Shown one piece after another: positions 1 through 42,262 of a stretch of 42,262 bases of DNA. The first letter of the stretch is position 1. Every line of letters starts with the position of its first letter. Location: NCBI GenBank assembly GCA_016873475.1, contig VGXI01000007.1, forward strand, positions 1-42,262, read 5' to 3'. The position numbers and the translations under genes are program-made. The notes beneath the pieces were generated by a model. The model was not told where the DNA came from. It searched no databases and worked only from the letters and a program-made list of their open reading frames with translations. Origin of the DNA: a bacterium (GTDB taxonomy: Bacteria > Krumholzibacteriota > Krumholzibacteriia > JACNKJ01).

Positions 1-2
1 TC

Positions 3-2159
3 GCCTGGGAAGCCGTCCGCCTGCTGCGCGAGCTGGGACTCGTCCCACGCCGCACGCTGCGCCTGGTTCTCTTCGCGGACGAGGAGCAGACCCAGGCCGG
101 CGCCAAGGCCTACGCCGCCGCCCACGCGGAGGAGCTGGCCTGCCATCGCGCGGCGCTCGAATGCGACTCGGGGGGCTTTCGGCCCGTCGGCTTCCGGGTG
201 GAGGCCGACTCGCTCACGGTCCTGCGCCTGCGCGACCTCGCGGCCCCGCTGCTGGCGCTCCTGGACGCGGCCGACATCGGGCCCGGCGGCAGCGGCGTCG
301 ACGTTTCCACTCTCGTCGAGCAGGGGGTGGTCGGCATCGGGCACCGGGTCGACTCGGCCCGCTACTTCGACTATCACCACAGCCCGGCCGACACCTTCGA
401 CAAGATCGACGGCAAGGCCCTCGCGCAGAACGTCGCCGCGGTGGCGATCATGGCCTACGCGCTGGCCGAGGAGCCGGGGCCGCCCTGCGCAGGCGCGGCC
501 GCTGCCGGCTACGGCCAACCCAAGGGGGCCTGCGCGCGCGCTCAGGCGATGATCGCTGCGACCTCGGGGGCGAAGGCGATCCAGGCCGGCGCCACCGCGC
601 TGCGGGCAGGCGGCAGTTCGGCCGACGCCGCCGTGACCATCGCGCTCGCGCAGACGGTGCTGTGCGCCGGCGCCTGGGACAGCTTCGCGGGCATGCTCTA
701 CGCGCTGCACTACGAGGCGGCGACCGGCGAGGTGGTGGCCCTCAACGCCGGCTTCGACATCCCGCGCGCGGAGACCGATCCGCTGTCGATCCCGCGCGCG
801 CCGACCCCGAGCGGTCGCACGGCGCTGGTCGGCGGGTTCACCGCCGGCCTCGACTCGCTGCACGGCCGTTTCGGCCGGCTTCCCTGGTCGACCCTGGTGC
901 AGCCGGCGATCGCGCTGGCCGACACGGGCTTCGTGGTCGACGCCTTCCTGGCGCGGATCCTGAAGGCGCGCGAGGCCCTGCTGTCGCGCACCGAGGCCGC
1001 CCGCGCCATCTTCCTGCGCGAGGGCCGCCTGCCGGTCGCCGGGGACCGCCTTCAGCAGACGACCCTGGCCGCGACGCTGCGCGCGCTGGCCGAGCTGCGT
1101 TCGGCGCCTTTCTACACCGGGGAGTGGGCCGCCCGCTGCGTCGACGCGGTGCGCGCGGAAGGCGGGCGCCTGACGGCGGAGGACCTGGCCGGGTACCGGG
1201 CGCGCTTCGAGCCGCCGCTGCGGATGGCCTACCACGGGTTCGCGCTGTCGACCCTGGGCGGCTCGGAGCTGGGTGGCGTCCAGCTGGTGGAGGGGCTCAA
1301 CCTGCTCGCGCTGGCCGGGCTGCCGCGCGATCCGCACTACAGCCGCGATGCCGCGGCGCTGCACCGGTTCATCCAGGTGTGCCGGGCCGGCTACGTCCTC
1401 ACCTACTCGCCCGTCTACCAGCCCGATCCCGGCCGGCCCCAGCCCATCCCCTGGATCGCCCCGGGCGCGCGGATCGAGCCCGCCCACGCCGCGGCGCTGT
1501 GGCAGCGGCTGCAGTCGCCGGGATGGGAAGCGAAGCTGGCGGCGGAGCTCTCGCCGCCACCGGCGCCGGCGAGCGGCGGCCACTCCGACTGCATCGTGGT
1601 GGTGGATGCGGCGGGCGACATCACGGTCCTGGTGCACTCGATCAACACCAGCCTGTGGGGCGCGACCGGCATCTTCGTCGATGGCGTGTCGATTCCCGAC
1701 CCGGCGTCTTTCCAGCAGGACATGATGGCGCGCGCCGGAGCGGGGCAGCGGCTGCCCAACGTCGTCAACCCGGTCATCGCGCTGCGCGACGGCCAGCCGG
1801 TGCTCGCCGCCGGCGCCATCGGCAACGCGCTGCACGAGTGCATGCTGCAGGCCGTGGTCGACATCCTCGACTGCGGCCTCACCCCGCGGCAGTCGATGGC
1901 CATGCCCCGCTTCTGGGGGCCCTGGTGGGGCGGGGAGGCGAGCGAGTACGCCCGCCAGGCCATTGAAGCCGACGCCTTCGCCCCCGACGTCGTCGCCGGC
2001 GTCGAGGCGCTCGGGCAGCCCCTGCGGGCGATGACGGCCGCGGAGCGCCGCAGCCGGGTCAGCTACTGGGCCGCCATCCAGCTCGACCCCGCCACCGGAT
2101 TGCGCTGCGCTGCGGCGCCGCCGGAATTCGATGGGCTGGTGGAGGTTCTCGGGCGCTGA
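3..2159 (+). CDS. M28 aminopeptidase / gamma-glutamyltranspeptidase-like fusion protein (5' end outside window)
   Basis: The reading frame is already open at the window edge, so the start is missing. The first ~155 visible residues match the C-terminal half of M28 zinc peptidases of the carboxypeptidase Q type: LVLFADEEQ carries the catalytic/metal Glu pair, followed by ALECDSGGF and HHSPADTFDKIDGKAL, which supplies a late metal His. From about base 540 the same frame continues as a gamma-glutamyltranspeptidase-like Ntn-hydrolase, with ALRAGGSSADAAVTIALA near its start and NVVNPVIALRDGQPVL near its end. At the position of the autoprocessing Thr, counting back seven from VVVD, there is a Ser (codon 1584-1586, in GGHSDC). 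Ser is a plausible Ntn nucleophile, so the domain could still be active, but this is inferred. No stop or frameshift separates the two halves. A role in breaking down gamma-glutamyl or dipeptide substrates is likely; the location cannot be judged without the N-terminus. Confidence 0.8.
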   Translation, partial: AWEAVRLLRELGLVPRRTLRLVLFADEEQTQAGAKAYAAAHAEELACHRAALECDSGGFRPVGFRVEADSLTVLRLRDLAAPLLALLDAADIGPGGSGVDVSTLVEQGVVGIGHRVDSARYFDYHHSPADTFDKIDGKALAQNVAAVAIMAYALAEEPGPPCAGAAAAGYGQPKGACARAQAMIAATSGAKAIQAGATALRAGGSSADAAVTIALAQTVLCAGAWDSFAGMLYALHYEAATGEVVALNAGFDIPRAETDPLSIPRAPTPSGRTALVGGFTAGLDSLHGRFGRLPWSTLVQPAIALADTGFVVDAFLARILKAREALLSRTEAARAIFLREGRLPVAGDRLQQTTLAATLRALAELRSAPFYTGEWAARCVDAVRAEGGRLTAEDLAGYRARFEPPLRMAYHGFALSTLGGSELGGVQLVEGLNLLALAGLPRDPHYSRDAAALHRFIQVCRAGYVLTYSPVYQPDPGRPQPIPWIAPGARIEPAHAAALWQRLQSPGWEAKLAAELSPPPAPASGGHSDCIVVVDAAGDITVLVHSINTSLWGATGIFVDGVSIPDPASFQQDMMARAGAGQRLPNVVNPVIALRDGQPVLAAGAIGNALHECMLQAVVDILDCGLTPRQSMAMPRFWGPWWGGEASEYARQAIEADAFAPDVVAGVEALGQPLRAMTAAERRSRVSYWAAIQLDPATGLRCAAAPPEFDGLVEVLGR

Positions 2160-2185
2160 TCGCGACCGGGCCTGCCGCCAGCGCG

Positions 2186-2232
2186 CTCAGGCCGGCGCTC
2201 GCATTGACGCGTGCGGGAGCCGCACGCATACT
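2186..2232 (+). promoter_or_regulatory. Sigma70-type promoter with palindromic spacer, upstream of ABC exporter
   Basis: TTGACG (2204-2209) and CATACT (2227-2232) are separated by exactly 17 bases. The spacer region holds a perfect 8-bp inverted repeat, gcgtgcgg (2209-2216) and ccgcacgc (2220-2227), with a 3-base centre. That is a good position for a repressor operator. The 47 bp from 2186 to 2232 match 8671-8717 at about 38 positions. Confidence 0.6.
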
Positions 2233-2313
2233 CGATGCGACCCGAGAGATCCGCGGGGGCACGCCGATCGCGCGCAGCGAATCGCGGCCTCCAGCCAGGA
2301 CTGGCAGGAGCAG

Positions 2314-3351
2314 ATGCAGCGAGGCATTCCAGATGCGGCCGTCGACTCGCGCCGGACCGCCGCCGGCGACGGCGTGATCGTGACCGTGCAGTCGGCCGTC
2401 AAGCGCTTCGCGGCCGTCTCCGCGGTCGACGGCATCTCGTTCGCGGTGCGCCGGGGGGAGATCTTCGCGCTCCTCGGTCCCAACGGCGCCGGCAAGACGA
2501 CGCTCGTGCGCATGCTCACGGGAGTTCTCCGGCCCGACGCGGGAACGATCGCCTACCAGGCGCTGCGCACTCCCGCGGCCGGCGAGTGGGCGCCGGCCGC
2601 GCCAAGTCCGGCGCCGCGCTCCTGGCCGCAGCCGGCCGACCTCGGCTATCTCCCCGAAGATCGGGGCCTGTACAAGGACCTGCCCATCCTGCGCACGCTC
2701 GTCTACTTCGGGCAGCTGCGCGGACTCCCCCGGCCCGCGGCCGAAGCGGCCTCGCGCGAATGGCTGCGCCGCCTGGGTCTGGCCGAGCGCGCGGGGGAGA
2801 AGCTCGACGCCCTGTCCAAGGGCAATCAGCAGAAGGTGCAGTTCATCGCCGCCATCGTGCACCGTCCGCTCTTCGCCGTGCTCGACGAACCGTTCTCCGG
2901 CCTCGATCCCGTGAACCAGGAGGCCTTCCTCGATCTCCTGCGCGAGCTGCGCGCGGAGGGCATGACGATCCTGCTCAGCGCGCACCAGATGCAGCTCGTG
3001 GAGCGCGTGGCGGATCGCGTCCTGCTCATGGACGCCGGGCGCGAGGTGCTCGCGGGCACCCTGTCCGAGCTCCGCCAGCGGGCGGGCGCGAGCCGAAGGA
3101 TCGTCTTTCGCCTGCGCGGGGAGGCGCCGGAAGGAGCGCTCGCCGATCTGCCGGCCGTCCGCGCGGTGGAGCGGCCGGCGCCCGACGAGCTGGCGGTCGT
3201 CCTCGGCGACGGGGCTTCGCTCGGCGCTTTCCTGGCCGGGGTCGGCGGGCGGCTCGACATCCTCGACGTGCGTTCCGAGCAAGCGACCTTGCACGACATC
3301 TACGTGCAGGCGATCACGGGGCGCGGCGGCGGCAGGGAGGCCGCGCAGTGA
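2314..3351 (+). CDS. ABC transporter ATP-binding protein, NatA type
   Basis: This is the ATPase subunit of an ABC-2 exporter. Walker A is GPNGAGKTT, the signature is LSKGNQQK (the variant common in NatA-type proteins), Walker B is LFAVLDEPFSGLDP, and the switch His is in LLSAHQMQ. GYLPEDRGLY is the typical NatA replacement for the Q-loop. An Ala/Pro-rich insertion of roughly 20 residues lies between Walker A and that motif. A C-terminal extension of about 90 residues follows the nucleotide-binding domain, as in other NatA-like proteins. The ATG at 2314 is chosen because AGGAG precedes it and the ABC fold begins about 25 residues later; a GTG at 2374 is the main alternative. The stop overlaps the permease start (GTGA), so the two are translationally coupled. 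The substrate is unknown; Na+ or a drug/toxin is typical of the family. Confidence 0.85.
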   Translation: MQRGIPDAAVDSRRTAAGDGVIVTVQSAVKRFAAVSAVDGISFAVRRGEIFALLGPNGAGKTTLVRMLTGVLRPDAGTIAYQALRTPAAGEWAPAAPSPAPRSWPQPADLGYLPEDRGLYKDLPILRTLVYFGQLRGLPRPAAEAASREWLRRLGLAERAGEKLDALSKGNQQKVQFIAAIVHRPLFAVLDEPFSGLDPVNQEAFLDLLRELRAEGMTILLSAHQMQLVERVADRVLLMDAGREVLAGTLSELRQRAGASRRIVFRLRGEAPEGALADLPAVRAVERPAPDELAVVLGDGASLGAFLAGVGGRLDILDVRSEQATLHDIYVQAITGRGGGREAAQ

Positions 3352-4547
3352 ATCAGACGCGACTGGTCTGGACGGTGGCGGGCTGGGAGTTCCGGCGCTT
3401 CTTCAAGCTCCGCGATCAGCTCCTCTCGCTGCTCGTCGGCGTCGGCATCGGGCTCGCCTTCTACGGGGTGACGAAGCTCATCAACCGCGGCGATGCCGCG
3501 CCCGTTCGCCTCGCAGTGATGCACGGCGAGTCGCTGCCGCTCACCCCGGCCCCGGGGAGCCGGCTCCGGCTCGAGGCCGCGCGGGAGCGGGGCGAGCCGG
3601 AGCTGCGGGACGCGGTCGCGCGCCGGGCGATCGATGGGCTCCTGATCCTGGACGGACTCGAGCGCGCCGAGCTGATCGTTCCCCGGGAGCCGCCCTGGCG
3701 CGCGGAGCTCTTCGAGCTCCTCACCGCGGCCCGGCGGCAGGCCGCCCTGCAGGCGGCGGCCCTGTCCCCGGCGGACCTGGCGCACATCCTGGCGCCGGTC
3801 GATCTCACGGTCAGCTTCCAGGACTCCGGCGCGCGCCCTTCGAGCAAGGCCGCGAAGCTGACGGCGGGGATCCTCATCGGGCTCATGATCTCGGCCATCT
3901 ATCTCGGCTTCGCGTACTTCTTCACCGCGATCACCGGCGAGAAGCAGCTGCGGGTCACCGAGCAGGTCGTGTCGGCGATCAGGCCGCAGACCTGGATCGA
4001 CGGCAAGCTCCTCGGCATCACGGCCACCGCATTCCTGGGCACGATCGGCTTCGGGCTCACGGTCGTGATCACCGTCCTCGTGCCGCGGCTGCTGGCGGGA
4101 CAGCCCCTGGCGCTGCCGACCCTGGAGCCGGCAGCGACCCTGCTCTTCGCCCTCTTCTCGATCCTCGGGGTCCTGTTCTGGAACTGCTTCTTCGCCGCCG
4201 TCGCGGCGACGATCAACGATCCCAACACCTCGTCTCGCTCCACGGTGATGCTCTTGCCGTTCATCCCCGTGGCCCTGGCGTTCTTCGCCCTCGGCAAGCC
4301 CGACTCCCCGATCCTGCGCATTCTGAGTGTGCTCCCCGGGACCTCCTCCGCGGTGCTGCCGGCTCGGCTCGTCCTGGGCTCGGTGCCGGCGGTCGAGATC
4401 GTGCTCGCGCTTCTCCTGCTGGCCGGCGGCATCGTGCTGCTCCGCCGGCTGGCGGGGCGGATCTTCGCGGTGGCGATGCTCATGTACGGCAAGGAGCCCT
4501 CGTGGCGGGAGATCCTGCGCTGGGCGCGGGAGGCACGCGACGTGTGA
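3348..4547 (+). CDS. ABC-2 type transporter permease, NatB-like
   Basis: The 399-residue membrane subunit partners with the upstream ATPase. One transmembrane helix lies near the N-terminus (residues ~22-42, LLSLLVGVGIGLAFYGV). A hydrophilic extracytoplasmic domain of about 130 residues follows. Then come five or six helices from about residue 170 to 370 (for example ILIGLMISAIYLGFAYFF and FLGTIGFGLTVVITVLVP). This layout is typical of ABC2_membrane_3/NatB permeases. The GTG at 3348 overlaps the TGA of the preceding gene by four bases. A possible terminator hairpin follows at 4561. The exported substrate cannot be told from the sequence. Confidence 0.8.
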   Translation: MNQTRLVWTVAGWEFRRFFKLRDQLLSLLVGVGIGLAFYGVTKLINRGDAAPVRLAVMHGESLPLTPAPGSRLRLEAARERGEPELRDAVARRAIDGLLILDGLERAELIVPREPPWRAELFELLTAARRQAALQAAALSPADLAHILAPVDLTVSFQDSGARPSSKAAKLTAGILIGLMISAIYLGFAYFFTAITGEKQLRVTEQVVSAIRPQTWIDGKLLGITATAFLGTIGFGLTVVITVLVPRLLAGQPLALPTLEPAATLLFALFSILGVLFWNCFFAAVAATINDPNTSSRSTVMLLPFIPVALAFFALGKPDSPILRILSVLPGTSSAVLPARLVLGSVPAVEIVLALLLLAGGIVLLRRLAGRIFAVAMLMYGKEPSWREILRWAREARDV

Positions 4548-4560
4548 GCGCGCGCCTCCC

Positions 4561-4583
4561 CGGCAGCGCGGGCGCCGCTGCCG
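4561..4583 (+). terminator. Hairpin after NatA/NatB pair, possible terminator
   Basis: cggcagcg (4561-4568) pairs with cgctgccg (4576-4583) around a 7-base loop. The hairpin lies 13 bases after the permease stop. There is no T-tract, so intrinsic termination is uncertain. Confidence 0.35.
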
Positions 4584-4677
4584 TTGCCCCGCATTCAGCT
4601 AAGCAGCAAGAAGCTGCGCATCTCGCTTGGACTCGCCCGCATCGTGGCGTTCGCCGCTGCCGAGCGGGCCCGTCGCG

Positions 4678-4706
4678 TTGACAGTATTCACCTGCTGACC
4701 TATGAT
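4678..4706 (+). promoter_or_regulatory. Strong sigma70 promoter of the thiolase-like operon
   Basis: A perfect TTGACA (4678-4683), a 17-base spacer and TATGAT (4701-4706) lie 55 bases before the ATG at 4762. The leader holds a 10-bp palindrome, tccgtacgga (4723-4732), just downstream of the likely start of transcription, which could be an operator. The ribosome binding site AAGGAG (4750-4755) is spaced 6 bases from the ATG. Confidence 0.7.
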
Positions 4707-4761
4707 CGCACGCGGCCGATAATCCGTACGGACCTGGGTTTGCACAGACAAGGAGCGAATC

Positions 4762-5874
4762 ATGGGTGTTGTCGTCATGGGCGTCGGCATCTGCGGAGCT
4801 TTTCCCACCTCGAGTGGGCTGTCGTACCGGGAGCTGATCGCCAAGGCGGCGATGGCCGCCTATGAAGAGGCGGGAGTCACCGCGGAACAGATCGAAGGCG
4901 CCGTCAGCTGCGAAGAGGACTTCATCTCGGGTTACTCGATCGCCGATGAGTACACCCCGGATCAGTTGGGCATGGTCCGCAAGCCCGTCTACACGATCAA
5001 CGGGGACTTCACGCACGGCATCTGTTCGGCCGTCATGCAGATCCAGACCGGGCGCTTCAAGCTCCTCGTCGTGGAGGGCTACAGCAAGGCCTCGAACCTG
5101 CTGACCAAGGACGAGATCCTGCACTTCGCGCTGGATCCCACCTACAACCGCTTCGGTCTGTCGCCGCACTACCTGGCCGGCATCGAGATGCAGCAGTTCG
5201 TCCAGAACTCCGTCTTCTCGGCCGCCGACGTCGCGGAGATCGCCGCGCGCAGCCGCCGCCGCTGCCTGGGCAATCCCCTGGCGCCCTACGGCGAGAAGCT
5301 GAGCACGGCGGACGTGCTGGGCAGTCGCCCGCTGGCCACGCCGGTCACGGAGCTGATGGTCGCGCGCCCCGCCGACGCCGCCGTGATCGTGGTCCTGGGC
5401 AGCGAGGAGGTCGCCCTGGAGACGGCGTCCAAGCCGGTCTACATCTCCGGCACGGGCTGGGCATCGGGCAACTCGATCATCGAGCGGCGCGCCCACTACG
5501 TGTCCAGGGGCACCCAGCTTGCGGCGCAGACGGCCTACGCGGAGGCCGCGATCACCGCGCCCGAGTCCGAGCTGGATCTGGCCTATGTGGCGGACCTCTA
5601 CGCCCACCGGCAGCTCATGCACATGGAGGCCCTGGGGCTCGGCCCGGAGTTCCTGCCCTTCATCAATCCCGACGGCGGCGCCCAGGGCATGGGCGACCTC
5701 TTCGAGGCCACGGGCGGCGCGCGCTTCTACGACGCGGTCCGGCAGCTGCGCGGCGAGGCGGGCGCCCATCAGGTCGAGGGCGCCAAGACCGCGCTGGTCC
5801 ACGGCTGGCGCGGCCTGCCCACGGATTCCTGCGCCGTGGTCATCCTCGACGCGAACGGAGGCAGCCATGAGTAA
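4762..5874 (+). CDS. Thiolase-fold protein lacking the canonical catalytic residues
   Basis: The 370-residue protein has the thiolase (SCP2/lipid-transfer type) fold. It is recognisable from the N-terminal VVVMGVGICGAFPT, the central GRFKLLVVEGYSKAS strand and the late INPDGGAQGMGDLFEATG. In true thiolases the last motif reads GGxxxxGHPxGATG. Here the catalytic His is replaced by Asp, and around FTHG, where the nucleophilic Cys would lie, there is no Cys. It therefore probably does not perform the standard Claisen thiolysis. Related degenerate thiolases act as subunits of acyl-CoA thiolase or retro-aldolase complexes together with DUF35 proteins (BbsAB, Ltp2-ChsH2). The next gene overlaps by 8 bases, so a heteromeric complex with it is likely. 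The start is fixed by AAGGAG at 4750. Confidence 0.75.
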   Translation: MGVVVMGVGICGAFPTSSGLSYRELIAKAAMAAYEEAGVTAEQIEGAVSCEEDFISGYSIADEYTPDQLGMVRKPVYTINGDFTHGICSAVMQIQTGRFKLLVVEGYSKASNLLTKDEILHFALDPTYNRFGLSPHYLAGIEMQQFVQNSVFSAADVAEIAARSRRRCLGNPLAPYGEKLSTADVLGSRPLATPVTELMVARPADAAVIVVLGSEEVALETASKPVYISGTGWASGNSIIERRAHYVSRGTQLAAQTAYAEAAITAPESELDLAYVADLYAHRQLMHMEALGLGPEFLPFINPDGGAQGMGDLFEATGGARFYDAVRQLRGEAGAHQVEGAKTALVHGWRGLPTDSCAVVILDANGGSHE

Positions 5875-8077
5875 TCGAGTCGCAGTGATCGGCGCGGGCA
5901 TGACCAAGTTCGTCCGTCGCGCCAAGGAGACCCCCGGCGAGCTGGCCGCTCAGGCCGTGCAGATGGCGCTGGCGGATGCTGGGCTCACGATCGACGACAT
6001 CGACGCGGTCTGCCTGGGCACGGCGCCCGATGCCTTCGACGGCGTCCACATGAACGGCGAGCACCTGATCGCCGGCGCCGGCGCCGTCGGCAAGCCCTAC
6101 CTGCGGCACTTCGTCGGCGGCGGCACCGGCGTGTTCAGTCCGATCCACGGCTGGATGCACGTCGCTTCCGGCAAGTACAAGACCTGCCTGGTCGTTGCCG
6201 AGGAGAAGATGTCGCCCTGCGTCCCGCACCCGGCCGGCGCCTTCCTGACGATCTTCGACCACACCACCGAGCAGCCCCTGGAGCTGACGCTGCTGCACAT
6301 CTTCGGCATCGAGATGTGCCGCTTCATGCACATCTACGGCTACAGCGAGCGGGACCTGGCGGAGATCTCGGTGCTCTGCAAGGGCAACGCCCTGCACCAC
6401 CCGGCCGCTCAGGTCGCCGAGAAGATCACCGTCAAGGACGTCCTTTCCTCGCCGGTGCTCTCCTGGCCGGTCAAGCGCCGGGACATCAGCCCGACGTCCG
6501 ACGGCGCCGTCGCCATCGTCCTCTGCAACGAGCGCGTGGCGCGCACGCACTCGAAGGCGCCCGTCTTCATCGACGGCGTCGGCTTCCGCCTGGAGACCGC
6601 CTACTGGTGCACGCGCGACCTGGCCTATCCGAACTACGTGGCGATGGCGGCCCAGGACGCCTATGCGATGGCCGGCATCACCAAGCCGGACACGGAGATC
6701 GACATCTACGAGCCCTACGACCCCTTCAATTACAAGGCCCTGCACCACATGAACGCCCTGCTTCTGGACAAGTCGGGCCGCAAGGTGCGCGAGCTCTTCG
6801 ACGCCGGCGCATTTGCGCGCGACGGCAGCCATCCGATCTGCCCCTCGGGCGGCGCGCTGGGCGTGGGCAATCCGATCGCCGCCACGGGCCTGATGAAGAT
6901 CGCCGAGCTGTACTTCCAGCTCTCCGGCCAGGCCGGCAAGCGGCAGGTCGCCAAGAGCGCCCACCGCGGTGTGGCGCAGGCCTGGGGCGACTTGATGCAG
7001 GTCGGCACCGTCGTGGTCATGTCCTCCGAGGGCGCGCTGCCGTCGGGGCACGGCCGCTGGGGCGCGATGACCGCGAAGGACCTGCCGGCGACGCCGCTCA
7101 AGCAGGTGCAGGACGTGCCGCACATCGCCTACAAGCCCGACCTGCGCTACTCCTACGACAACGGCTACGCGCTGACGAGCTATCTGGAAGGGTTCAAGCA
7201 GGGCGCCCTGCGCGGCTCGCGCTGCACGGGTTGCGGGCGCATCATGATTCCCCCGCGGTCCTTCTGCGAGCTCTGCAATCTGCAGCCGGTGCACGACTAC
7301 TGCGAGCTGCCCGACACGGGCACGGTGCAGACCTACACGCTGTCGCACGTGAACTGGGACTCCTCGCCCCTGCCGAGGGGACGGGTGGACGTCTTCGCGG
7401 TGATCGCCATCGACGGCGCGGCGCCCGAGATGGGTTTGGTGCACAGGCTGGGCGAGGTGAGCGCGAAGGACGTGAAGATCGGCATGAAGGTCAGGGCAGT
7501 CTGGAAGGACGCGAAGGACCGGGAAGGCTCCGTGCTGGACATCAAGTACTTCCGGCCGCTGGGGACCCGGGAGAGAAACCTGCGCACCGTCAAGCCGATC
7601 AAGCCCGCGGAGATCGACGCCGCGTCGGCCAAGTCGTTCCCGGGCAGGATCCCCATGGAGTACCTCTACACGGCCGGGCTGGGCGGCAGCCGCTTCTACG
7701 CCGATCTGGCCAAGGGCAGGCTCAGCGGCACCTGGTGCTCGCACTGCGAGGCCGTGCACGTGCCGCCGACGGCCTTCTGCGAGTTCGGCATGGTGCTGCT
7801 CGACGTGGACAAGCAGGCGCGCGCGGTCAATGTGGCGTCGGGCGTCGTGCTGTCCTTCACCGAGGTCCATGAGGACCGTTCCGGGCATCTGCTGGACGCG
7901 CCCGTCGTCGTCGCGCAGGTGGGCTATCCGGGCACCGTCGGCAGCCTGTTCGGCGTCCTGGAGCTGCGCAAGGGCCAGGCGGCCCAGGTCGGCGCGGCGG
8001 TGGAGCTGGTGCCGACGGGCAAGAAGGTCGGCCCCGAGCACGTCAAGTTCCGGCTGAAGGCGGCGCGGCGCAAGTAG
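5867..8077 (+). CDS. Thiolase-like protein fused to two DUF35 OB-fold domains
   Basis: This 736-residue protein has three parts. Residues 1 to ~400 are a second thiolase fold (VAVIGAGMTKF at the start; CPSGGALGVGNPIAATG late). As in its partner, the catalytic Cys is absent, and the GHP His has become Asn (GNP). Residues ~440-575 form a DUF35 domain with a zinc ribbon of two CxxC pairs beginning at Cys453 (RCTGCGR and FCELCN), followed by an OB fold. Residues ~590-730 form a second DUF35 domain whose ribbon is damaged: CSHC (from Cys624) is intact, but the second pair reads CEFG and lacks its last Cys. DUF35 proteins bind thiolase-like partners and deliver acyl-CoA. Tyr residues in IYEPYDPFNY might serve as acid/base groups, as Tyr residues do in Ltp2 aldolases; this is an inference. 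The substrate is unknown. Confidence 0.8.
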   Translation: MSNRVAVIGAGMTKFVRRAKETPGELAAQAVQMALADAGLTIDDIDAVCLGTAPDAFDGVHMNGEHLIAGAGAVGKPYLRHFVGGGTGVFSPIHGWMHVASGKYKTCLVVAEEKMSPCVPHPAGAFLTIFDHTTEQPLELTLLHIFGIEMCRFMHIYGYSERDLAEISVLCKGNALHHPAAQVAEKITVKDVLSSPVLSWPVKRRDISPTSDGAVAIVLCNERVARTHSKAPVFIDGVGFRLETAYWCTRDLAYPNYVAMAAQDAYAMAGITKPDTEIDIYEPYDPFNYKALHHMNALLLDKSGRKVRELFDAGAFARDGSHPICPSGGALGVGNPIAATGLMKIAELYFQLSGQAGKRQVAKSAHRGVAQAWGDLMQVGTVVVMSSEGALPSGHGRWGAMTAKDLPATPLKQVQDVPHIAYKPDLRYSYDNGYALTSYLEGFKQGALRGSRCTGCGRIMIPPRSFCELCNLQPVHDYCELPDTGTVQTYTLSHVNWDSSPLPRGRVDVFAVIAIDGAAPEMGLVHRLGEVSAKDVKIGMKVRAVWKDAKDREGSVLDIKYFRPLGTRERNLRTVKPIKPAEIDAASAKSFPGRIPMEYLYTAGLGGSRFYADLAKGRLSGTWCSHCEAVHVPPTAFCEFGMVLLDVDKQARAVNVASGVVLSFTEVHEDRSGHLLDAPVVVAQVGYPGTVGSLFGVLELRKGQAAQVGAAVELVPTGKKVGPEHVKFRLKAARRK

Positions 8078-8110
8078 GCGCGCGCAGCGTACCGTCAAGG
8101 GAGGATCCGC

Positions 8111-8596
8111 ATGCCAGAAGCACTGCGCGTTGTCGCCCATTTCGGCGATGGCAGCGTCATCAAGGGCAACACCTGGGACTTCAATCCCACGGGTCAGTTG
8201 TTCCACCTGTTCCCGATCGGCAGCACCGAGGCGCGCGAGGTTCGCTGCGACCAGCTCAAGGCGCTCTACTTCGTCAAGACCTTCGAGGGCGACCGCGAGC
8301 GACCCAAGCTCCAGGGCTTCCTTGCGGCCCCACCCGAGACCTCCAAGGGCAAGAAGGTGGCGGTGCTCTTTCGCGATGGCGAACTCGAGTGCGGCTACTC
8401 GCTGACCTACAACCCGACGCGCAGCGGCTTCTTCCTCTTCCCGGCGGACAGCGGCAGCAACAACATCCGCGTCTTCGTCATGGTGGCATCGGCAGCGGAG
8501 ATCAAGGCCGGCCCGGCGGCCGATGCCCTCGCGGCGCAGGTGCTCGCGGGCCAGGCGGGCGCGGCGAAGGGCCCTGCCAAGAAGCCCTCCGCCTAG
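8111..8596 (+). CDS. Small two-repeat protein, DUF6982-like
   Basis: This 161-residue soluble protein has no signal peptide. It consists of two related beta-rich units: VVAHFGDGSVIKGNTWDFNP (from residue 7) and VAVLFRDGELECGYSLTYNP (from about residue 82). Each is followed by a hydrophobic strand (FHLFP and FFLFP). The pattern resembles the DUF6982 family, whose members often occur in PilZ-containing proteins; I recall the family only by pattern. The C-terminal 35 residues are Ala/Lys/Pro-rich and probably disordered. The gene starts 33 bases after the thiolase-DUF35 gene, behind GGGAGG, so it is probably co-transcribed. No enzymatic residues are obvious, and a structural or ligand-sensing role is open. 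Confidence 0.65.
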   Translation: MPEALRVVAHFGDGSVIKGNTWDFNPTGQLFHLFPIGSTEAREVRCDQLKALYFVKTFEGDRERPKLQGFLAAPPETSKGKKVAVLFRDGELECGYSLTYNPTRSGFFLFPADSGSNNIRVFVMVASAAEIKAGPAADALAAQVLAGQAGAAKGPAKKPSA

Positions 8597-8670
8597 GCGC
8601 GCTCCGCGCAGCGGTCGCGCAGCCCCGCCGGGGATTCGGCGAGATCGATCGCGTGGTCGCCCCCGCCGCC

Positions 8671-8717
8671 CTCAGCAGGGCGCTCGCGTTGACAGGCGCG
8701 CGAGCCGGACGCATACT
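8671..8717 (+). promoter_or_regulatory. Sigma70-type promoter upstream of TolB-amidohydrolase
   Basis: TTGACA (8689-8694) and CATACT (8712-8717) are separated by 17 bases and lie 62 bases before the chosen ATG. The 47-bp segment matches 2186-2232 at about 38 positions, including the sequence before the -35 and the whole -10 block. Confidence 0.6.
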
Positions 8718-8779
8718 TGGCGCCGCCGATTTCCCTCTACAGCGCCGTTGCCGCGCCATCCGCGCCTTCGGAGGCCCGC

Positions 8780-11988
<3,209 letters not shown>

Positions 11989-11989
<1 letters not shown>

Positions 11990-12987
11990 TGCGTTCGCGG
12001 CAGATCCTCGCCTTCGCTGTCCTGGTAGCCGGGTCGACGACCGGCCAGGCGCAAGGCCAGGAGCAGTGGGCGATCTCCGCGGCGGCTGTCTTTCCGGGCG
12101 GCGCGCCGGCGAATCCTGATATTGCGGAGGTCCTGCGGCGGCTGGAGAGCCCGGCCGGGGAGGGCGCGCCCGTCAGCGCGGAGGAGTTCCTCGCCTATTG
12201 CGACCAGGCCGGTCCCCTGGTCGACCGCAAGGCGCTCTTCCGCTATGCCGTGCCCGGCAGCAAGCGCAATCAAGATCGGGAGCATGCCGAGTTCGTGCGC
12301 AGCCTGATGCAGGCGGAGCAAGTGCAGGCCGGCACCGACTTCCTGCAGGAGCACGACGCGCTGCTGCGGGCGGCGGAAGCGCGCTACGAGGTCGCCCCGC
12401 AGGACATCGTGGCGATCCTGATGTGGGAGTCCGGGCTGGGGCGCCACGTGGGTCGCCATCGCGTCTTCGATGTGCTGCTCGGCCAGCTGCTCTATCTCGA
12501 GCCGGCGATGCGGGTTGCCCGCGAGGAGCAGCGCGCCATCGACGGGCCGGGGACCCTCGAAGCAACGACGCCGAAGGAGCAGGCTCATCGCATCCAGAAG
12601 CTGACCCGGCGAGCGGTCACCAATCTGGTCGCGCTCGTGCGGTTGGCCAAGGCCAAAGGGCCCCATCCCACGCTCATGCTGGGATCCTGGGCTGGGGCGA
12701 TCGGCTATCCCCAGTTCATGCCGGCCTCGTTCCGGCACGCCGCGGATGGCGATGGCGACGGAGTCATCGACCTCAATCACTGGCCAGACGCCGTCTTCAG
12801 CGTGGCGAGTTACCTGCAGGCCAATGGCTACGGTCCGAGCGCCGCGGCCAGAAGGCGGGGCATCTTCCGCTACAATCCGATCGATTCCTACGCGGATGGC
12901 GTCTTGCGCTACGCCAACGCGATCCGGGAGCGCGCCACGCGCGCCTCCGACGCGCCTGATCGCCCGGGAGCGAGTGGCGCCGACTGA
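11989..12987 (+). CDS. mltB: Lytic murein transglycosylase, MltB family (GH103)
   Basis: The 332-residue exported enzyme cleaves the MurNAc-GlcNAc bond of peptidoglycan to give 1,6-anhydroMurNAc ends. A weak signal peptide covers residues 1-22. The catalytic Glu is Glu147 in ILMWESGLGRHVG. GAIGYPQFMPASF and the DGDGDGVIDL/NHWPDAVFSVASYL block are the two diagnostic stretches of the SLT_2 fold. No lipobox Cys follows the signal peptide, so it is probably a soluble periplasmic form. The ATG at 11989 overlaps the TGA of the amidohydrolase by one base, so it is likely read by coupled translation. The C-terminal ~20 residues are low-complexity. The family is certain; the exact gene equivalence is less so. 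Confidence 0.85.
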
Positions 12988-13006
12988 GGAAGGACCGCGA
13001 TCCACC

Positions 13007-13924
13007 TTGAATCGGGGCTACACCTACACCGAACGGATCGACGCCCGCGGCGCCGGGCGCCCGCTGCTCGAGCACCTCGCGTGGCGCTACCCGCACGGCA
13101 GTGCTGCCCAGTGGCGGGAGCGCATCGCAGCGGGGCAAGTTCGGGTCAACGGAGATCCGGCCACGCCTGACACAGCACTCGCGTCCGGCGACACGGTCAC
13201 CTGGGCGCGGCCGCCCTGGGTGGAACCCGCGGCGCCGCTCAGCTACGAGATCCTGTACGAGGACGCCGGCTTCGTCGCCGTCGCCAAACCCATCGGCCTG
13301 CCGACCCTGCCCGGCGGGGGCTACCTCGAGCACACGCTGCTCGCGCTCGTTCGCCAGCGCTTCCCCGCTGCCTCGCCGCTGCACCGGCTCGATCGCGGGG
13401 CTTCGGGCGTCGTCCTCTTCACGAGAAAGGCCGCCGCGGCGCGCGCGATCGCGCTGGCCTGGCGGGAAGGGCGCGTCCGCAAGGTCTACCGCGCACTCGT
13501 CGCCGGCAGTCCCACGGAGGATTCCTGCCTGATCGAGATGCCGATCGGGCGCGTTCCGCATCCGATGCTCGGTGCGGTCTACGCCGCGCATCCCGCGGGT
13601 CTGGCCGCGCGCAGCGAGCTGTGCGTGCTGGAGCGAAGGGAAGGGGAGAGTCTCGTCGAGGTGGGCATTGCGACCGGCCGGCCGCATCAGATTCGCATCC
13701 ACCTGGCGGCCGCCGGGCATCCGCTCGTGGGGGAGCCGCTCTACGCCGCGGGCGGCGGCCTGCGCGAGGATGCCGCTCGCCCCGGCGCGCCGGGCTACCT
13801 GCTCCACGCTTGCCGCCTCGCCTTCGCGCATCCGGAGACGGGCGAGCCCGTGGACATCCGCTGTCCGCCGCCGCGGGCGCTCCTAAGCGCAACGGAACGG
13901 GGCGCGCGCGGCCGCGCGGGCTAG
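13007..13924 (+). CDS. RluA-family RNA pseudouridine synthase
   Basis: The protein converts a specific uridine in rRNA or tRNA to pseudouridine. It has an N-terminal S4 RNA-binding domain (residues ~1-70) and then the catalytic domain, starting around YEILYEDAGFVAVAKPIGLP. The motif HRLDRGASGVV contains the catalytic Asp; GRPHQIRIHLAAAGHPLVGE and YLLHACRLAF are later conserved blocks. I place the start at the TTG at 13007, because homologues begin near NRGYTYTERI and GAGGAAGGA lies 12 bases upstream. A GTG at 12974 (11 residues longer, overlapping mltB by 14 bases) is a real alternative. The target RNA position cannot be told. Only a small gap separates it from the methyltransferase leader. 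Confidence 0.8.
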   Translation: MNRGYTYTERIDARGAGRPLLEHLAWRYPHGSAAQWRERIAAGQVRVNGDPATPDTALASGDTVTWARPPWVEPAAPLSYEILYEDAGFVAVAKPIGLPTLPGGGYLEHTLLALVRQRFPAASPLHRLDRGASGVVLFTRKAAAARAIALAWREGRVRKVYRALVAGSPTEDSCLIEMPIGRVPHPMLGAVYAAHPAGLAARSELCVLERREGESLVEVGIATGRPHQIRIHLAAAGHPLVGEPLYAAGGGLREDAARPGAPGYLLHACRLAFAHPETGEPVDIRCPPPRALLSATERGARGRAG

Positions 13925-14035
13925 ATGCGCGCGGCCGCTTGCGACCCCCAGGCGGACACTCGCCCCGGCCGGCATCCTGCCCCCTGAGCAAGCGCTGGCA
14001 TCCGAGCGGTTCGGGTGCTAGGCTCGCCGCGCTTG

Positions 14036-14055
14036 CGGGGCGCTGGGGCGCCCCG
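14036..14055 (+). promoter_or_regulatory. Leader hairpin just before the MttB-like gene
   Basis: cggggcgc (14036-14043) pairs with gcgccccg (14048-14055) around a tggg loop. It ends shortly before the G-rich ribosome binding site (aaggggggc) of the GTG start at 14077. A weak promoter-like pair, CTGGCA (13995-14000) and CTAGGC (14018-14023) with a 17-base spacer, lies just upstream. I see no cobalamin-riboswitch B12 box. Confidence 0.3.
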
Positions 14056-14076
14056 GCCGGCAAGGGGGGCCAGCGC

Positions 14077-15537
14077 GTGAGACCCGGACTGCGACTGCTC
14101 GACGACAGCCTGATCGGCCGCATCCTCGACGAGGCGAGGGAGATCCTCGCCAAGCTCGGCATGGAGATCCACAACGAGGGCCTGCTCGACCGCCTGGCCG
14201 CGCACGGGGCTGCGGTCGATCGCGCCACGCGGCGCGTCCGCTTCCCCGCCAGCGTGATCGATCGCGGTCTCCAGACGGCGGCTCCGGCCTTCAAGCTCTA
14301 CGATGTGCTGGGGGAAGAGGCCTGCGATTTCGCGGGTGACAAGGTCCACTTCACACCGGGCTCGGCCGCCATCAACGTCCTGGACGCGCACAGCGGCGAG
14401 ATGCGGCCGCCGACGACGGTCGACTACGTCGACTTCGTGAAGCTCGTCTCCCGCCTGCCGCATCTGGCCTCCCAGGCCACGGCCTTCATCCCCGCCGACG
14501 TACCCGAAGGCGTGTCCGATTCCTACCGACTCTTCCTCAGTCTGCTTTACGGCGAGAAGCCGGTCGTCACCGGCGCCTTCACGATCGCGTCCTTCGCCCT
14601 CATGCGCGACCTCCAGCTCGCCGTGCGCGGCTCCGCGGCGGCGCTCGCCGCGAAGCCGCTGACCGTGTTCAGCGTCTGCCCAACCGCCCCCCTCAAGTGG
14701 AGCGACGTCACCAGCCAGAACCTCGTCGACTGCGCCGAGCTGGGCGTCCCCGTCGAGTACATCTCGATGCCGCTCACCGGCTTCATGTCCCCGGTCACGC
14801 TGGTGGGCGCGCTGGTCCAGCACACCGCCGAAACGCTCAGCGGCGTCGTGATGACGCAACTGGTCCGCCCCGGCGCCCCCGCGCTCTACGGCGGCTCGCC
14901 CGCGGCCTTCGACCTCCGCTACGAAACCACGCCGATGGGAGCGGTCGAGACCCAGATGATCGACTGCGCCTACTGCGAGATCGGGAAGTACCTCGGTCTG
15001 CCCACCCAGGCCTACATCGGTCTCAGCGACGCCAAGCGCCTCGACGCCCAGGCGGGCGCGGAGACGGCGATGGGCGCCACCCTCGCCGCGCTCGCCGGCA
15101 TCAACAACGTCAGCGGGCCGGGCATGCTGGACTTCGAGAGCTGCCAGAGCCTGGAGAAGCTGGTCCTGGACAACGAGCTCTGCGGTCTGGCGCTGCGCCT
15201 CACGCGCGGCATCGAGCCCAGGGAGGACTTCCCGGCGCTGCCCCGCTTCGAGGAGCTGCTCGCCGAGGGCCACCTGCTCATCTCCACGCACACCCGGCGC
15301 CACCTGCGCGCGGAGCACTACTTCCCGGGCCCCGTCATCGACCGCGCCAATCGCTCCCGCTGGCGGGAGGAGGGCGGCCTCTCGCTGGACGCGCGCGCCC
15401 GCCGCGAGGTCGCAGCCCACCTGGCCGCCTACGCGCCCTCGCGCCTGCCGCAGGAGACGAAGGCCGAGTTGATCCGCCTGATGACGGCCGAGGCCGCCCG
15501 CTTCGGCCTCGCCAGGCTGCCGGAGCGCCCGGCATGA
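14077..15537 (+). CDS. MttB-family corrinoid-dependent methyltransferase without pyrrolysine
   Basis: The 486-residue TIM-barrel enzyme belongs to the trimethylamine/quaternary-amine methyltransferase family (PF06253). Members move a methyl group from a methylated amine to the cobalt of a partner corrinoid protein. Family features are the N-terminal LGMEIHNEGLLDRLAAHGA, the central FTIASFALMRDLQLAVRG, and the C-terminal block with GGSPAAFDLRYETTPMGAVE and INNVSGPGMLDFESC. The frame is open throughout, so there is no in-frame TAG for pyrrolysine. This places it with the MtgB/MtpB-like enzymes known to use glycine betaine, proline betaine, carnitine or similar, rather than trimethylamine. The actual substrate is unknown. 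The GTG start is preceded by AAGGGGGG. The stop overlaps the next gene (ATGA), and the corrinoid protein it needs lies two genes on. Confidence 0.85.
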   Translation: MRPGLRLLDDSLIGRILDEAREILAKLGMEIHNEGLLDRLAAHGAAVDRATRRVRFPASVIDRGLQTAAPAFKLYDVLGEEACDFAGDKVHFTPGSAAINVLDAHSGEMRPPTTVDYVDFVKLVSRLPHLASQATAFIPADVPEGVSDSYRLFLSLLYGEKPVVTGAFTIASFALMRDLQLAVRGSAAALAAKPLTVFSVCPTAPLKWSDVTSQNLVDCAELGVPVEYISMPLTGFMSPVTLVGALVQHTAETLSGVVMTQLVRPGAPALYGGSPAAFDLRYETTPMGAVETQMIDCAYCEIGKYLGLPTQAYIGLSDAKRLDAQAGAETAMGATLAALAGINNVSGPGMLDFESCQSLEKLVLDNELCGLALRLTRGIEPREDFPALPRFEELLAEGHLLISTHTRRHLRAEHYFPGPVIDRANRSRWREEGGLSLDARARREVAAHLAAYAPSRLPQETKAELIRLMTAEAARFGLARLPERPA

Positions 15538-16247
15538 GAAAGGTCTTCGGGTTCACCGCCGCCGAGTTCGTGCCGGCGCCGGAGGCGGTGCTGCGCGCCC
15601 AGGGCGTGAAGCGCGATCGGGCGGCGGACCCGCGCACGGCCGGGCTCTGCACCGAGGCCCTCGGACTCCTGGAGGGACTCGCGCGGCCGACCGGTCTCCT
15701 CCAGGAGCTCTCCCGCGCGGACTTCGCCGCGGTCTACTGCGGCGAGGGTCGCAATGCCGAGCGCTCGCCGCTGGCCGAGATCGCTCCCCGCGCGGAGCGC
15801 CTGGCGCTCTTCGCCCTGACGCTGGGCGCCCCGGTCACCGAGCGCATCGCATCGCTCTTCGCCGCCGGCGACTTCGCCCTGGCCGCCATGCTCGACGCCG
15901 CGGCCTCGGAGAGCGCCGAGCTGATCGCCGATTCGCTGCAGCGGAACTACGCCCGCGCCCTTGGCGAGACAGGCGGCCTCAACGGCCAGACGCGGCTTCT
16001 GCGCTACAGCCCTGGCTACTGCGGCTGGCACCTCAGCGGCCAAGGCGCGCTCTTCGCCGCACTGCGGCCGGCGGCGATCGGCATCACCCTGCGCGAGAGC
16101 TACCTCATGGAGCCGCTGAAGTCGATCTCGGGGGTGATCGTGGCGGGGCCGGGGGCCATCCACAGCTTCGCGGACGACTATCCCTTCTGTGCCGACTGCG
16201 ACACGCGGGGATGCCGCCAGCGGATTCGAACCATCCTGCAATCCTAG
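15534..16247 (+). CDS. Stand-alone MetH-type cobalamin reactivation domain protein
   Basis: This 237-residue protein matches the short, separate form of the B12-dependent methionine synthase activation domain. It has RYSPGYCGWHLSGQGALF, where MetH-like proteins bind the corrinoid partner, followed by IGITLRESYLMEPLKSISGVI, the usual MxPxKSxSG element. In MetH this domain positions the B12 domain for reductive methylation of inactive Co(II). The last 25 residues hold a CxxCxxxxC motif (FCADCDTRGCRQR) that could bind a metal or Fe-S cluster; this is an inference. The ATG overlaps the stop of the MttB-like gene by four bases. It probably reactivates the corrinoid protein encoded next, 19 bases downstream. 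Its presence separates this operon from classic MttB clusters, which use RamA-type Fe-S ATPases for reactivation. Confidence 0.75.
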   Translation: MRKVFGFTAAEFVPAPEAVLRAQGVKRDRAADPRTAGLCTEALGLLEGLARPTGLLQELSRADFAAVYCGEGRNAERSPLAEIAPRAERLALFALTLGAPVTERIASLFAAGDFALAAMLDAAASESAELIADSLQRNYARALGETGGLNGQTRLLRYSPGYCGWHLSGQGALFAALRPAAIGITLRESYLMEPLKSISGVIVAGPGAIHSFADDYPFCADCDTRGCRQRIRTILQS

Positions 16248-16266
16248 ACATCCAGGGAGGGCGAGC

Positions 16267-16920
16267 ATGGAGATCCTGGAACGCGTCGCGGCCGAGTTGA
16301 TGGCGGGCGAGGACGAGCGGACGGCGACGGCGGTCGCCGCGGCGATCGCGGCCGGGACGCCACCCGGGCGGATTCTCGACGAGGGCCTCATCGCCGGGAT
16401 GAACGCGATCGGCCAGCGCTTCCGCGCGCACGAGATCTTCCTGCCCGACGTGCTGCTCGCGGCCAGGGCGATGTACGCCGGGCTGGGGCTCCTCAAGCCC
16501 CTGCTCGAGCAGGCCGGCGTGCCCGGGCGCGGCAAGGTGGTCATCGGCACGGTGCAGGGCGACCTGCACGACATCGGCAAGAACCTCGTGGGCATCATGC
16601 TGCGCGGCGCCGGCTACGAGGTGATCGACCTCGGCAGCGACGTCGCCCCCGAGCGCTTCGTCGCCACGGCGAAGGCCGAGGGGGCGGGCTTGATCGGCAT
16701 GTCCGCGCTGCTCACGACGACGATGCCCGTGATGGGCAGGGTCGTCGAGCTGCTGCGGGCGGAAGGCCTGAGCGGCAAGATCAAGGTGGTCGTGGGCGGT
16801 GCGCCGCTGTCGGCGGCCTTCGCCGCGGAGATCGGGGCGGATGCCTACGCCTTCGACGGCGCCAACGCGGTGCAGACGGTGGAGGCCCTGCTCCGCGGCG
16901 CCGGTGCGGGGCAGCGCTGA
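16267..16920 (+). CDS. Corrinoid (methylcobalamin) carrier protein, MttC/MtbC type
   Basis: The 217-residue carrier has the two-part layout of B12-binding methyl carriers. An N-terminal four-helix cap (residues ~1-85, with ILDEGLIAGMNAIGQRF and FLPDVLLAARAM) is followed by a Rossmann-like domain. Here GDLHDIGKNL contains the lower-axial ligand His101 (DxHxxG), and the later GMSALLTTTMP and VGGAPLS lie over the cofactor. It should shuttle between the MttB-like enzyme, the homocysteine methyltransferase and the reactivation protein, all in the same operon. GGAGGG precedes the ATG. Length and motifs are normal for the family. The stop is followed after two bases by the next start. Confidence 0.9.
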   Translation: MEILERVAAELMAGEDERTATAVAAAIAAGTPPGRILDEGLIAGMNAIGQRFRAHEIFLPDVLLAARAMYAGLGLLKPLLEQAGVPGRGKVVIGTVQGDLHDIGKNLVGIMLRGAGYEVIDLGSDVAPERFVATAKAEGAGLIGMSALLTTTMPVMGRVVELLRAEGLSGKIKVVVGGAPLSAAFAAEIGADAYAFDGANAVQTVEALLRGAGAGQR

Positions 16921-16922
16921 GG

Positions 16923-17822
16923 ATGCGCGGCCTCGGCGAGCGCCTGGCGGCGGGCGAGGTCCTGATCGGCGATGGCGCCCTGGGCACGCAGCTCATCGAG
17001 CGGGGAATGGGACCCGGGTCCTGCCCCGAAGCCCTGAGCCTGTCCCACCCCGACTGGCTCGAGGCGATCGCCCGCGCCTACGCCGCGGCCGGGGCCGACC
17101 TCGTCGTCACCAACACCTTCGGCGCTTCGCCCCAGAAGCTGGCCGCCTACGGCCTCGCCGACCGGCTCGAGGAAATCGTGGCTGCTGCCGTGGCCGCCGC
17201 CCGGCGCGGCGCTGGCGCGCGCGCGGCCGTGTCCGGCAGCATCGGTCCCACGGGCAAGCTGCTGAAGCCCTACGGCGACACCGAGCCCGCGGCGCTGGCG
17301 GCGGGCTTCGCCCGGCAGGCCGCCGCCCTGGCCGCGGCGGGCGTCGACGCCTTCTCCATCGAAACGATGACGGACCTCGCCGAGGCTGTGCTCGCCGTCG
17401 CGGCCGCCAGAGAGGCCGCCCCGCAGCTGCCCATCCTTGCCACGATGACCTTCGACGAGACGCCGCGGGGCTTCTTCACGATCATGGGCGCGAGCGTGCC
17501 CGCCGCCGCCGCCGGCCTGGCCGCGGCGGGCGCGGCCGTCGTCGGCTCCAACTGCGGCAACGGCGCGGCGGCGATGGTGAAGGTGGCCCGCGAGTTCGTC
17601 GCCGCCACGCGGCTGCCCGTCATCATCCAGCCCAACGCCGGCCGGCCCGCGGTGGTGGGCGGGAAGACGATCTACGGCGAATCGCCCGCGTTCATGGCGG
17701 AGCGGGCGCGCGAGCTGCTGGACCTGGGCGTCCGGGTGGTCGGCGGTTGCTGCGGCACGACGCCCGAGCACATCCGGGCCCTCGCCGAGACCCGCGCGCG
17801 CTGGCTCAGCGCCCGCGCCTGA
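16923..17822 (+). CDS. Homocysteine S-methyltransferase, MetH N-domain/BHMT type
   Basis: The 299-residue zinc enzyme of the S-methyltrans family (PF02574) corresponds to the homocysteine module of MetH. The first conserved block is LIGDGALGTQLIERG, with VTNTFGASPQKL following. The three zinc-binding Cys are in VGSNCGNG (around residue 205) and GGCCGTTPEH (around residue 279). In this operon the obvious methyl source is the adjacent methyl-corrinoid protein, giving methionine. Direct use of betaine, as in BHMT, is less likely because a separate demethylase and carrier are present. The gene starts two bases after the corrinoid protein stop, so the two are probably coupled. A convergent hairpin follows at 17840. 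Confidence 0.85.
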   Translation: MRGLGERLAAGEVLIGDGALGTQLIERGMGPGSCPEALSLSHPDWLEAIARAYAAAGADLVVTNTFGASPQKLAAYGLADRLEEIVAAAVAAARRGAGARAAVSGSIGPTGKLLKPYGDTEPAALAAGFARQAAALAAAGVDAFSIETMTDLAEAVLAVAAAREAAPQLPILATMTFDETPRGFFTIMGASVPAAAAGLAAAGAAVVGSNCGNGAAAMVKVAREFVAATRLPVIIQPNAGRPAVVGGKTIYGESPAFMAERARELLDLGVRVVGGCCGTTPEHIRALAETRARWLSARA

Positions 17823-17839
17823 GTCGCCTTCCCGCCCCG

Positions 17840-17857
17840 GGCGCTTCGCTGAGCGCC
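17840..17857. terminator. Hairpin between convergent genes
   Basis: ggcgct (17840-17845) pairs with agcgcc (17852-17857) around a 6-base loop, 17 bases after the methyltransferase operon and 16 bases past the minus-strand gene. No T-tract is present, so its role as a terminator in either direction is tentative. Confidence 0.35.
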
Positions 17858-17873
17858 GCGGCGCCGCACTGGA

Positions 17874-18404
17874 TCAGCCGTTTCGGCCGGCAGCGGAATC
17901 GCTGCGCGGGCCCCGGTTCAGCCAGTACTTCACCCGCGACATGCTCTGCTCGACCTCTTCGATCCAGAGCGCCTGCAAGGTGCTGGCCCTGCTCTTGATG
18001 AGCCGGCAGAGGTTGATCATGAATCGATAGCCGAGTCCGGCGTCGGAAGCCGCGAGCACCAGGAAGGCATCTCTGGGAATGACGATCACGCTTCCCGGCA
18101 AGGTGCACACTGCCGTGTAGATCGAGGTGCGAGGTTCGACCAGGGCCGACCACCCCAACATGTCGCCGCGTCCCTTCTCCTCGATCGGCACCTCGGTCTG
18201 GTGCCCGGCCGCGACGATTGCGATGGTCAGCGCGAAGCGGCCGTCCCGAATCAGGTACAGTGACTCGGCCGTGTCTCCCCTCTTGAGCAATTGTTCTCCC
18301 GGGGCGGTCTGCCTCTCCTCGGCGATGGCGCCGAGCTTCTGCAAATCAGCGTCCGTCAACCCAGCAAGCATGTCGGCGGCACTCAGCGAGCGTAGGTCCA
18401 CCAT
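17874..18404 (-). CDS. Cyclic-nucleotide-binding domain protein without DNA-binding domain
   Basis: The 176-residue protein is a single cNMP-binding (Crp-like) beta-barrel. It has the entry strands PGEQLLKRGDTAESLYLIRDG and the region GDMLGWSALVEPRTSIYTA, which corresponds to the phosphate-binding cassette. After the barrel there is only one long helix and a polar tail, with no helix-turn-helix, so it is not a classic Crp/Fnr activator. It may sense a nucleotide and act on a partner protein. The ATG at 18404 is chosen because GGGAGG precedes it at a good distance. The frame runs open 38 codons further upstream, but that stretch is not family-like. It points away from the MFS gene behind it and converges on the methyltransferase operon. 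Confidence 0.75.
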   Translation of the reverse strand: MVDLRSLSAADMLAGLTDADLQKLGAIAEERQTAPGEQLLKRGDTAESLYLIRDGRFALTIAIVAAGHQTEVPIEEKGRGDMLGWSALVEPRTSIYTAVCTLPGSVIVIPRDAFLVLAASDAGLGYRFMINLCRLIKSRASTLQALWIEEVEQSMSRVKYWLNRGPRSDSAAGRNG

Positions 18405-18509
18405 CGCTTCGGTCCTCCCCTGCAAGCAATCCGCTCGGCTTCCGATTCCCCGCGGCGATCGCGAGGATCGGAGGGAAGCCTCGAATCCAGCATAGGATAC
18501 TGCCTCCGG

Positions 18510-18530
18510 AAAAGGCAAGCTCGCTGCCTT
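18510..18530 (-). terminator. Intrinsic terminator of the MFS gene (minus strand)
   Basis: Read on the minus strand, aaggca, a 7-base loop and tgcctt form a hairpin that ends in a run of four T (18513 down to 18510). It lies about 45 bases after the MFS stop and could separate it from the downstream cNMP-binding gene. Confidence 0.4.
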
Positions 18531-18573
18531 CCTGAGCCGGCGCGCATCTTCGCGCAGGTCGAGTGCGCCCGGC

Positions 18574-20010
18574 CTAGCCGTGTCTTCGCCAGGGATGACG
18601 GTCTACGCGACGCCGCCGCGCGATGCGGCCTACCGCCATCGCGATCCGCACGCGGGCGTAGTTCTGCAACGTGATGAAGGCCTCGGCCGTCGAGGGCACC
18701 TCGGGCTCGGCAATGAGCAGCAGGGGAATCAGCGCCGTCCAGCGCAGGAGCCCCGTGAGGCCGAAGAGCACCTGCTCGGACTGGAGCGCGAGCGGCCCGA
18801 GGGCGAGCGGCTCGGGCAGGAAGATCCCCGAGAGCAGCATCGTCGCCATCATGGCGAGGCCCGCGCAGGCGCCGTAGAGGCCGGCGTAGGCCTGCCGCCG
18901 GTTGGCCGGCGCGATCGCCAGCACGAAGTTCGTCCCCACCAACCCCGCGCCCGCCCACATCACGCCCGAGAAGAAGGCCTCGACGAAGAGGATCCCGTAG
19001 TGGCCCTCGGACACGAAGAGCCAGGCCTGCGGGATGAAGCCGCCCATCACGATCGACAGCGCCATCGCCGTGCGGTTGCCGAGGCGATCGACGAGGCGCC
19101 CCCAGACGCTGAGCGAAAGCAGCGAAGCCACGGTGCTGATCGTGCTGTAGATCTGGATCTCGACCAGGGGCATCGCCAGGTTGTCGATCATGAAGGGCTG
19201 CCAGAAGGGCGCGCCGACGCCGACGGCCAGCATCCACCACACCGCGAAGACGAGCAGGCGGCGGAAGTTCGGGTCGCGGAAGGGCGCGACGAGCAGGGTG
19301 GCCGCGCTGTCCACCTCGTGCGCCTTCGGCCGTTCGGGCTGACGCCATAGCAAGAGCTGCCCGATGCCGCCTACCAGCGCCGCGGCAGCGAAAAGCCAGG
19401 CGAAGGCCGGCAGCAGGTTCTCGGCGCGGGCCCAGCCCGGCCGCGCGATGAGCGGCCAGTCGCCGCTCTTCTGCATGCCGTCGAGCAGGAGGCCGAGCAG
19501 GGTGCCCGCCAGCGTGCCCGCCACGAGCAGCCACTGCGAGCGCCGCGCGAAGAAGCGCCCGCGCACCTCGCGCGGGATGAGGTCGCTGATCCAGGCCACC
19601 CAGATGTTCGCGCTCACGGACTGGGTGACGGCGCTCGCGAGCAGCAGCGCCATGAAGAGCGCGAGCGCCGCCGCGGGCGACCAGACCAGCGCGCCGAGCC
19701 CGAAACCGAACACGAGCAGCCGGCTGGTCGCGGCCCAGGCCACGGTGGCGCCGCGCCGCGAGCGGCGCCGCCGCGTGAGCAGGGAGCCCAGCGGCTGAAA
19801 GAGCAGCGAGAACTGCCCGATCGCCGCGAGGAGCCCGAGCTGCAGCGGCCCCGCGCCGAGCAGGAGCGCGAACTTCGTCGTGAAGACGCTGCCCGGCTGG
19901 GCGATGGTGAAGTGAATCTGGGCGAGGGCGCCCTCGACCGTGGAGATGCGCGTCGCGCGCTGGACGAGCGCGGCGTCCGCGGCGGCCGGCAACGGCTGCT
20001 CGTCGATCAT
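18574..20010 (-). CDS. Major facilitator superfamily transporter
   Basis: The 478-residue integral membrane protein has about 12 hydrophobic segments. In the first half, one reads FALLLGAGPLQLGLLAAIGQ, and GSLLTRRRRSRRG sits at the position of the loop 2-3 motif. WISDLIPREVRGRFFARR is a typical post-helix-4/5 motif of this MFS subgroup. GRLVDRLGNRTAMALSIVMG is the equivalent second-half motif. A longer hydrophilic stretch near the middle separates the halves. The substrate cannot be inferred. The ATG at 20010 is preferred because GGAGGGG lies 7 bases upstream; a GTG two codons earlier is too close to that site. The promoter side is the unusual hairpin-rich region 20011-20607, shared with a divergent sensor-like gene. 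Confidence 0.8.
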   Translation of the reverse strand: MIDEQPLPAAADAALVQRATRISTVEGALAQIHFTIAQPGSVFTTKFALLLGAGPLQLGLLAAIGQFSLLFQPLGSLLTRRRRSRRGATVAWAATSRLLVFGFGLGALVWSPAAALALFMALLLASAVTQSVSANIWVAWISDLIPREVRGRFFARRSQWLLVAGTLAGTLLGLLLDGMQKSGDWPLIARPGWARAENLLPAFAWLFAAAALVGGIGQLLLWRQPERPKAHEVDSAATLLVAPFRDPNFRRLLVFAVWWMLAVGVGAPFWQPFMIDNLAMPLVEIQIYSTISTVASLLSLSVWGRLVDRLGNRTAMALSIVMGGFIPQAWLFVSEGHYGILFVEAFFSGVMWAGAGLVGTNFVLAIAPANRRQAYAGLYGACAGLAMMATMLLSGIFLPEPLALGPLALQSEQVLFGLTGLLRWTALIPLLLIAEPEVPSTAEAFITLQNYARVRIAMAVGRIARRRRVDRHPWRRHG

Positions 20011-20059
20011 GCGCACGCCCCTCCGCTGAAGCCGCGCGAGAAGACCCCGACGCGGGCTG

Positions 20060-20159
20060 CACTGTCAAGACGGCGCTGCAGGTCCGCTGCACCTTCCCCT
20101 CGCTCGCATACTAAGCTCGCTCGAGAAAGGTGCAGCGGGCCCGCGCCGCCCTGGCAGTG
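20060..20159 (+). repeat. Extended hairpin element, copy 1
   Basis: A perfect 12-bp stem, ccgctgcacctt (20084-20095) and aaggtgcagcgg (20127-20138), surrounds a 31-nt loop. An outer arm pairs 20060-20076 with 20143-20159 at 14 of 17 positions. In the loop the octamer ctcgctcg occurs twice as a direct repeat, on either side of the core catactaag. Copy 2 has the same loop plan in the opposite orientation. Confidence 0.7.
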
Positions 20160-20301
20160 CCCCGTGGCTTGCGTAGGCCGCCGGTCGCGCCGCGGCAGAA
20201 CCCCCGCGCCGGGCCCTGCCCACGCGGCTGCAGTTGTAGCGCGCGCCCACGATTGCCGGCCCGCCGCACCCCCGCCGCGGACGCGGCACCAGCGCGGGTC
20301 C

Positions 20302-20419
20302 GTGCAGACCTTGCTGCGGGGTGGACGGCGGCGGCCAGGGCCTTCTGCGAATGAGCTTAGTATGCGAATGAGCGGAAGGCCCTGGCCGCTGCTTTCCCGC
20401 TGGGCGGCAAGTTCTGCAC
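20302..20419 (-). repeat. Extended hairpin element, copy 2 (inverted)
   Basis: A perfect 14-bp stem, gcggccagggcctt (20331-20344) and aaggccctggccgc (20376-20389), again surrounds exactly 31 nt. Outer arms 20302-20314 and 20407-20419 pair at 12 of 13 positions. Read on the minus strand, the loop has the octamer ctcattcg twice around the same catactaag core. It matches the loop of copy 1 at 23 of 31 positions, while the stems are unrelated. Confidence 0.7.
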
Positions 20420-20607
20420 GGCGCTTGCACAGGCTTCCCCGTCCGCGGCGGCGATGCGCGGGCCCGGCGCCGAAGGCAAGCAGTCACAAGCGCTTGCCGG
20501 GGGCGACCTCGGGGCCTGCCGCGCGGGCGGTATCCGGCGGCCAGTCTCGCGCCGCCGGCTGGACGAAAAGCGTCCGCCGCCCCGCCGTCCCAGCTCGGGG
20601 GTTCCCG

Positions 20608-22548
20608 GTGCCGGCTCGCCAGCCTTCGCTCCGCCGCCTGCTCGCCACCGCCGTCCTCCTCTCGCTCGTCGCTCCGGCGGCACGCGCTGCGGAGCTGCCG
20701 CCGGCCGACGCCGATGCCGAGCTGCTCGCGCAGCAGATCGAGGCCGAACTCACCCGCCTGCGCCAGTTCACGGCCGCCTTCGCGAGCGATCCTCTCTTTC
20801 GCCACCACGAGCACTGGTATCGTCCCTGGCAGGACAATGCGATCGTCCAGCTCATGGATCGCACGGTGGCCAGCCTCGACGGCCTGCTGCTCACCCAGCT
20901 CGTCGATCTCGACGGCCAGCTCGTCGCCGTCAACGCGCACGGCGCCGACAAGCTGCCAGTCGATTCGCAGACGCTCTACCTCGACGACTTCCGCCAGCGC
21001 CCTTGGTTCCTCGCCCTCGCGGCCGCCGGCGCCCAGGCGCGGTCGCGAATCGAGGGGCCGGTCGACGACCCGGACGTCGCCCGCGTCTTCGTCAAGGAAG
21101 ATGAGGTCCTGCGCGTGACGGTGCCGGTCTTCGCGGGCCAGCGTCTCGTCGCCGTGCTCAGCCACTGCCTGCGTTTCGCGCCGCTCGCGGCGCGCGTCGC
21201 CGAGGCGGCCCGGGCGCCCGGCGCCGAGCCCGGCAGCGCGGTCGCGCTCTTCGATGGGGCGGGCGACCTGATCGCGGGCGACGAGCCCGCGCTCGGCAGT
21301 CTCGACTGCGACGTCATCGAGTACCCGATCACGGCAGGAGGCGAGCAGCGCTGGACTCTGCGCGCCTATCTGCCGCAGGCCGGCGCCTGGCAGCGGAGCT
21401 GGCGCGACCTGCGCGCGATCTTCCCCACGCGGGCCGAGCTGACCAGCTGGCCGGCGCGCGCCTTCGGGACCTCGGCGCTGGTCGTCCTCACGGTCCTGGC
21501 ATTCGGGTTCCTTCGTCGCCGGCGGGGCGCGCTGCCCTCCCTGACACGCGTGCCCTTCCTGAAACGCCGGCGGCCCTTGCTTCGGCGGGCGCCGCGTCCG
21601 GCGGCCTACAAGCCGGCGCCGCTGCCCAAGCGGCCGCCGATGGCTGCGCCGCGCGCGCCGCTCACCCCGGCCGAGAAGGCCTACGAGCTCCTTGCGGCCA
21701 TCCTCGGCAGCTTGCAGGGCACGCTTCACGCCTTGGCTGACGGCAGCGAGGCCATCGCCGAGCACCGCCGCGATCCGCTCGGCGGTCGCGGCCCCGGCTC
21801 CGCGCTGCAGGCGCTGCGGCGCGCCGCCGGCCTGAGCGAGCTGCTGCGCGGACTGGAGAACCACGCCCGCCACTGCCGCGAGGACGCCGCGCTCGCCCCC
21901 GAGCTCAAGCAGGTCGTCGATGTGTTTGCGCGCCTGGGCCGCGAGATCGAGGCCCTGATGGCGCCCCTCGGCGAGACGGAGGCGCGCCTCGCCCGCCTGC
22001 CGCGCAGCGGCCTGCGCGCGGGCGCCGACGCCCAGACCTACGCCGAGTTGACGGGCGCCCTGCATCGCACCGTGGGTGTGATGACGGCCCTGCAGAGCGG
22101 GCTCGGGCGGCTCTCGCCGCGCGGCCTGCGCGGGGAGTCGCTGCCCGGGGCGGCGCAGCAGGACTGGCAGGAAGCGGCCGCCGAGCTGCAGGACCTGCTG
22201 CTCACGCTGGCGCGCGAGCTGGGCGCTACCTGCAAGCTGCTCGAACTGCTGCCGACACCCGCGGTCAGTTCGGTGATCAGCGTGCGCGACGTGAGCGCAG
22301 CCTCCGGCCAACTCGCGCCGAGCGGCGCCGCGGCGAGCGCGATCGCGCCGCCGGCGCTCGCGCCCGCTGCGCCGCCGCCGGACTTTGCCGCCGGTGGCGC
22401 GCGGCCCATCGGCGACGAGCCGACGCCGCTGCCCGGTCGCCCCGCGGCCGCCGCACCCGCGCCGGCATTCGAGATGATCTCGCAGCGCCCGGCGCCCGCG
22501 CCCAGCGCGCCGCCGCGCTTCGAGATTCTCGGGGGGCGTCGCGCCTAG
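20608..22548 (+). CDS. Membrane sensor-like protein with extracytoplasmic Cache-type domain
   Basis: The 646-residue protein opens with a signal anchor (residues ~5-25). An extracytoplasmic domain runs to about residue 275 and has features of dCache sensors: the long entry helix, YLDDFRQRPWFLALAAAGA and then VLRVTVPVFAGQRLVAVLSHCL. A second membrane helix (around 283-301, SALVVLTVLAFGFL) leads to a basic Pro-rich segment. An all-alpha cytoplasmic region of about 220 residues follows, and then an Ala/Pro-rich tail. I see no kinase, GGDEF, HAMP or methyl-accepting signature, so the output is unknown. The GTG at 20608 is chosen because the signal anchor follows directly. The frame is open further upstream through the hairpin region, but that part does not look coding. 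It ends four bases from the convergent beta-helix gene. Confidence 0.6.
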   Translation: MPARQPSLRRLLATAVLLSLVAPAARAAELPPADADAELLAQQIEAELTRLRQFTAAFASDPLFRHHEHWYRPWQDNAIVQLMDRTVASLDGLLLTQLVDLDGQLVAVNAHGADKLPVDSQTLYLDDFRQRPWFLALAAAGAQARSRIEGPVDDPDVARVFVKEDEVLRVTVPVFAGQRLVAVLSHCLRFAPLAARVAEAARAPGAEPGSAVALFDGAGDLIAGDEPALGSLDCDVIEYPITAGGEQRWTLRAYLPQAGAWQRSWRDLRAIFPTRAELTSWPARAFGTSALVVLTVLAFGFLRRRRGALPSLTRVPFLKRRRPLLRRAPRPAAYKPAPLPKRPPMAAPRAPLTPAEKAYELLAAILGSLQGTLHALADGSEAIAEHRRDPLGGRGPGSALQALRRAAGLSELLRGLENHARHCREDAALAPELKQVVDVFARLGREIEALMAPLGETEARLARLPRSGLRAGADAQTYAELTGALHRTVGVMTALQSGLGRLSPRGLRGESLPGAAQQDWQEAAAELQDLLLTLARELGATCKLLELLPTPAVSSVISVRDVSAASGQLAPSGAAASAIAPPALAPAAPPPDFAAGGARPIGDEPTPLPGRPAAAAPAPAFEMISQRPAPAPSAPPRFEILGGRRA

Positions 22549-22552
22549 ATGC

Positions 22553-25500
22553 TCATTTGAGCAGGAGCATCTTCCGCGTAAGGCGGCGGCCTTCGACCTC
22601 GAGCCGCAGGAAGTAGACGCCCGACGCGAGGGCGCGACCGGCGGCATCCTTCCCAAGCCACCGCGGCTCGTGGTAGCCAGCCGGCAGGCGTTCGCCGGCG
22701 ATCAAGGTGGCGACCCGACGGCCGAGCGCATCGTGGACACAGAGATCGACCGTAGCCGGCCGTGGCAAGCCGAAGCGAATCGTCGTGCTCGGATTGAAGG
22801 GATTCGGGCTGTTCTGCGAGAGGCTCAGCGCCCGCGGCACATCCGCATCGGGCAGGGCCGTAGCTGCGCAGCCCTGCCCGAAGGGACCCATCTGTACTCC
22901 GCACGCGTTGTTCGCGGGGAGGCAGGGGGAGTTCGCGGCAAGCTGGAGGTCGCCCGCTTCGCGATCGCAGAAGTGAGGATCGAGGGAGATGTTACCCTGG
23001 CTGCCCGTCGGATCGGGCAGGCCGAGGAAGTCGCCGCCCTCGTTGCCGAAGACATCGCTACAGCTCATCGCCAGAGCCAGCGTGTCGTTCGGGCTGTAGA
23101 AGCCGCCGCCCCCGGTGCCGAAAGCGAGGATGCAATTCGCCAGCACGGGTGCGGCGCCGGCCTCGAGGTAGATGCCGCCGCCGAGGGCCGTGTGCCCCGC
23201 CGCGATGGCGCCGTTACCCGAGAAACTGCAGTTGAGGAAGCTCGGCGCTGCGCTGCCCGCCAGGTAAACGGCACCGCCGGAGACATCTCCCGGGTCGTCG
23301 AGCATGCAGGCCTCGTTGTCGACGAAACTGCAGTAGATGAAGCTCGGGGCACCACCCTCGCAATAGATGGCGCCGCCGTAGGCATCCCAGGTCCAGCGCT
23401 CGTTGTAAGTGTAGAGAGGGGCTGCCTGATTGCCGATGAACTGGCTGTTGATAAAGATCGGTGAAGCGTCCTGGAGGTAGATCGCACCGCCCATGACGCC
23501 GATGTTGTTCTCGAATCGGCAGCCGAAGAACTGCGGGGCAGCATTGCCGCTGCAGTACACAGCGCCGCCCTGCGTCAGCTCGCCCTCTTGTCGCCCATCG
23601 TTGTTCCGAAAAAGGACATTCACGAGCTGAGGGCTGGATCCCCAGCAAGAGAACGCTGCACTGTCCAGGGCGTACAGGGCGTCGGGCAGGGCGCCACTGT
23701 CTTCGATGATCACATCTTCGAAGCGTGGGGCCCCCAGGCCATAGCAGCTGACTGCTACGTCGCAGTCCGCGATCGTGAGACCTCGGATCGTGAGGTCGTC
23801 ATTCGCCTGCATCAAGAGCCCGATCGAGCCATGTTGCAGGACAGTCACCTGGGGGCCGCTGAGCGATTGCATGCAGATCGCCTTGTTGCCAAGATCGAGT
23901 CCTGGGATTCCGTACTCGTCCGTTGGCAGGTTGTAGGTGCCGGGGAGCACTATGAGTGTGTCGCCGTCGTCGCAGAAGTCCACGGCCTCCTGCAGGTCGG
24001 CAAAGTCGGTGGGAAACTGGAAGCGTGTGGGGTTGCTGGCGAGGTAGTCCTCGGCCGTGTGATCACTGGCCAGCTCGTCGTAGCTCCGGGCGGCGGGTGT
24101 GAAGCGCAGGTGCGCCGCGCCCGGGGTCAGTGTCCCGCTCCAGCCTTCCGGGAGCCAGACGCCGTAGCTGCCGTCTGCCTGGGTCTCTACGAGGACGGCC
24201 AGTCCTTCAAGGAGTACGCCGGGCAGCCCCTGGCTGGCCGCGTCGCGCACCGTACCGGCGATGCGGTGCAGGACGCCGGTGCCGCCCTCGCCCAACGCAC
24301 CGATGAGGACGCCGCAGGTGTTGCCGGTGGGCAGGCAGGGCGAGTCGGCGTGCAGATGCCAATCGCCTGCGCTGAGGTCGCTGAACAGGGGATCCGCGGC
24401 GAGGTTGCCGCCCTGCCCCGTGAGATCGCCGAACTCGCCCGTGTAGTTGCCACCCTGGTTCTGCCAGAGGTTGCTGCAGTTGATCGACAGCAGCGCGTCC
24501 TCGCTTCCCGAGATGCCGCCGTCCCCAGCGTTGAAGGCGACCAGGCAGCGACTGAGCGTGGCGCTGCCGCCGGCCAGCGCGATGACCGCACCCACGCCCG
24601 TGCAGGCATTATCGACGAAGGTGGCGTTCATGAGACTGAGCTGACTGTTCTGGGCGTCGAGACCGCAGGCGAGGACGGCGCTGCGGTTGCCGCCCACGAG
24701 CAATCCGTCGATTGCGACGCTGGACTGGCGCAAGGCGATCCCCGCGCCGCCGCCGTCGTAGGCATAGCCATCCACGATGACGATGTCCTCGAGCAGTGCC
24801 CCGGCTGCGCCCTGCATGTAGATCGCGCCGCCGGCGCCGCCGACACCGCCGGCGCGGCAGTGCACGAAGCGAAGATCGCGCAGGGTCGGCGAGGCACCCG
24901 CGCTGTAGATGCCCCCGCCACTGGCGCTGCTCGGCATGCCGTCGAGAATCGTGAAGCCCTGGATCAATGTGGCCGGTGTCTGGCCCTGATTCACGGTGAA
25001 AGCACGATAGTAGTTGCCGCAATCCAGGGTGGTCACTTCAGAGCCTCCCGAACCGAGCACCACCACGTCGAAGGGGGGCAGGAGCAGGTTGCGGTTCCCC
25101 GTTCCCGCGTAGGTGCCCGGAGCGACGAAGACCGTGTCGCCCGGGGCAGCCACCGCAAGGGCCGCTGCGATCGTAGGGTAATCAAGGGGCACTTCGAGAC
25201 CGGTGTCGTGCGAAGCAACGAAATCCTGGTCGATCTGGTCGACGACAACGCCGGTGTAGACTCGACTCGAGGGAGTGAAGGCGTAGCCAAGGAGGCTTGG
25301 GACGAGGGTGCCGCTCCAGCCGTCCACCACATCGACGGCGTAGCTGCCGCTCGCGTCCGTGAGGACCGGCGGGCCGCCTGCTCCCGTGATCTCGACGCCG
25401 ACGAGCGGCTGCCCATCGCCGTCGATCACGTGCCCGGCAATGACGATGCTTGGATAGGTGCACCCGACCGCGAAGCAGCCCATGAGAGAACCGCAATCGT

Positions 25501-26590
25501 TGTGCTCAGGCAGGCAGGGGGAGGCAATCTCGAGCGAGTAGTCACCTGCATCGAGGTCGCAGAAGCGTGGGTCTAGGCTGATGTTGCCGTCAACGCCGAT
25601 CGGGTCTTCCGGGAAGTTGACGAAATCACCGCCGGGGTGGCCGTACAGGTCGCAGCAGTTCAGAGTTACCGTGGCGCTGTTCGTTCGCTGCAGACCGCTG
25701 CCGGCGTTGAAGGCAACGAGGCTCTCGCCGAGCATGCCGATTGCCTGATAGCCGAAATTGAGCGTGGCCAGGGGTGAAGTGTTGGCGACGATCGTGAGGC
25801 TCTGGAGATCGAGCGTCGAGTTCAGGGCTGAGAAGGCGCCGCCCGTATTGCCGGCCTGGTTTGCGGCTATCAGCGCCTCACTCAGGTGAATCACGGACTG
25901 CGTCGCGTAACAGGCGCCCCCGATGTCGTCGGCGGTGTTGCCTCGCAAAGTGGCTCCGGTGGCAGCGAGTTCCGACCCGCTGGCATAGATCGCCCCGCCA
26001 TCATCGCCGGCGACATTGTCCGTGAGAAGGAACTCACCCGCGACGGTCACCTGCGCTTGGTCGAGGTGGATTGCCCCGCCGTCGCCCGTGCTCGTGCACC
26101 CGCTGATCCGGATGTCGAAGAGCTGGACGTCGGTGGCATGAAGAGCCAGTGCGCCGCCATTGCCGGCCCGGCAAGTGGAGAAGACGAGATCGCGCAGGGT
26201 CGCACGCGAACCGTCGAGGTAGATGCCGCCGCCACGGCCGACACCCGAGATCCTCCCTTGGTAGATCGTGAAGCCTCGGATCTCAGCGGCCGGGCTCTCT
26301 CCACCGGAAAGGTAAAAGGCGCGGTTGAGATTCTGGGGATCAATCGTGGTTCCGCCGGAGCCGGCAATGCTCATGACCAGGATGTCCAGCCCTCGCAGCC
26401 GGATGCCGCTGTTACCGATGCCCCGGTAGGTACCGGGTCCGCAAAGGACGGTATCACCACTGGCGGCATGATCAATCGCGGTCTGGATGTTGAGGAAGTT
26501 CCCGCTGCCGTCCGGGTTTACCCGAATGACAGTTCCGCCCGCCGGGCCAGCGATGATACTGAGGATGATCGCAAGGAACGCTGAGCGCAT
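22553..26590 (-). CDS. Giant secreted protein with three beta-helix blocks and a FlgD-like sorting tail
   Basis: The 1345-residue protein has a signal peptide (residues 1-20) and three right-handed beta-helix blocks (about 23-375, 465-770 and 857-1235). Each starts with a YPTI-type entry and a GDT(V/L)xVxPGTY strand, and ends in a SPCLPxxNxCGxxxG motif. Two carboxypeptidase-regulatory-like beta-sandwich linkers separate the blocks (about 380-460 and 775-850; IAGHVIDGDG and IAGTVRDAAS). The C-terminus (about 1250-1345) has NSPNPFNPSTTI, RVATLIAGERLPAGYH and SGVYFLRL, which is the FlgD-like/type IX sorting style of FCB bacteria. It is probably exported to the cell surface or medium and could bind or cut a polysaccharide, but no catalytic residues are evident. 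The ATG at 26590 follows GGAGGGG and gives the signal peptide at the terminus. Confidence 0.8.
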   Translation of the reverse strand: MRSAFLAIILSIIAGPAGGTVIRVNPDGSGNFLNIQTAIDHAASGDTVLCGPGTYRGIGNSGIRLRGLDILVMSIAGSGGTTIDPQNLNRAFYLSGGESPAAEIRGFTIYQGRISGVGRGGGIYLDGSRATLRDLVFSTCRAGNGGALALHATDVQLFDIRISGCTSTGDGGAIHLDQAQVTVAGEFLLTDNVAGDDGGAIYASGSELAATGATLRGNTADDIGGACYATQSVIHLSEALIAANQAGNTGGAFSALNSTLDLQSLTIVANTSPLATLNFGYQAIGMLGESLVAFNAGSGLQRTNSATVTLNCCDLYGHPGGDFVNFPEDPIGVDGNISLDPRFCDLDAGDYSLEIASPCLPEHNDCGSLMGCFAVGCTYPSIVIAGHVIDGDGQPLVGVEITGAGGPPVLTDASGSYAVDVVDGWSGTLVPSLLGYAFTPSSRVYTGVVVDQIDQDFVASHDTGLEVPLDYPTIAAALAVAAPGDTVFVAPGTYAGTGNRNLLLPPFDVVVLGSGGSEVTTLDCGNYYRAFTVNQGQTPATLIQGFTILDGMPSSASGGGIYSAGASPTLRDLRFVHCRAGGVGGAGGAIYMQGAAGALLEDIVIVDGYAYDGGGAGIALRQSSVAIDGLLVGGNRSAVLACGLDAQNSQLSLMNATFVDNACTGVGAVIALAGGSATLSRCLVAFNAGDGGISGSEDALLSINCSNLWQNQGGNYTGEFGDLTGQGGNLAADPLFSDLSAGDWHLHADSPCLPTGNTCGVLIGALGEGGTGVLHRIAGTVRDAASQGLPGVLLEGLAVLVETQADGSYGVWLPEGWSGTLTPGAAHLRFTPAARSYDELASDHTAEDYLASNPTRFQFPTDFADLQEAVDFCDDGDTLIVLPGTYNLPTDEYGIPGLDLGNKAICMQSLSGPQVTVLQHGSIGLLMQANDDLTIRGLTIADCDVAVSCYGLGAPRFEDVIIEDSGALPDALYALDSAAFSCWGSSPQLVNVLFRNNDGRQEGELTQGGAVYCSGNAAPQFFGCRFENNIGVMGGAIYLQDASPIFINSQFIGNQAAPLYTYNERWTWDAYGGAIYCEGGAPSFIYCSFVDNEACMLDDPGDVSGGAVYLAGSAAPSFLNCSFSGNGAIAAGHTALGGGIYLEAGAAPVLANCILAFGTGGGGFYSPNDTLALAMSCSDVFGNEGGDFLGLPDPTGSQGNISLDPHFCDREAGDLQLAANSPCLPANNACGVQMGPFGQGCAATALPDADVPRALSLSQNSPNPFNPSTTIRFGLPRPATVDLCVHDALGRRVATLIAGERLPAGYHEPRWLGKDAAGRALASGVYFLRLEVEGRRLTRKMLLLK

Positions 26591-26662
26591 GGCCCCTCCC
26601 TTCCCGTGCGAATCAGATGATAGCACAGAAAGACGAGGCCGCGCAGCCGCGAAACTGAACAG

Positions 26663-29293
26663 CTAGAGCGTCTGGCAGCTACCGCGGGGGATCCAGCCTT
26701 CGAGCTGCTCGCCGAGACTGACGCGCAGCCAGTCACCGCGCTCCTCCTCGACGCGCAGCTCGGCGCCGGCGTGGATCTGGAACAGGGTCAAGAAGTCCGC
26801 GCCGGGCCCGCTGGTCACCCCGACCTGCGGCGCGAGCAGCACGGCCTCGCGGCCGTTCCAGTCCTGCCACTCGGCCGTCCAGGCGGCGATCGAGACCAGC
26901 GGCAGCAGCACGCCCAGCCCGACGAGCGGCCAGCGCAGGCGCCGCCAGGCCAGCACGCGCAGGAGGCCGAGCACCGCGAGTGCAGCCGTCAGCCAGAGCA
27001 GGACGAGCCCCGCCACCGCGAATTCGCCCGACGAGACGCGCGAACGCAGCCCGCGCCAAGCGCGCGGCGCCGCGGAGCCGCCCGCGGCGACCTGATCGCC
27101 GTCGGCGCGGCGCGCGCGTGCGAGAGCGAGGTTGTCCCGCAGCTGCGCGTCGCGCGGAGCCAGGCGCTCTGCACGCCGATAGCTGAGAATCGCCCGCCCG
27201 AGATCGCCCTGCTGGTAGTAGGCGTTGCCCAGGTTGTACCAGAGGTGACTGTCCTCGAGACCCTCGCGGGCGAGCGACTCCCAGATGCCGGTCGCGCCCG
27301 CGAAGTCGTCGGCCTCGTAGCGCGCCGCCGCGTCGGCCATGCGCTGCTCGAGGCTGTCCGCGGCCAGCGCCCGCGGCGCGAGGCCGGTGGCCGCCAGGAG
27401 CGCCGCGAGCGCGATGAGCCCAAGGCCGATGGGCAGGCGGCGGCCGCGGCGCGGCGCGCCCGTCTCGCCGTCGAGGCGCACGATGAGCGCGCGCGCCCGC
27501 TCGATGAGGGCGTCCATGCGCTCGCCCTGCTTCTCGGCGACGCCCGGCGCAAAGCGCGCGTAGTCGCAGTCCTCGAGCAGCCCTCGCGTGAGCGCGCAGG
27601 ACTCCTCGGCGGCGCCGGCCGCGCGCAGGCCGCTCTCGGCCGCATCGCCGGTGAGGCCGGCCGCCGAGAGCTTCAGGCGATCGGCGAGATAGCCGCGCAG
27701 GCCGACGGCCAGCGCGGTGCAGAAGCCGTCGTAGTCGCCGGCCGCGCGCGCCTGCTGCGCCGCGCGCAGGCGGGTCGCGGCGACCTTCAGCGCCCCGCGC
27801 GCGCGGGTGCCCGCCGCATCGGCCAGCTCGGCCTCGCGACGGCGTCGCCAGACCCAGGTGCCGGCGACCAGCGGCCAGGGCAGCGCGAGGAAGATCCAGA
27901 AGGCCGGCGAGCGGGGGAAACGCTTGCCGTCCTCGGCGAGCAGCGGCTGCGTCTTGATGTGGTGGACGTCCTTGCCCAGCAGCTCCACGCGGTCCGGCCG
28001 CAGATCGCCGAAGACCACCGGCGCCGTCTCCTGGCCCGTGCCCGGCGCCACCTGCAGCGTGATCGGCTGGGTGGTCTCGGTGCGGTAGCGGCCCTGCGTG
28101 GGATCGAACCAGGCGTACTCGATCGCGGGCAGCGTGAAGCGTCCTTCCTCGCGCGGCACGATCACGCGCGTGAAGCGCTTGTCGACGCGGATGCGCTCGC
28201 CGTCCACCTTGGTCTTGCTGTCGAGCTCGGCGTCGTAGGCCTTGAAGGCGGGGCCGGGCTCGTAGCTCGGCTCGGCGAAGGCGCGCGGGTTGCCGAGGCC
28301 GCTGAGCGCGATCGTTACCGTGAGCGGCTGGCCGGCGGCGTAGGGCCCGGGATCGACGCGCAGGTCGAGGCTGAGCTGCTCGGCGACGGTGCCCTGGAAG
28401 TTCGCGGGCCGGCCGGCGCTGGGCAGGGGCAGCACCTCGACCGCAAGCTCGGGCGTGCGCAGGAGCTTCTCGGGGCCGGCGTCGAAGGCGAACAGATCCC
28501 AGCGGCTGCGGTCGCGCAGGCGCACCTGGACGCCGGCCGCGCCGACCTTGAGCGTCCCCGGCTCGCTGGGGAAGAGAGCCATGCGCAGCTCGGTGGCCGC
28601 GTAGTTGACGCCGTCTACCGAGCGGAAGCCGCTGATCTCGTCACCGAGGGGCTCGGTCCAGAAGCCGGTGAACTCGGGCGGCGCGTACTGCGGCGTGCCG
28701 AGGAAGCTCACGGTCGGCTTGCGAAAGAGCGCGAAGTGGTGCGTGAGTTGCTGGCCGACATAGACGCGCTCGCGGTCCAGCCAGGAGCGCACGAAGACGT
28801 CGCGGTTGCCGGCACCCGCATCCTCGCGCCCGCCGCGCCGCGCGGGCGGCGCGCTGGGCTGGCCCGCGGGCGGGGCGCCGGGTGCGGGGGCGCCGCTGCC
28901 GGCCGGAGCGACCTGCAGGTCGAGGCGCCGCGTCTGGTAGACCTTGCCCTTCACGCGCACGGGGATGGCCGGAATCTGCAGCTGTCCGCTCTTCAGCGGC
29001 ACGAGCGTGTAGCGGTAGATCTTCGAGCTGCTCGTCTGTCCGTTCACGAAGGAGAAGCTGCTCGAGCTGGAGCTGCCGGCGAGGGCGAAGTCGGCCATCT
29101 CGGGCAGGAGCGGCGCTTCGCTGCCGCGCATCGGACCGGTGATGGTGATCGTCAAGTTGAAGGACTCGCCCTCGACGGGCGACTGCGTGTCCAGCGTGGC
29201 GTCGATCTGGACCTCGTCGTCGGCGCGTGGAGCGGGCGCGACCAGCGTCGCCAGGGCGAGCGCGAGCGAGAGCGCAAGCAGGGGGCGACGCAT
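26663..29293 (-). CDS. BatD-BatE fusion protein of the aerotolerance operon
   Basis: This 876-residue membrane protein combines two Bat subunits. Residues 1-24 are a signal peptide. About 25-450 are the BatD beta-sandwich region (QSPVEGESFNLTITITG, YRYTLVPLKSGQLQIPAIPV). A membrane helix near 480 (FLALPWPLVAGTWVW) is followed by a helical cytoplasmic part. Around 635 comes a second signal-peptide-like segment (LPIGLGLIALAALLAATG, ending PRALAAD), then TPR repeats (DSHLWYNLGNAYYQQGDLG), two more helices, and a C-terminal SH3-like domain (TSGPGADFLTLFQI, GDWLRVSLGEQLEGWIP). TPR plus SH3 is the BatE layout. Bat proteins are thought to form a MoxR-driven periplasmic complex for stress tolerance. 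The gene begins two bases after batC. Confidence 0.85.
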   Translation of the reverse strand: MRRPLLALSLALALATLVAPAPRADDEVQIDATLDTQSPVEGESFNLTITITGPMRGSEAPLLPEMADFALAGSSSSSSFSFVNGQTSSSKIYRYTLVPLKSGQLQIPAIPVRVKGKVYQTRRLDLQVAPAGSGAPAPGAPPAGQPSAPPARRGGREDAGAGNRDVFVRSWLDRERVYVGQQLTHHFALFRKPTVSFLGTPQYAPPEFTGFWTEPLGDEISGFRSVDGVNYAATELRMALFPSEPGTLKVGAAGVQVRLRDRSRWDLFAFDAGPEKLLRTPELAVEVLPLPSAGRPANFQGTVAEQLSLDLRVDPGPYAAGQPLTVTIALSGLGNPRAFAEPSYEPGPAFKAYDAELDSKTKVDGERIRVDKRFTRVIVPREEGRFTLPAIEYAWFDPTQGRYRTETTQPITLQVAPGTGQETAPVVFGDLRPDRVELLGKDVHHIKTQPLLAEDGKRFPRSPAFWIFLALPWPLVAGTWVWRRRREAELADAAGTRARGALKVAATRLRAAQQARAAGDYDGFCTALAVGLRGYLADRLKLSAAGLTGDAAESGLRAAGAAEESCALTRGLLEDCDYARFAPGVAEKQGERMDALIERARALIVRLDGETGAPRRGRRLPIGLGLIALAALLAATGLAPRALAADSLEQRMADAAARYEADDFAGATGIWESLAREGLEDSHLWYNLGNAYYQQGDLGRAILSYRRAERLAPRDAQLRDNLALARARRADGDQVAAGGSAAPRAWRGLRSRVSSGEFAVAGLVLLWLTAALAVLGLLRVLAWRRLRWPLVGLGVLLPLVSIAAWTAEWQDWNGREAVLLAPQVGVTSGPGADFLTLFQIHAGAELRVEEERGDWLRVSLGEQLEGWIPRGSCQTL

Positions 29294-29295
29294 GG

Positions 29296-30087
29296 CTACC
29301 AGTCCTTGTCCACGCGGGGGTCACGCGGCTGGAGCTGCCGGTTGCGCTCGGCCTGCAGCTCCTTCTCCTCTTCGAGCATCGCGTCGAGCAGGCGCTGGGC
29401 GTCCTCGGGGTTCATCTGCTCCTCGTCCTGAGCTTGCTGGACCTGTTGCTCGCGCTGCTCCTGTTGCTGTTGCTGCTGTTCCTGCTGCTGCTGCTCCTGC
29501 TGTTGCTGTTCCTGCTGCTGCTGTTCCTGCTGCTGCTGTTGGTTCTGCTGCTGGTTCTGCTGATCTTCCTGATCCTGGTTCTGCTGCTGGTCCTGCTGCT
29601 GTTGCTGTTGCTGCTGCTGCAGCTCGCGCAGGACGCGCTCGTAGTTGTGCCGGGCGTCCATGTCGTCCGGGTCGAGGAGCATTGCGGCCATGTAGGTCTG
29701 CAGGGCGGGTTCGAGCTGCCCGCTGGTCGCCAGCGCGTTGCCGAGGTCGTAGAGCACGCCGGCCTTGGCCGCGGGGGTCGGCGCGAAGCGCAGGGCCTGC
29801 TGCGAGGCGGCCAGACCTTCCTCGAGCTGGCCCGAGCGGGCGAGCGCGCCGGCGAGGTTCTGCTGCAGGACGGCGTTCTCCGGCCGCTTGAGGGCCTGCT
29901 CGCGGTAGGCCTTCGCCGCCTCGTCGAACTTGCCGTCCGCGAGCAGGGCGTTGCCGCGCGCGTTGGCGCGCGCGACCGCGACGGGAACGCGCGGTGGCTT
30001 GCTCGGCGGCGCCGGGTCCTTGGCGAGCGCCCGTGCGGCGCCGAGCCCGGCGACGAGACACAGCGCGACTAGAAGCGGCCGGACCAT
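29296..30087 (-). CDS. batC: BatC-like TPR protein with long glutamine-rich segment
   Basis: The 263-residue exported protein has a signal peptide (residues 1-22) and two to three TPR units (residues ~38-150; ANARGNALLADGKFDEAAKAY and LYDLGNALATSGQLEPALQTY). About 65 residues are then almost only Gln with scattered Glu, Asp and Asn, including a run of QQQQE units. The tail is acidic and then basic (EEKELQAERNRQLQPRD). TPR plus a Q-rich tail is normal for BatC, but this tract is unusually long and regular. The ATG lies inside the 3' end of batB (19-base overlap) behind GGAGGAG. It probably binds BatB/BatD in the periplasm. Confidence 0.85.
   Translation of the reverse strand: MVRPLLVALCLVAGLGAARALAKDPAPPSKPPRVPVAVARANARGNALLADGKFDEAAKAYREQALKRPENAVLQQNLAGALARSGQLEEGLAASQQALRFAPTPAAKAGVLYDLGNALATSGQLEPALQTYMAAMLLDPDDMDARHNYERVLRELQQQQQQQQQDQQQNQDQEDQQNQQQNQQQQQEQQQQEQQQQEQQQQEQQQQQQEQREQQVQQAQDEEQMNPEDAQRLLDAMLEEEKELQAERNRQLQPRDPRVDKDW
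29431..29621 (-). repeat. CAG-type microsatellite tract inside batC
   Basis: The plus strand shows about 190 bases of nearly pure ctg/ttg triplets broken by ctc, ttc and gtc, which on the coding strand is a Gln tract. A 15-base period (QQQQE units) is visible in the middle. Such tracts change length by slippage in whole codons without breaking the frame. Confidence 0.8.
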
Positions 30088-31133
30088 GCCGTCTCCTCCT
30101 TGCGACCCTCGGCGAGGGCGAACTCGAGCGCCAGGAGCAGCAGGGCGAAGCCGACGAAGAGCGGGTAGCGCTCGATCGGCTTGCGCGCCTGGCGTCCGGT
30201 CATCTCGCGCGTCTCCATCTGGCTGATGGTCTGCTGCAGGTGGTCCAGCTCGAGGTTGCCGCCGCTGGACTCATAGTAGGCGCCACCGGTCGCGGCGGCC
30301 ACCTTTTGCAGCGCATTGCGGTCGAGGCGGCTGAAGACGGGCCGGCCCTGCCGATCGCGCAGGTTCTCCTGGAGGGCGCCCGAGTCCGGATCGCGCAGCC
30401 CCACGGTCGAGCCCTCGGGGGTGCCGATGCCGATCGTGAAGATGACGACGCCCTCCTTGGCCGCCTCCTTGGCGGCGGCCAGGGCGTCGCCCTCGTGGCC
30501 TTCGCCGTCGGTGATCAAGACGAGCACCTTGAAGCGTCTTTCGCTGCTGCCGAAGGCCGCTGCGCCGCGGCGAATGGCCTTCTCCAGGTTCGTCCCCGGC
30601 ACGGGCACGGCATTCACGCCCACGCCGTCGAGGAAGAGGGTTGCCGCCGAGGCATCGAGCGTGAGCGGACAGCTCGTGATGCTCTCGCCGGCGAAGGTGA
30701 CCAGACCCAGTCGATTGCCCCGCAGCAGGCGGAAGAGGTCCTCGACCTCGCGCTTGGCCGCGCCGATGCGGTTGGGCCGCAGGTCCTCGGCGAGCATGCT
30801 CTTGCTCGTGTCGAGGGCGACGACCACGTCGAGGCCACGGCGCTTGACCTCCTGCAGGTTCGAGCCGATCTGCGGGCGCCCGATCGCGAAGAGCACGAAT
30901 CCGAAGCCGGCGAGGAAGAGAAGGAGCTTCCAGCGCAGCCGGGCCGGGGCGAAGCCCGGCACGAGCCGGGCGAGCAGCGCGGCGTCGACCAGACGGCCGC
31001 GGGCGCGGGCGCGAGCCCGACCGCCGAAGAGAGCGACCAGCAAGGCCAGCGGCAGCAGCCAGAGGAGAAAGAGCAGGCGCGGTTCGCCGAAGCTCATGCT
31101 CATGGCGAAGAGAGCGCCCGCACCGGCCGTCAT
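30069..31133 (-). CDS. batB: BatB, von Willebrand factor A domain membrane protein
   Basis: The 354-residue protein has two N-terminal membrane helices (around residues 18-37 and 69-86; LLFLLWLLPLALLVALF and KLLLFLAGFGFVLFAI). A VWA domain follows (~100-310) with the metal-ion-dependent adhesion motif DTSKS (DxSxS), a conserved GTNLEKAIR Thr loop and LVLITDGEGHEGD. A third helix near the C-terminus (YPLFVGFALLLLALEFAL) anchors it. This is the usual BatB topology with the VWA domain outside the cytoplasm. The ATG overlaps the batA stop (ATGA) and has GGAGG 5 bases upstream. It should act with BatA and the MoxR ATPase in the same operon. Confidence 0.9.
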   Translation of the reverse strand: MTAGAGALFAMSMSFGEPRLLFLLWLLPLALLVALFGGRARARARGRLVDAALLARLVPGFAPARLRWKLLLFLAGFGFVLFAIGRPQIGSNLQEVKRRGLDVVVALDTSKSMLAEDLRPNRIGAAKREVEDLFRLLRGNRLGLVTFAGESITSCPLTLDASAATLFLDGVGVNAVPVPGTNLEKAIRRGAAAFGSSERRFKVLVLITDGEGHEGDALAAAKEAAKEGVVIFTIGIGTPEGSTVGLRDPDSGALQENLRDRQGRPVFSRLDRNALQKVAAATGGAYYESSGGNLELDHLQQTISQMETREMTGRQARKPIERYPLFVGFALLLLALEFALAEGRKEETAWSGRF

Positions 31134-32125
31134 GGCGACCTCCGCAGCCAGAGCTGGGCGAGAAGGAACTCCAGCAGCAGCAGCGCCGCCGCCGGCAGCA
31201 GGAAGGGCAGACCGGCTTCGTGGTAGTCCACCCGTTCGATGCTCTGCACCTCGCTGCGCTCGAGCTTGTCGATCTCCGCGTAGATGCGCGCCAGCGCCTC
31301 GTTGCTGGTGGCACGGAAATAGCGGCCACCGGTCAGCTCGGCGATCTGGCGCAGGACCGTTTCGTCGAGGTTGGACATCACGTACTGGTAGCGCTTGCCG
31401 AAGAGCATATCGTCGACCGGATAGGGCACCTGGCCGTCCTTGCCCACGCCGATCGTGTAGACCTTGATGCTCATGGCCGCTGCCGCGCGCGCCGCGGTGA
31501 GCGGGTCGACGCTGCCGGCGTTGTTGTCGCCGTCGGTGAGCAGGACGATGACCTTGCTCTTCGCCTGCGACTCGCGCAGCCGGTTGGTCGCCGTCGCCAG
31601 CGCGGTGCCGATCGCCGTGCCGTCCACGACGACGCCCATCTTCACCTGGCCGAGGAACTGGGTGAGGAGGTCGTGGTCGAGCGTGAGCGGACAGGCCGTG
31701 TAGGCCTGTCCGGCGAAGGCGACGAGGCCGATGCGGTCGTTCTGGCGCCGGCTGACGAACTCGGCCGCCTGCGCCTTCGCCTCCTCGAGGCGGTTGCGCG
31801 GGCGGAAGTCCTCGCCCTTCATCGAGGTCGAGCTGTCGAGCGTGAGGATGATGTCGACGCCCTCGCTCGTCACTTCCCGCGTGCGCGTCCCGCCCTGCGG
31901 CCGGGCGAGCGCGATGGCCAGCAGCACGAGTGCGGCCAGGCGCAGCGCGGGCGGCAGGTAGCGCAGCGCGACGCGGCCGCGCCCGGCTTGCAGGCGGTGC
32001 AGCGCCGCGGCCGACACCGTGAAGACCAGCTCGTGGCGGTCGCGCCGCCACCAGCGCCAGGCGACGAGCAGCGCCGGGACGGCGAGCGCGGCCAGGGCGG
32101 CCGGGTAGACGAAGCGCTCGATCAC
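31130..32125 (-). CDS. batA: BatA, von Willebrand factor A domain membrane protein
   Basis: The 331-residue protein has an N-terminal helix (FVYPAALAALAVPALLVAW), a second helix (ALRLAALVLLAIALAR), and a VWA domain with an intact MIDAS: LDSSTSM (DxSxS), the Thr loop DGTAIGTALATA and VLLTDGDNN. A C-terminal helix follows (LLPAAALLLLEFLLAQLWL). DDMLFGKRYQYV and GRYFRATSNEALARIY are typical BatA stretches. The GTG at 32125 is chosen because GGAGG lies 7 bases upstream and the first helix follows at once; the frame is open further upstream but hydrophilic and unlike the family. The preceding gene ends 52 bases earlier, so they share a transcript. Confidence 0.9.
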   Translation of the reverse strand: MIERFVYPAALAALAVPALLVAWRWWRRDRHELVFTVSAAALHRLQAGRGRVALRYLPPALRLAALVLLAIALARPQGGTRTREVTSEGVDIILTLDSSTSMKGEDFRPRNRLEEAKAQAAEFVSRRQNDRIGLVAFAGQAYTACPLTLDHDLLTQFLGQVKMGVVVDGTAIGTALATATNRLRESQAKSKVIVLLTDGDNNAGSVDPLTAARAAAAMSIKVYTIGVGKDGQVPYPVDDMLFGKRYQYVMSNLDETVLRQIAELTGGRYFRATSNEALARIYAEIDKLERSEVQSIERVDYHEAGLPFLLPAAALLLLEFLLAQLWLRRSP

Positions 32126-32177
32126 AACACCGCCTCCGGCAAGCCTGCGGCGGCCACGCAGCCGAACTCGCGCGCCT

Positions 32178-34352
32178 TCATGCGGCGGCCTCCGCTTCGG
32201 CCTCGGGACTCGCGATCTCCGCAAGGGGGCGCGTCGCCTTGATCAGGCGCCGCGCGGCGGCCAGGGACTCCACGCACTCGGCGCGGCTGGGCTGGCGGTG
32301 GGCGAACTTGACGAGGTCACCGCGCGCGAGGTCTTCGAGCAGGGGCGCGCTGAGCTGGGGATCGAGAACGAGCTGGCGGTCGCCGTCGGGTCCGCCATGC
32401 AGCGCACTCTCGATTTCCTCGCGGGTCCAGTCGCTGAAGGGCAGGCCGAAGCGCCGCGTCAGGTAGCGGCGCAGGATGCGCGACAGCTCGAAGTAGTAGT
32501 CGACGAAGGCGCCGCGCGCGGGCAGGTCGGCCAGCGCGAGAGCTTCGAGGGCCGCGAGCGCTTCCTCGTCGGCGGGGACGGCTGGCGCCGCGGGCGCCAG
32601 CGCGCGGGCGCGCCGGCGTCGCCACCAGAGGAGCAACCAGAGCAGGGCCGCCAGCAGGAGCGCGATCGGCAAGCCCCAGCGCGCGGCCAGGCCGAGCCAG
32701 TCGCCGCGCAGCTCGCCCGGCGCCTTCCAGTCGCGCAGGGCGCTGCTGTCGGGCCCGCTGGCTAGGGTCGACCGGCAGGCGAGGGCGAGCGGCGCGGTGC
32801 TGAGACTGCGCGCCTCGCTCTCGCCGGCGAGCCGGTAGCGCAGGCGCTGGCCCGGGATGAGGAAGGTGTCCGGCACCGCGCAGGTGAAGGCGAGCCGGTA
32901 CTCGAGCGTGTCGGCGCCGGCGCCGCGCAGGGTATCGGCGGCGATGAAGTCCGCGAGGCCGATCGGCTCGCCGCGCGCCCGGCGCGCGCTGAGCTCCTCG
33001 GCGAGCCGCGCGTCGAGGCGATCCGGCAAGGGGAGGAGCTGGTCGCCCTCGACCACGAGGCTGTCCAACCGCGCGCCGGGCGCAAGCAGGACGCGCCAGC
33101 GCAGCTCGTTCGGCTGGCCGACGGCCTGCAGGTCGCGCGCGAGGCGGGTCTCCACCGCGATGCCTTCTGCGCGCGTGCTGTCCAGGCGCGGGCGCGCCGC
33201 GCCGGTCAGCTCGTCGAGAGTCGGCAGATCGGCCTTCTCGAGCGCGTCCCGGGGCACGACCGGGAAGCTCGGTCCGGCAGGCGCCGCGCCGGGCCGGCCG
33301 GGCGCCGGCTGCGCGCCGGGCTGGCCGGGCGCCGGCGGCGCCTGGGGGATCGTCGGCCGCTGGGCGAGCGCGCCGGCGCCGCCGAGGGCCAGGGCTGCTG
33401 CGGCCAGGAGCGGCGACAGCCAGGCGCGGGCGCCGCCGCGCGCGCTGCGGCCGAAGCCCTTGGCCAGGCGCTTGGCGCGCCGGCGGAAGAACTGCACGAG
33501 CGGGCGCGTGTAGTCCTCGGTCGCGTCGAGGCGGATCTCGTCGACGCCGTGGCGCGCACAGAGCTGACTGAGCCGCGCCGCGCGCGCGGCCGCCTCCGCG
33601 CGGAAGTGGCGGCGCACTCCCGCGCTGCCGGTGTCCAGCCAGACGCGCTCGCCGGTCTCGGCGTCGCGCACCTGGAGCAGGCCGACGTCGGGCAGCGCCT
33701 CTTCGAGCGGATCGCGCACCTGCAGCGCGATGAGGTCGTGCCGGCGCGCGGCCAGGCGCAGGGGCGTCTCGAAGTCGGGGGCGATGAAGTCGCTGACGAG
33801 GAAGAGCACCGCTCGCCGCTTGAGCAGGCGGCCGAGGGTCTCCAGGGCCGTGGCGAGATCGGTGCCACTGCCCGCCGGCTTGAAGTAGAGCAGCTCGCGA
33901 ATGATGCGCAGGACGTGGCGCTGGCCCTTGGCGGGCGGGATGAACATCTCGACGCGATCGGTGAAGAAGAGGCAGCCGACCTTGTCCTGGTTGCGGATGG
34001 CGCTGAAGGCGAGCACGCTCGCGACCTCGGCGATCACCTCGCTCTTGAGGCGGTTGCGGCTGCCGAAGAGGCCGCTGGCGCTGGCGTCGACGACGAGGAT
34101 GACGGTCAGCTCGCGCTCCTCGCGGTAGCGCTTGATGAAGGGTCGGCCCATGCGCGCGGTGACGTTCCAGTCGATCGAGCGCACCTCGTCGCCGGGCGCA
34201 TACTCGCGCACCTCGTCGAACTCCATGCCCATGCCCTTGAACACCGAGTGGTACTCGCCGCCGAAGAAGTCGTCGACCAGATGGCGCGTGGACAGCTCGA
34301 TCGCGCGCACCTTGCGCAGGATCTCGGGCGGAATGCGTTCGGTCTCGGCCAT
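32178..34352 (-). CDS. DUF58 protein fused to a DUF4381-like membrane protein
   Basis: The 724-residue protein has two normally separate parts. Residues 1 to ~300 are a DUF58 domain, a degenerate VWA-like fold. It has FFGGEYHSVFKGMGMEFDEV, the hallmark PGDEVRSIDWNVTARMG and an intact DASAS. After a basic stretch, residues ~311-332 (LSPLLAAAALALGGAGALAQ) look like a signal peptide. A Pro/Gly-rich linker, an extracytoplasmic beta domain (~360-560) and a membrane helix (GLPIALLLAALLWLLLWW) follow, then a cytoplasmic helical tail (YYFELSRILRRYLTRRFGLP, DWTREEIESAL) of the DUF4381 kind. DUF58 proteins work with MoxR; the fusion links the cytoplasmic part to the membrane complex. The ATG at 34352 starts 5 bases after moxR. 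Confidence 0.85.
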   Translation of the reverse strand: MAETERIPPEILRKVRAIELSTRHLVDDFFGGEYHSVFKGMGMEFDEVREYAPGDEVRSIDWNVTARMGRPFIKRYREERELTVILVVDASASGLFGSRNRLKSEVIAEVASVLAFSAIRNQDKVGCLFFTDRVEMFIPPAKGQRHVLRIIRELLYFKPAGSGTDLATALETLGRLLKRRAVLFLVSDFIAPDFETPLRLAARRHDLIALQVRDPLEEALPDVGLLQVRDAETGERVWLDTGSAGVRRHFRAEAAARAARLSQLCARHGVDEIRLDATEDYTRPLVQFFRRRAKRLAKGFGRSARGGARAWLSPLLAAAALALGGAGALAQRPTIPQAPPAPGQPGAQPAPGRPGAAPAGPSFPVVPRDALEKADLPTLDELTGAARPRLDSTRAEGIAVETRLARDLQAVGQPNELRWRVLLAPGARLDSLVVEGDQLLPLPDRLDARLAEELSARRARGEPIGLADFIAADTLRGAGADTLEYRLAFTCAVPDTFLIPGQRLRYRLAGESEARSLSTAPLALACRSTLASGPDSSALRDWKAPGELRGDWLGLAARWGLPIALLLAALLWLLLWWRRRRARALAPAAPAVPADEEALAALEALALADLPARGAFVDYYFELSRILRRYLTRRFGLPFSDWTREEIESALHGGPDGDRQLVLDPQLSAPLLEDLARGDLVKFAHRQPSRAECVESLAAARRLIKATRPLAEIASPEAEAEAAA

Positions 34353-34357
34353 CGCGG

Positions 34358-35341
<984 letters not shown>

Positions 35342-35389
35342 GCGGACGCCTGCCCTTGCTTGCGGTTAACTGCCTGTCATTTCGTGGAT

Positions 35390-35400
35390 TGGCGCGAAAT
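35390..35400 (+). promoter_or_regulatory. Repeated 11-mer tggcgcgaaat, copy 1
   Basis: This is an exact match to 35636-35646, in the same orientation. It lies in the moxR leader, about 40-50 bases downstream of the predicted start of transcription, and is a candidate regulator-binding site. Confidence 0.3.
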
Positions 35401-35446
35401 CGGGAGCGAGGGCCCCTTACGCCAGCCCCTCGGCGAAGTTCCGGTA

Positions 35447-35475
35447 GATATATCACGGCGAATGCCTTCCGACAA
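35447..35475 (-). promoter_or_regulatory. Promoter of the moxR-bat operon (minus strand)
   Basis: On the minus strand, TTGTCG (35475-35470), a 17-base spacer and TATATC (35452-35447) lie about 105 bases before the moxR ATG. Confidence 0.5.
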
Positions 35476-35603
35476 GTCTCGGTCGGGCAAGGGATTGGGG
35501 GTCGCACCGGCGGGATTGAAGCGAGTATTAGAAGTATCGGAAACCCGACCCCTAAACCCGCACCAGGAAACCCAAATCACCGTTCGCTAAGCGCCCATTG
35601 GTC

Positions 35604-35632
35604 TTGCAGTTGTCCACGGTCATTGGTAATGA
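35604..35632 (+). promoter_or_regulatory. Possible promoter of the thioredoxin gene
   Basis: TTGCAG (35604-35609), a 17-base spacer and TAATGA (35627-35632) lie about 100 bases before the thioredoxin ATG. The second 11-mer tggcgcgaaat begins 4 bases after the -10, a position where a bound repressor would block transcription. Confidence 0.4.
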
Positions 35633-35635
35633 AGG

Positions 35636-35646
35636 TGGCGCGAAAT
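35636..35646 (+). promoter_or_regulatory. Repeated 11-mer tggcgcgaaat, copy 2
   Basis: This is an exact copy of 35390-35400, directly after the predicted -10 of the thioredoxin promoter. The spacing and shared orientation suggest a site for one regulator acting on both divergent units; this is an inference. Confidence 0.3.
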
Positions 35647-35735
35647 TCTCTCAGAAAATCCCCTTGCCAGACGATGCCCCAGCATGGGTACTGTGCGCCC
35701 GTCATCGCCTTCCCCAGCGCAGCGAGGTCTCGTGC

Positions 35736-36062
35736 ATGGCCGGCATCCAGGACGTCAGCAGCCAAGCCTTCGACGCCGTCATTCGCGATTCGCAAGTGCC
35801 TGTCCTGGTTGATTTTTGGGCCGATTGGTGCGCTCCCTGCAAGGCCATGGAGCCGATGCTCGAGGAGATGAACCAGCTCCTCGGCGGCCGCGTCCGCTTC
35901 GTCAAGGTGAACGTGGACGAGGCCAGGCAGATCGCCATTCGGTACCAAATCCAGAGCGTGCCGACGCTGCTGGTCTTCCAGGCCGGGCGGCCGGTGGACA
36001 CCATCACCGGGGTGCCGCCGCGCTTCACCCTGCGGGATCGCATTGAAAAACATGTGTTGTAG
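35736..36062 (+). CDS. Thioredoxin
   Basis: The 108-residue cytoplasmic thiol-disulfide reductase has the active site WCAPCK (Cys32 and Cys35) after VLVDFWAD, and the cis-Pro in QSVPTLLVFQAG. Length and layout are those of a standard TrxA. Pro replaces Gly between the Cys residues (CAPC rather than CGPC), a common variant. The ATG at 35736 is chosen because GAGG lies 8 bases upstream and the fold begins at once; the longer open frame upstream is non-coding spacer. A strong hairpin follows at 36113. Divergent from the Bat operon, it may share redox-stress control with it. Confidence 0.92.
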   Translation: MAGIQDVSSQAFDAVIRDSQVPVLVDFWADWCAPCKAMEPMLEEMNQLLGGRVRFVKVNVDEARQIAIRYQIQSVPTLLVFQAGRPVDTITGVPPRFTLRDRIEKHVL

Positions 36063-36112
36063 GTGACGAACACAGCTAAGCCCTTGTGATAGTAATAGGA
36101 AAGCGGAAGGGA

Positions 36113-36138
36113 CGGGCGGCCTCGCAAGGGGCCGCCCG
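36113..36138 (+). terminator. Rho-independent-type hairpin after thioredoxin
   Basis: cgggcggcc (36113-36121) pairs perfectly with ggccgcccg (36130-36138) around an 8-base loop. A pyrimidine-rich stretch (ctctcgtt) follows. It lies 50 bases after the thioredoxin stop. Confidence 0.6.
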
Positions 36139-36149
36139 CTCTCGTTGGC

Positions 36150-36178
36150 TTGCGCCCCCTCCGGCCCGGGTGCTAGCC
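36150..36178 (+). promoter_or_regulatory. Possible promoter of the ABC exporter
   Basis: TTGCGC (36150-36155), a 17-base spacer and CTAGCC (36173-36178) lie 46 bases before the ATG at 36224. It is only a partial match to consensus. Confidence 0.3.
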
Positions 36179-36223
36179 TGCCCGCCAGTGGGCGCCGCGC
36201 CGCGCCCCGACCGGGAAAGGGCC

Positions 36224-38122
36224 ATGATTCGCATCTACTTACGGCTCCTCGGCTACCTGCGGCCCTACTGGCGACGGGCCCTGCTGGCCTTCGCCGCCAT
36301 CCTCTCCTACGCGGTCCTCAGTGGCGCTTCCCTGACCCTGCTGGTGCCCTTCCTGGACAACCTCTTCCAGGCGGGGCGGCCGGCCCCGGGGATCGAGCTG
36401 CCAGCGGCGCCGATCGGCGAGCCGCCGGGCATCGCCGAGGGGATGGGCGAGGCCCTCGCCCGCCAGCTCCCCGCCCTGGACGGCGCCCGGGGCTGGGTCG
36501 AGGAGCGCCTGGCGGCCGGCCGGGCCTGGCTGGACCGCGGGGATCCCTTCGCGCGGCTGCGCCGGGTGGTGGCGCTGATCGTCCTCGTCTTCCTGCTCAA
36601 GAACCTCTTCGGCTACCTGGATCCCTACCTGGTCAACTGGCTCGAGCAGCGCTGCCTCTTCGACCTGCGCCAGGACCTCTGCCGCGCGCTCCAGCAGCAA
36701 CCCCTCGGCTGGCTCGGCCGCCAGAAGACCGGCGAGCTGATCAGCCGGGTGGTGAACGACGTCAACATGCTGCGCGGGGCGATCATCGGCGCGACCGCCA
36801 CGCTCCTGCGCGAGGGCCTCCTGCTCGTCATCTTTCTCGGCTTCCTGCTCGGGCTCAACTGGCGGCTGGCCCTGGCGGCGCTACTGGTCGTGCCGCTCAA
36901 CGCCTGGCTGATGCGCCGCCTCGGCAAGCTGCTCCAGCGCGACAGCACGCGCATCCAGGTGCGCATGGGCGACATGGCCGGCCACCTGCAGGAGACCCTG
37001 GCCGGCGCGCGCGTCGTCAAGGCCTTCGGGCGCGAGGAGGCGGAGATCGCGCGCTTCCGCCGCTTCAACTGGGACTACTTCCGCAGCTACGTGCGCCTGC
37101 GGGCGCTGGGCGCCCTCAACGCGCCGCTCAGCGAGATGCTCAGCACCCTTGCCGTGGTCTTCATCGTCGCCTACGGAGGCCACCACGTGCTGGCCGGCCG
37201 CATGGGCGCGAGCCAGCTCATCCTCTTCCTGGTGGCGGCGATCTCGCTCGTCGGCCCGCTGCGCAAGGTCTCCGAGCTGAACCAGATGCTCCAGGACGGC
37301 TACACCGCCGGTCGCCGCGTCTTCGGGCTCCTCGACGAGGAGGGCGAAACGGCACTGCTTGCGGGCGGCAGCGAGCCCGGCCCCCTGGGCGAGGCGATCC
37401 GCTTCGCGGGCGTGGGCTTCGCCTACGAGCCTGGCCGCCCGGTGCTGACGGGCATCGACCTCGAGCTGCGCCGGGGCGAGGTGGTGGCCCTGGTCGGTCC
37501 CAGCGGCAGCGGCAAGAGCACGCTGGCCGATCTGCTCGCCCGCTTCCGGGAGCCGAGCGAGGGCGCGATCACGATGGACGGCCGCGCGCTCAGCGACTTC
37601 AGCCTGCGCGCCTGGCGGGCCAAGCTCGGCATCGTCACGCAGGACGTGCTGCTGTTCAACGACAGCATCCGCGCCAACATCGCCTATGGGCGCCCGGAGG
37701 CGAGCCAGGTCGAGATCGAGGCCGCCGCGCGCGCCGCCCGCGCGCACGAGTTCATCCTGGCGACCGCGCGGGGCTACGACACGGCGATCGGCGAGCGGGG
37801 CCTCTCGCTCTCGGGCGGCGAGCGGCAGCGCCTGGCCATCGCGCGGGCCATCCTGCGCGACCCGGAGATCCTCATCTTCGACGAGGCGACGAGCGCGCTC
37901 GACAGCGAGAGCGAGCGCCTCGTGCAGGAGGCGATCGAGCGGCTGATGCGCGGGCGTACGACCCTGGTCATCGCCCATCGGCTCTCGACGGTGCAGGGGG
38001 CGCAGCGGATCGTCACCCTGGCCGAGGGGCGCATCGTCGAGCAGGGGCGACACGAGGAGCTGCTCGCGGCGGGGGGGCTGTACAAGCAGCTCTATGAGCT
38101 GCAGTTCGCCAGCGGCAGCTAG
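36224..38122 (+). CDS. MsbA-like ABC exporter (fused permease and ATPase)
   Basis: The 632-residue half-transporter is expected to work as a homodimer. The N-terminal part has six membrane helices. The loop between the first two is enlarged by about 75 residues (Pro/Gly- and Ala-rich, then helical). The ATPase domain (~390-632) has Walker A GPSGSGKST, the Q-loop in LGIVTQDVLLFNDSI, the signature LSGGERQR, Walker B ILIFDEATSALD and the switch His in VIAHRLST. All catalytic residues are intact. Lipid A-core flippase MsbA is the closest well-known relative; lipid or drug export is likely, but the substrate is not certain. AAAGG precedes the ATG, and a perfect hairpin follows the stop. Confidence 0.85.
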   Translation: MIRIYLRLLGYLRPYWRRALLAFAAILSYAVLSGASLTLLVPFLDNLFQAGRPAPGIELPAAPIGEPPGIAEGMGEALARQLPALDGARGWVEERLAAGRAWLDRGDPFARLRRVVALIVLVFLLKNLFGYLDPYLVNWLEQRCLFDLRQDLCRALQQQPLGWLGRQKTGELISRVVNDVNMLRGAIIGATATLLREGLLLVIFLGFLLGLNWRLALAALLVVPLNAWLMRRLGKLLQRDSTRIQVRMGDMAGHLQETLAGARVVKAFGREEAEIARFRRFNWDYFRSYVRLRALGALNAPLSEMLSTLAVVFIVAYGGHHVLAGRMGASQLILFLVAAISLVGPLRKVSELNQMLQDGYTAGRRVFGLLDEEGETALLAGGSEPGPLGEAIRFAGVGFAYEPGRPVLTGIDLELRRGEVVALVGPSGSGKSTLADLLARFREPSEGAITMDGRALSDFSLRAWRAKLGIVTQDVLLFNDSIRANIAYGRPEASQVEIEAAARAARAHEFILATARGYDTAIGERGLSLSGGERQRLAIARAILRDPEILIFDEATSALDSESERLVQEAIERLMRGRTTLVIAHRLSTVQGAQRIVTLAEGRIVEQGRHEELLAAGGLYKQLYELQFASGS

Positions 38123-38123
38123 G

Positions 38124-38145
38124 CCGGGCGCCGCGCGGCGCCCGG
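38124..38145 (+). terminator. Terminator hairpin after the ABC exporter
   Basis: ccgggcgcc (38124-38132) pairs perfectly with ggcgcccgg (38137-38145) around gcgc, one base after the stop codon. There is no T-tract. Confidence 0.5.
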
Positions 38146-38153
38146 TCGCGGGG

Positions 38154-38182
38154 GTGACAAGCGGGGTCGCCGGGACTATTTT
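38154..38182 (+). promoter_or_regulatory. Promoter of the PLP enzyme / NifU-like unit
   Basis: GTGACA (38154-38159), a 17-base spacer and TATTTT (38177-38182) lie 51 bases before the ATG. It immediately follows the upstream terminator. Confidence 0.5.
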
Positions 38183-38233
38183 GAAGGCGCGTTCCCAGGC
38201 AGCTCCCTGCGGGAGCGCAGCGAGGAGAGCCCG

Positions 38234-39442
38234 ATGAGCAAGCGGCAGCACAAGCCCGACACCCTCTGCGTCCACGCGGGCGTCGGCCGCGATGCGCACG
38301 GCGCGATCGTGCCGCCGATCTACCAGACCTCGACCTTCCGTTTCGAGAGCGTCGAGCAGGGCGCCGCGCTCTTCGCCGGCGGCGCCGATCGCGGCGAGGG
38401 CTACATCTACACGCGGCTCGGCAACCCGACCGTGCGCGGACTCGAGCGCGCGCTCGCCGAACTCGAGGGCGGCCACGACGGCCTCGCCTGCGCGAGCGGC
38501 ATGGCCGCCATCCACACGACCTTCGCGGCCTTCCTCAAGGCCGGCGATCACGTCGTCTGCAGCGAGTCGATCTACGGGCCGGTGACCAGCCTGCTCGGCG
38601 GGCTCTTTGCGCGCCTGGGCGTCGTGACCCAGTTCGTCGACAGCAGCGACCTGGCGGCGCTGAAGACCGCGATCCGGCCGGGGACGGCGATCGTGCACAT
38701 CGAAACCCCGGCCAACCCGACGCTCTCGGTGACGGACATCGCCGCCGCCGCCGCGCTGGCCCATGCGGCGGGCGCGCGCCTGACCGTGGACAACACCTTC
38801 CTGACGCCGCTCCTGCAGCAGCCGCTCGCGCTCGGCGCGGACGTCGTCATGCACAGCCTGACGAAATTCCTCAACGGCCATGCGGACGTGGTGGGCGGCA
38901 TCATCGTCCCCAAGACCGAGGCCGATTGGAAGCTGCTGCGGCAGACGCTCAACCTGGCCGGCGGTACGCTGCCGCCGCATGACGCCTTCCTCGTCCACCG
39001 CGGGCTCAAGACGCTCGCCCTGCGCATGGCTCGCCACTGCGAGAGCGCGCAGCGGATCGCCGAGTTCCTCGCCCGGCACCCGGCCGTGGACTGGGTGCGC
39101 TTCCCGGGGCTGCCGGCCGATCCGGGCTATGCGCTCAGCCGCCAGCAGGCCAGCGGGCCCGGCGGTATGATCAGTTTCGAACTGAAGGGCGGACTCGCGG
39201 CGGGCCGCGCGCTGATGGAGGGCGTCCAGCTCGCGGCGCTGGCCGTGAGCCTGGGCGGCGTCGAGACGCTCATCCAGCACCCGGCGAGCATGACCCACGC
39301 GAGCATGCGAGCCGAGCTGCGACGACAGGCCGGCATCACGGACGGTCTGGTCCGCCTGAGCGTGGGCATCGAAGACGCGAGCGAGATCCAGGCCGACCTG
39401 GAGCAGGCCCTGGCCAAACTGCCGATGGCGACGCGCGCGTAG
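38234..39442 (+). CDS. Cys/Met metabolism PLP enzyme (cystathionine gamma-synthase / methionine gamma-lyase family)
   Basis: The 402-residue PLP enzyme is fold-type I. YIYTRLGNPTVRGLERALAE is the family's N-terminal block. The cofactor Lys is Lys211 in MHSLTKFLNGH, and VDNTFLTPLLQQPLALGAD precedes it. SVGIEDASEIQADLEQAL is the usual C-terminal end. The family includes cystathionine gamma-synthase, O-acetylhomoserine sulfhydrylase, cystathionine beta/gamma-lyase and methionine gamma-lyase, and sequence alone does not separate them here. It either makes homocysteine, which could feed the methyltransferase operon at 14077-17822, or breaks down sulfur amino acids. GAGGAG precedes the ATG. The NifU-like gene follows after 47 bases. 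Confidence 0.85.
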   Translation: MSKRQHKPDTLCVHAGVGRDAHGAIVPPIYQTSTFRFESVEQGAALFAGGADRGEGYIYTRLGNPTVRGLERALAELEGGHDGLACASGMAAIHTTFAAFLKAGDHVVCSESIYGPVTSLLGGLFARLGVVTQFVDSSDLAALKTAIRPGTAIVHIETPANPTLSVTDIAAAAALAHAAGARLTVDNTFLTPLLQQPLALGADVVMHSLTKFLNGHADVVGGIIVPKTEADWKLLRQTLNLAGGTLPPHDAFLVHRGLKTLALRMARHCESAQRIAEFLARHPAVDWVRFPGLPADPGYALSRQQASGPGGMISFELKGGLAAGRALMEGVQLAALAVSLGGVETLIQHPASMTHASMRAELRRQAGITDGLVRLSVGIEDASEIQADLEQALAKLPMATRA

Positions 39443-39454
39443 CGCGACAGCAAA

Positions 39455-39471
39455 CGGGCCGGTCCTTCCGG
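39455..39471 (+). other. Small hairpin between the PLP enzyme and NifU-like genes
   Basis: ggccgg (39455-39460) pairs with ccggcc (39466-39471) around tcctt, just ahead of the ribosome binding site of the next gene. It could tune expression of the second gene. No T-tract. Confidence 0.25.
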
Positions 39472-39489
39472 CCGAGAAACGAGGATGCG

Positions 39490-39729
39490 ATGGCGGAAGC
39501 GACACTGAGCGAGCGCGTCGAAGCGGCCCTGGATCTGATCCGGCCGGCGCTGATCATGGATGGCGGCAACGTGGACCTCGTCGACGTCACCGAGGACGGC
39601 GTCGTGCTCGTCCGTCTCGTCGGCGCCTGCCACGGTTGCCCGGCCAGCACGATGACCCTGCGCGCCGGCATCGAGGCCACGCTCAAGCAGGAGATCCCCG
39701 AGGTCACCCGCGTCGAGAGCGTCTTCTAG
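39490..39729 (+). CDS. NifU C-terminal domain Fe-S scaffold protein
   Basis: The 79-residue protein consists only of the NifU C-terminal (Nfu) domain. It binds an Fe-S cluster between two subunits and passes it to target enzymes. The ligands are Cys47 and Cys50 in ACHGCPAS. The start (ERVEAALDLIRPALIMDGGNVDL split around residue 8) and the end (IPEVTRVESV) match the family over its full length. ATG with ACGAGGA upstream. It probably shares a transcript with the PLP enzyme, and the two stop 14 bases short of a convergent minus-strand gene. Confidence 0.9.
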   Translation: MAEATLSERVEAALDLIRPALIMDGGNVDLVDVTEDGVVLVRLVGACHGCPASTMTLRAGIEATLKQEIPEVTRVESVF

Positions 39730-39743
39730 CGCTCGTCTGCCTC

Positions 39744-41516
39744 CTACTTCATGAGCGCGACCTTCGTGCTGGCCGCCCGGCCCAGCGCCTCGATCCGGCA
39801 CAGGTAGATGCCCGACGCCGTCTGCGCGCCGCGATCGTCCCTGCCGTCCCAGATCACCGAACCAGCCCCCGCATCGACGATCCTGTCGACGAGCGCCCGC
39901 ACCCGCTCGCCGCGCAGGTTGTAGATGGCAATCGCGAGCGCGCCCGGCGCCGGCATCGCGTAGACGATCCGCGGGCCCGGATTGCTGGGATTCGGGTAGC
40001 AGCGCACCCAGAACTCGCCGTCCGCCGCGCTCGGCACGGCGGTCCCCGGCAGCCGCGCCGGGAAGACCGTGTGCCGCGCGGCGCCGCTGGCCTCATGGGC
40101 GTGCAGCCGGCGCAGCTGCTGTGAGAGGGGATCGCCAGGCATCACTTCCTCGACGCCCGGTACGAAGGACCCGTCCGAGAAAGCGAGGGCGCCCAGAGCC
40201 GGGTTCATCGCGTGGACCCAATGTCCATCGGGCGCGGTGAACAGCAGCGGCGGCAGGCCGGCCTCCAGCTCCACCTGGTGCTGGTCGCTCACGCGCGTGA
40301 AGACGAAGCGCGGCTGCACGAAGAAGGTCGAACTGAAGGTGCCTCCGTTCGGATGGGTCTTCGTCGCTCCGAGTGTGCCCGTCGAGGGGTGACTGACTGA
40401 CAGGTCCACCTGCACGTTCCAGGACTCCGGCTGGGTACCGCCGTTGTAGGTCACGGTGATCGGCTCGCAGGAGACCAAGTTCAGCGCGAGGATCTCGATC
40501 GGGATCTCCACGTGCGACCCGGGTGGCGCCCAGGGATCCAGGAAGCCGCCGTGGCGCTGGACCACGGTGGAGGCGTCGCCCAGAACCGGGGGCGCGAGCG
40601 GCTCGCCGGCGAAGCACACGGTGCCGAAGAAGGGATCCGATCCGGGACCGAAGAAGCCCCCGGGCAGCGGTGGGATGCTGCCGGAGCCGAACGCCACGAA
40701 GGTGCCATCCGGCTCGGTGCCGGGAACCGTCGCGACGGGATCGGCCGCCGGCAGCACCGGCGAGGCGAGGCCCGCGAGGTCGACGGTGAGGCCGGTGTCG
40801 CTCAGCGACTGCGCGAGCCCCGCCGCGTCGAGCCCCTCGATGACGAGCGCCGTGCCGTCGTGGGGAACCGCGCCGAGCAGCGCCAGGTCCGCGGCGGTCG
40901 CAAAGCGCACCGTGGCACCCTGGGCCAGGAGCTGCATGAAGACCTGCTGCTCGACGACCTGGGCGGGCATGCCGGGGGCGGTGGGCACCATGACGGCATG
41001 ACCGCCCGCGTTGAGCGCGAAGCGACCGGGTGCCCCGCTGGCGCTCAGGCCGCTGGCCATGCCGCTCAGGGAGCAGAAGCCCAGCTCGTCGGTGGGCGTC
41101 ACGGCGGACAGCGTGGCGTCGGGCTCGTTGGTCTCGTCACCGAAGATGCTCATCGACGAGACGCGCCAGCCCTTCTTGCCGGTGGCCCAGACCTCTCGGC
41201 CTTCGCCGCTGAGTTCGATCTTGCCCTCGAACTCGGACGGCAGGCCGGTGCGGAAGAGCTCGGCCTTGAGTTCGGCGGTCCAGTCGGGCGGACCGGTGAT
41301 CTGCAGCTCGATGATGGCGGTTTCGGTGACCTGGGTGCCATCGGGCAGGGTGGGCCGCGCGATCGTGATCGACAGCTTCACCCAGCCGCCCTTGGCCGGC
41401 GGCCCGCAACCGACGCCCATCTCGCCGTCGGCCCGGGCCGGCGAAGCGAAGGCCGCCCAGGCCAGCAGGAGGAACACGGAGGCAGTGAGCGATCGGAATC
41501 GTCGGGGGAGTTTCAT
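39744..41516 (-). CDS. Secreted protein of unknown function with FlgD-like C-terminal tail
   Basis: The 590-residue exported protein has a clear signal peptide (residues 1-29; TASVFLLLAWAAFASPARA). I do not recognise a domain in the body. It is beta-rich, contains a few Cys, a Gly/Pro-rich middle (SIPPLPGGFFGPGSDP), and a beta-sandwich-like part with HVEIPIEILALNLVSC. The last 85 residues form a FlgD-like Ig domain: YPNPSNPGPRIVYAMP, IYNLRGERVRALVD and SGIYLCRIEALG, ending in KVALMK. This matches the C-terminal domain of the beta-helix protein at 22553 and implies the same export or sorting route. The ATG has GGAGG 7 bases upstream. No neighbour suggests a role. Confidence 0.75.
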   Translation of the reverse strand: MKLPRRFRSLTASVFLLLAWAAFASPARADGEMGVGCGPPAKGGWVKLSITIARPTLPDGTQVTETAIIELQITGPPDWTAELKAELFRTGLPSEFEGKIELSGEGREVWATGKKGWRVSSMSIFGDETNEPDATLSAVTPTDELGFCSLSGMASGLSASGAPGRFALNAGGHAVMVPTAPGMPAQVVEQQVFMQLLAQGATVRFATAADLALLGAVPHDGTALVIEGLDAAGLAQSLSDTGLTVDLAGLASPVLPAADPVATVPGTEPDGTFVAFGSGSIPPLPGGFFGPGSDPFFGTVCFAGEPLAPPVLGDASTVVQRHGGFLDPWAPPGSHVEIPIEILALNLVSCEPITVTYNGGTQPESWNVQVDLSVSHPSTGTLGATKTHPNGGTFSSTFFVQPRFVFTRVSDQHQVELEAGLPPLLFTAPDGHWVHAMNPALGALAFSDGSFVPGVEEVMPGDPLSQQLRRLHAHEASGAARHTVFPARLPGTAVPSAADGEFWVRCYPNPSNPGPRIVYAMPAPGALAIAIYNLRGERVRALVDRIVDAGAGSVIWDGRDDRGAQTASGIYLCRIEALGRAASTKVALMK

Positions 41517-41803
41517 TTGAGGACCTCCATCGTCGCTGGGGCCCGAGAGGGGCCGTGAATTGAGCGCCGCGAGTACTCGGAGATCTCACAATTCTACCAT
41601 GCACCAAACGGGGCCCCCCTGGGAAATCTCCCATATTGTGCGGATTCCTACATTTCACAGGTGTGATTCGGCCGGCCTGAGAGCCGGCCCCGGCCGCGGT
41701 CCCGCGGGATCGACGCGCTCCGCCTCGCCCGGCGCCGCCAGTACACCTGTCGCCCCGGCTGGCGAAGCGCGGGGGCAGGAGGGCCGCCCCCGCGCGATCG
41801 GCG
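41517..41803. other. Spacer between secreted-protein gene and aquaporin gene
   Basis: This 287-base spacer holds a hairpin ggccggc/gccggcc (41670-41676 and 41683-41689) and a relatively AT-rich part around 41575-41665. A minus-strand TAGAAT-like -10 near 41595 has no convincing -35. I see no gene. Confidence 0.4.
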
Positions 41804-42262
41804 CTAGGTCTGTTCGCTCCCGATGAATCGGTAGACCTGAGCCCCGAGCAGCGCGCCGAGGATGGGCGCCACCCAGAACAGCCAGAGCTGGCCCAGGGCC
41901 CAGTCGCCCACGAACACGGCGACGCCCGTGCTGCGCGCGGGATTCACCGAGGTGTTCGTCACCGGGATGCTGATGAGGTGGATGAGCGTCAGGCAGAGGC
42001 CGATGGCGATGGGCGCCAGCCCCTGCGGCGCGCGCTTGTCGGTGGCGCCGAGGATGACGATGAGGAACATCATCGTCATCACGATCTCGCAGACGAGGGC
42101 CGCCAGCAGCGAGTAGCCGCCCGGGGAGTGGTCGCCGTAGCCGTTGCTCGCGAAGCCCGCGCCCACGTCGAAACCCGCCTTGCCGCTGGCGATGAGGTAG
42201 AGGATGCCGCCGGCCACGATGCCGCCCGCGACCTGGGCCACGATGTAGGCGATCAGCTTACC
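41804..42262 (-). CDS. aqpZ: Aquaporin Z, partial (5' end outside window)
   Basis: The C-terminal 152 residues of a MIP-family water channel are present; the coding frame runs off the window end. [34 protein letters not shown] and [23 protein letters not shown] closely follow the E. coli AqpZ sequence. The second NPA motif is intact, as are the selectivity-filter Thr-Ser region and the Arg after NPA. The last helix ([22 protein letters not shown]) ends normally. It forms a water pore in the inner membrane. The first NPA motif lies outside the window. Confidence 0.92.

Follow-up and report, generated by a model that had tools for sequence, protein, structure and literature searches.

What is the function of an operon that encodes an MttB-type methyltransferase together with the separated modules of the methionine synthase MetH? 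In the window analyzed here (the whole stretch of 42,262 nucleotides, contig VGXI01000007.1 from a bacterium of the Krumholzibacteriota), four adjacent genes encode an MttB, a reactivator, a corrinoid protein, and a homocysteine S-methyltransferase (HMT), with intergenic spacings of -4, 19, and 2 bases (Table 1). The preliminary description of this DNA had read them as MetH taken apart, with the methyl-folate module swapped for an amine demethylase. The genes, domains, and spacings were all confirmed, and that interpretation as a whole is partly supported. We find that the operon probably encodes a complete corrinoid methyl-transfer chain terminating on homocysteine, forming a second, folate-independent route to methionine in this organism.

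Table 1. Genes of the operon, with positions in the window.
Product	Coordinates	Strand	Evidence
Corrinoid methyltransferase of the MttB superfamily, lacking pyrrolysine (methyl-donor module)	14077..15537	+	PF06253, E 1.7e-75
Stand-alone MetH-type activation (reactivation) protein	15534..16247	+	PF02965, 37.9 bits; AlphaFold model
Corrinoid protein (B12 cap and B12-binding domain, GDLHDIG)	16267..16920	+	PF02607 and PF02310
Homocysteine S-methyltransferase as separate protein (acceptor module)	16923..17822	+	PF02574, E 4.1e-67

Modules of the operon

The MttB gene has a GTG start and encodes 486 aa. Its AlphaFold model (pLDDT 92) has MtgB as the best PDB match (9yce, E 1.5e-39, TM 0.91) and also matches MttB (7xcl), with a TM-score of about 0.91 against each of 9yce, 2qne, and 7xcl. 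Its placement in the non-pyrrolysine branch of the MttB superfamily, PF06253/COG5598, holds, with Leu316 aligned at the site of pyrrolysine 334 of M. barkeri MttB. Of the 53 MttBs aligned, 46 have Leu at this site, and Rfam PYLIS_3 has no match in the window; the PYLIS_3 matches seen in relatives are attributed to coding similarity, and pyrrolysine insertion was rejected. Glycine betaine was also rejected as a substrate. Docking predicts that MtgB contacts betaine through Y94, N199, R309, H345, and F353 (PMC6855144); the aligned positions here are S96, C201, Q311, a gap, and E354, with none of the five predicted contacts kept, leaving unsupported the betaine that had been offered as an example of a substrate. 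Among the neighbors, the only substrate clue was an amino acid permease close to five of the loci, which is not general.

Known MttB-type systems, such as MtgB-MtgC-MtgA and those of E. limosum, have RamA-like reactivators. The 237-aa reactivator encoded here is of the stand-alone MetH kind, as originally described: its PF02965 match is partial and weak but exceeds the curated cut-off, and the predicted structure backs it up. Compared with the PDB, the AlphaFold model (pLDDT 96) matches MetH activation domains best, with the stand-alone protein TM0269 in first place (1j6r; E 1.4e-11; target TM-score 0.81). All 57 reactivator homologues carry an RxSPGY motif and 55 of them a C-terminal CxxCx4C; the AdoMet motif RxxxGY reads RYSPGY here and is conserved in relatives.

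The corrinoid protein (217 aa) scores below the NCBIfam cut-offs for both MtgC (209 bits) and pyl_corrinoid (187 bits), and its description as a DxHxxG protein is borne out by the motif DLHDIG, in which D99, H101, D102, and G104 are invariant in the alignment. The identification of a separate HMT (299 aa) likewise stands, with the zinc-ligand cysteines C211, C276, and C277 invariant among relatives. Its nearest solved structure is the N-terminal half of T. maritima MetH (1q7m, E 1.2e-50), and it scores 176 bits against T. maritima MetH versus 88 bits against human BHMT. Given these scores and an NCBIfam BHMT score of 195 bits (cut-off 338 bits), betaine-homocysteine methyltransferase was rejected as its identity; a core methionine synthase of the MesA-D type was rejected as well, the acceptor protein being PF02574 and not PF01717. 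The functional sites of MetH are thus all present, namely the zinc site of the HMT, the corrinoid DxHxxG, and the AdoMet motif of the activation domain, and they are conserved in relatives. In agreement with the initial claim, homocysteine is the sole methyl acceptor encoded by the set, with no folate methyltransferase and no folate-binding subunit among the four proteins.

We infer the reactions, their direction, the partner contacts, and the reactivation chemistry as follows. MttB would move a methyl group from a methylated compound, by family probably a quaternary or tertiary amine, onto Co(I) of the corrinoid protein. The HMT would then transfer the methyl from methyl-Co(III) to zinc-bound homocysteine, yielding methionine. 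If the cobalt is accidentally oxidized to Co(II), the separate reactivator of MetH type would restore it via S-adenosylmethionine, with the electron donor presumably supplied from outside the operon.

Distribution of the operon and of MetH

The order MttB-reactivator-corrinoid protein-HMT on one strand is found in 55 of the 80 best loci, spanning about 11 named phyla with median spacings of -4, 17, and 1, which indicates that the arrangement is not due to chance. Other families of the window's own phylum have the rearranged order corrinoid protein-HMT-reactivator-MttB. The protein distances of the four proteins correlate with r of 0.72-0.78, like those of co-inherited genes, and the window's MttB shares 58-75% identity with its counterparts in 55 operons from other genomes. 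In the window's phylum, all 31 PF06253-bearing genomes have PF06253 at a reactivator-containing locus, with a single MttB per genome; where G027 and G031 show two PF06253 matches, these are probably fragments of a single gene. The window's own genome has one PF06253 protein. Across 93 loci, the set has no other conserved neighbor. Riboswitch control of the operon was rejected: with Rfam, riboswitches for SAM, SAH, or cobalamin were found neither in the window nor in the 46 loci scanned, and the lack of SAM and cobalamin riboswitches near the operon weighs against our preferred explanation.

MetH has not been replaced in the window's organism. An intact metH in the same genome had been named beforehand as evidence against the original reading, and MetH is present (contigs C48/C137), interrupted by a contig end, with its own activation domain and adjoining an HMT/MTHFR fusion. 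Contamination is unlikely because the composition of these contigs matches that of the window (tetranucleotide r 0.97 and 0.94). The idea of MetH taken apart therefore fails for this organism, which has both MetH and the set and so does not genetically require the operon, a point against our preferred explanation. Here the operon would provide a second path to methionine that bypasses folate, next to a standard MetH that draws on methyl-folate.

Other genomes differ in this respect. Neither MetH nor MetE (PF01717) was found in 14 of the 49 operon-bearing genomes checked, most of the genomes compared being incomplete MAGs, and in several of these the operon is the only methionine synthase candidate found. 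One such case is the complete chromosome of G106, where the mnmG-[metF-metH]-...-DUF62-cvpA locus of relatives is conserved minus metF-metH and the four genes are kept. No metF was found at the syntenic site or in the 49% of the chromosome sampled, so its absence is established for only about half of the chromosome. In some such genomes the operon appears to be the only methionine synthase, although these bacteria may instead be methionine auxotrophs.

A different arrangement is seen in 12-13 of the 49 genomes. Their MetH-like protein (about 780-800 aa) consists of HMT, pterin, and B12 domains and has no activation domain, and the operon reactivator is their sole reactivator. Together with the two-gene MetH splits known in Bacteroides (PMC7311316), this raises the alternative that the reactivator mainly serves such a MetH, leaving MttB, the corrinoid protein, and the HMT with a minor role in salvage. 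We regard this as highly improbable: the reactivator gene accompanies MttB-corrinoid protein-HMT rather than metH in nearly all loci, and it is kept both beside a MetH that has its own activation domain, as in the window's genome, and where MetH is absent.

Folate-linked alternatives

The corrinoid protein could also be a hub that serves MttB, the HMT, and a third partner from elsewhere in the genome, either a methyl-folate:corrinoid methyltransferase or MetH itself. MttB would then chiefly feed folate in catabolism, and methyl-folate would in turn feed methionine. Such a hub is the published model for MtgBCDE of Ruegeria (PMC12478193), which builds on the split MetH known from Phaeobacter (PMC5764234). 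In the window's phylum, families f4 and f5, which have the rearranged operon and no full-length MetH, point the same way: most of their genomes encode, as a protein of its own, a PF00809 member of 270-300 aa that belongs to the methyl-folate:corrinoid type, suggesting that in those families folate may supply methyl groups to the corrinoid protein or withdraw them. A Chloroflexota locus (L160) also has a reactivator-MttB pair (33% identical) adjoining a PF00809 protein, with the HMT absent. However, a dedicated PF00809 methyltransferase is absent from the operon and is not a conserved neighbor in the 93 loci, nor are genes for dimethylglycine or sarcosine demethylation. Apart from MetH, the window's genome has only a folP-like PF00809 protein; no stand-alone PF00809 other than folP-like was found in 13 MetH-less genomes, and the fourteenth (G113) shows a folP piece only. 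G106, lacking both metF and metH, argues further against a hub, which we consider unlikely. MtgA of D. hafniense has no sequence identity to known structures (PMC7154762), meaning that a folate partner outside PF00809 could have escaped our search.

Alternatively, the substrate of this MttB clade may have switched to methyl-tetrahydrofolate or a different C1-pterin, in which case the operon would be a genuine MetH in four pieces, still dependent on folate. The single MttB copy per genome and its very high conservation across phyla suggest that the substrate is universal and not a nutrient; the predicted MtgB betaine contacts are lost, and MttB and folate enzymes are both TIM barrels. Yet sequence and fold are those of a plain MttB/MtgB, with no match to a pterin-binding domain in profile or fold comparison. 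Moreover, metF, the source of methyl-folate, is gone with metH in G106 over the sampled part, and the window's genome already has a MetH for methyl-folate. We judge this switch very unlikely.

The favored explanation thus remains a chain that terminates on homocysteine. More tentatively, the operon could represent a class of methionine synthase that is widespread, complete in itself, and independent of folate, composed of an MttB donor, a dedicated corrinoid protein, a MetH-type HMT, and a MetH-type reactivator, and including lineages that have lost metH and metF. To our knowledge, the majority of MttB-superfamily proteins have no known function. Characterized members had six physiological substrates by 2025 (PMC12155760), and their methyl groups go to folate or coenzyme M. 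If our explanation is true, a large MttB clade would gain a function, and the missing methionine synthases of uncultured bacteria (WOR-3, Zixibacteria, Eisenbacteria, and others) would be explained. Methionine synthesis would be decoupled from folate C1 metabolism, and in lineages without metH and metF all new methionine, hence the methyl groups of SAM, would come from a methylated metabolite. The synthase class would be founded on a MetH-type HMT, not on relatives of MetE.

Comparison with known systems

The closest known system is MtgBCDE of Ruegeria pomeroyi, described in 2025 as a dual glycine-betaine demethylase and methionine synthase (PMC12478193). As here, an MttB-family donor and a separate PF02574 homocysteine methyltransferase both act via one separate corrinoid protein. 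The linkage of MttB to homocysteine, first taken as novel, is therefore already published as a concept. In MtgBCDE, the pterin methyltransferase MtgD is essential to both functions, methyl groups go via folate, reactivation involves RamA, a DUF4445 protein, and DUF1638, and mtgE is mostly located elsewhere (PMC12478193). The set described here has no MtgD, has a PF02965/MetH-type reactivator, and has all four genes in one operon.

The three-part split MetH of Phaeobacter inhibens (PMC5764234) likewise distributes the MetH modules over individual proteins, among them a PF02574 and a PF02607/PF02310 protein, but it retains PF00809 and has no PF02965 protein, whereas here MttB replaces PF00809 and PF02965 is present. 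MesA, MesB, and MesC (PMC7857596) and core-MetE (PMC7005905) are folate-independent, with a methyl group thought to derive from corrinoid proteins; they are MetE-related (PF01717), with MtrA or CoFeSP as their presumed methyl suppliers, in contrast to the MetH-type PF02574 acceptor, dedicated corrinoid protein, and MttB donor of this operon. MtgB-MtgC-MtgA and the MtpB, MtcB, MtyB, and MthB systems of E. limosum share a non-pyrrolysine MttB with its cognate corrinoid protein (PMC6855144, PMC7154762, PMC12155760), but they are catabolic and their acceptor is tetrahydrofolate or coenzyme M rather than homocysteine. Finally, TM0269 (1j6r), with which the fold was compared, and Bacteroides BT0249 (PMC7311316) are also MetH activation proteins separate from MetH. 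They complete a folate-dependent MetH, whereas the reactivator described here is encoded with the MttB-corrinoid protein-HMT set and carries the C-terminal CxxCx4C, a motif compared among the 57 homologues.

The four genes and their products

The most likely function of the operon is the synthesis of methionine from a methyl donor via a dedicated corrinoid protein. Gene calls and Pfam matches confirmed the four genes and spacings first described. All operon proteins scored below the cut-offs of the NCBIfam models for pyrrolysine MttB, MtgC, BHMT, and MetH, so that none is a demonstrated equivalog of a characterised protein.

Features of the operon and of the reactivator C-terminus
Feature	Position	Strand	Description
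Four-gene set	14077-17822	+	overlap/gaps of -4, 19, 2 bases
MttB	first gene	+	MTTB PF06253, E 1.7e-75 (Pfam)
Reactivator	second gene	+	MetH activation domain PF02965, 37.9 bits, partial match (Pfam)
Corrinoid protein	third gene	+	B12 cap PF02607 and B12-binding domain PF02310 (Pfam)
Homocysteine methyltransferase (HMT)	fourth gene	+	homocysteine S-methyltransferase PF02574, E 4.1e-67 (Pfam)
CxxCx4C motif	about 16187-16215		C-terminus of reactivator

AlphaFold models of good quality were made from alignments of the operon's relatives. The closest match of the reactivator (pLDDT 96) is TM0269, a stand-alone MetH activation protein, with MetH activation domains next; MttB (pLDDT 92) is nearest to MtgB and MttB. 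The CxxCx4C motif is present in 55 of 57 stand-alone reactivators and absent from the C-terminus of the MetH in the window's own genome; it is possibly a metal or Fe-S site.

The claim that MttB lacks pyrrolysine holds for its clade: of 53 aligned proteins, 46 carry Leu at the Pyl334 site and the rest Met, Phe, or Asn. Betaine had been put forward as a possible substrate. Docking predicted that Y94, N199, R309, H345, and F353 of D. hafniense MtgB hold glycine betaine (PMC6855144); none of these five contacts is kept in the operon MttB (S96, C201, Q311, a gap, and E354).

Conservation and partner proteins

We scanned GTDB genomes with the reactivator alignment and examined the best 80 of 425 relatives. 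At 55 of these 80 loci the window's gene order recurs with all four genes on one strand, with median spacings of -4, 17, and 1 and median identities to the window of 67% for MttB, 47% for the reactivator, 61% for the corrinoid protein, and 57% for HMT; many of the remaining loci run into contig ends or masking, or hold only some of the genes or a different combination. The operons span about 11 named phyla. In a tree of the four proteins combined, grouping by phylum is only partial and the window operon's nearest relatives are two Planctomycetota operons, a pattern that is not proof but makes transfer between phyla likely in some cases.

Within the window's phylum (78-80 genomes sampled), the rearranged order corrinoid protein-HMT-reactivator-MttB is also present. 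All 31 MttB-carrying genomes have MttB at a reactivator-bearing locus and in one copy, which in two genomes is in two pieces. That MttB is so strongly conserved and kept in one copy may point to a single substrate shared by the clade. The neighbourhoods of 93 loci share no further common gene family. An amino acid permease gene, possibly for transport of the substrate or methionine, recurs near the operon at L045, L046, L132, L137, and L152, directly 3′ of HMT in L045.

Folate partners were observed in other combinations. The Chloroflexota locus L160 encodes reactivator, MttB, and a PF00809 protein of the methyl-folate type, with HMT absent; here and at L163 (also Chloroflexota) the reactivator precedes a distant MttB (33%). 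A spirochaete locus (L120) encodes reactivator, corrinoid protein, UroD, and PF00809. The searches thus reveal a folate acceptor where one is present, and the acceptor of the window's set is HMT. Two families of the window's phylum, f4 and f5, have no full-length MetH, and most of their genomes encode a separate PF00809 protein (270-300 aa) elsewhere. At L165-L169 in these families, a PF00809 protein of the methyl-folate:corrinoid kind (265-269 aa) adjoins a GlmU-like protein that is conserved, at a distance from the four genes. Families f4 and f5 likely have a folate branch resembling that of Ruegeria MtgBCDE.

MetH and MetE in genomes with the operon

The preliminary description had named an intact metH in the genome that contains the window (3.64 Mb in 425 contigs, completeness 95.6%, contamination 5%) as evidence against its proposal. 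We found MetH there, broken by a contig gap. Contig C48 encodes an HMT/MTHFR fusion (627 aa) and then the start of metH, running to the contig end, while C137 opens within the pterin domain and continues with the B12 and activation domains. About 95 residues are absent between the pieces, which we infer to be a single metH gene. Both contigs match the window's composition. The only other PF00809 protein in this genome is folP-like, and no separate methyl-folate:corrinoid methyltransferase of PF00809 type was found. The proposed folate-independent methionine synthase is partly supported, by its HMT acceptor and the lack of a PF00809 partner; with MetH present, the operon is most likely a second, additional route in this organism.

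The loci led to 50 genomes, 49 with the operon or most of it and one (G127) with the reactivator alone. From the PF02965, PF00809, and PF01717 domain tables, MetH that includes an activation domain is encoded in 19 of the 49, a MetH-like protein without this domain in 13 (most of the open frames being about 780-800 aa, with G109 uncertain), and a MetE-type protein alone in 3. The absence of MetH and MetE raised earlier as a possibility applies to the other 14 (G083, G087, G088, G092, G094, G095, G099, G101, G106, G107, G111, G112, G113, and G118), in which the operon is perhaps the sole methionine route. Several of these are drafts; G083, G106, and G113 are single chromosomes. The second PF00809 match in G113 is a fragment of a folP-like gene, and its MttB region is masked.

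Folate-independent synthesis predicts that metF and metH are lost together while the four genes are retained, as in the WOR-3 genome G106. In G093 and G105, also WOR-3, a short metH and, directly after it, metF lie in a locus with mnmG as one limit and DUF62, cvpA, and M16 peptidase genes as the other; the pair recurs in G129, where DUF62, cvpA, and M16 flank it on one side. At the equivalent G106 locus (about 1.616-1.626 Mb, flanking genes 54-84% identical), metF and metH are missing, leaving 75 bases between mnmG and its neighbour. The three domain searches covered the entire chromosome, and sampling of 1.16 of its 2.37 Mb turned up neither metF nor a second metH. Methionine auxotrophy could also account for this loss, but explains the retained HMT less easily.

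Several further loci were observed. G106 carries a second corrinoid protein (L199), with UroD-like genes and a putative BadF/RamA-like ATPase as neighbours, all named by eye. At L182, L183, and L185 (WOR-3), an HMT-pterin-B12 MetH without activation domain (777 aa in L183) is directly followed by metF, and the MttB operon supplies the sole activation protein detected in these genomes. A MetE C-terminal-like PF01717 protein (L173, genome G000, contig C25:483-1559; 390 aa with TGA read through) is a candidate selenoprotein: its frame contains a TGA at residue 214 of the match, two other genomes (L175, L176) have one at the corresponding site, and a similar GC hairpin follows. A relative (L177) has Cys at this position, and five further genomes were flagged with one TGA in this protein.

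Comparison with known systems

Searches of an open-access library, which covers few subscription papers or bioRxiv preprints, gave no description of the four-gene set. MtgBCDE of Ruegeria already couples a methionine synthase to an MttB-family demethylase via one corrinoid protein; however, its pterin protein MtgD is required for both functions and RamA/DUF1638 is used (PMC12478193). The split MetH of Phaeobacter retains the folate module (PMC5764234). The core methionine synthases MesA-C are folate-independent, like the route proposed for the operon, but are MetE-related (PMC7857596).

Follow-up and report, generated by a model that had tools for sequence, protein, structure and literature searches.

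An undescribed family of oriented hairpins with free but paired stems and a conserved tip

The two inverted hairpins of the window (the whole stretch of 42,262 nucleotides that was analyzed) are members of an undescribed family, whose stems are free in sequence but paired, whose tip is conserved, and which is oriented behind stop codons. No described family of such hairpins was found in the literature available as open-licence papers.

The window pair and the search for further members

Both hairpins are present where the original prediction had placed them, and their near-identical loops have TCGCATACTAAGCTC and CTCNNTCG in common, on both sides. They occupy positions 20078–20144 (minus strand) and 20327–20393 (plus strand), in opposite orientation and about 180 nt apart, and their fuller spans are approximately 20072–20150 and 20323–20397. 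The strand that carries the GA motifs described below (the GA strand) is the minus strand for element 1 and the plus strand for element 2, and each core hairpin is 67 nt long. In element 1, the 5' arm of the 22-bp stem, GCGGGCCCGCTGCACCTTTCTC, lies at positions 20123–20144, the tip (GA-GC-GA, apex GCTTAGTATGC, GA-GC-GA) at positions 20100–20122, and the 3' arm at positions 20078–20099. In element 2, the 5' arm, GGCGGCGGCCAGGGCCTTCTGC, lies at positions 20327–20348, the tip (GA-AT-GA, the same apex, GA-AT-GA) at positions 20349–20371, and the 3' arm at positions 20372–20393. The predicted outer arms were also found: positions 20300–20317 pair imperfectly with positions 20404–20421, and with them element 2 covers 20300–20421 on the plus strand.

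DNA folding gave z = −7.0 for copy 2 (GA strand) and z = −3.5 for copy 1. A stem scan of the window at a threshold of 13 found copy 2 alone, with copy 1 under the threshold, and gave no stem in five Markov shuffles. A search of the window against Rfam 15 gave no match, and 11 loci gave only weak matches to miRNA precursors, under the gathering score.

Both hairpins are situated in a 590-bp gene-free stretch between divergent genes. The start of an MFS transporter gene (18574–20016, minus strand; Pfam MFS_1, 7e-18) is about 60 nt downstream of element 1, and a gene for a dCache-domain sensor-like protein (20608–22548, plus strand; Pfam dCache_1, 1.8e-6, under the curated cut-off) begins about 215 nt downstream of element 2, each GA strand running codirectionally with the gene downstream of its hairpin. 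This position, with no preceding stop codon, makes the pair atypical of the family. Elsewhere in the window, the gene of a beta-helix protein with a FlgD/T9SS-like sorting domain (22553–26626) has no GA hairpin; it converges with the dCache gene, and its end is 4 nt away from that gene.

The exact core GCATACTAAGCTC, originally described as invariant, was rejected as a signature of the family: its two matches in the genome are the window pair itself, to which it is private, and elsewhere it gave single chance-like matches. A 15-mer has five matches in viral contigs, where the family tip patterns have none. The further copies expected in the genome and its relatives could not be found by core sequence but were found by structure. 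A covariance model of the window pair (R1), built on the strand opposite to the GA strand, led to further hairpins on two other contigs of the genome and in sister genera. Successive models of seven (R2) and 32 sequences (R3), in which element 1 scores 76.2 and 62.4 bits and element 2 scores 80.0 and 68.1 bits, respectively, recovered the structure elsewhere in the genome and in two other genera.

Among the candidates scored, R3 matched 18 times in this genome (G000), 22 times in G002, and 14 times in G003, counts that include a few elements read again on the opposite strand; this corresponds to some 15–20 elements found per genome in three related genera, among candidates scored. Over 80 genomes of the phylum, R3 gave, besides these three genomes, just two weak matches in G025. 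Over 387 genomes, including many other phyla, the same four genomes alone were matched, G025 by one weak match, in a search that scored few candidates per genome and could miss weak or divergent members. The elements are restricted to three genera, out of four examined, of one family (f1); in the fourth family member, G001, no confident GA hairpin was found. One weak match in G025 (contig C86, 1929–2027), from another family of the phylum, has a larger apex and is possibly a distant relative.

Anatomy, covariation, and the selected strand

Read on the GA strand, the element consists of a stem of 20–22 bp, C-GA-NN-GA, two pairs, the apex, two pairs, GA-NN-GA-G, and the returning stem. The stem is capped first by a tandem GA/GA mismatch and then by two base pairs that covary; a second GA/GA often follows, and the small apex usually has the form (C/T)GNAG. 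The dinucleotides flanked by the tandem GA/GA pair mutually, as GC/GC, AT/AT, or GT/AC. Of the 18 elements whose two-GA motif could be parsed in full, 14 have both positions paired and four have one. In the remaining 30 elements the tip departs from this plan, for example by a longer apical stem that has a single GA/GA. Tip types specific to a genome recur in nearly identical letters. Pairing is found in 88–100% of cases through position 20, in about 70% beyond it, and is near background by about position 36.

The octamers taken for direct repeats in the original prediction result from pairing: the CGA-NN-GA of one side meets that of the other in tandem GA mismatches around a dinucleotide that pairs. 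Only the self-complementarity of GC and AT gives them the look of a direct repeat, and in other members GT stands opposite AC. The proposed plan of stem, 8-nt direct repeat, fixed core, and second repeat is not that of the family, because the core varies by locus and the repeats are the opposite strands of one helix with GA mismatches. The apex of the window pair (GC-TTAGTAT-GC) is private to it. The inverted pair on C19 and that on contig C84 of G003 likewise each have a private apex, common to their two members, and the pair on C2 does not; because some pairs share such an apex, inverted pairs may have been homogenised or born by inverted duplication.

The claim that the stems are unrelated goes somewhat too far, as the loop-adjacent pairs CCTTYC/GRAAGG are similar in the two copies and throughout the family. 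In G000 and in G003, stems vary from locus to locus, and the likeness among G002 stems is mainly an R-rich/Y-rich pattern. Covariation strongly supports the original view that pairing was kept in a repeated element while the stem sequence changed. Each of the 25 pairs of the 32-sequence alignment has double-sided changes, 96% of cells are paired, and the covariation score is 0.876 versus 0.256 in shuffled and at most 0.176 in slid alignments; because this alignment had been fitted to the model, its count of double changes is inflated. A MAFFT alignment of seven sequences with a hand-written structure gave double changes in 21 of 25 pairs, with 98% paired.

Imperfections of the stem indicate which strand folds. 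On the GA strand of 48 clean elements, G.T outnumbers A.C by 85 to 27, a count in which the fit slightly favours G.T; with the axis set by Watson–Crick pairs only, the numbers across all 58 elements are 112 and 53. The excess of G.T points to the GA strand as the paired strand. It also has the more stable fold in 44 of 48 elements with RNA parameters and in 43 of 48 with DNA parameters. Covariance models favour pairing on the strand modelled, a bias partly offset here because R1, built on the opposite strand, still led to members with GA-strand wobbles.

Position and orientation at gene ends

In 36 of the 48 elements, a coding-like frame to which the GA strand is antisense ends within 45 nt (on one side only in 32, on both sides in four). 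A same-strand frame alone was seen once, and neither in 11 elements, some of them because they are near contig ends. The distance from stop codon to element is 2–31 nt overall and 3–8 nt in G002. Where the next gene is codirectional, the GA strand is antisense to that gene too.

Most of the approximately 20 elements of G002 come after genes ending in NPFNP...LLK*, a T9SS-like C-terminal sorting domain; the share of elements behind sorting-domain genes is smaller in G000 and G003. That every sorting-domain gene has an element can be rejected: the G002 genome holds about 140 such open reading frames, and on inspection all 40 of the others sampled were without it, having ordinary terminators or no GA-type hairpin, with the gene end placed with uncertainty in a few.

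Some homologous genes have the element in both genomes, as in G002:C161 and G003:C14 (53% identity) or G002:C16 and G003:C133 (50%), the pairs spanning 45–53%. The stems at these loci are no more alike between G002 and G003 than those of unrelated loci. Likely orthologous genes have thus kept the element while its stem turned over completely, orthology being judged within the hairpin-bearing genes only.

The T fraction of the flanks is 0.53 (3') and 0.46 in G002, where the flank 3' of the hairpin is T-rich; it is 0.12 in G000 and 0.21 in G003, neither of which has a T-tract. In G002 elements such as L049, either arm taken singly forms an inverted repeat, GGGGAGGG-N5-CCCTCCCC, and the flanks are T-rich; the arms alone could therefore serve as ordinary terminators.

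Two further observations concern other hairpins. A second type, with the apex CGCGCGTTGTTTCGCGCG or its complement, is often found at gene ends in mixed orientation to the gene (G000:C122, loci L024 and L032; C1; C13:10591; C56; C70; C149; C261; C299; C25; C19:21660). Two near-identical loci of G000, L030 on C84 and L040 on C57, differ inside one hairpin, where one has a perfect 3' arm and the other about 65 nt of different sequence instead; this is perhaps due to template-switch repair or to an indel between strains.

Explanations and meaning

We tentatively prefer, as a reading that may well be right without being probable, an oriented gene-end hairpin family in which the tip is informative and the stem is a mere handle, that is, a putative DNA hairpin read at its tip. 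Since the GA strand usually runs antisense to both neighbouring genes, the active form is most likely DNA and not part of an mRNA. A hairpin or cruciform would be extruded through transcription-driven supercoiling, and a putative trans-acting protein, drifted between genera, would read the tip. The hairpins would thereby mark or insulate the ends of a chosen set of genes, or bring about termination there; in one genus these would be mostly genes of T9SS-like exported proteins. The window pair would represent two gene-end elements left behind in a divergent intergenic region. Against this reading, the T-rich flanks of G002 lie on both sides, as in an ordinary bidirectional terminator, and the window pair has no preceding stop codon.

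Among known systems, the target hairpin or cruciform of diversity-generating retroelements (DGR) also lies just behind the stop codon, depends on the structure and not the sequence of its stem, and conserves a GRNA loop, but it has a stem of 7–10 bp, a 4-nt loop, the sense strand, and one or few targets (PMC3240598). The GA family shares with it the position, the free stem sequence, and the conserved loop, and differs in its stem of about 20–22 bp, its GA tandem and GNA tip, its antisense strand, and its 15–20 loci. Adenine-diversified near-identical repeats were not seen upstream of the hairpins, where the C-terminal ends differ broadly (protein sequence only). The attC sites of integrons lie behind stop codons, fold on the gene-antisense strand, and vary in stem sequence with conserved structure; they conserve the base (RYYYAAC/GTTRRRY). 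The GA hairpins agree in position, strand, and variable stem, but they conserve the tip and not the base and stand as isolated loci without cassette arrays. By eye, neither base motif was seen at the bases of the elements inspected. An integron origin was rejected: integron integrase (TIGR02249 above cut-off) is absent in the three element-bearing genomes, G000, G002, and G003, and occurs only in G001, as a true integrase at C33:186912–187850 (L164), and in G006, both without a confident GA element. The original view that the pair fits no standard REP, MITE, or attC pattern is strongly supported by this absence and by that of Y1 transposase. It is improbable, though conceivable, that the hairpins constitute a DNA-hairpin system apart from attC, DGR, and REP, in which a putative protein reads the antisense tandem-GA/GNA tip and acts at selected gene ends with the stem free; it might act in recombination, insulate supercoils, or anchor transcription for exported proteins.

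A mobile palindrome of the REP/BIME kind, spreading by insertion near terminators with inverted pairs as dimers, is a possible but rather doubtful alternative. REPs are 20–40 nt long, most with a GTAG or CGTC tag and the GTAG class with RAYT transposases, and as REPs and BIMEs they are dispersed, lineage-specific extragenic palindromes near gene 3' ends with inverted pairs (PMC3733652). The GA hairpins are likewise dispersed, extragenic, and lineage-specific, lie within some 20 nt of the 3' ends of genes, and form pairs in opposite orientation, several of which have their own apex in common; the near-verbatim recurrence of tip types within a genome would also fit. Copying, however, would bring the stem along, yet stems differ by locus within a genome and no stem sequence conserved within a genome, as in REPs, was found, whereas the tip is conserved and likely orthologs retain the element. 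No GTAG or CGTC tag was seen by eye at element ends in the flanks. Mobilisation by a RAYT is ruled against by the absence of Y1_Tnp (PF01797), which had no match in G000, G001, G002, or G003 and was detected in control genomes and in G005. An intrinsic terminator or mRNA-stabilising hairpin in sense RNA, its loop conserved by happenstance, seems unlikely to us. It would account for a GC-rich stem directly behind the stop codon and for the T-rich 3' flank of G002, at a place where other sorting-domain genes have ordinary terminators; but a terminator can do without a conserved tip in which covarying pairs lie between GA motifs, the stem here spans two turns, two genera lack the T-tract, and the strand preference is against the mRNA strand, in which the antisense-strand wobbles turn into A.C mismatches. 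That the element instead works as GA-strand RNA, as the terminator of an antisense transcript or as a protein-binding antisense RNA guarding gene 3' ends, we consider quite improbable. This strand is the selected one, tandem GA motifs are common in RNA, and both GA strands of the window are codirectional with the gene they precede, but most loci with a codirectional next gene offer nothing obvious to transcribe the GA strand, inspection of the flanks revealed no promoter motif, and no Rfam family fits.

Extragenic palindromes described so far mostly conserve sequence. In this family the stem varies freely in sequence, and the elements retain their pairing, their tip, the strand that folds, and their orientation relative to the gene, both between genera and at genes that are likely orthologs. 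This points to selection on a folded form of the gene-antisense strand. If this folded form is DNA, the hairpins would be a natural family for testing what DNA hairpins do at the ends of genes, and the protein that recognizes them would represent a novel reader of DNA structure.
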